A program made the position numbers and the translations under genes. From Zygnema cylindricum (lineage: Eukaryota; Streptophyta; Zygnematophyceae; Zygnematales; Zygnemataceae), in contig JBBHKE010000226.1 of NCBI GenBank assembly GCA_037447655.1, forward strand, positions 1-42,500: a stretch of 42,500 nucleotides of DNA, in the 5' to 3' direction. Position 1 is the first letter of the stretch. Every line of letters begins with the position of its first letter. Below, piece by piece: positions 1 through 42,500 of the stretch. Under the pieces are notes generated by a model, which saw nothing but the letters and a program-made list of their open reading frames with translations, made no database searches and was not told where the DNA came from.

Positions 1-229
1 CACATTGTTGCCCGATTTGCTAAAAAGAATGTGTGCTCTTTTATCTTTGTCGTACGACACCATACACACGATTTAATTTCCCTTGAGTTGGCTTGAACAC
101 CCGCTCTTTATAATCTGAAAATTTACTTCCAACATTTTATGCGTTTCGGCTATTGTTTGAGATTTATTTGCACATACAAAATTTGGTTTGGTAAAGGTCT
201 CTTTACATATGAACATAAAAAGAATGTGT
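1..229. other. AT-rich sequence without recognised features
   Basis: No open frame, RNA gene or repeat could be supported here. Similarity to the hAT transposase fragment begins only near position 230. Confidence 0.5.
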
Positions 230-1215
230 TGGTAACATATCTACTGCAATTTTGTGTCCTCCATTGGACTACAGAATTCAGAAAGCCTCTAGATAGTTGT
301 TAACTAACCCACTTTCAATGGCAACCACTGCTGCCCAAGAAAACAAGTTGACAATCTGATTGCACCCCTGTGCAGCCTGGAATCCCCTAAGTCCGTAGGA
401 AAAAGAATCTCTGAAAACACCCAACCACGCGATTAGTTATAGGGTGGCAAAGATGCCAATATATACAAACTCTCAAAGAGAGAGAAGACCACTTACCATA
501 TTTTTTTAAGTCCTAGCTCCCTCTCACAACCCCTATCTACTGACTATATGAACCAATCAGAACATTGTACAGTACAAGAAAGTACTACTGCCGATGTACT
601 TTTTGTACAACCTTTGTACGACAAGACCATTAAGCGGACGCGTGTCCACTTTTCACTGTCCGTACGTTCCATGGAATTCCCGCGACCGAATGTTATCTCT
701 CCACGTGGCGCCAGGTCATACCACGTCACAAAATGCCAAAGTGACCATTTCGGGATGTGCGCCGTTGGATAGAATTTAGTATTTGATCTCAACCGTCGAA
801 ACAAATGTCTGATTCATTTGTTTCGTGCAGAATCATATCCATACTGTATTTAATTCGTTCTATGTATTTATGTTTGTATTTTCGTTAATCTTAATAGATA
901 CCGTAACACTGTTTGAATATTTATCAAACCCTTTATACTCTAGCGAACTTCTACGACAGACTGGTAAGAGCGAACGGCTACGCCATGCTCTACCGGTCGG
1001 AGGTTCGAGTCCTGCCAGACTCAACCTTTTGTTGAGAGTGACTTAGGTCACTCTTGTACTGCTGCTGAGGCAGCCATGGCTCCACTACTCTCTCTCTCTC
1101 CTTCAGTGACTACAACAAGTATGGGGGGTGGAGAGAGATAGGTGGAGGCTGACTGTTTTCGCTCTCTTTTCTATTCATCTATTTAGACCTAGAAAATACT
1201 TATATTAAATCCTTT
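230..1215 (+). mobile_element. hAT-derived fragment, inverted relative to 3965-4975
   Basis: This stretch matches the reverse complement of about 3965-4975. Shared blocks include the end of the transposase N-terminal part (near 245-280), the segment with GGCAAAGATGCCA (about 444-456), a CCAAT-like AACCAATCAG, the tRNA-related segment (946-1165), and the block AGACCTAGAAAATACTT (about 1185-1201). It therefore looks like a fragment of a second, related hAT copy in the opposite orientation. Only one edge of transposase coding sequence is present and no terminal repeat was found, so it is a remnant. Together with 3965-4975 it forms an inverted repeat with arms of about 1 kb around a 2.75-kb spacer. 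Confidence 0.7.
946..1165 (+). repeat. tRNA-related SINE-like segment, copy 1
   Basis: The segment has an A-box-like block (GACTGGTAAGAGC, about 959-971) and a strong B box (GGAGGTTCGAGTCC, about 1000-1013), spaced as in tRNA genes. A 3' part ends in pyrimidine- and T-rich sequence. The acceptor arms do not pair and the T stem has a mismatch, so it is not a functional tRNA. The second copy lies on the minus strand at 4005-4244 and keeps a better A box. A SINE is the likeliest reading, but target-site duplications were not found. Confidence 0.55.
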
Positions 1216-2123
1216 TTAGTTATATTCAACACCAAAGAAAAAATATGAAAAAATGGAACCTTTCCCTCATATATTTGTGTGTGAATCAAAGCGTCACGTC
1301 TATGAAACACCAACGTGATGCTTTTAGCTATCATAATCATTTTACAGCAACCCAATTTTCACATAAGTCGCACATTTAAGTTTCATCAAACAACGACACG
1401 CTCATCTATAGATGTGGGAATCGACACGGAAATTCTATAAGCGACACTTCATATGTTCTAAGCGTATTATGCATGAAAAGCTAGTATAACATGCTTGTAA
1501 TGCAAAGTAACCAAGTGTTTTGTCGAGACACATTTCATTTTATGCCAAATACTAAAATTGTTGTGATAAACCATATCGGCTAAAATCGCAAAAATACATG
1601 TAGTGTTGACCTACATTCGATTCCTCGATTGCCTTTTCGACATTTCACCAATGGCAATTTGACTTTGCAAAATGTGAGGCAACAACATAAAAACATTTGT
1701 AAAGTTTAAAGTTCGTATTGATTTCAATGGACCTTAGCTTTTACAACTCTACCTGTTGTTAAATATTTTGCTTTGAACAACAAGCTTGTTTGAAATTCAC
1801 GAGCAAACTTGATAATTTTTTCTGGTATTTCCTTTCACATTGGTCAAATTTCATCGTATTGGCAAAGCCCATCGCTAAAATGTCATTTTTTTGGATAAGC
1901 ACATTCTATTGATGTGATGCACATTCACATCGCCAAAGCACATCGATTTACATATATATTGTTATTTGATGGGGATCGACGAGCAATACCAAAGAAGAAT
2001 TGAAGACCACTATTGCACGGAACTGGAGGATTTGACGGTTCTACATTTTTACATTATCGAAAAAATTTGTTCTTGTTCAAGGCAGTCCGTACATTTTTGA
2101 CAGTTTTTAGGGTGAATTTGACC
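1216..2123. other. AT-rich spacer, no gene recognised
   Basis: This is AT-rich sequence without long open frames, spliceable coding segments or an obvious repeat. It lies between the inverted hAT fragment and the left end of the complete hAT element. Confidence 0.5.
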
Positions 2124-2360
2124 GTTATTACCATAGATGTTTCATTCGTACTATGAGCACGGAAAAGTATTTTGAAAAATAACGCATATGCGCATTATTC
2201 AAAGTTTCACATTTTTTAACATGCGTTGACCGACTTTGACTTATTATATAATAAACATACGAAAATCTCAACAAAAAAAATCAGAATAAAATACAGTACA
2301 ACATCTTAAACGATTAAAATATGAAACATTATTCGATACCTCTATGCTCCAAAGTTTACC

Positions 2361-2480
2361 AGCGACGTCAGTGCCTCGTGGCCGAAATAATGAACCAGCA
2401 ACTAGCGACCAGACTCCCTCGTCGCTGAAACAGTGAACCAGGAGTCAGCGACCGGGCTGCCTCGTCGCTGGTTCAGCATT
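2361..2480. repeat. 43-bp tandem repeat, about 2.8 units
   Basis: Three diverged units start at 2361, 2404 and 2446. Each begins AGCGAC and contains a CCTCGT core followed by AGTGAACCAG- or GGTTCAGC-like sequence. It is more GC-rich than its surroundings and lies in the subterminal part of the hAT element. Confidence 0.65.
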
Positions 2481-2932
2481 ACAGCATGGCTCCATACAAC
2501 ATGCTCACATATAGTATTTTAAAATCGACAATTGAAGCAAAAAATGGCCATGTTACAAGATTTTAACATTGAAAAAGATAAATTTATACTTAAAGCAAAA
2601 ATAACCGTATTTGTATTTTTATGAAGGAAATGGCAAAAGTTACACATAAAAATTTGGTGAAGACATTAACGGCCGTGAATGGAGCTACACCATTAACCTC
2701 TCTACTCTAAATCTAAGTCATCCATGTTTTGATATGAATCCTCTTCCACTACACCCCCATCCTCTCCCACTAACTCCCCTTACTCTTCCTCCCATGGTAT
2801 CATAGCCTCTTCATAGCTAACATCTTTGGTTTGGTGTGCTAACCTCAAATTACCAAATACCCAAACCAGGTCATTGGCCCTCTTAGCCATTACTCTGATC
2901 CGTTTTTTAGAGTGACTATGGTCATAGGTTGG

Positions 2933-3960
2933 CTAATTCCTCTCACATGAGTTGGCAACCGAGCATTGGGCAAGGACCCTAGTTGCGACCCTCTGCAAGG
3001 TAGGTGTGACAGCCCCAAACCGCTGCCACCACTTACACGCTAATATCATCTTAACACACGCTATTGTTACCTCCCTCCCAAATACACCCTCAAAACCCCT
3101 ATGTTTTGTTAACTCAATGTAGGCCGCGGTCTGGTCTGCCACAAGCGGTAACATCCTCTGAAGGATAGTGTGGAAGCCTTGCGTGACTATTACACTCGTC
3201 TCTTGCCCATATTCAAAACTTTGCTACTCGGGATCAAGGACGAAGCCAGCTGCATGTATGAGGCTACAAGTCATCCCCCATCTAGCCAACCTAGATTCCT
3301 TTAACTCCTCTAAAACGTGCACTCTTTCGGAATAACCTTCTCCTCCATTAGTCGACATATTATTTAAGTATTGACCAATCAAGTGAAAACCATAATAAAC
3401 CTTTCCCACATTTGGGGCACCTTTGTCACACTCTCTCATCAATTGTACCACTGGCTCTGAAATTGTCACAATTTCTTTCACTCTTATCCAAAATCCCGGG
3501 TTCAAAATATGGCCTTTGATCTTCATCCCCTCGGATTTGTATGCAGGCTTGCCCATCCATTGCCTCTAGTCATAATCAAACATTAAATGCTCGAGGCTTT
3601 GATCAACTCTAAAAACCTTTGGAGCATAATTAAGTTTGTCGCGAACAGAGTCTCTCCAAGTTTCAAAAGTCGGAGTGTCGAGATTTTGTTGAAGATGGCT
3701 ACACTCATATTATGATTTGTGATAAATATCAACACCTCATTTGCCTCTTTGACAGGTGTCGAGATAAAAGACAACTTGCCCCAATCCTCCAATAACAGGT
3801 CGGAAATGTGGGCAAAACATGGCGTCCACGTTATAGAAAGGTACTTGCTCATGAGCAAGGAGGTTGCTATTTTGTTAACAGGAGCAGAATCTGTCACAAT
3901 TTGGACCACATGCTCCACCCTACCGCAAGAACTCCTTTCTCCAACACCTTACCTGTTGGA
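2933..3960 (-). pseudogene. hAT transposase, C-terminal half (broken)
   Basis: Three minus-strand pieces line up as the second half of a plant-type hAT transposase. Piece one (3918 to 3583) contains VEHVVQIVTDSAPVNK and WTPCFAHISDLLLEDWGK, resembling the 'VTDNA...WTPCxAHxxDLxLED' block of DUF659-type hAT proteins. Piece two (3556 to 3224) contains GFWIRVKEIVTISEPVV and ends HAAGFVLDPE. Piece three (3154 to 2933) contains CKWWQRFG, LAQCS and NSCERN, the hAT C-terminal dimerisation signature. Stops and frame changes separate the pieces. The N-terminal half lies at 4932-5697, beyond an interruption of about 1 kb. DNA binding and strand transfer are family functions; this copy cannot encode a continuous protein as it stands. 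Confidence 0.85.
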
Positions 3961-3964
3961 TTAT

Positions 3965-4931
3965 TAGATTTACAAAGTATTTTCTAGGTCTGAATAGCTT
4001 AAGGGAAAATAGAAAAAAAAAGCATATGCAGTTTGCCTCCAGCTCTTCCCTCTATCCCCCATACTTGTTGTAGTCACTGAAAGAAAGAGAGGGTGGTGGA
4101 GCCATGGCTGCCTTGGCTCCTTAGGCAGGTCAGATTACGTGACGTAAGTCACTTTTAACTAAAAAGTTGAGTTCGGCAGACTCGAACCTCCGACCGGCAG
4201 AGCGAGGCATAGCCATCAGCCTTAGCCAGTCTGTCGTTGAAGTCCGTTAGAGTACATGGGGTATGATTAGTATTTAAATGTGTCAGAATTCACTAGTCCG
4301 ATTAACGGAAGTATGGATAAGAAACTTAATAACAAAATGAAATATAGAGCAAAAGTGAAACCGCACAAAACAAATTTACCAGACATTGATTTTCAACGGC
4401 TAGCATTCAAAGCCGATTTGGATTCGATGGCACGCATCATCGCCGAGATCCCGTAATAGTCGCTTTGGCGGTTTTCTGGCTTGACATGACTTGGAGCCAC
4501 GTGGCAAGTTAATATTGGGTAGGAGGAATCCCAACGAGCGTGAGGGCGATTTCGGGGAGATAAGCGTCCACTCAATGGCCGAGTTGTACACAGACCGTAC
4601 AGAAAGTACACCGACCACAATACTTTCTGTACTTTATAGTTCTCTGATTGGTTCGTACATCAGTATATAGGGGTTGTGAGAGGGGTTTAGGAGTTAGGAG
4701 ATTTAGGAGGTAGCCGCCTCTCTCCCACTGAGTTTGTATATATTTTGGCATCTTTGCCACTTGATAACTAATTGCTTGGTTGGGCGTTTTCAATGATATC
4801 ATTTGATGCGGACTCAAGGGAGTCCAGACTGCACAAGGGTGCAGTCAGATTTCTTGTTTGCCTGCTTGGGTATCTGTGATCCTAGCTGAAGAAGGGTTAG
4901 CCAAAAACTATCTAAAGGCTTCCTGAATTTT
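3965..4931 (-). repeat. ~1-kb insertion or intron interrupting the hAT transposase
   Basis: On the minus strand the transposase frame is lost near 4931 and resumes near 3958 with VLEKGV, then VEHVVQIVTD. The intervening DNA carries a CCAAT-like block (about 4647-4656), a TATA-like ACTATAAAGTAC (about 4631-4642), the short palindrome TTTGGCATCTTTGCCA (about 4743-4758), and a tRNA-related segment (4005-4244). It ends in an acceptor-like CCAACAG. It could be an intron that gained a SINE, or a nested element. A related copy lies in opposite orientation at about 270-1215. Confidence 0.6.
4005..4244 (-). repeat. tRNA-related SINE-like segment, copy 2
   Basis: Read on the minus strand, the segment has a good A box (TGGCTAAGGCTGATGG, about 4213-4228) and B box (GGTTCGAGTC, near 4176-4186), then about 170 bp ending in a T9 run near 4013-4021. 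That layout, internal Pol III promoter plus T tract, fits a tRNA-headed SINE. The putative acceptor ends do not pair, so a functional tRNA is excluded. It is related to 946-1165. Confidence 0.6.
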
Positions 4932-5697
4932 TTAGTCCGATGGGGGACACAAAATTTCATTACGAACATATTTAGCATCTTTGCATTGCCCACTGGTGTT
5001 TTGCGCCATAAGAAACATGTCCCCCTTTGGGGTGACAGGTATAATGTTGAGGAGAGGCGTTTGGTCAACAACTGTCCAACCATCCGATGTGATAGTGGCA
5101 CCAGTGACCTTCATAGTCTCCATGTAACTGTGCAAATCGTTAGTTATCGTCTTCTTAGTCATAGCCAACAGACGAGTTCTCAGCCTATAACACTCCCCTA
5201 TCTCCGCAGTCAACTTTACCGCAACCTTAAAATAGTGGTCTGTGAATAGAGTGAATGGCAAGCCATTGGCAAAGAATACCTTGGCCCATGCTTTGTCTAC
5301 CTCCTTCTGGTTATGCTTATTGAAAGCATCTCGAATTTTTGTCTGCACCCGTTTCACCTTGTTGCTTTGGCTAGACTCGACAAGATGGCTAGAAGCAACA
5401 ACATTTCCAGTAAGTCGATCCAGAACGAATATTTTACGCTTTTGAGAGTCGTGAGAAGCCTTGTCAGTTTCCATTACACTTAACTCTAGCTTCACATAAT
5501 CCGGACATGATTTGCATGGCCTGATTCTTGCATTCTTCACGTCTCCTAAAAGGTGGTTCATAATCCTGGTGTCTTGTGCATTATACTCTAATTTCTAGTA
5601 CACACAAATGCACAATTTACATCCTCAAGTAAACCACCCGTTGGAGCTACAACATGCTCCCACTCTACTTCTCGAATCCTTGGCATGACATCGTTTA
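4932..5697 (-). pseudogene. hAT transposase, N-terminal half (unit A copy)
   Basis: Minus-strand reading starts near 5687-5697 with MPRIRE and VEWEHVVAP, followed by a frame break, then a 209-residue open segment (5561 to 4932). That segment contains HLLGDVKNARIRPC, like the second half of a BED-type zinc finger, and later ITSDGWT and LLNIIPVTPKGDMFL, which match the start of the DUF659-type region in plant hAT transposases. The canonical zinc-finger cysteines and histidines are only partly recognisable. The frame closes at 4932, where the interruption begins. The homologous copy at 11600-12022 keeps the N-terminal part in one frame, so the break near 5561 is specific to this copy. Confidence 0.82.
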
Positions 5698-6058
5698 CGA
5701 AGGTTCGCGGAGGCTAAAATGTGATTTCAATGGCGGCTACATTGGGGCTTCGATGGCGGCCACAATGCTGGCTTCGTGTCTTCGTGAGTTCCTGGTAAGG
5801 ACGAAAGGTCCAGAAGTCGAAATCTAATTCAAATTAGACCGCGGAAATGAAGTATATTTTTTAAAAAAAATTCGTACATACCGCCTGTCCGTACAATTTA
5901 CACCTATACTTTCGGTACGTCCGTACAAATACATTCAGTACAATCTGTCCGTACACGAAAACTATACGAAACTTACGAAAAGTTCAAAAAACCCAAAAAA
6001 TAACGCATAATCGTAAAATTTTCGAAATTTTAACGAATGAAACATCTATGGTTATTAC

Positions 6059-6600
6059 CCCAAACTGTACGATTTAGTAGGGCAAATATGAAATTTCTTC
6101 AATGTCGTTTACCCTATGATCAGAAAAAAATCATTTCACATGCCGGGAAAACAGGAACTTTATCTACTCTCCACGTTCGTACGGTAGAATTCCAAGCCGT
6201 ACTACCGAACTGTAATCGAAACCATAGTTCAAAAGTCGGCGTTTTTATGGTAGGCCTTTGGTCGGCGCCTTTATCGTAAGTTGTGTTATGGGCTTTCATG
6301 TGATCTTCTTAGATCGCTACTTTGATCAGCGACCGTCCGATCGTCCAAATCTTACGGTGTAAATAAATTTTTTTCGTCCGAATGTTTTAATTGGTACATA
6401 TACAGTACTGTAGAGTACATTACAGTATGACTGTACTGAAATGCAATGTTTCAGATCTTTTTGCACATTGAAGCGCTGTTGTACCGTATCGTACGTACGC
6501 CTAACGATTTTGAGGGCTGTGATGTCACCAATGTTTATAGAACTTCATGCGATTCTAAATTTGGTGACCATTACTTCTCTCCTCTCTCTCGCCTCAGGCC
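6059..6600 (+). promoter_or_regulatory. Upstream region of ZIP copy A
   Basis: This is the sequence between the hAT end and the ATG of the truncated ZIP copy. It has several GTAC tetramers (about 6395-6495), including CGTACGTACG. The bZIP-type palindrome present in unit B is mutated here to TGATGTCA (6520-6527). Relative to unit B, about 300 bp are missing near 6395. A pyrimidine-rich leader directly precedes the ATG. Confidence 0.45.
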
Positions 6601-9144
6601 ATGGCGTCGCCTACCTCGTCCTTGCTGCTCTATATCCTCTTGCTGATACCTTTTGCTTCAGCCCAGTGTTCACATGGAGGTAGGATTATTTTCTTTGCGA
6701 TGGGTTCTTCAGTGTTGTTTTTCTACCATAGAAAGATCTCCTGCTAATTTGTACAGTATTTCAACTTAGTCAGCCACCTAGTAACGTGGATCTCAATTGA
6801 AATTTGAATGTAAAATAATAATCCGGATTCTCATTGAAAGAAATCTAAGAACATGCACACAAATGACAACAACGAGCCCTATCTTTGCCAAGTATACAAG
6901 CTTTTTGCCTTTTTCAAGCTCATGTCTGATAAAGTCATGATCATAAACTTAAATGACAAGTTTCTGCTCATAACCAATATTGTCGTTGTGGATTCACCAA
7001 CTTTTTATTGATGGTTATCTAGTGATAGTTAAATATTATTCGCCAAATATTATCGTTTTTATTGTCCATGACACTATAAATTTAATCCTTTTACCCTAAA
7101 GTTGTGTAAATGGCACCAATTGTTTTTTTCTTAACGCTTATTCTTTAAGCGTTTTAAAACCAACCACGTCATTTGGAATTGAATTCGAATTAATAAGATT
7201 ATGTAATTCACACGCTAATAAATCCGTGACGATAATAACAATACATGTTGTAGCATGAGCGTCACGATCACTCTGGGGGATCTTAATTGTCAACTGAACT
7301 TAAACTCCTTCAGGTTCAAAAATCCGATTCTCCATGCACCCTCTTCAGATGTTTGAGTTGAAGTGAACTGTCTTACCTTTCGATGGGGAGAATGTGATGA
7401 AAAATTGGATTTTTACTTAGAAAGATAAACGGGTTTGAAAGGCGGTTCTTTTTTTCTTCACAATAATTCAATATTGCAACAAGGACTATTGAACAGACTA
7501 GGACCATACACACACATACACGCACACATTGTGACCAGGTTTACATTACTATATCATGATCATAGCTATGACCAGATTTACAGAACTATATCATGTTTAT
7601 TCCTATGAACATGATTATAATCACAACCACACATTTATAGTCATTCACCTCGTGTCCGTATCCTAACTTGGTTGCTACTGGTTATATAAGAAATGTCTTA
7701 GTGTATACCAATGTGATCATTCTCCCCATTTTTTTGCGCTTACACATAAACCGCAATAATTGCCAGAATAGCATTATGTGGATTACAAGCAGTCATATAA
7801 GCCTTTGTTTTAGATACAAGCGGTAATATGCACCGTACCATTGTCTTTCCATATTTTTTTGTTGTTGCAATGTACAAGACAATTTCCAACAGAACAATAT
7901 GCTATGGTTATAATGGTAAGCTGTCGTTACCTTCTTACATATGCTACGATGAGTTTGGTGGAATGATCCATTTTTTTTATCCAATGCTGAAATGATGACA
8001 GCTTGATTATAAATAATTCTTATGTATTTAGTGCTCTTGTAACAATGACCTTATTCAGATCATGATCATGGACATCACCATCATTTTGACGATCAACACG
8101 ATCACGAACATTCTGAAGTAATACATGACCATGATCACGACCATGGTCACGATCATATTGAACACGGAGAAGCTGCCTACCAATCACAAGCTGTATATGA
8201 GACCCATGATGACCTTGACCATGTCCATGACCATGACCATCATGACCATGGCCATGATCATGGTCATGACCATGGTCATCATGACCATCAAGGTCATGTC
8301 CATGGCGGTAGCTCGGACCACAAGCCGAAAAGCAAAAAACAAGGAGATGAGAATGTGCTAAGGCAACCGGAAGAGATGGCAGAAGAGATGGAACTTTTGG
8401 AGCATGGGTTCGAATTGGACGAGGAAGAATCGGACGAGTTGATTCACGGTCTTACTCTGACAGGTGGGAATTACTGTTCTTAGACTTGTTTTAAACCAAC
8501 GTAAGCCTGTTAGGTTCTGTCTGAAAGCTTTTTGTGCATGGTTATACTTGTTTTAACCTTCGGTATCCTATTTTTCTACGATGGAACTGAAGCTTTTTTG
8601 TTTCTGTTAAGCATGTTTAAACTTGTTGGATATTAGTTCCATATTACGAGTGTGTTTCCCTTGGGAAATTTTCTTACTTTAAAAAAGGCCACCTTTATTG
8701 ATGTTTTTTCTTTTTTTTTCCAAAAAGTTTTACTTGAGCATTTGAAAGCACTTGTGACTGAGAAATCTGGTCCCCGTAAATCTTATCTCGACGGAGAGTA
8801 AAATTGCTAAGGTTTCCAAGTTTTAATTCTTTTTCTTCTTTTTTTTGGTCTTTTTTTTCATTCGTTTTTTTGTTTTTGTTTTCTCTCCTTTTCCAGGACT
8901 CTGGGTCCGAGCAATGGGGAGTTCTCTTCTCGTCAGTCTCGCCTCTCTTATTTGTCTCAGTCTTCTTCCCTTTATTTCTGGTAACGATTGCTGATTATAT
9001 TGTCATGCTCTTTTCTTTATTTTAAACTATTTTACATCCTTCTATGGTTAGCATTGTAATCGACCGTTTTTCTTTTGTTAGTTTTGTAGGAGTTAGGGCT
9101 ATGTGTAGGGATTTGGCTCAAGGATTAGGACTTCTTTTGCTTTT

Positions 9145-9215
9145 CCGGCAATTTAAGCAATTTCAAGGCAATTTCAAAGCAATTTTTAAGCAATTTTTAA
9201 GCAATTTGAAATAAT
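9145..9215. repeat. Short GCAATTT-based tandem repeat in intron
   Basis: Six or seven units of about 10-12 bp built on GCAATTT(TTAA) lie just upstream of exon 4 of copy A. Unit B (about 15757-15810) has one fewer. Confidence 0.7.
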
Positions 9216-9296
9216 CGATATTTATTGTTGATGCAGCACATGGAAAAATGCCTTCTAGGGCTATCGTGGACGCTTTGGCAGCTTTTGGGGTTAGTA

Positions 9297-9715
9297 TTTT
9301 TTTTTCCTCTTTATATCAATATTGTATATGAAGAAGAGCTCAATTTTCTTTTACCTCTTTATATCAATATTGCATAAAAAGAAGAGTTCAATGTCACACA
9401 TAAAGAATAGTTGTTTCTTTTCCCTCTTTTTATTAATATTACATGTAGAGAGAGCTCAATGTTGTATTTAAAGGAGAGTTACTTTTTTGCCTTTCTATGT
9501 AAAGAAGAACGCAATATTACATTTGAAGGCGAGTAATTTTTTCCCTCTTTATGTTAATTATGACATGTAAAGTAGAATTTCAATATTACATTTGAAGGAG
9601 AGTTTTTTTTTGTCTCTTTATTTCAATACATGTAAAGGAGATCTCAATATTACATTTGAAGGAGAGTAATTTATTTCCCTCTTTATGTCAACAATTTCAT
9701 GTAAAGGAGAACTCT
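9297..9715. repeat. Degenerate ~65-bp tandem repeat in ZIP intron 4, copy A
   Basis: Units share CCCTCTTTAT, TCAATATTACAT, GTAAAGGAGA and TTTGAAGGAGAGT blocks. About six units are visible. The equivalent array in unit B (about 15897-16240) is shorter by about one unit. Confidence 0.75.
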
Positions 9716-10158
9716 AATTTTTGTGTTTATGGACTATGTGGTTCATCCTTAGCATTATTTTCAGGCTATTTGTACAATGGATATTTTATTAAGCAAACCT
9801 TCTCTAATTTTACAGAAAATTTAATGCAACATTTGTCCACATTCTTATCTCCGATCGTTTTTTATGCTCGAAAGTTAAGAATTCAAAACTATTTCACTTT
9901 TGAATTTTCGAGTATGGTTTTAATGTTTTCAACTTCTAGGAAAATTGTCTAAATGCTACAAGTTTCCGGAGGCTATTTGGATATGAGTGAAACATCCTTA
10001 TACTTTTTTTGGAATGTTGGAAAACAAACAATGTTTATTAATTTTGCCATCCACACTAAATTAGGAAAACGGTGAACTTTCATGTGACAAAAGCGGGGCA
10101 ACTATGTACACTCCATTGATCCAATTTTTGGTTATGTTATGAGTAGAGAGGGAGAGGG

Positions 10159-10176
10159 AGAGGGGGGGGGGGGGGC
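10159..10176. repeat. Poly-G tract (copy A)
   Basis: A run of G interrupted once, next to GAGAGGGAGAG. It is also found at about 16690-16707 in unit B. Both precede ZIP exon 5. Confidence 0.8.
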
Positions 10177-10469
10177 GGAGGGAAGGGAGATGGAAAGTTC
10201 ATATATTCGACAATGTTTTTTGTTTTTCGAATCCTGGAAGATCTTTTTCTTATTTTGCAGGTGGGAGCTATGCTTGGAGATTCCTTCTTTCATCAATTGC
10301 CTCACGCTTTTGGTCAGTCCTTCGCCTCGTTTCCATTTGCTCTTATTCAATAACTTACTCACATGAGGTTGTAAATAGTTTAAGATACAATTGTTAATCC
10401 TTGTTATGGTTTTCCTTTGTCAATTTTTTCGAAACATTATCTTTTTCGTAAGTGTTTCTTTGACCGCGA

Positions 10470-10470
<1 letters not shown>

Positions 10471-10517
<47 letters not shown>
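10471..10517. repeat. (CT)n microsatellite, unit A
   Basis: An uninterrupted CT repeat of about 23 units in the 5' part of ZIP intron 5, matched at 17002-17046 in unit B. Confidence 0.9.
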
Positions 10518-10521
<4 letters not shown>

Positions 10522-10552
10522 ACGTAAGACATAAGATCTTGTAAACAACAGT

Positions 10553-10679
10553 AATTAATAACGCTATTTAAGTACGTGGACCATAATCTGCCACGTCTCA
10601 GGTACTAAATTAGAATCAATAACGCTAATTGTTTTTTGACGCTATTTAATCCTTGACTCTAATAGCGATTGGCGGTGTA
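10553..10679 (-). mobile_element. 5'-truncated MITE at the duplication junction
   Basis: The segment ends with CTCTAATAGCGATTGGCGG and TGTA, the terminal sequence of the MITE family found at 26086-26282 and elsewhere. Its interior (GTGGACCATAATCTGCCACG) matches the interior of 26749-27113 and 29137-29342. The other end is missing. It occupies exactly the gap between the end of unit A and the start of unit B. Confidence 0.75.
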
Positions 10680-11599
10680 ACATAGAAACAAAATGAAATA
10701 TAGTGCGAAAGTGAAACTGTACGAAACAAATTTACGTGACATTGATTTTCAAAGGCTAGCATTGAAAGCCGATTTTGATCCGACGGCACGCATCATCGCC
10801 GAGATCACAGAATAGTCGCTATGGCGGTTTTCGAGCATGACATGACCTAGAGCCACGTGGCATAATAACATTGGGTAGCAAGAATCCCAGAGAGCATGAG
10901 TGCGAGTTCGGGGGAGACAGGCGTCCACTCTATGGCCAAGTCGTACATCAACCGTACAAAAAGTACACAATTACAGTACCTTTTTGTACTTTACAGTTCT
11001 CTGATTGGTTTGTACATTAGTAGATAGGGGTTGTGAGAGGGGTCTAGGACTTAGAAGAATTAGGAGGTAGTCGCCTCTCTCCCACTGAGCTTGTATATAT
11101 TTTGGCATCTTTGCCACTTGATATCTAATCGCCTGGATAGGCGTTTTTAGTGATTTCTTTTGCCGCGCACTCAGGGGAGTCCAGACTGCACGGGGCTGTA
11201 GTCAGATTGTTTGTTTGCCTACTTGGGTATCTGTGATCCTAGCTGAAGAAGGGTTAGCCAAAAACTATCTATAGGCTTCTTAAATTTTGTAGTCCAATGG
11301 GGGACATAGAATTGCATTACGAACATATTCATCATCCTTCCATTACCCACCGGTGTTTTATGCCATTAGAAACTCGTCCCCCTTTGGGGTGACAACTAGA
11401 ATGTTGAGGAGAGACGTTTGGTTAGCAGCTGTCCTACCATCTGATGTGGGTGGCACCAGTGACTTTCACAGTCTCCATGTAACTCTGCAAATAGTTAGTT
11501 ATCGTTGTCTTAGTCACAACCACCAGACGAGTTCTCATGGCATCTCGGTGGGGTAGCTTATAACATTTCCTTACCTCCGCAGTCAACTATACCGCAACT

Positions 11600-12399
11600 T
11601 TAAAATAGTAATGTCTTGGCCGATGCTTCGTCTACTTGCTTCTGGTTATGTTTATTGAAAGCATCCCAAATTTTTGTCTGCACCCTTTTGACCTTGTTGC
11701 TTTGGCTAGACTCGATAAGATGGCTAGACGCGACAACATTCCCAGTAAGTCGATCCAGAACGGATATTTTATGGTTTTGAGAGTCGTGAGAAGCCTTGTC
11801 AGTTTCCATTGCACTTAACTCTAGCTTCATATAATCCGGGTGTGATTTGTATGGCATGATTCTTGCATTCTTCATGTTTCCTAAAAGGTGGTTCCTAATC
11901 CTGGTGGCTTGTGCATTATACTCTAATTTCCAGTACACACAAATGCACAATTTGTTATCCCCAAGTAGACCACCCTTTGGAGCTATAACATGCTCCCACT
12001 CTGCTCCTCGAATCCTTGGCAAAGCACCGTTTACGAAGGTTCGCAGAGGCTAAAATGTGATTTCAATGGCGGCTACAGTGGGGCTTCCATGGCGGCCACA
12101 ATGCTGGCTCCGTGTCTTTTTGAGTTCCTGGTAAGGACGAAAGGTCCAAAAGTCGAAATCCAATTGAAATTAGACCGCGGAAATGAAGTAACGTATATAT
12201 ATTTTTTTAAATTCGTACATACCGCCTGTCTGTACAATTTACACTCGTACTTTTTGTACGTCCGTACAAATGCATTCAGTACAATCTGTTCGTACACGAA
12301 AACTATACGAAATTTACGAAATGTTAAAAAAACCCAAAAAATAATGCATAATCGTAAAATTTTCGAAATTTTAACAAATGAAACATCTATGGTTATTAC
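11600..12399 (-). mobile_element. hAT right end with transposase N-terminus (unit B copy)
   Basis: The minus-strand open segment 12022 to 11600 begins MPRIRGAEWEHVIAPKGG and continues through CICVYWKLEYNAQATRIRNH and LLGNMKNARI, a BED-finger-like region, to KIWDAFNKHNQKQVDEA. Further related sequence continues to about 11280 with breaks. The right terminal repeat ends at 12391 (AAACATCTATG) and is followed by GTTATTAC, the same octamer as beside unit A. The left half of the element is absent because the duplication breakpoint removed it. Confidence 0.82.
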
Positions 12400-12794
12400 C
12401 CCAAACTGTACGATTTAGAAGGGCAAAGTTAAAATTTCTTCAATGTCGTTTACCCTATGATCAGAAAAAAATCATTTCACATGGCGGGTAAACAGGAACT
12501 TTATCTACTCTCCACTTACGTACAATGGAATTCCAAACCGTACTATTGAACTGTGCTCGAAACCATTGTTCAAAAGTAGGCGTTTTTATGGTAGGCCTTT
12601 GGTCGGCGCCTTTATCGTAAGTTGTGTTATGGACTTTTCATGTGATCTTCTTATATCGCTACTTTGATCACTACTTTGATCAGCGACCGTCCGATCGTTT
12701 GAATCTGACGGCGTAAATAATTTTTTTTGGTCCTAATGCTTTAATTGGTCCAATTTTTTGTCCGAATGTTTTATTTGGTCCGAATAGGTCCGAA

Positions 12795-12888
12795 TACAAT
12801 ATGGGTCTTAAGGTCATACTGTATGTTTTGCATACAATATGGGTCTTAAGGTCATACTGTATGTTTTGCATACAATATGCATATTGTA
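12795..12888. repeat. 38-bp tandem repeat ending in a palindrome
   Basis: Two near-identical 38-bp units (starting at 12795 and 12833) contain GGGTCTTAAGGTCATACTG and TATGTTTTGCA. They are followed by the palindrome TACAATATGCATATTGTA (12871-12888). The block exists only in unit B. Confidence 0.88.
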
Positions 12889-13014
12889 TGGGCCTCACCT
12901 ACTTTTGAACTATGCTCGAAACTGCCAAAAGGTATGGAAAGACTATTTGTGGCATGCGCGGTTTATAGGCGTCCTGTTTATCCTGGCTCCTAAATCTTCC
13001 AAAATGCGCAAAGC

Positions 13015-13251
13015 GTACAGTATGTACTGTACGTACCAGCTGCATATACAGTACAGTACTGTACAGTACATTACAGTACGACTGTACTGAACTGCAATGT
13101 TTCAGATCTTTTTGCACATTGAAGCGCTGTTGTACCGTATCGTACGTACGCCTAACGATTTTGAGGGCTGTGACGTCACCAATGATTATATCACTTCATG
13201 CGATTCTAAATTTGGTGACCATTGCTTCTCTCCTCTCTCTCGCCTCAGGCC
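13015..13251 (+). promoter_or_regulatory. ZIP promoter region with dense GTAC sites and a bZIP palindrome
   Basis: Between 13015 and 13090 GTAC recurs about nine times (for example ACTGTACGTACC and CAGTACAGTACTGTACAG), with more at 13132-13150. GTAC is the core bound by SBP-domain metal regulators such as CRR1 and SPL7. TGACGTCA, a perfect bZIP palindrome, lies at 13171-13178, 73 bp before the ATG. Direct regulation is inference; GTAC is common in this window. Confidence 0.4.
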
Positions 13252-16200
13252 ATGGCGTCGCCTACCTCGTCCTTGCTGCTCTCTATCCTCTTGCTGATAC
13301 CTTTCGCTTCAGCTCAGTGTTCACATGGAGGTAGGATTATTTTCTTTGTGATGTTTAGGGCTTATTCAGTGTTGTTTTTCTACCATAGAAAGATCTCCTG
13401 CTAGTTTGTACAATATTTCAACTTAGTCAGCCACCTAGTAATGTGGATCTGAATTGAAATTTTAATGTAATATAATAATCTGGACTCTCATTGAAATAAC
13501 TCTAAGAACATCCACACAAATGACAACAACGAGTCCTATCTTTGCCAAGTATACAAGCTCTTTGCCTTTTTCAGGCTCATGTCTGATAAAGTCATAATCA
13601 TAAACTTAAATGTCAATTTTCTGCTCATAACCAATATTGTCGTTGTGGATTCACCAACTTTCTATTGATGGTTATCTAGTGATAGTTAAATATTATTCGC
13701 CAAATGTTATCGTTTTTATCGTCAATGCCACTATAAATTTAATCCCTTTAACCTAAAATTGTGTAAATGGCTCCAATTGTTTTTTTCTTAACATTTAAGT
13801 CTTTAAGCGTTTCAAAACCAACCACGTCATTTGGAACTGAATTGATTATATAATTCACACGCTAATAAATCCGTGACGATAGTAACAATACATGTTGTAG
13901 CATGAGCGTCACGATCACACTGGGGGATCTTGATTGTCAACTGAACTTAAACTCCTTCAGGTTCAAAAATTCGATTCTCCATGCACCCTCTTCAGATATT
14001 TGTGTTGAAGTGAACTGTCTTACCTTTCGATGGGGAGAATGTGATGAAAAATTAGATTTTTACTTAGAAAGATAAACGGGTTTGAAAGGCGGTTTTTTTT
14101 TCTTCACAATAATTCAATAGCAAGGAGGACAATTGAAGAGACTGGGACCATACACACACATACACGTACACATTATGACCAGGTTTACATTACTATATCA
14201 TGTTTATTCCTATGAACATGACTATAATCACAACTACACATTTATAGTTATGCACATCGTGTCCGTATCCTAACTTGGTTGCTACTGGTTATTTAAGAAA
14301 TGTCTTAGTGAATACCAATGTGATCATTCTCCCCATTTTTTTGCGCTTACACATAAACCGCAATAATTGCCAGAATAGCATTATGTGGATTACAAGCAGT
14401 CATATAAACCTTTGTTTTAGATACAAGCGGTAATATGCACCGTACCATTGTCTATCCATATTTTTTTGTTGTTGCAATGTACAAGACAATTACCAACAGA
14501 ACAATATGCTATGGTTATAATGGTAAGCTGTCGTTACCTTCTTACATATGCTACGATGAGTATGGTGGAATGATCCATTTTTTTTATCCAATGCTGAAAT
14601 GATGACAGCATGATTATAAATAATTCTTATGTATTCAGTGCTCTTGTAACGATGACCTTATTCAGATCATGATCATGGACATCACCATCATTTTGATGAT
14701 CAGCATGATCACGAACATTCTGAAGTAATACATGACCATGGTCACGATCATATTGAACACGGAGAAGCTGCCTACCAATCACAAGCTGTATATGAGACCC
14801 ATGATGACCATGACCATGTCCATGACCATGACCATCATGACCATGGCCATGATCATGGTCATGACCATGGTCATCATGACCATCAAGGTCATGTCCATGG
14901 CGGTAGCTCGGACCACAAGACGAAAAGCAAAAAACAAGGAGATGAGAATGTGCTAAGGCAACCGGAAGAGATGGCAGAAGAGATGGAACTTTTGGAGCAT
15001 GGGTTCGAATTGGACGAGGAAGAATCGGACGAGTTGATTCACGGTCTTACTCTGACAGGTGGGAATTACTGTTCTTAGACTTGTTTCAAACCAACGTAAG
15101 CCTGTTAGGTTCTGTCTGAAAGCTTTTTGTGCATGGTTATACTTGTTTTAACCTTCGGTATCCTATTTTTCTACGATCGAACCGAAGCTTTTTTGTTTCT
15201 GTTTAGCATGTTTAAACTTGTTGTATATAGTTCCATATTACGAGTGTGTTTCCCTTGGGAAATTTTCTTACTTTAAAAAGGCCACCTTTTTTGATGTTTT
15301 TTCTTTTTTTTTCCAAAAAAGTTTACTTGAGCATTTGAAAGCACTTGTGATTGAGAAATCAGGTCCCCGTAAATCTTATCTCGACGGAGAGTAAAATTGT
15401 TAAGGTTTCCAAGTTTTAAATTCTTAGATCTTTGGTTCGTTTTTCTTCTTTTTTTTGGTCTTTTTTTTCATTCGTTTTTTTGTTTTTGTTTTCTCTCCTT
15501 TTCCAGGACTCTGGGTCCGAGCAATGGGGAGTTCTCTTCTCGTCAGTCTCGCCTCTCTTATTTGTCTCAGTCTTCTTCCCTTTATTTCTGGTAACGAATG
15601 CTGATTATATTGTCATGCTCTTTTCTTTATTTTAAACTATTTTACATCCTTCTATGGTTAGCATTGTAATCGACCGTTTTTCTTTTGTTAGTTTTGTAGG
15701 AGTTAGGGCTATGTGTAGGGATTTGGCTCAAGGATTAGGACTTCTTTTGCTTTTCCGGCAATTTAAGCAATTTCAAGGCAATTTCAAAGCAATTTTTAAG
15801 CAATTTGAAGTAATCGATATTTATTTTTGATGCAGCACATGGAAAAATGCCTTCTAGGGCTATCGTGGACGCTTTGGCAGCTTTTGGGGTTAGTATTTTT
15901 TTTTCTCTTTATATCAATATTGTATATGAAGAAGAGCTCAGTTTTCTTTTACCTCTTTATATCAATATTGCATAAAAAGAAGAGTTCAATGTTACACAGA
16001 AAGAAGAGTTGTTTCTTTTCCCTCTTTATATTAATATTACATGTAGAGAGAGCTCAATATTGTATTTAAAGGAGAGTTACTTTTTTGCCTTTCTATGTAA
16101 AGAAGAACGCAATATTACATTTGAAGGCGAGTATTTTTTTCCCTCTTTATTTCAATACATGTAAAGGAGAACTCAATATTACATTTGAAGGAGAGTAATT

Positions 16201-16998
16201 TATTTCCCTCTTTATGTCAACAATTTCATGTAAAGGAGAACTCTAATTTTTGTGTTTATGGACTATGTGGTTCATCCTTAGCATTATTTTCAGGCTATTT
16301 GTACAATGGATATTTTATTAAGCGAACCTTCTCTAATTTTACAGAAAATTTAATGCAACATTTGTCCACATTCTTATATCCGATCGTTTTTTATGCTCGA
16401 AAGTTAAGAATTCAAAACTATTTCACTTTTGAATTTTCGAGTATGGTTTTAATGTTTTCAACTTCTAGGAAAGTTGTCTAGATGCTACAAGTCTCCGGAG
16501 GCTATTTGGATATGAATGAAACATCCTTATACTTTTTTTGGAATGTTGGAAAACAAACATTGTTTATTAATTTTGCCATCCACACTAAATTAGGAAAACG
16601 GTGAACTTTCATGTGACAAAAGCGGGGCAACTATGTACACTCCATTGATCCAATTTTTGGTTATGTTATGAGTAGAGAGGGAGAGGGAGAGGGGGGGGGG
16701 GGGGGGGAGGGGAGGGAGATGGAAAGTTCATATATTCGACAATGTTTTTTGTTTTTCCAATCCTGGAACATCTTTTTCTTATTTTGCAGGTGGGAGCTAT
16801 GCTTGGAGATTCCTTCTTTCATCAATTGCCTCACGCTTTTGGTCAGTCCTTCGCCTCGTTTCCATTTGCTCTTATTCAATAACTTACTCACATGAGGTTG
16901 TTAATAGTTTAAGATACAATTGTTAATCCTCGTTATGGTTTTCCTTTGTCAATTTTTTCGAAACATTATCTTTTTCGTAAGTGTTTCTTTGACCGCGA

Positions 16999-17050
<52 letters not shown>

Positions 17051-20000
17051 ACGTAAGACATAAGATCTTGTAAACAACAGTAAGAATTGTTCTTGAATAC
17101 CTGCTTAATTTTTGAACCAGGAATTTGTTAAATAATTATGTATCACCCTATCATGGCTATTACATATGCAAAATTTACTTGTGTTACCATGAGTAACCAC
17201 ATTTATTGTACGGAAATATGACAAATTGTTGGTGTTGTGAACCGTAATCGTACCATAATCATACCCTAATGGTACCATATTGGTACCATAATGGTACCTT
17301 AACGGTACCGTAATCGTACCAAAATCATGCCGTAATGTCACCGTAATTGCACCATAATCGTACCGTAACCGTACTGTAACCATACCGTAATCGTACCATA
17401 ATTACACCGTAGGCGTACCGTAATCATACCGTAAGGATACCGTAATTGTACTGTAATCGTACTGTAGTCATATCAGGATCTGTACTTTAATCATACCGTG
17501 TTTTCGCTCTTCGGAATGTATGATGTCGGTTTATCACCGATACGTCGATTGAGCCATATATAGTTACTTTTTTCTTTTCTCCCCCTCTCCCCTCACCCCT
17601 CCCCGCTCCCCTCTGCCTCTCTCTCCCCTTTCCCTCTCTGTCCCCTCTCCCTCCCTCCCAACCTCTCTCTCCCTCTCTCCCTCCTTGCCTCCCGCTTTCC
17701 CTCCAAAGGCAAACGGGAGGGAGAGGGAGAGTTAGGGAGGGAGAGAGAGAAAGAAGGGAAGCGGGGAGGGTAGAGAGGATATGGGAGAGCGCAAAGGGGC
17801 TAGGGAAGAGGGGAGAGGGTAGCGAGGAGAGGAAAGGGGAGACGAGAGATCCCTCCCTGCCACCTTCCCTCTCCCCCTCTCTCTCCCGGCTCTCTCTTCC
17901 CTCCTCCCAGTGAAAATGGAGGGTGGGGAGGGGGAGGAGGGGGAGAGGGAGAGTGAGGGGGAGGGGGGGACAGGGGGGGGAAGGAAGGGCAGGGGGAGAG
18001 GAGAAGGGCAAGGGGGAGTGATAGAGGGGGAGGGCTAGGGGGAGGGGGAGAGGGGAGAGGGTGTGGAGGATAAGGACGAGCGGAGAAGGGAGAGGGGAGA
18101 TGGGAGGAGAGGGAGTCATAGTGTGAGACCCAGAATGTCGAAACTGAGGTACTGAATCCGGTACTGAATACCGGATGTACTGTGTACCGCAAAATCGCAC
18201 AATCCGGCATGCTCCGATCTTCTGTTTTCAGTGAAAACCGTACCGCGGTGTACCGGATGAAGTTTGGTACGGTTCGCAACACTAGTAATTGTACATAGTT
18301 TTTGTATTTGTCGTTTTTGACTAAGCTCTAGTTTTTTTTTTGTCGTTTTTGACAAAGCTTCCCCCTAGCCTGGGTTCATTTCAGGTGCTGTAGGTATTTA
18401 AGAGTGATTATTTCACATTATAACGGGTACAAACTGGTGTAAATAAATTGTGTATTCAAGTCTCTATGGGATTTAGTATGCTTGCAGGAGATACTATTTA
18501 TAGCGGAAAATGACAAAGCATTTCTTTTTGTGAATACACACTAAAAAAAAGCAAATCCGGCATATGAAACTCTTTTTAAATAATGTAATACTGATAGTAA
18601 ATTTTGCTTTTATGTTATTCTTTTCTGTATGAAGTATAAAATCTGACACATCCTTTTTGGTCGTTCATTATACTTTTCACTCTTAAGTGTTAAATTTCGA
18701 CAGACGTTTTTTTTTTTTTACAGGTAGTGGAGGTGGCCATTCTCATGACCACGGAGAATCTCATTCAGAACACTCTCATTCACACTCTCAGTCTCCCTCT
18801 CACTCTCACTCACATTCTGACTCACATTCTCATTCTCATTCTCACTCCGAGAGTACAGCACCTGTTCACGCCCACTCTATTCAGGATTTGTCAGTGGGAA
18901 TTTCAGTTCTCGGTGAGTTTATCGCCCTTTTTTTATCGCTGTTTTTTTATCGCCGTTGTTAATTTATTGACTTGTTTGCATCTGTAGTTTATGTTCTTGC
19001 TGTTTTTTTTTTTTTTTCGTTTCTTTGTTATTTTGTTTTGTGTGCGTATTGTACTTTTTCGTTCCAGATGTCAAAACAATGACTTCTTTTTGGTATTGTT
19101 TGGTGTTTTGGGAGAAGGGCAGTTGGTATTTTGCTCTTCTTCATTGTGGAAAAAATCGTTCGAAAAGTTGAAAAACTGAATTCAGAAGGGAAAATCGTTT
19201 CGTTTGGTGGTCACAGTCACAGTCATAGCCATGGAAAAAGAGGTCATGTAGACTCACAATCACATTCCCATGAAAAAAAAGAGGAGGGAGAGGAGGAGAG
19301 TAAAAAGGACAGTGTGGAAAAGGACGGAGGAAAAGAAGTTAAGGAAGGGGAGGAAGAGTTGGTTAAGAAGGGGAAAGAAGCGGAGGGACTGGAGAAATTT
19401 GAAGAAAAAAAAGAGAAAGACGGAGAAGTTGCCGTAGGAAAGAAAGAAGGCGAGGGAGAGGATTGGGAGATCATGGGGGTCGAGAAGGGCAAAACTACTG
19501 ATGGTGAGAGAAAGGACGAGACTGAGAAAGGAGAGAGCGACGAGATTGAGATGAAGGAAAAGCCAAAAGATTCAACTTTACGAAGGAGGGGAAAGAAGTC
19601 AAATGAAGAGGGCGAAGAGAGCAAGAAAGGTTCCGAAGAAACCGAGAAAGAGTTGGTCGAAGATGAAGAATCAAAAAAGAAGGAGAAGAAGAAATCGAAG
19701 AAGGAGAACGAGGTAGTTGAGGAAGAAAAGGAAACAGAAAAAGATGAGTCAGTTGAGGTCCTTCCTGTAGCGAATGCCGGAATCTCGAATTCGACCAGTG
19801 CGTCATTAATGATTTTGGGATATTTGAATTTATTTTCGGATGGGGTTCATAATTTTACGGATGGAATGGCTCTCGGAGCGGCTTTTCTTCACCATGGAAC
19901 CGTTGGAGGGTGGAGTAGAATGCTCTTTATGTTGGCTCATGAGTTGCCCCAAGAGGTAAGCTCTTTTATTCCTTGAGAATCTTTTTTACACTTTTTTTAA

Positions 20001-21251
20001 TGCTTCGTAGTCTCATATTAGTTAGTTTGTTTCGTTGTTTGTTTTGTTGTTTGTTTCATTATTTGTTTTGTTTTTTGTTTCGTTGTTTGTTTTGTTGTTT
20101 GTTATGTTGTATGTCGTTTGTTTGTTTGTTTGCTTTAGGAATACAAATTTCTTGTTTTTCATCCGAATGAGTAATGGAAGCTTACTGTCTTGTTTCTTTG
20201 CTTAAAAAAAAAAACAAAGAAATAGAAATTCCTGTTTTTTAAACCAAATGAAAATTGGAATCTTATTGTTTTGGTCAATCAATATTACAGGTGGGAGATT
20301 TTGGAATTTTGGTACGTTCCGGATTTGGAGTTGGAAAAGCCCTTTTTTTCAACTTTTTGTCGGCTCTCATGGCCATGGCTGGAACAGCTGCGGTAAGTAA
20401 ATTCGAGGTTTTCGTTTTCACTTTTTTCTTGGCTTCAATTTGATACCTCGGTATTCGGGTATTCTTGTTTTTTTTTTGTGACAATGTGTTCGTTTGGTTG
20501 GTTATTTGACATTTTAATCTTTTGTCGGTTTGGTATTTTGGTCTTCCGGTATTTTTGTGGTATTTTGGTATCTGGTTTGGTAATAGTTTTTTATTTTTTT
20601 CATCTCTATTAAGGTAAGGAACTTGTTGAAAAGATGGGTTTTGTCGCTCCAAAGGTTTTTTGGTGAATATACAACTTGAATTTGTGATTTACAGAAAGTT
20701 TTTAGTTTGTGGGCAAATAAAGAATGATTTGACTATTGTTAAGAGGCTTATCCGTATGTTTAATTTCAATTTATATCCTGAAACAAATACTTGTGAATGT
20801 GTTAAAATTGGTTAATTGTTCACATAGTTATTTCAGTTTAGAAAACAAATGGTCAATAAGGAGACTGATATTTCGGTTGTGGTTTTGTTTAATACTGTAT
20901 TTAAAAAAATCATATAATAAGACACGACTTTGTAAAAAGACGTGACTCATAGGAGACACGACTTCAGAAGAAGACGTGCAATTTAAGGAAATTAAGGAAA
21001 TGTAATTATATTGAAGATTCGAGTGTGGTTTCCTTTTCGTGCTTTTCTTTTTTTAGGCCCTTATTTTCGGAGGAAATGCGGGACATTCTTCGTTAATCGA
21101 GGGATTTACCGCGGGAGGATTTATTTATATTTGTGTGGCTGGAGTTATTCCCGATATGCATACACAAGATAATCTGGTATCCACACTAACTCAACTCATC
21201 TCTATGTTGGTTGGAATGAGTGTTGCTCTTATCATTTCGTTGATGGAGTAA
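13252..21251 (+). CDS. KE4/IAR1-type ZIP zinc transporter
   Basis: Nine exons join in frame: 13252-13330, 14666-15058, 15507-15590, 15836-15888, 16790-16841, 18724-18912, 19123-19955, 20291-20392 and 21057-21251 (1980 nt, 659 residues plus stop). All introns are GT-AG. The protein has a signal peptide (1-22), a His/Asp-rich lumenal domain (27-110), TM1 (about 159-184), TM2, a Ser/His loop in exon 6, TM3, a third His cluster ([11 protein letters not shown]) followed by a Lys/Glu-rich stretch of about 185 residues in exon 7, then TM4 with [12 protein letters not shown]5 with HELPQEVGDF, and TM6-8. The last two motifs are the ZIP metal site of the LIV-1/KE4 branch; the second His of HEXPHE is Gln here. 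Family members move zinc from ER or Golgi lumen to cytosol; plant IAR1 affects auxin-conjugate response. The charged insert makes it much longer than IAR1. The start has a good context (GGCCATGG) and precedes the signal peptide. Confidence 0.93.
15897..16240. repeat. Degenerate ~65-bp tandem repeat in ZIP intron 4, copy B
   Basis: The same repeat family as 9297-9715, with about one unit less. The units share CCCTCTTTAT and TTTGAAGGAGAGT blocks. Confidence 0.75.
17002..17046. repeat. (CT)n microsatellite, unit B
   Basis: CT repeat of about 22 units in ZIP intron 5, 37 bp before the end of the duplicated unit. Confidence 0.9.
17237..17500. repeat. Degenerate 11-12-bp ACCGTAATCGT tandem repeat
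   Basis: More than twenty short units of the form ACCRTAATCRT follow the left terminal repeat of the intronic element, with variants such as ACCATAATGGT and ACTGTAATCGT. Confidence 0.85.
17576..18115. repeat. Alternating long polypyrimidine and polypurine tracts
   Basis: On the + strand, 17576-17705 is almost pure C/T, 17706-17845 almost pure G/A, 17846-17911 C/T again, and 17912-18115 G/A with many G runs. Adjacent C/T and G/A blocks are roughly complementary, so strands can fold into long hairpins. Mirror symmetry and G runs also allow triplex or quadruplex forms. The long minus-strand Pro/Ser-rich open frame here is a by-product of composition. Confidence 0.85.
19200..19760 (+). other. 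Lys/Glu-rich insert in ZIP exon 7
   Basis: This part of exon 7 encodes about 185 residues dominated by E, K, D, G and S (for example [19 protein letters not shown]). It sits in the loop between TM3 and TM4, next to a His cluster, where ZIP proteins have a variable cytosolic loop. It is purine-rich on the + strand and has no stop in frame. Its absence would not disturb the membrane core. Confidence 0.75.
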
Positions 21252-22593
21252 AGAAAATCACTGACTATTATTGTTTATTTACGACTGTTGTTGTTTAAAC
21301 GATGGTTAATGTTAGCTACAACGGTTATTGTTTAGTTACGATGGTTATTGTTTAGTTATGGCGGTTGTTGTTTATTTACGAAGGTGACTTTTGCCGAAAA
21401 CGGAGGAGGTTAACATGTAATTAGATACTGGTTTTTGAGTTTTATTCTAATGTTCTTCAAAGTTTTTGTTCGTCTTTTGTTTTTGTTTTCGTTTTTTGTC
21501 GTTGTTGATCTCGACTCGACTTGCTTTAGTGGTTTTAATGTCAAAAAATATGCGATGGTCCTCAAGGTCAATGAAAACAAAATGAAATGAAATAAAAGAT
21601 TTCGTTTATTTGCAATACCGGCCTCACTCTTCACCTGGTGTACGATCACGACATTGTTTCTTTTTTTTCTGCTCAAAAGAAAAAATATTTTTCTTGAAAG
21701 AAACCGTTTTCACGTCAATTTTTTATTAAGTTCTTTGCCCATGTCGGTTGTGCTGTTTTGTGAAAGAAGTTATTTTATTTTTTATTTTTTTATTTTGGTA
21801 TTTGGTCATGAGCTCTTAAAACCCATTCGCGACTGACAAATTTTTAGTATCCAAAACTAATCCATGGATTTTGAAAAAATTTGAGTTCGTAACTTTTGGT
21901 TATTGGTATTGTTCAAATCGCTCTGGTCCACAGTAATTAGAGTTGTTGAAGTAAGGTAGATAAATATCTTTAAGGTTTTTTTAGGTTGTCGGTGTATTCC
22001 ATGCCTATTGATATTGTTCAAACCACTTTGGCCCTAAGAAACCCTAAAAAAGCTAACAAACCCGGAAAAACCCTAAAAAAAAGCCTAACAAACCCTGAAA
22101 AACCCTAAAATTCCCTGGAAAACCCTAGAGTTGCTGAAGTATGATAGGTAAATGTTCTTTTAGGGTTCTTTTATGGTCTTTAGTGCACCCTTGGAGGTCT
22201 TTTAACTCTTTAAAGATTGATGTTGACTCCTCTAATTTGCTATTCTTAACTAAGTATAGTCATATGTAATAAGCTTTATTAAAACCGGGCAACGGTGAAC
22301 CGTACACGTACATGGAAACAAAAAAAAAAAAATCCGGAAAATGAATCTAAAAGAGCTTGCACAAAATCAAACAAACCAAAAATGTAAAAAACGGGAACTA
22401 ACGGAACTAACGGACAAAAAGACAAACTAACTAAGAAACAAACTAACTAAGACCTCGAGGTGTTGATGGTATTTATGTTTGAATAGGGTGTGGTTGTATA
22501 CAATTTTTATTGAATAGTATACACACTCTTTTGTAATGTGGGAAAATTCGTTCACACCAAACTGAAAATCTTCCTAAGGTAGTTCACAGCTTT
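21252..22593. other. ZIP 3' flank, AT-rich, with telomere-like motifs
   Basis: The likely 3' UTR has repeats of about 20-25 bp around TACGA(C/T)GGTTATTGTTTAGT (about 21275-21385). Around 22035-22130 the motif AAACCCTA recurs about five times in degenerate spacing, resembling interstitial plant-type telomere units. AATAAAAGA at 21590-21598 is a possible polyadenylation signal. No gene was recognised. Confidence 0.5.
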
Positions 22594-22804
22594 TGTTAAT
22601 ATACTTTTTATGTCAAGTATTCCTTGCCCATAGTAGTCGACATGCGATATATTTGGTACAAAAGTTATCGCAATGAATTACCGATACATTGCGATTTATT
22701 ACCAATGTCGGGCTGATAATTACGCGATATCTCTGTACTTATTCTGTAATCTTTGTTCCGTACCACAGTTCCGTACTGTGTTACATGACGTCTGAAGCAA
22801 TATA
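22594..22804 (+). repeat. 211-bp direct repeat, copy 1
   Basis: This matches 23469-23679 almost base for base (shared TCAAGTATTCCTTGCCCATA and AAAAGTTATCGCAATGAATT, for example). It begins TGTTAATATAC and ends GAAGCAATAT. The copies are 664 bp apart. Confidence 0.92.
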
Positions 22805-22805
22805 T

Positions 22806-22960
22806 TAGTGTTGGGTATCGGGTAAATTCATATCGCGATAATTTCGATATTCGATATATCGAATATCGATCGAGCAGAATCCTCGATATATCGTACAGAG
22901 ACCAACATAAATTATCGCGATATATATCGCGATATATAGTATTTTTTTAAATTTAATATT
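22806..22960. mobile_element. One end of an ATCG-rich hAT-like MITE
   Basis: The segment begins TAGTGTTGGGTATCGGGTAA, very close to the inverse of the right end of the element at 39565-39979 (ACCCGATACACAACGCTA). It continues with TATCGCGATA-type palindromes as that element does. No matching second end was found downstream, so it is partial. Confidence 0.6.
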
Positions 22961-23468
22961 TTATATTTCTATATAATATGTAATTTTAGCGAAAAAGACA
23001 AATTGTCTGATACGCCACGTACAACGTGATTTTCGTTCCGTGACTTAAAGGTAGACGCCGCAGAATGTAACCGACAAAAAAGTACTAATTCTGTAATTCA
23101 TATACTTACTTATTTGGGGTATGGTTACATCAGGAGGTCTCTGTAATAGTACGGACAGCAAAATTTATGTATTACAGATGCCTCGGTTACATCGCGTATC
23201 GTCTGTAAACAAGTTTTTACATACGTGTTCTGATTTGAGTGGTTCCACGTAAGATGGCGATCAAACCTTTAAAATCGTCAAAGATTTGAAAACCGACCAT
23301 TTTCGTATGGAAATCCGTACTTGTGTGTTATGTATTATGTACGTGTACTTCGCAAGTGTACCGCGTCAATGTACCTCAGAGATCTCCTTCACTTTGCTGA
23401 AAAACCGTATTTCTTTTCGGCAAAGATTTTACGGTCACCTTGTCCGAAGGCACCTGACTTTAGAGACC

Positions 23469-23679
23469 TGTTAATATACTTTTTATGTCAAGTATTCCTT
23501 GCCCATAGTAGTCGACATGCGATATATTTGGTACAAAAGTTATCGCAATGAATTACCGATACATTGCGATTTATTACCAATGTCGGGCTGATAATTATCG
23601 CGATATCCCTGTACTTATTCCGTACTTTTTGTTCCGTACCGCAGTTCAGTACTGTGTTACATGACTTTTGAAGCAATAT
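23469..23679 (+). repeat. 211-bp direct repeat, copy 2
   Basis: Second copy of 22594-22804, with a few substitutions near its end. It could mark a partial tandem duplication of about 875 bp, or terminal repeats of a small element. The TG...CA-like ends are suggestive, but no primer-binding site or target duplication was found. Confidence 0.92.
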
Positions 23680-23962
23680 TTCCTTGCACTCTTCACGGCT
23701 GAGTTGCTGAATAGCTGATGATGATACAAAGATTTATTTATTATTTTTTTTTTTTTTTTTGTGGCGGATGACATCACATGCTACGATAAGGGACTTGATT
23801 TTTAGTAAAACCTCATCCCTCATTTTGAGTTATTTGCCGTTAGTATAAAATGTATTCCAAGATTTATTTTGGTGACACTTTTTAGGTTTTCCTAGTTTCA
23901 CATAAACAACGATTCACGCATGAGTAGAGAGGATATAATGGTGAATAAAATCCAAACAAGTT

Positions 23963-24050
23963 TTATAATTTTGGAGGCACAATTTTATGAATTTGGAGGC
24001 ACAATTTTATGAATTTGGAGGCACACTTTTATGAATTTGGAGGCACTTTA
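23963..24050. repeat. 22-bp tandem repeat, about four units
   Basis: Units of GGAGGCACAATTTTATGAAT plus TT repeat nearly perfectly; the last unit is partial. Confidence 0.92.
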
Positions 24051-24208
24051 GAAGGGCATCAACAATGATACACAGCATTAGGTTATGGCAGACCACAAAA
24101 GTAATGAAAAAACTTCTCACAAAACTTGCTATGAAATGCCTGAGTGGAAAAAATAGTGATCAGTACGGTACAGTGCTCATTGCCACTAGTGACGAAAGAG
24201 TTTAAAAG

Positions 24209-24258
24209 TTATCAAGGACGTAAATGCTATCAAGGACGTAAATGCTATCAAGGATTTA
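24209..24258. repeat. 18-bp tandem repeat, about 2.7 units
   Basis: Units of TATCAAGGACGTAAATGC lie head to tail. The open frame across them (CYQGRKCYQG) is short and not recognised. Confidence 0.85.
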
Positions 24259-24690
24259 ATACTTATCGAAGCATATCTTTGGAACTAATTTACTATGAAG
24301 TGAAGGACCGACTCAAGTCCACTCTTCTCAAGTGTGCTCTTATTGCTTATTTGTGATTTTTCAAAAAAAATAGTGCAACTTGATTTAATGCTATTAAAAA
24401 ATTTAGCTACGGGCAACGTTCTCAAACAAGAAGATTTATTTCAAACTCTTTTCACATGAAAATTTTAAGTACATTAGGTACGCCAACATTTGGGACATGG
24501 ATCTCAATTGAAATTAAATATTGCATTGATAAATAAATTCAGTTATACAGATTTCAGACTTCTCCCTTCAATATTTGAGAACTTGAAGCTGTAAGGTTTT
24601 CAACCACATTCCTACAATTAATGGGTGTGTGGAAACACCAATAAAAGTGTGCACATGGAGTTCAAGAAGAATGGAACATGGAGCTAATTC

Positions 24691-24994
24691 ATTCATTTCA
24701 GCTTGAATTTCAAAGAGGCAAAATAGCTCCCAGTTGACGAGGAGAAGAATCGAACCTGCGACCTCTCAAAGGTCACCACGAAACCAGTTGATTTTATTCA
24801 GCTGGAAACTCAGAGTGACATAACTCCGACGCGTGTAGAAGAATAGGCTTAAACCCGCGACCTTTAAAGTCTCGCCATGACATTGATTCATTTCAGCTTG
24901 AAATTCAAAGGAACGGGCAAAATCAGGCGTTGAGAACGAGATTTGAACCGGCAACCTCCCATCGCACAAGAGTTCAAATCGAATGGTTGTAATA
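24691..24994 (-). repeat. Three ~100-bp tRNA-related (SINE-like) units in tandem
   Basis: Units at 24691-24790, 24791-24895 and 24896-24994 share (on the + strand) ATTCATTTCAGCTTGAAATT-like starts and, 45-60 bp later, an inverted B box: GAATCGAACCTGCGACCTC, CTTAAACCCGCGACC and TTTGAACCGGCAACCTC. Read on the minus strand, each gives a T-arm-like GGTTCGATTC block followed by a conserved tail. Unit 24691-24790 also has an A-box-like TGGTTTCGTGG. The array begins exactly at the 3' end of the tRNA-Sec and runs in the same direction. Confidence 0.7.
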
Positions 24995-25081
24995 CGCTCA
25001 CCAGGCCGAATCGAACGGCTCGGCCGCTAGGCCGCTACGGATTTGAAGTCCGCACCCGAGACCACTCGGGCTCAGTCGAGC
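24995..25081 (-). tRNA. tRNA-Sec (selenocysteine, anticodon UCA)
   Basis: The minus-strand transcript is 87 nt, the usual length of eukaryotic tRNA-Sec without CCA. Reading 5' to 3': acceptor GCTCGACTG; AG; D stem CCCGAG, loop TGGT, stem CTCGGG (6 bp); anticodon stem GCGGA, loop CTTCAAA with anticodon TCA (25046-25044), stem TCCGT; long variable arm CGGCC-TAGC-GGCCG; T stem GCCG, loop TTCGATT, stem CGGC; acceptor CTGGTGAGC; discriminator G. The 9+4 architecture, G73 and the blocks AGTGGTCT, GGGTGC, CTTCAAA, GTAG and TAGC match animal tRNA-Sec. The acceptor has an A-G mismatch plus a U-U mismatch; as I recall, the human tRNA has a mismatch at the latter position too. A TATA-like AAATAAATA sits about 24-32 bp upstream. 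There is no T4 tract directly after the gene; the first lies 74 nt downstream. Land plants are thought to lack this gene. Confidence 0.88.
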
Positions 25082-25104
25082 GTCAACTTCAGAGCAAATT
25101 TTGG

Positions 25105-25113
25105 TATTTATTT
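25105..25113 (-). promoter_or_regulatory. TATA-like box upstream of tRNA-Sec
   Basis: AAATAAATA on the minus strand lies 24-32 bp before the tRNA 5' end. That is where type 3 Pol III genes such as tRNA-Sec and U6 carry their TATA box. No convincing plant USE or animal PSE element was seen further upstream. Confidence 0.45.
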
Positions 25114-25494
25114 CTTACGAACTTAACAAAAATCTTCCAATACTTTAATGTACGGAGTGAGTGCACGGAGAGGAAATGGGAATTCTTCCTATTCGGAGAG
25201 GTTAAAATACTAAAATGGTAAAACCTAAAACGACTGAAACGCAATTAGTTGAAAGCTTATAAGTTTACAACCAAGGTTACGATATTTCGACTTTTTAGGG
25301 CGTTTTGATTCTGTTTCTTTTTGTTGCTTTACTGTATCCTTTCGTCTTTCATAACCTTTCTCGACCTTTTCATAAGTTCTCTTTCTTTTTGTTCCTGAGC
25401 ACAAAACAGAGGAAGGCGTGTCATTTTTGTAAGGCGCTGTTTCTCTTTCACTTTTCTTCGCTTCACTATCCTTAGTTTCTCGACCAGGAACAGA

Positions 25495-25521
25495 AATTAG
25501 GGTTTCATCGGAACCCTAATT
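25495..25521 (+). promoter_or_regulatory. Telo-box palindrome in the Y14 5' leader
   Basis: AATTAGGGTT, a 7-nt spacer and its exact inverse AACCCTAATT end six bases before the Y14 ATG. AAACCCTA-type telo-boxes are common near starts of plant housekeeping genes. Here the two arms could also form a 10-bp hairpin in the mRNA leader. Confidence 0.65.
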
Positions 25522-25527
25522 AACAAT

Positions 25528-28500
25528 ATGACGACAGCTGAAGTCGAACAAGTCGATTTTGAGCCTGAAGATGACGATCTTTTGGCAGAAGATATGCCTA
25601 TGGAGGAAGACCCTACTCCTCCTCCTCCCAAGCTGAAATCCACTATTACTGGAGCAGCGCCTCCTGCAGGAAACCCTAACACAAAAAAAACAAAAGGAAG
25701 AGGGTTCAAGGACCCTATGGACGTCGACAGGGGTGATCGGTACGGACAGTTTGAGAGTCTAGATTCTGCAGGAGGACCGGGACCTCAGAGATGTATCCTT
25801 TTCTTTTTTTTGTTTGTTTGTTTTTTCTGATTTTTTTACTGTGATCCGTAATTCTCTTGATAATGGTGGAAGTGGTGGAGAATTTTCGGTAAATAGGGTG
25901 TTGTGTATGTTTTGCAATTTAAGATGGTTGTGTTTTGTAGGATTAGGAGGTTTTTGGATTTGCGTTTTTTAGAATCTCTCTCTCTCTTTCTCTCTTATTT
26001 GTTGAGGTCTGGTAGTTGTTACTGCTAGTCAGTGATTTTCATTAACTTGGAAATCACACCAAAAGTACAATTTGTCCACATTAGATACCGCCCATCACTA
26101 AGTTTGTGAATTATTAGTGTTAACACTTTGTTTAAATTTACTACACTCCATTATAACACACCACGTGGCTCATTATTGGTCACTTAACTGGATAATGTTT
26201 TTAACACTAATTTATGAGTTTGGGTTAAAAAAAGCGCTCACTTGTATTCGAGTCATTAATTCTAACAGCGATTGGCGGTGTACACCTTACATTGCTGTAA
26301 GAATTAAATACACTAATTCGAGTGAAGGTCTTTTTGACCCAAAATTATAATTGGTGTTAATAACTCTACTTGTTTGGCTGGCCCACAATGAACGATGTGG
26401 CAAAGCATTTTTTAGTGTAGCTAATGTATCCGCTTTTACAGTCATAGTTCACGAACTCTTGTTGTAGCTCTAAGCTTTATTAGGGTACCCTTTTCTTTTT
26501 GTATTTTTTTTTCCATTACATTTTCTAATGGAAAAGTGAACTGTTTCGCTCCTGTAGCACTTGGTGCCGCAATAGTTTTAGCAGTTTTATTTCTTAACTT
26601 GATTTTTTTTTTAACACATCATTTATAATTTTGTTTCAAAAGCTGGTCTGTTTCACACCAAGTCATGAATAGGGGAAGGGCCAAGTGTATACCGGTAATT
26701 AGCTTGACCCACACTATTTTGTGTGCATTTGTCTCAAATTACTCACCGGTACACCACCCATCGCTATTAGTATTAATAACACTCGAAATGGTGTGAACAA
26801 CAATATTTAACGAAGTGGACTACAAGTTCTACAAGTTGCCACGTCTCCCTTCTCTAAATTAGTATTATACATTCTAATTTCGATTTTACACTAATATTTC
26901 CTTTACACTAAGCAGTTAAGCTTTTTCTGGGCAGTTATAGTACCTTTTTTTTCACTATGCATTTGCCCAATTTTAATGTGGGAGAGGCAAGACCTTTATC
27001 TTCCAATTTCTTGCCTCGAAAAAGAAAAAATGTATTTCATGGCTGAACGTAAAATTAAACACCTTAAATTGCCCAAAAAATGTTCAAAACTAATAACGAT
27101 GGGCAGTGTGGTAGTCTGGTATAGACGGATTGATATTCAGTGGTGTAATGTTGATCTGGCTCCCTCTCTTTTTCTTTTGCATTTTCCTTCGCATTTTCCT
27201 TTCCATTTTCTTTTACATTTTTTTTTTTGAACTTCTAGTTTCTTTCACCAGTAAATTACAGCTATTGAGGGTTGGATTGTTCTTGTGACGGGAGTTCACG
27301 AAGAGGCCCAAGAAGACGATATTCATGAAATGTTCGCCGAATTTGGAGAAATAAAGAATCTGCATCTCAATCTTGATCGTAGAACAGGTTTTGTGAAGGT
27401 ACGTGAAGCTTTTTGGAATATGGGGTTTTATATAAACGCTGGTTCTTTATAATCCTTATAAAAGGTTTACTACAGACGGTGCCATATCATTTTCTAGGAG
27501 AATATGAATCTATCACCTAAAATTTTTGATAGGGAAAAATCTTGTATGGATAAAGGACGGCTTCAAATTTTCGCATGGCTTACATATATTCCGAAGGATT
27601 TGTTGTATATAAGTTGGTTTGATCCCACCACTTTCATTTACATAAAAGTGCTCCAAAAAAGCCCTCCATAGAATAACCCTGTTTTTAAGAGGTTCAATAG
27701 TTTTTAATGATGGTGGTTTGACACGGTTATTCCTCTGTTGCTGTTCAAATTTTGTGAATTAGGTTTTATGTGAGAACCCTGTGTTTATAGTAATGTATTA
27801 TATGTAATATATCTGATATATCTAATGCACGTAGTATATTAAGATGTTGTTATTGTTGGTGGTTTGACAGGGTTATGCTCTAATCGAATACGAGAACAGG
27901 AAGGAAGCCCAGGCAGCCATTGACAGTCTAAATGGAGCAGATCTTTTGACGCAGACAATTGGGGTTTCATGGGCATTCAGCACTGGTCCAAAAGGGGCAC
28001 GACAGACCCGCAGGTACGTAACAGGGGTTTCATTGGTTGATTTAGTGTTTCAACGGTTTTTAGGGTTAATTCTGGTTACTGTTGGATGGATCTGGAAAAT
28101 GAGTGCGCAAAAAAACCCTATATCCCATGACCTATAAATGACAAGTAAAGTCTTGATAAAAAAAGGTGAAGACTGGTGATGAGCTAATGTGGAAGGAACA
28201 ATGAAGAAAAACAAAAATGAATCGAATACTAATTTCAGAATCAAAGTGAAGTTATGTAGTAGTGAAATCTGATTACAATGTGAAAAGGACCAAACTAGCA
28301 GGTAAACAAATGAAAGCAATAAATTTGAGTGCAAGACTGGTTGAGGATAATATAAGGTTTACTTGGTACTTAATGCCACGATCATCGTAAGCTTCAAAGG
28401 TAGTGAGAATATGTGACAGAGCAAAGAAGCTTAAAGCCGGCCTGCAGAAGGGATCTGTAGTATGTACGGACAAATTTGTGTTTTGAACCAAAATGAGCAA

Positions 28501-29884
28501 TTTGCTAGCGAGCAAAATACAAAATGCGACTTTTGTCCAAAAGCAGTGTAAATGATAAGTTTTCAAGCTGAAACGGCCATCACTCCTTCTGGGCCTTTTA
28601 AAGGACAGGGGTTGTTAATGCAACAGTTAGTTTTTCGAAAGAAAGCAATGCTCATCACTTTCACTTTCACCACACGTTCACATTTTGGGGTTTGTTTTTA
28701 CTGCTAAGTACAAAATTGCTGATCCGATTCACTGATTTGTCTCCTTTCGAGTCACGTTCAAATATGTGAATCTGTATGGTCTTTGTTAGTCCTCATCATG
28801 TTGTCTTTTTTTTTTACTCTCACTTTTTTGTGCTGGTAAACCGTTCACGCGTAGTGGTTCAAAGGAGGGAAAAATCTCTTTTGGGACTTTCATTTCCAGG
28901 AAATGTCATTGTTGTCGGTTCAACATGTTAACGAAGCAAATAGTTCTTGAACTGTGGTTACGGGCATGTGAAGTGAATTAGGATATTCAAGAATATGCCG
29001 AGTCATGTGAGGAGTTGTGTGCTAGAGATGTTGTTTATAATATTTTGTTGATTTGGGACACTTTTGTATGTGTAAATGTGGGTTCTGCAAATTTTGTCTT
29101 TTAAGATTTAGGTTTTTTTGTAGGTTCATCCTCTAGGTACACTGCTCATCGTTATTAGAGTTAACACTAACTCAGTCTTGACTTTTTTTGGCCGAAAATC
29201 ATAAAATAGTGTTAACAACACTGTTTAAGGGAGTGGACTACATTCTGCCACGTTTCCCTTGCACTAAATTAGTATTCTATATTTTAATTTTGCAGTAACA
29301 CTAATAAATCCTTAATGCTAATAACTATGGGCAGTGTTGGTAGTTGAAATTCACCTGTCCCATGATTGATATTAAGTGTACAACCATGGATTTTTGACGC
29401 CTCTTTTTTATTTGTCCATGTTATAGAATATGATTCACATTCAGTAAGAAATATGCAATGTTCTTCGATAACTCTTGTGGTCCTTATTCTCAGCTTTCTG
29501 TTTAAAAGTTTCTTTACACCGGTTCAAAAGTTAATAGTTTCATAATGATTTTAGCTGTCAAAGGAGGGGACATGTGACTTTTTCAACTTCATGGAATTTA
29601 CAGATTATCCAAATTGTTGAAATTCGATTATACAAATTGCTGAGATTTGTTTTACTTTTGTTGACACTCCAGTAGGCTATTAACTGTGGGTCTCGCCTAA
29701 ATGAAAAAAACAAACGGGGAAGAGTTAAGAGTTTGTGGGTTTCGTGAGTTTGCAGGTTTTGTATTTTGTTGGTTTCGAGTTTTTTTTTCGGTTTTGTTTG
29801 GTTAATTATTGCTTTTTAGTATCTGATTTTTCTCCTGATTTATGCCCCTGGTTTTGCAGAACGGAGAGAAGAAGAAATTATTGA
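25528..29884 (+). CDS. Y14: Y14 (RBM8A), exon junction complex RNA-binding protein
   Basis: Four exons: 25528-25792, 27262-27398, 27871-28013 and 29860-29884 (570 nt, 189 residues plus stop). All are GT-AG. The acidic N-terminus ([14 protein letters not shown]) and the [10 protein letters not shown] and YGQFESL blocks match Y14 proteins. [20 protein letters not shown] opens the single RRM (about residues 90-170), with RNP2-like IVLVTG and RNP1-like RTGFVKGYALIEY, ending [12 protein letters not shown]. The tail is short and basic ([12 protein letters not shown]). With MAGO, Y14 forms the EJC heterodimer deposited on spliced mRNA upstream of exon junctions; it acts in nucleus and cytoplasm in localisation and nonsense-mediated decay. 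Length agrees with human (174) and Arabidopsis (about 200). The last coding exon has only 25 nt and follows a 1.85-kb intron; it is supported by frame and tail type. Introns 1 and 3 carry MITEs. Confidence 0.94.
26086..26282. mobile_element. MITE in Y14 intron 1 (first of two)
   Basis: It begins ATACCGCCCATCACTAA and ends CTAACAGCGATTGGCGG followed by TGTA, an imperfect inverted pair. The interior contains CCACGTGGCTC. The family recurs at 10553, 26749, 29137, 30663 and 36881. Confidence 0.7.
26749..27113. mobile_element. MITE in Y14 intron 1 (second)
   Basis: It begins GTACACCACCCATCGCTATT and ends AATAACGATGGGCAGTGTGG plus TA. The interior GTGGACTAC and TGCCACGTCTCCC block is shared with 29137-29342 and 10553-10679. 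It is longer than its relatives, so it may contain an insertion or be composite. Confidence 0.65.
29137..29342. mobile_element. MITE in Y14 intron 3
   Basis: The ends GTACACTGCTCATCGTTATT and GCTAATAACTATGGGCAGTG are inverse to each other. The interior matches the other members (GTGGACTACATTCTGCCACG). Confidence 0.72.
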
Positions 29885-30662
29885 AAAGATTTATCGTAGT
29901 TGTACCTACCAGGTTCTGTAATACATCAAATGGTGGTTTTTCTCTTTTTTTCTTTTTAAGAAAATTCACGGAATGAGACGAAATGAAGAAAAGTACAGAA
30001 ACGGCTTTGGTTCTGTTCAACAATGGGTATTCTTAGAAAAGCCACTTACTTTCAACTTTTGATTGACTCGAAAAAGAAAAAGTAGATAAAAGTTTGTGGT
30101 TACAGTCTTATTTGAATTTTTGAAACATCGCTATTTTTTTTTGCGATTCAAATGAAAAGTTTTCGCTTATGTTTTCGCTTAACTTTGTGGAAACTGTCTT
30201 TTGGAATTCAAAGAAAATGTGCTCCCATGTCTGTGAGAAGAATCCAATCAAAATTAAAACCCTAAACAATCCTAAGAAAACCCTAAAAAACCTAAAAAAA
30301 CTCTAAAATTGAAAGTAGTATGTGTTTTTTCTTTCTCTGTTTTTATGGTGCTTGTTTTGTCAAAAGTTATTACAAATGTTTCTGTTTTTGCAGTATGAGT
30401 GATTAGGGTTTTTCGTTGATACCTTTTTGATGTCCATAAGTATGTATACAATAATATTGTACGCTATTTTTGTGGAATGAGAAGTCTGGGATGGAAGCGT
30501 CAACAAATTAACCTAACTGCAGGTAAACAGCAGTTGTTCTGTTGTTAACTGCAGTTAGTTCTGTTGCTAGTATAATGTTTGCCATAAATATTCAGATGTA
30601 TCTCCCTTTTGAGACACTTTGTTGATGTTATCAAAATTGTTGATATTAAATGTACCGTGTGG
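29885..30662. other. Y14 3' flank
   Basis: This likely includes the Y14 3' UTR. Telomere-like AAACCCTAAA motifs occur at about 30258-30300. An inverted pair AACTGCAG(GT)AAACAGCAG/CTGTTGTTAACTGCAGTT lies at about 30513-30556. No gene is recognised. Confidence 0.5.
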
Positions 30663-30883
30663 AGTACACTGTGTATCGCTATTAGAGTAAATGTTTTTTT
30701 GCCACTTAAAACATCTTTTCTCCGTACACATTTGTCCGATTTCAATATGAGACCGCCAAACGAAACTGAGAATCTAACCTTTCAATCAAAACCATCAGCT
30801 CAACAATTCGACATGTGTGTATGGAGAAAAGATGTTTTAAGTGGCAAAAAAAACATTTACGCTAATAGCGATTCACAGTAGTA
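30663..30883. mobile_element. Long-armed hairpin MITE between Y14 and UBP1
   Basis: The arms, about 30663-30731 and 30812-30881, are near-perfect inverse copies (for example GCCACTTAAAACATC and GATGTTTTAAGTGGC) around an 80-bp loop. The ends GTACACTGTGTATCGCTATT and AATAGCGATTCACAGTAGTA place it in the same MITE family. A transcript would form a hairpin of about 65 bp. Confidence 0.82.
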
Positions 30884-32393
30884 TATTGGGGGGAAAACGC
30901 TAATATTGTGCAAGTGAATCATCCCTGCTAGTTTTGACTGTTAAAACAAATTTGTAGTATTTGATTTTTGTTTGTTGCGCATTGCAACTTCTCTACTGCA
31001 AAAACTCACGATGATGACCCATCTTGGTATATTGATGGAGAAAACCAATTTCTACATTGAAGTTCAAAAGGCGAAAAACCTAAAAGGAAACATGGAAGAG
31101 AAGCACGTAAGTGCTGAAATAATCATTGCTTTTGTAAGTCAACGCGTATTCTTAAAGCGCTTGGTAAGGGTGCGTCTTCATGTACTTGAAACTTAGAGAA
31201 TTTACTTTGTTTTTTAACGCAGATTCAGCGGACCCGGATTTCGGGTGTCCCTATGTGTACCAAACGAAGTTGTCACTTAACGGCGTGACGATTGTATACG
31301 TCGACAGTGCCCGTGACGGCTGTTGACAGTGTACAATCTGTGATGACGCACGTTGTTTTTTGTAGCTGCTTGTGACGTCGCATGAGTTTTCGTGACATGG
31401 TAGACGTACCACGTTCCAGCCTGTTTTTCACGGTTGAAGAAGATGCACTTTGCCTTTGCGTCTCTTGCCCGCTCGACGTGAAATGGCATCGGATTTTGAG
31501 ACCCCTGGCGAAATAAAATCCGTACCAGGCGCAAACGGACAGAATCTAACAAATTGTGTACTTTGATTTGTCGTACCTGAACGCAAACGGACAAAACATA
31601 GCGGATCGTGCACTTTTCGTCGTCACTTGAATTCTTTTGATTTTTTTTGAAATTTTTTTACACGTGCGAATACGTGTTTTTATTTGTTTTTCGAAAATTC
31701 TTTGTTTAAAAACACATCTTCCCTGTGTTTTAAAGAAAAGTTTGAAGATGACGTTTTTTGGCGTGGCCGTGGGTAAACGACGACATGTAGTACATCTTAA
31801 ATTCGATGATGACGCAAAATGTACTTCTCATTTTTTCTATTTTTTTGTACGGTTGAAACTTATGCGGTACGGCTCTAAGTTTTACAGGAAAACGACAGGA
31901 AAATACCCTTACTTAGGCACATGGAGACTTATCCTAAGTTATAGGCAAACGAGGAAAAGTAGGAAACCATCTCAGGAGTCAACTTCCGTACTGTACCGAT
32001 TACGTCGTTTCATAATTTTTGCTGCATGTGAAGTTTTATCTTCGTACAGTGAGCGACTGTTGCTGGCTGTTCGGATCGGATCGGGCGGTCAGCATTCATC
32101 GAAATGGCAAAAGACAATAAAGTAAAACAGCAAAAGTAACGACCAAACAATCTCCGTACTTATCTGAAATGAAATCAAGTTGCTTTTGTACATTTATTGT
32201 ACGGTCTCAATTTCGCGGTTCTGGAGAAAGTGTTTTTACCTGCCCGAATTGTGCAGGGTGGTTGAGATTGTTCTGTCCTGCCCGTTGTCAAAGGATATTC
32301 TCATGTTGGTTTAAGAAACCAGGGACAAAAATATGGACGTATTTTCAGTGAAAAGTACAGGAAGTACGTTTCTAGGAGTTTTTTTTGCAAGTG
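30884..32393. other. Intergenic sequence, no gene recognised
   Basis: No spliceable conserved coding sequence was found. 31270-31420 is rich in TGACG and CGTGACG motifs. 31522-31621 is a two-unit, 51-bp tandem repeat (GTACCAGGCGCAAACGGACA and its variant). The 162-codon open frame at 31637-32125 has no recognisable domain. Confidence 0.45.
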
Positions 32394-32489
32394 GGTAAAA
32401 GTGGATCTTTCGAACGCCGCGTCTTCGCGCAAGGCTCACCTTAAGCGAATCCAGAAGATTGCGTCGGCCGCGGCAGATCCACTTTTACC
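32394..32489. other. 96-nt GC-rich hairpin
   Basis: GGTAAAAGTGGATCT (32394-32408) and its perfect inverse AGATCCACTTTTACC (32475-32489) enclose a GC-rich interior. That interior pairs further (GCCGCG with CGCGGC; CGCAA with TTGCG). It differs sharply from the surrounding AT-rich DNA. It may be a small inverted-repeat element or a structured RNA; no flanking target duplication was evident. Confidence 0.7.
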
Positions 32490-33584
32490 AATCAGGTATT
32501 ACGTGTCATTTGTACCACAGCCCTGGAAAATTTGCATGATTAGAAAATCGTGAAGAATAGTTTCTGAATAAAATTGAACCAATCCTTACCTGCCACGTTT
32601 ACCGAAGAGACTAGGGCAGAAAAAAAGATACCATTATATCTTTTTAGCCGTAGTTGTGTTTCTTTTTGCTGCCCGATAATAGCCCTGGTGCAGTTTCAAA
32701 ACCCAGAATCTGTAAACCCGGATCCTACATGAGACCAGAAAGTGGGACTTACGACCCGGGGATCTTCCGATGGCCCAGTTCGAGTCACGCTATTACATGC
32801 CCCCAGCTGTACTTTGTAAAATGTACTTGTATTATCTGTCCCGATTTTATAATACAAGAATGTACCTGTACTGTACTTATTGCAATAAACTGGATTTTTA
32901 GCCTATCCTATGCATCCATTACGGTTCAGCCTTTCAGCCGTTCAGGTGAATCCAAACAATTTAAGCGCAGTCTCGATTGAGAAACGACGTTTGAAGCAAA
33001 ACTTCAGATAGAGTTACAGAATGGCGTTTTCTTTTCTATGTGTCAAATTACTGTAGCTTAAAGTTCTATGTGGCTTTCTTTACGAAACCGTCTAGCTCTC
33101 GATTATTGTACGGATCTACTGAAAACGAAGTAACGAACCCTATCGCCTCAATTTCAGTCCATTCGCAGATGCAGCCAAAGCTTTTCCAAAACCCTAAATT
33201 CCATTAGTATTTGCATCTACTGGACGTCTCCACACTTCTTTTTTCACTTTGACTAATTTCAGAGGACGAAACCTCTGCTGCTTTAACTCGATCCCGGCTG
33301 CAAAGCTACATTCTAGCTAGGACAGATTCTGGCGTACAAATGCTTTGAATAATTTAGAAAGACCTCTATGCCTGGTTTTAGATTTACAGCGGAAAATCAA
33401 TCTCAGAAGAAGTCTCGACTGGATCTGCTTCCTTGTCCTTCATAAAAAAATTTGTTGTTTTTTCCAAAAAAATTGTGAACGGAGTTATAAGCTTTTCTAA
33501 AACTTGTTGATTAGCGGTTTAAACGGGATTTTCTACATCCATCAAAAGCATAGTTATTTGGAAAAGTAGATTAAATCTGCAAAC
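32490..33584 (+). promoter_or_regulatory. UBP1 upstream region and 5' leader
   Basis: A telo-box-like AAAACCCTAAA lies at 33188-33198, about 390 bp before the UBP1 start, as near the Y14 start. The pyrimidine-rich sequence around 33230-33260 and an AG-ending tract may mark a leader intron, but its limits cannot be fixed. Confidence 0.35.
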
Positions 33585-36500
33585 ATGATGCAGCAGCAAA
33601 TGTATCATCCAGGTCTCCTTTCTGCCATGGCACAAGTAAGTTCGAAACGTTCATCAATGCTTTGTTTATTCTGATTTTGATACACATTTATTGCTGATTT
33701 GCAAACCTGATATTGTTTATAGCGTCTCCTAAGTTAAATGAAAAAGACATGAGACAGGTGCGAATTTCTGGTGATAGTACGACCCACGACCAGAATTCAC
33801 CCTGAATGTTACATGTCGTAGGTATCTGTTTCTGTCGCTAGAATGTTTATTTACGTCTGTTTTATTGATACATCTGCATAAAATTATGTTCCCTAATTAT
33901 TTAACAGAAGGTAGATGACGACGTTGTTTCACCAAAGCGTGTTAAAACATGCAGAAAAGAGTATTTCATACCTGTGAGTGCATTCTGCTTTTTTTGTTGT
34001 GTTTTTCTGATGTCAAATTCAGAAAGCATGGCTTATGAAGCTACAGCATTTTGCTTATCCGAATGGTTGGATGCAGTTGGAGCCTATTCCGAGTGGCAAC
34101 CTTCCTCCCGGTTTTGACGCTAGTGCTTGCCGTAGTGTGTGAGTATCGACATCCTTTCAGATTTATCTTTACGGTCAAATTTTATCTTTACGTAATTATT
34201 TTACTTTTCAATTGAAACTTTGCAAAGTTTTTTTGCAGAGTTTCTTTGCATAAGCTGATTCAATTTTTAAAACCCTTAACACACCAGTCCTTGCTCAAGG
34301 ATTATTGAACAGTTTTGAATAGTTATTGAGAGACTAGTGCAACAGGTTATACGGATAGTCATTTTTGATGAGGTAGGATGGGTTCGAATGGCTTTAATTT
34401 AATGAGTAATGCTGAACAATTTGTGCATCACCTTGTCATTTTCGACCACAGAACAGTGGTTGTTTGTAAAAGTACTGATTAGGGTGGTTGTGTCAGTGCT
34501 TATTGAAGTCATTCTATCTGATCAAACGTGGATTTGTCAGGTATGTTGGAAATATTCACACGAAGGTGACTGATGCATTATTGGCGGAGCTCTTTTCAAG
34601 TGTCGGGCCACTTGAAGGTTGCAAATTGATTCGCAAAGAGAAGGTATATAAGACTTAACTTACACTTCTATGCTGGGTGACTACTGCAGAAATCCTCCGC
34701 CAATGTTAAAATATTCAAATTTTCTGATTCTTTCAACAGCCAAAGAAACTGGGAACAGCTTAGCTTGTTCTTACTCGCTGTCAATTTTTGCCTAATTTCC
34801 GCATACTGTCCAGGCTTACTTTTTGTCTCTTTCATTGATGTTTAGAATTTTAATTCTGTTAATTCTTACAGCCAGAGAAAACTATGCAGCAGGCTTATTC
34901 TAATACTGGCGATTCTGGCTGTAATGACTCTAATTGTTCGGAAATTGTATGCTGGTTGCAAAACCGTACAGTTTTCTGTATGAATGCTAAGTTTGTGCCA
35001 GTAACGCCTGTTACAGGGCTCGTATAATCCCATATTAGCTGTCTCAAGTTTTCTTTGTATCACTTCATCGCAGTTGGTCTGATATATGTGTATATGATAT
35101 ATGTCTAATGCATGTGGTGTTTTGTGCAGTCATCTTATGGATTCGTGGACTATTTTGATCATAGGTCAGCAGCAGCTGCACTTGTTACACTGAATGGAAG
35201 GCTTTTGTAAGTATTGCACTACCTTTGAAAATCTCATTATCTTGATCTTAGTTTGAATGTGTGGAAAGGTATGGAAACGCCTTGTGGTTTCTATAAACTA
35301 TATTATATTAAACCCGAAAAGCCAGTGTTATTTGCACAAGATGGGGTAACCAGATATAGGTTTTCAATGCGTTTGCGCACTCATGAATTATGGTCTTATT
35401 CCTAGCTCCTGCTTTTCGTTGTTGTAAAACTTCTTTGCTGAGTTTGCTAAATTTGTTTGTCAGTTTTCTCTTATCCTTTACTAGTGAATATTTGAACAGA
35501 TGCACAGGCTTGTGGAAAATAGTCGATGCTAGACTTTTGATATTTTTTTTGGTCTAGTGAGAGTATGATGCTCATTCGTCTGATTGTTTTGTCAATTTGC
35601 ATTATCTACACGCCTTGATGTTGACCTTTTTTTCTTTTTATTTTTGATTTTGTCAGGTTTGGTCAGCCTATCAAAGTGAACTGGGCTTATGCAAGTGGAC
35701 AGAGGGAAGACACAACTGGTGAATCTCCAAAACCATCCATTGATGTTTTTGCGTCTGTATATGTTTGATCATTGATGTTTTACTGCCTTGCTTCAGCTTA
35801 GAGAGAGGTAGAAAGAGATAGCAAGAGAGGAGGCAAAAAAGAGGGAGAGAGGGCGGTGAGGGGGTTAGGAGGAGAAGGGGATTTAGGTGAGGGGGAGGGA
35901 CTGGGAGTGAGTGAGGGAGAGAGGGAGCTGCAGCTGAAAGTTTCCTTAAGATGGAACTCTATGTTTCTTCTTATGCATCAATTAGTTACATATAAAAAAA
36001 ATTGTTTGGACAAAACTAACGAGTACTTACCCTCGGTTGTAATCCCTAGACCTGTTCTTTACCCATTTTTTCACTGTCTTTTTGTAGGGGATTCTCGGGG
36101 GTTGTCAGGCCACTTCAACATTTTTGTTGGAGATTTAAGCCCTGAGGTTACCGATGCCACATTGTATGCTGCTTTCAGCATGTATTCGAGTTGCTCGTAA
36201 GTAGATTATTTTAAATTATTGTCCCGTTTGGTCCTTTTTATCCTCTTTTTTGTCCTTTTTATCCTCTTTTTTGTCCCTTTTTTTTTCCTGCTAACATGTG
36301 AATAATTACCAAAGACGCTTTATGTCAGTCAGGGAACAGGTGCCAATACACGTCACAATTAGAGATTTTTTTTGGTGTGATAGATAACCAATAGTTACTC
36401 GCTTCAAAATTTATAGATTGTACCTTATTAGTTTTGTATTGGACCGACTGCTGGTTAAATTCATGTCAGCTTAATCCGCATCAGCCAAGGAATACCAGGT

Positions 36501-39500
36501 ATATATAACATTCATTTTTTTTTTATTTTTTTTATTAATGCTACCTATTTAGGGTACTTAGTACTCTACCTTTTTAGTATTTTTTGCATTAGTTGTCAGT
36601 AGTATTTTTTGATTTTTTTATTTTTTTTTCTTTTTTCTCTTTTTTTTCCCTTCTCTTCCCCCTCCACCTTTTTTTTTCCTTTTTTTTGTTTTTTTCTTGG
36701 CGAATACCTACTACGTTGGAGATCAGGGACGCAAGGGTCATGTGGGATCAGCGATCTGGGCGATCAAGAGGGTTTGGATTTGTTTCTTTTAGGAATCAAG
36801 CGGTACGTCATGTCACGTCAAGTCAGTCACGTTTTTGTAGCTCTTTTGAAAATAATATATTCATATATTAACTGGTGGATTACACCGCCCGTCGTTACTA
36901 CAGTTAGTGGTAACATCTAGTTAGAATTAACTGCGCTAAATTATGTTTTTTCACTTAGCTAAGTAGTGTTACTGATAGTAATTTGTGATTTCCGGTCAGT
37001 AAAAGCACTCACTCAAATGCGAGTGATTAACTCTAATAGCGATAAGCAGTCAAGTGATTTATAGACTTAGGGACCATGAGGAAAAAGGAAGCTTCCTCTG
37101 TGCTTCTTGGGGATTGTCGAGAAATTGAGGATCGTTCAAGACAGTCGAAGAACGGGCAAAGGTAATCGTGTCTTCGTTCGTGTACTTCGATATGTAGATC
37201 AATCCATTTTTGACCGTCTGGAAATCTTTACCTATATTTATTGGTTTTTTAGATCCTTTGGTGCCTGTTGTTGATTAATTGCTCTCTCTCTCTCTCTCTG
37301 TCTGGCAGGAGGCGGAGGTAGCGATCTCTGAAATGAACGGTGAGTTTTGTAGTTGTGAATTTCAACCTTTCTTGAATGTACTGTTGCGTTTTTCTTCTTA
37401 TCTCTGTTTCTCTTTTTAAACCTTTTATCAATCACTTGAAGAATAGAGCCCGCAGCACGTTGTGGCAAAGCATAAGTCTTATAGTTCTTTGTAATGTTGT
37501 CAGTATTGTTGTCACCATATTGTTCAATATAGGCAGCTTTCACCCAGACCAGACTGTGGAGCTTGGACTGCTTCCATCGGTTATAAATATTGTCTCTTAT
37601 AGAAATTGCTTGTTATATATAGCGATTCTTATGAGTAATGTGCTTATACATAATGGTTCCTAAAAGTAATGCTGCTCATCATCAATGGTGCTTATGTTCA
37701 AATTGCTTGTAAACATTGCGGAGCATTGAACATATAAATGCTTGACACAAATATGCTTTACCCTGTGTTAATGTTCGACCCTAATAGTTTGTTTTCTTTT
37801 ACTTCTGTGCAGCAAGATGGCTTGGAAGCCGTCCTATTCGCTGCAATTGGGCAACAAAAAATAATGTTACGCAGCAAGGGGAGGAAAACGGGAAGCAGCC
37901 CGGCACAAGCCAGGAGGGGACTGAGAGTGTACCAGAAACGCAAGAAGGTAAAGGTGGTGATATTTACACCCTGTTTTTGAACATGCAATGGAGTTAGTGA
38001 TGTCCATATCTGGCTGTCAAAGTGATTCTTCTTTGTAGCGCCAGCCTCTTTTTTTTTTATTCAATTTGCTACAATTGAGCTCTGTAGTTATTATAAAATA
38101 GAGAGGATCATTGTATAGCGCAAGATGCTGTGTACCCGGTAGTATTTTTTTTTTTTTGAGCATAAGTTCCAAATTGGATCATTATCAGTAATGTTAACAA
38201 TAGCCACCGACTTCTTTTTAAGACTCTTTTGATCTGCTTTTCAGGTGAGCAAGAACTTCAGCATCAACATCAACTCCAGCCTATGCCTCCTGGAGATGCC
38301 TCTCAGGCGAATTTGCAATACACCACAGTTTATGTTGGGAATCTTGCTCATGAGGTGCGTTTTTTGCAGAATCATGTTCTTTGCAACTTAATGTTGCAAA
38401 ATATGTTTTTAGAAACTTATGTTCTTACTTGCACAGGAACCTAATCAACAGAATCACAGCAGGCAACTGCTTGTGAGATTAGCCAAACGAAGTCTTTGTG
38501 TATGTTGTATCCCTTGTTATTCGCAACAGAACGAGCTCTCCTTTTTATGGCTGTTACTCGCAGCTTTTGCATCAAGGCCTAGTGTATTTTTTCATCTGGT
38601 TTGAACTCCATCTTTGACACCAACGGCTTGAAGATTCGTAATGTTTGGATTTTTTCTACAAAGTCAGGATATTTGAATCGTGTCTACAGTGGTTCTGCCT
38701 CCTGTTTGTTTGCTGTGTGATTGGGTTCTAGGATGATAATTTTTATGGGAAATATTGGTGGAATGTGGATTTGTGAATTGTTATGCTGAGGATTAGCATG
38801 GTCTGCCACCGGTTTTCAACTTTGTGTCCCCCCGATGGTCCAGGCCGTTCTTTTTGTAAAGCATCTTGTGAAGGAAATTGGAAGTTGTATATTTGTGTAA
38901 TAGTTTGGTCAGTACTCTATTCTGATTATCAAGCCTATAAGTGTGAAAACATTTGGTTACATATATAGCTGGTTGTACTTAAAGTCATTTGTTCAAATGA
39001 TCTTGTGGCTACAGGTTTCACAAGCAGAGCTTCATCGGAACTTTTATGCATTAGGCGTGGGAACCATAGAAGATGTTCGAGTTCAAAAGGATAAGGGTTT
39101 CGGTTTTGTCCGGTACCGATCTCATGACGAGGCGGCAACAGCCATACAAATGGCCAATGGACGTGTCATATGCGGGAAGTCTGTGAAGGTGACGTCAATT
39201 ACCACTGTTCTCATGTTTTTACTTTTAGGATGTGAACTGGAAATCTCACTTCCGTAAGGCAATATTTTGTTAGCGCAGAAGGCTGTCAACGCCAGGAAGT
39301 GGATTGTGTGTCAAGAGAACTAAAGGAGGGACTGCAGGTCCTTGCAATTTACAGTCATGTTTCTATCTCTAAGGTGGTTATTTGAGGTTCATTAGGGTCT
39401 TCTAGGGTTTTAAAATCTGTTTTTAAGTTCTTCTACTGGGCTAGAAAGTGAAAAATTGGCCCGGTGAGGTAATGGCCCTGGAGGACGTGGGCGTTAGATC

Positions 39501-40589
39501 CATTATATAGGGTGCTCGATTGCGCCAAATAATTAAATCCTAAGCGTGACGAGTCTGTAGACAATAGTGTTGTGTATCGAAGGCTCGATATTTGATCTGT
39601 ACCTAATTTTGGGTACCCGATAATCGATATATTGAGAAGCTCAATATCGCGATATGTAGACGATATATCGGCCGATATTGCGATATATTTCTATCGCGAT
39701 GTATCTAAGTGACGCTAGGTCAATTTTTTTTTCAAAAGCCCCCCCCCCCCCTGGGTGGCGCGCCCTTACTGGGGGGGGGGATCTTCCGTACAATTTGCCG
39801 TGCTATTTACTGTACGATTTACCATACTAAATTTGTACGGTCTCCCACTTGCTACCAAATATATCGCGATAATTTTTGCTGGTCCCGGAGCGATATATCG
39901 AGCCCTCTTACCGTTCGATATTCGATATATAGAAATGTCGAATTTATCGTGATAAATTTTTACCCGATACACAACGCTAGTAATCTGAAGCTAAGACACA
40001 AGAAAGCGGGGATTGATGCACACCTCTCATGGCGAAATGGTCTATGGCAAGAGATGGTCCACTAGTATTATTGATTGCTCATACCACTTCATGTATGGAA
40101 AAGCGGGATCGTGCTGACTATATTAGGTAGTTTACTGTTCCTTCAAATGTTTATCATGTTACTATTAATTTCTTTTTTCTATTGCTTTGTTGGTGATTCT
40201 CATTGTTGTTTTTAATTTTGGAGTCAAGAATTCCGTAATTCAAACCAGGACTCAAACCTTTTTTTTTTTTTCAGTGTTCTTGGGGCAGTAAACCTACCCT
40301 TCCAAACAATTTTATTGCTCAAGGTCTCCCTCCTCCCATGCCTCATCACTCTTACCAACAACCTATTCCCGGATATTCGGCTCAAGATCCCATGTCCTAT
40401 TCTCGCCAAATATCACCTATTAGCAGAGCTTTGCTTCCTTTACCTCAACAAACTCCCATGGGAATGGACCAAAATGGAGTCGTCGCACTTCCCCCCGGTG
40501 TTATGGCCTCGAGTCGTTCAGCTTATGAAGCATACCAGCAAAACTCTGTGAATGGAGGTCGTATAGTACCTCATCAGATGTATTACTGA
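33585..40589 (+). CDS. UBP1: UBP1-type oligouridylate-binding protein (three RRMs)
   Basis: Twelve exons join in frame: 33585-33635, 34023-34138, 34541-34643, 35130-35206, 35657-35718, 36109-36196, 36727-36802, 37309-37339, 37813-37947, 38245-38354, 39015-39188 and 40275-40589 (1338 nt, 445 residues plus stop). YHPGLL and [14 protein letters not shown] are plant UBP1 hallmarks. RRM1 (about 54-131) has [13 protein letters not shown] and [18 protein letters not shown]2 (about 138-215) has [15 protein letters not shown] and [14 protein letters not shown]3 (about 273-345) has [12 protein letters not shown] and [11 protein letters not shown], ending CSWGSKP. The tail is Gln/Pro-rich and ends MYY. 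UBP1 proteins bind U-rich introns and 3' UTRs, aid pre-mRNA splicing and mRNA stability, and enter stress granules; they are the plant relatives of TIA-1. Length is close to Arabidopsis UBP1 (about 420). Alternative in-frame acceptors exist at exons 2 and 6. The second ATG codon follows directly. Confidence 0.94.
33908..33973 (+). other. Possible in-frame cassette exon in UBP1 intron 1
   Basis: The segment is preceded by TTATTTAACAG and followed by GTGAGT. It is 66 nt, phase 0 to phase 0, with no stop, encoding a basic 22-residue stretch ([15 protein letters not shown]...). It would insert between the N-terminal YHPGLL segment and the pre-RRM1 linker. UBP1 relatives that I know lack it, so it may be a chance exon. 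Confidence 0.35.
35770..36108. other. UBP1 intron 5 purine-rich tract and alternative acceptor
   Basis: 35800-35935 is G/A-rich (GAGAGG- and GGGAGG-type). At 36087 a strong acceptor TTTTTGTAG precedes the family-consistent acceptor at 36108 by 21 nt. Its use would add seven residues (GDSRGLS) in frame ahead of RRM2. Confidence 0.5.
36881..37052. mobile_element. MITE in UBP1 intron 7
   Basis: The ends TACACCGCCCGTCGTTACTA and CTCTAATAGCGATAAGCAGT belong to the same family as the Y14 intron MITEs. The short interior contains AAGCACTCACTCAAATGCGA, shared in type with 26230-26260. Confidence 0.68.
39565..39979. mobile_element. ATCG-rich hAT-like MITE in UBP1 intron 11
   Basis: TAGTGTTGTGTATCG at the left and CGATACACAACGCTA at the right are inverted ends. 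The interior is full of TATCGCGATA and CGATATATCG palindromes and has a central C14/G10 inverted pair (39740-39780). Flanking octamers (GTAGACAA and GTAATCTG) do not match convincingly. The ends resemble 22806 and 17230. Confidence 0.78.
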
Positions 40590-42319
40590 GGAGGAAGAAT
40601 TGAAGGGAGAAGAGTTACTGCCGATTACTAACAACTGGCTTTGTGTCTGTCTCATGAAGCACCTTAAAAGTGATATCAATTGGAAGTTCGGTGTTTTGTA
40701 ACTTAGTTTTGGTTGCCGTTTTGAAGTTTCTATTTTGAGGTCGATTGCCAGTCTGTATTCCTTAACCCTGATGTGGTGGATCCAGAAATTACCGACTGAT
40801 AAGGGAAAAAAAGTCGACATGGGGTTTATTTTGTTACAAATAGTGATTTTTTTCGAAGCATTATGTGCTTGCTATTAGTTGCAAGTCTTTTACCGACTCG
40901 TCCAATCGGTCAAATGCCCGTTTTCCGGGTCTTAGTTTCAGAGGTTCACAGCCTTTGGTTTTATCTTTTTAAAGGCGTCGTATTAGTTTTCTACGCCCTA
41001 ACGAGAATATGGTGGAATGAGTGCATACGGTGCGATGTTTTTTTTTCAACTACGACATTTTTTTTAAATGTTTGGAGAAAAAAGAAGTATAGTTTCTTTA
41101 GACCATAAGCTGGTATACCCGTGGTTCACATTTGTCGGTTAAGAAGAAGAACTTTTTAGGGATGGTCGAAATTACCGGCTTGTGTGGATCTGATAGCTGG
41201 TTGGAGGGAATTTTTGAAGGGACTAAAGGGGAGATATGTTGGCAGTTATACTGATTTTTTAGGGTTTGAAGGGGGAAAGAGACTATATATGAAACTGATT
41301 TAGTTCCTGGCAAAGGTATATTTACAGAGAAAATAACTTCAAATTCCTCGCGTGGATTTCACTATTATGTCAGAGGGGGGGTTGAGAGTGTGGTTTTGTT
41401 TTGTGTCATTTTGAGGTTAACTTACCTCTCTATATTAGCTGTGTAATACGGAATGGTAGTTTTTGTAAATGTCTCGTTCCTGCCTCTTTATTCTTTCTTC
41501 TCTCAGGCTTTGGGTGAGGTTTTTGCTAAATTCTCATAATGTATATGTGGAAATGGTTGACGTTTCTAGGATTATGAAAGCGCAATTCTGGATTATCTAA
41601 TGGGTCTTTACTGCTGGCATCTGCTCAGTACTGGAGATGAGCTATATTTATGCATGCATTATATGCATATATTTTGTCTTGATTGTAAAAGCTTAAAATA
41701 ATAAAAAATAATTAACCAATACATTGAGATGTTGTGTTCAAGGTATTCTAAAGAATCCTACAAACTCCCAGAAAATCCGAAAAAATCCTAGAAAATCATG
41801 TGAAATTGTCAGAGCCGATGCCCATAAGACGTCAGTGGAATACACGGCCCACAAGATTTAAGAAACCGATCCTGAATCTTAGTAACAAGAGTTTGTCGGA
41901 GGATAATCTATTCTGAATTCTGTCAAGAACCCAAGCGGTCACACTTTTCTGCTATAATTTTAATTAAGAGGTCTTACTTCTGCAAGGATGTGTTCAGGTA
42001 GGTTTTGTTTAAGGTATGCTACTTTGTTGTTGTCTTTGCTTCTTGCCATTTTCCATGTCCCCTGCCGGTTTGACTTTCTCTGTAGTAATCTCATCTGTAG
42101 AGTTTTTCATTCTGAGTTTGCTTTTGCTGTGGCTCCGTTGTTTCCATGTACTCAGATGATGGTTTACCGTTACATTTACTTACTCATCCTTTAACTGCTA
42201 CTGGATTCTACAGATGTGGACATTGCGGCCTAAGTAAGTTGAAAATATACTTTAAATTATGAAAAGCAAAATTGTGATAGTCAAGCTTATAGATGGCGAG
42301 TCTGCTCAAAACTGATTTG
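40590..42319. other. UBP1 3' UTR and downstream spacer
   Basis: The 3' UTR presumably occupies the first few hundred bases; AATAATAAAAAATAATT near 41697-41713 is a possible distal signal. No further gene is recognised. Short open frames here have no domain or splice support. Confidence 0.45.
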
Positions 42320-42500
42320 CATGGGACGAGAAATTAAAATATCACATAGAGACAAAAAAATCAATATTACAAGGGACAAAAAAAGTTAAATTCACATGGG
42401 ACATAAAAAACAATATCACATGGGACAAAAAAAATAATATCACATGGGACAAAAAAAATAATATCACATGGGACAAAAAACTAAATTCACATGCGACAAC
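42320..42500. repeat. ~28-bp tandem repeat running off the window
   Basis: About six units of AATATCACATGGGACAAAAA-type sequence lie head to tail and become more regular toward the right edge. The repeats are contiguous and continue past the window end. Confidence 0.85.

Follow-up and report, generated by a model that had tools for sequence, protein, structure and literature searches.

Machinery for selenocysteine (Sec) incorporation has been reported from all classes of streptophyte algae, two zygnematophycean genomes included, and it is reported as absent from the genomes of land plants and as lost in them (Liang et al. 2019, PMC6627142). Transcriptomes give a patchier picture: selenoproteins were found in 15 of 40 Zygnematophyceae, desmids yielded none, one or two of them, and the state of desmid genomes was called open (PMC6627142). 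A survey of algal selenoproteomes records selenoproteins for Klebsormidium and also, on the basis of EST data, for other streptophytes (PMC7539508). One expanded selenoprotein orthogroup is mentioned in PMC11096116, which also describes the genome of Zygnema cf. cylindricum SAG 698-1a_XF (359.8 Mb in 3,587 scaffolds).

The tRNA dedicated to Sec (tRNA-Sec) carries the discriminator base G73 in all three domains, and this base is essential, according to PMC5330540. The same paper documents how easily such genes are miscalled in plants. On 31 Viridiplantae genomes without selenoproteins, the specificity of the Rfam model RF01852 was 74.2% and that of ARAGORN 41.9%, and both ARAGORN and tRNAscan-SE produced many false positives in land plants (PMC5330540). 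A contrary account lists tRNA-Sec in 22 scanned species, including flowering plants, and gives its mean length as 72.93 nt (PMC7678280).

Here we describe a tRNA-Sec gene in a stretch of 42,500 nucleotides (the window; positions 1-42500 of contig C171) of a Zygnema genome that comprises 352,776,454 bases in 2,689 contigs, together with searches of that genome for the partners such a tRNA would need.

Identity and fold of the tRNA gene

The sole tRNA gene called by ARAGORN in the window is a tRNA-SeC(tca) on the minus strand, 87 nt long, at positions 24995-25081. When the window was compared with Rfam by cmscan, RF01852 was the single match at gathering threshold; it reached 74.5 bits against a gathering score of 47 (E 1.3e-13) and covered positions 1-91 of the 91 in the model. 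A permissive scan of the window (E up to 1) returned 66 matches, and none of the 65 besides tRNA-Sec attained its gathering score. The majority of these lie around 8.2, 14.8 and 17.6-18.0 kb, where the sequence is rich in repeats.

The pairing table gives a cloverleaf with nine acceptor and four T-stem positions. Standard pairs occupy all six positions of the D stem (TGGT loop), all six of the anticodon stem (CTTCAAA loop), all five of the variable stem (TAGC loop) and all four of the T stem; the discriminator is G73. The acceptor stem has standard pairs at seven of nine positions, the exceptions being A6-G and U8-U. The human tRNA-Sec gene agrees at 63 of 87 positions, shares the U8-U mismatch and lacks A6-G. 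The Zygnema gene thus unites the features of eukaryotic tRNA-Sec: a full-model score above the cut-off, the 9/4 fold, a 6-bp D stem, a long variable arm, the anticodon UCA and G73. On the level of sequence and predicted fold, we regard the presence of a eukaryotic tRNA-Sec gene at 24995-25081 of the minus strand as confirmed. An earlier note, made from the letters of the window, had arrived at the same identification and proposed a covariance-model search as a check, and the score well above the gathering score bears it out. The T stem, D stem with 4-nt loop, variable loop, anticodon loop and G73 it described all agree with the pairing table. It had also seen the A-G acceptor mismatch and had left the second one, U-U, unnamed.

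String searches of the flanks located a TATA-like ATAAATA at 25105-25111 (minus strand), about 30 bases upstream of the gene, and the first T4 run at 24919-24922 (minus strand), at +73. These are a candidate upstream element and a candidate terminator for RNA polymerase III, and may act in initiation and termination, respectively. Downstream of the tRNA-Sec gene, within 24845-24952 of the minus strand, two B-box-like stretches occur, GGTTCAAATC and GGGTTTAAGCC. ARAGORN calls no tRNA around them; possibly they are remnants of tRNA genes.

Search of the whole genome for tRNA-Sec

The RF01852 search of the whole genome, which went on to score 53 out of 18,828 first-look candidates, gave three matches at E <= 0.001, and the gene at 24995-25081 was the sole one reported above the cut-off in the 352.8 Mb. 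The other two matches (L002 and L003) scored 41.7 bits, below the cut-off, and were rejected: ARAGORN calls them tRNA-Ser(CGA), and the general tRNA model RF00005 gives 61.8 bits. Under RF01852, the tRNA-Sec gene outscores these confusable tRNA-Ser genes by 33 bits. Among control genomes, RF01852 matches appeared in all 14, mostly below the cut-off and above it in five.

Partners in Sec synthesis and delivery

Protein families were searched across the genome exon by exon, with 0 to 4 candidates scored per family. For the Sec-specific elongation factor eEFSec, the model PF21131 scored 32.1 bits (cut-off 27), while being silent in 14 of 14 control genomes. With tblastn, nine matches were obtained at E < 1, of which six lie in collinear order on one contig of 594.5 kb (C2570) and follow residues 420-594 of human eEFSec, with E from 1.4e-6 to 0.096 each. 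A match to euk_SelB_III on the first of these collinear exons reached 18.5 bits, below the cut-off of 27. The joined translation aligns with solved eEFSec at E 1.9e-37 and covers the C-terminal third only; the 13.5 kb read up to the end of this contig yielded no N-terminal exon.

For SecS, the enzyme family PF05889 matched an exon on the 10.8-kb contig C853 at 37.8 bits, and a second stretch of this contig reached 12.9 bits, below the cut-off, in a frame scan. Two exons correspond to residues 163-188 (54% identity, E 6.1e-7) and 188-234 (53% identity, E 2.1e-13) of the human protein. By our reading, they have splice sites that connect them in one frame, and the second alone matches six solved SepSecS sequences, the best at E 1e-9. 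Pfam scan, tblastn and a search for minus-strand motifs found no further SecS exon on C853, so that the gene is incomplete there. Taken alone PF05889 is unspecific, since it passes its cut-off in the Bacillus subtilis control and on a decarboxylase of the Zygnema genome; the case for SecS therefore rests on the alignments. Both the eEFSec exons and the SecS exons have uninterrupted frames and, as far as reading shows, splice sites.

Within 9007-9150 of C853, the closing residues of the second SecS exon (FAPRAVDK) appear again a little downstream, at 9036-9007, where the contig is rich in repeats. The decarboxylase was rejected as a second SecS-family match (L005): reading and homologues show it to be an Orn/Lys/Arg decarboxylase. 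It forms an uninterrupted frame of 655 aa at 604-2571, and its best relative, at 78%, is followed by others that include land-plant and Mesotaenium sequences.

The genome search for SecS and eEFSec, which the earlier note had suggested, thus recovered two SecS exons and the C-terminal-third exons of eEFSec beside the tRNA-Sec gene. Absence of all Sec machinery, named there as speaking against the gene, is not what this genome shows.

Selenophosphate synthetase and selenoproteins

The selenophosphate synthetase model TIGR00476 (selD) found no candidate in the Zygnema genome, one model being set against intron-split genes; it had matches in 13 of 14 control genomes. In the Rdx family (SelT/SelW/SelH, PF10262), two candidates were scored without a match at E <= 0.001. 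The glutathione peroxidase (GPx) family PF00255 gave three candidates and one match, a Cys form. The gene to which this match belongs, at 2410-4366 of contig C1579, has four or more exons, is of plant type and encodes Cys at the active site. No selenoprotein was therefore found in the two families tried, GPx and Rdx. Absences of selD, of selenoproteins and of single exons weigh little, because short exons were searched one at a time.

Genomic neighbourhood and affinity of the host

The gene nearest to tRNA-Sec is a four-exon Y14/RBM8A gene at 25528-29884 of the plus strand, divergently oriented and 446 bases apart. Its exons, delimited by sequence reading with in-frame joins and by homologues, lie at 25528-25792, 27262-27398, 27871-28013 and 29860-29884, the last one including the stop codon. 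The UBP1-like RNA-binding gene that had earlier been taken for the neighbour is present by reading, about 10 kb off; the place next to tRNA-Sec belongs to Y14/RBM8A instead.

Elsewhere in the window, 4331-10554 and 10687-17083 form a tandem duplication with a unit of about 6.3 kb, the two being 86-98% identical in five pieces. By reading, the duplication carries a His-rich coding-like stretch (HGHDHGHD) of a kind seen in zinc transporters. Minus-strand frames at 3224-5594 and 11600-12049 resemble, by reading, a hAT-type transposase.

A homology search with the Y14 protein returned a best match of 88% identity over 100%. The Mesen1 protein, a label which we take to denote Mesotaenium endlicherianum, followed with 68% over 99% and Closterium with 62% over 99%; named liverworts also rank high, with 71-72% identity over 92%. 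A tree was built from 32 rows, the window protein plus 31 of 120 listed matches. In it, eight rows (the window protein, its 88% match, Mesotaenium, Closterium and four further rows) are split with support 97/93 from 24 others, namely all 15 named land plants used and nine further rows. Within the smaller set, the window protein and its 88% match join Mesotaenium with a support of 88/74 that falls short of firm. Three rows of this set, Mesotaenium and two others, were marked as long branches, and in the tree as a whole 12 of 29 inner branches are open. The protein ends in ERRRNY, as do the Mesotaenium protein and the 88% match. The RSRSP tail seen for example in Calypogeia is missing from it, and from Riccia Y14, too. 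Y14 thus likely places the host in Zygnematophyceae and opposes land plants, one small protein being thin evidence for a class.

Closterium was considered as the host and set aside. Besides the 62% identity of its Y14, its codon usage is said to resemble that of Chlamydomonas (PMC5736609). Codon usage in Chlamydomonas is G+C-rich, whereas in the Zygnema genome the third-position G+C content (GC3) is 0.38 in Y14, 0.44 in the eEFSec exons and 0.51 in the SecS exons.

Discussion

Our observations are best explained by a nuclear tRNA-Sec gene of a likely zygnematophycean alga, which is predicted to be transcribed by RNA polymerase III and to deliver Sec to recoded UGA codons; we hold this explanation to be very probable. 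The gene is probably functional, as far as function can be predicted. By analogy to the known eukaryotic pathway, RNA polymerase III would transcribe it, and SerRS would add serine to the tRNA, which has both G73 and a long variable arm. PSTK would then phosphorylate this serine, and SecS would convert it with selenophosphate to selenocysteine. Finally, eEFSec and a SECIS-binding protein would bring the tRNA to UGA codons of SECIS-bearing mRNAs. Counted against this explanation, among other points, is that the first T4 run comes no nearer than +73.

The most serious competitor is a decaying Sec system, in which the tRNA-Sec gene survives without serving any longer, part of the machinery or all selenoproteins having gone. 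The A6-G acceptor mismatch, absent from the human gene, fits such decay. The search results point the same way, with no selD candidate, no Rdx match, a Cys form as the sole GPx, and just two SecS exons, located on a short contig. So does the published record, in which only 15 of 40 transcriptomes from Zygnematophyceae had selenoproteins and desmids had at most two (PMC6627142). On the other hand, the four remaining arms of the tRNA are fully paired, and a drifting pseudogene would tend to lose pairing. Reading shows the eEFSec and SecS exons to be open and to have splice sites, and the negative searches, with their short exons and 0 to 4 candidates scored per family, are weak. We therefore judge decay to be unlikely; the A6-G mismatch and the missing pieces leave a small chance of it. 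A more specific version, a Sec system caught in mid-loss in the sister group of land plants (the acceptor stem weakened, eEFSec kept, SecS broken, SPS and selenoproteins gone), appears doubtful to a similar degree.

Three further explanations fare considerably worse. A land plant with an unexpected Sec relic, one of two possibilities raised in the earlier note, could appeal to the liverworts near the top of the Y14 list. Yet Y14 groups with Mesotaenium and Closterium, outside the set that contains every named land plant used (97/93), and ends like the Mesotaenium protein rather than with the tail of Calypogeia (a tail missing in Riccia, too). Sec machinery is moreover reported absent from land-plant genomes (PMC6627142), so that a land-plant relic is unsupported and very improbable. 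About equally improbable is a contaminant from another eukaryote: we found no point in its favour, and just 446 bases separate tRNA-Sec from a streptophyte gene with introns on one contig, eEFSec being on a contig of 594.5 kb. Contamination, which had been named as a possible ground for refutation, is thus unlikely. A chance resemblance or a misread tRNA-Ser, comparable to the false tRNA-Sec calls that general tRNA finders make in plants, might draw on the specificities of RF01852 and ARAGORN on selenoprotein-free Viridiplantae genomes (74.2% and 41.9%, PMC5330540) and on the RF01852 matches that every one of the 14 control genomes gave, most of them below the cut-off. It is nevertheless the least probable of all and practically negligible, given that one and the same model assigns 41.7 bits to the two tRNA-Ser genes and 74.5 to tRNA-Sec, that the latter has a 6-bp D stem with 4-base loop, the 9/4 fold and G73, and that eEFSec and SecS exons are present in the genome.

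Of the other possibility raised earlier, a streptophyte alga that kept selenoproteins, the algal half is supported by the tRNA-Sec gene, the eEFSec and SecS pieces and the Y14 tree; for the selenoprotein half, the two families tried yielded none. As retention of the machinery in such algae has been published (PMC6627142), most of the surprise falls away: a tRNA-Sec gene in an alga of this kind is expected and, against the published background, ordinary. The finding of tRNA-Sec with eEFSec and SecS pieces in the likely algal sister group of land plants fits a loss of Sec at the land-plant base. It adds one genome to the published pattern and overturns nothing, and it shows where the last selenoproteins may be sought.

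Compared with known systems, the Zygnema gene resembles eukaryotic tRNA-Sec (RF01852 and the human gene) in its 87 nt, 9/4 fold, 6-bp D stem and CTTCAAA anticodon loop. With the human tRNA it further shares the TAGC variable loop, G73 and the U8-U mismatch, and differs from it by one additional acceptor mismatch, A6-G. The genome as a whole is near to that of Zygnema cf. cylindricum SAG 698-1a_XF in assembly size (352.8 Mb here, in 2,689 contigs) and in inferred class. With its tRNA-Sec gene and its eEFSec and SecS exons, this likely zygnematophycean genome resembles the streptophyte algae whose Sec machinery was described by Liang et al. 2019 (PMC6627142).
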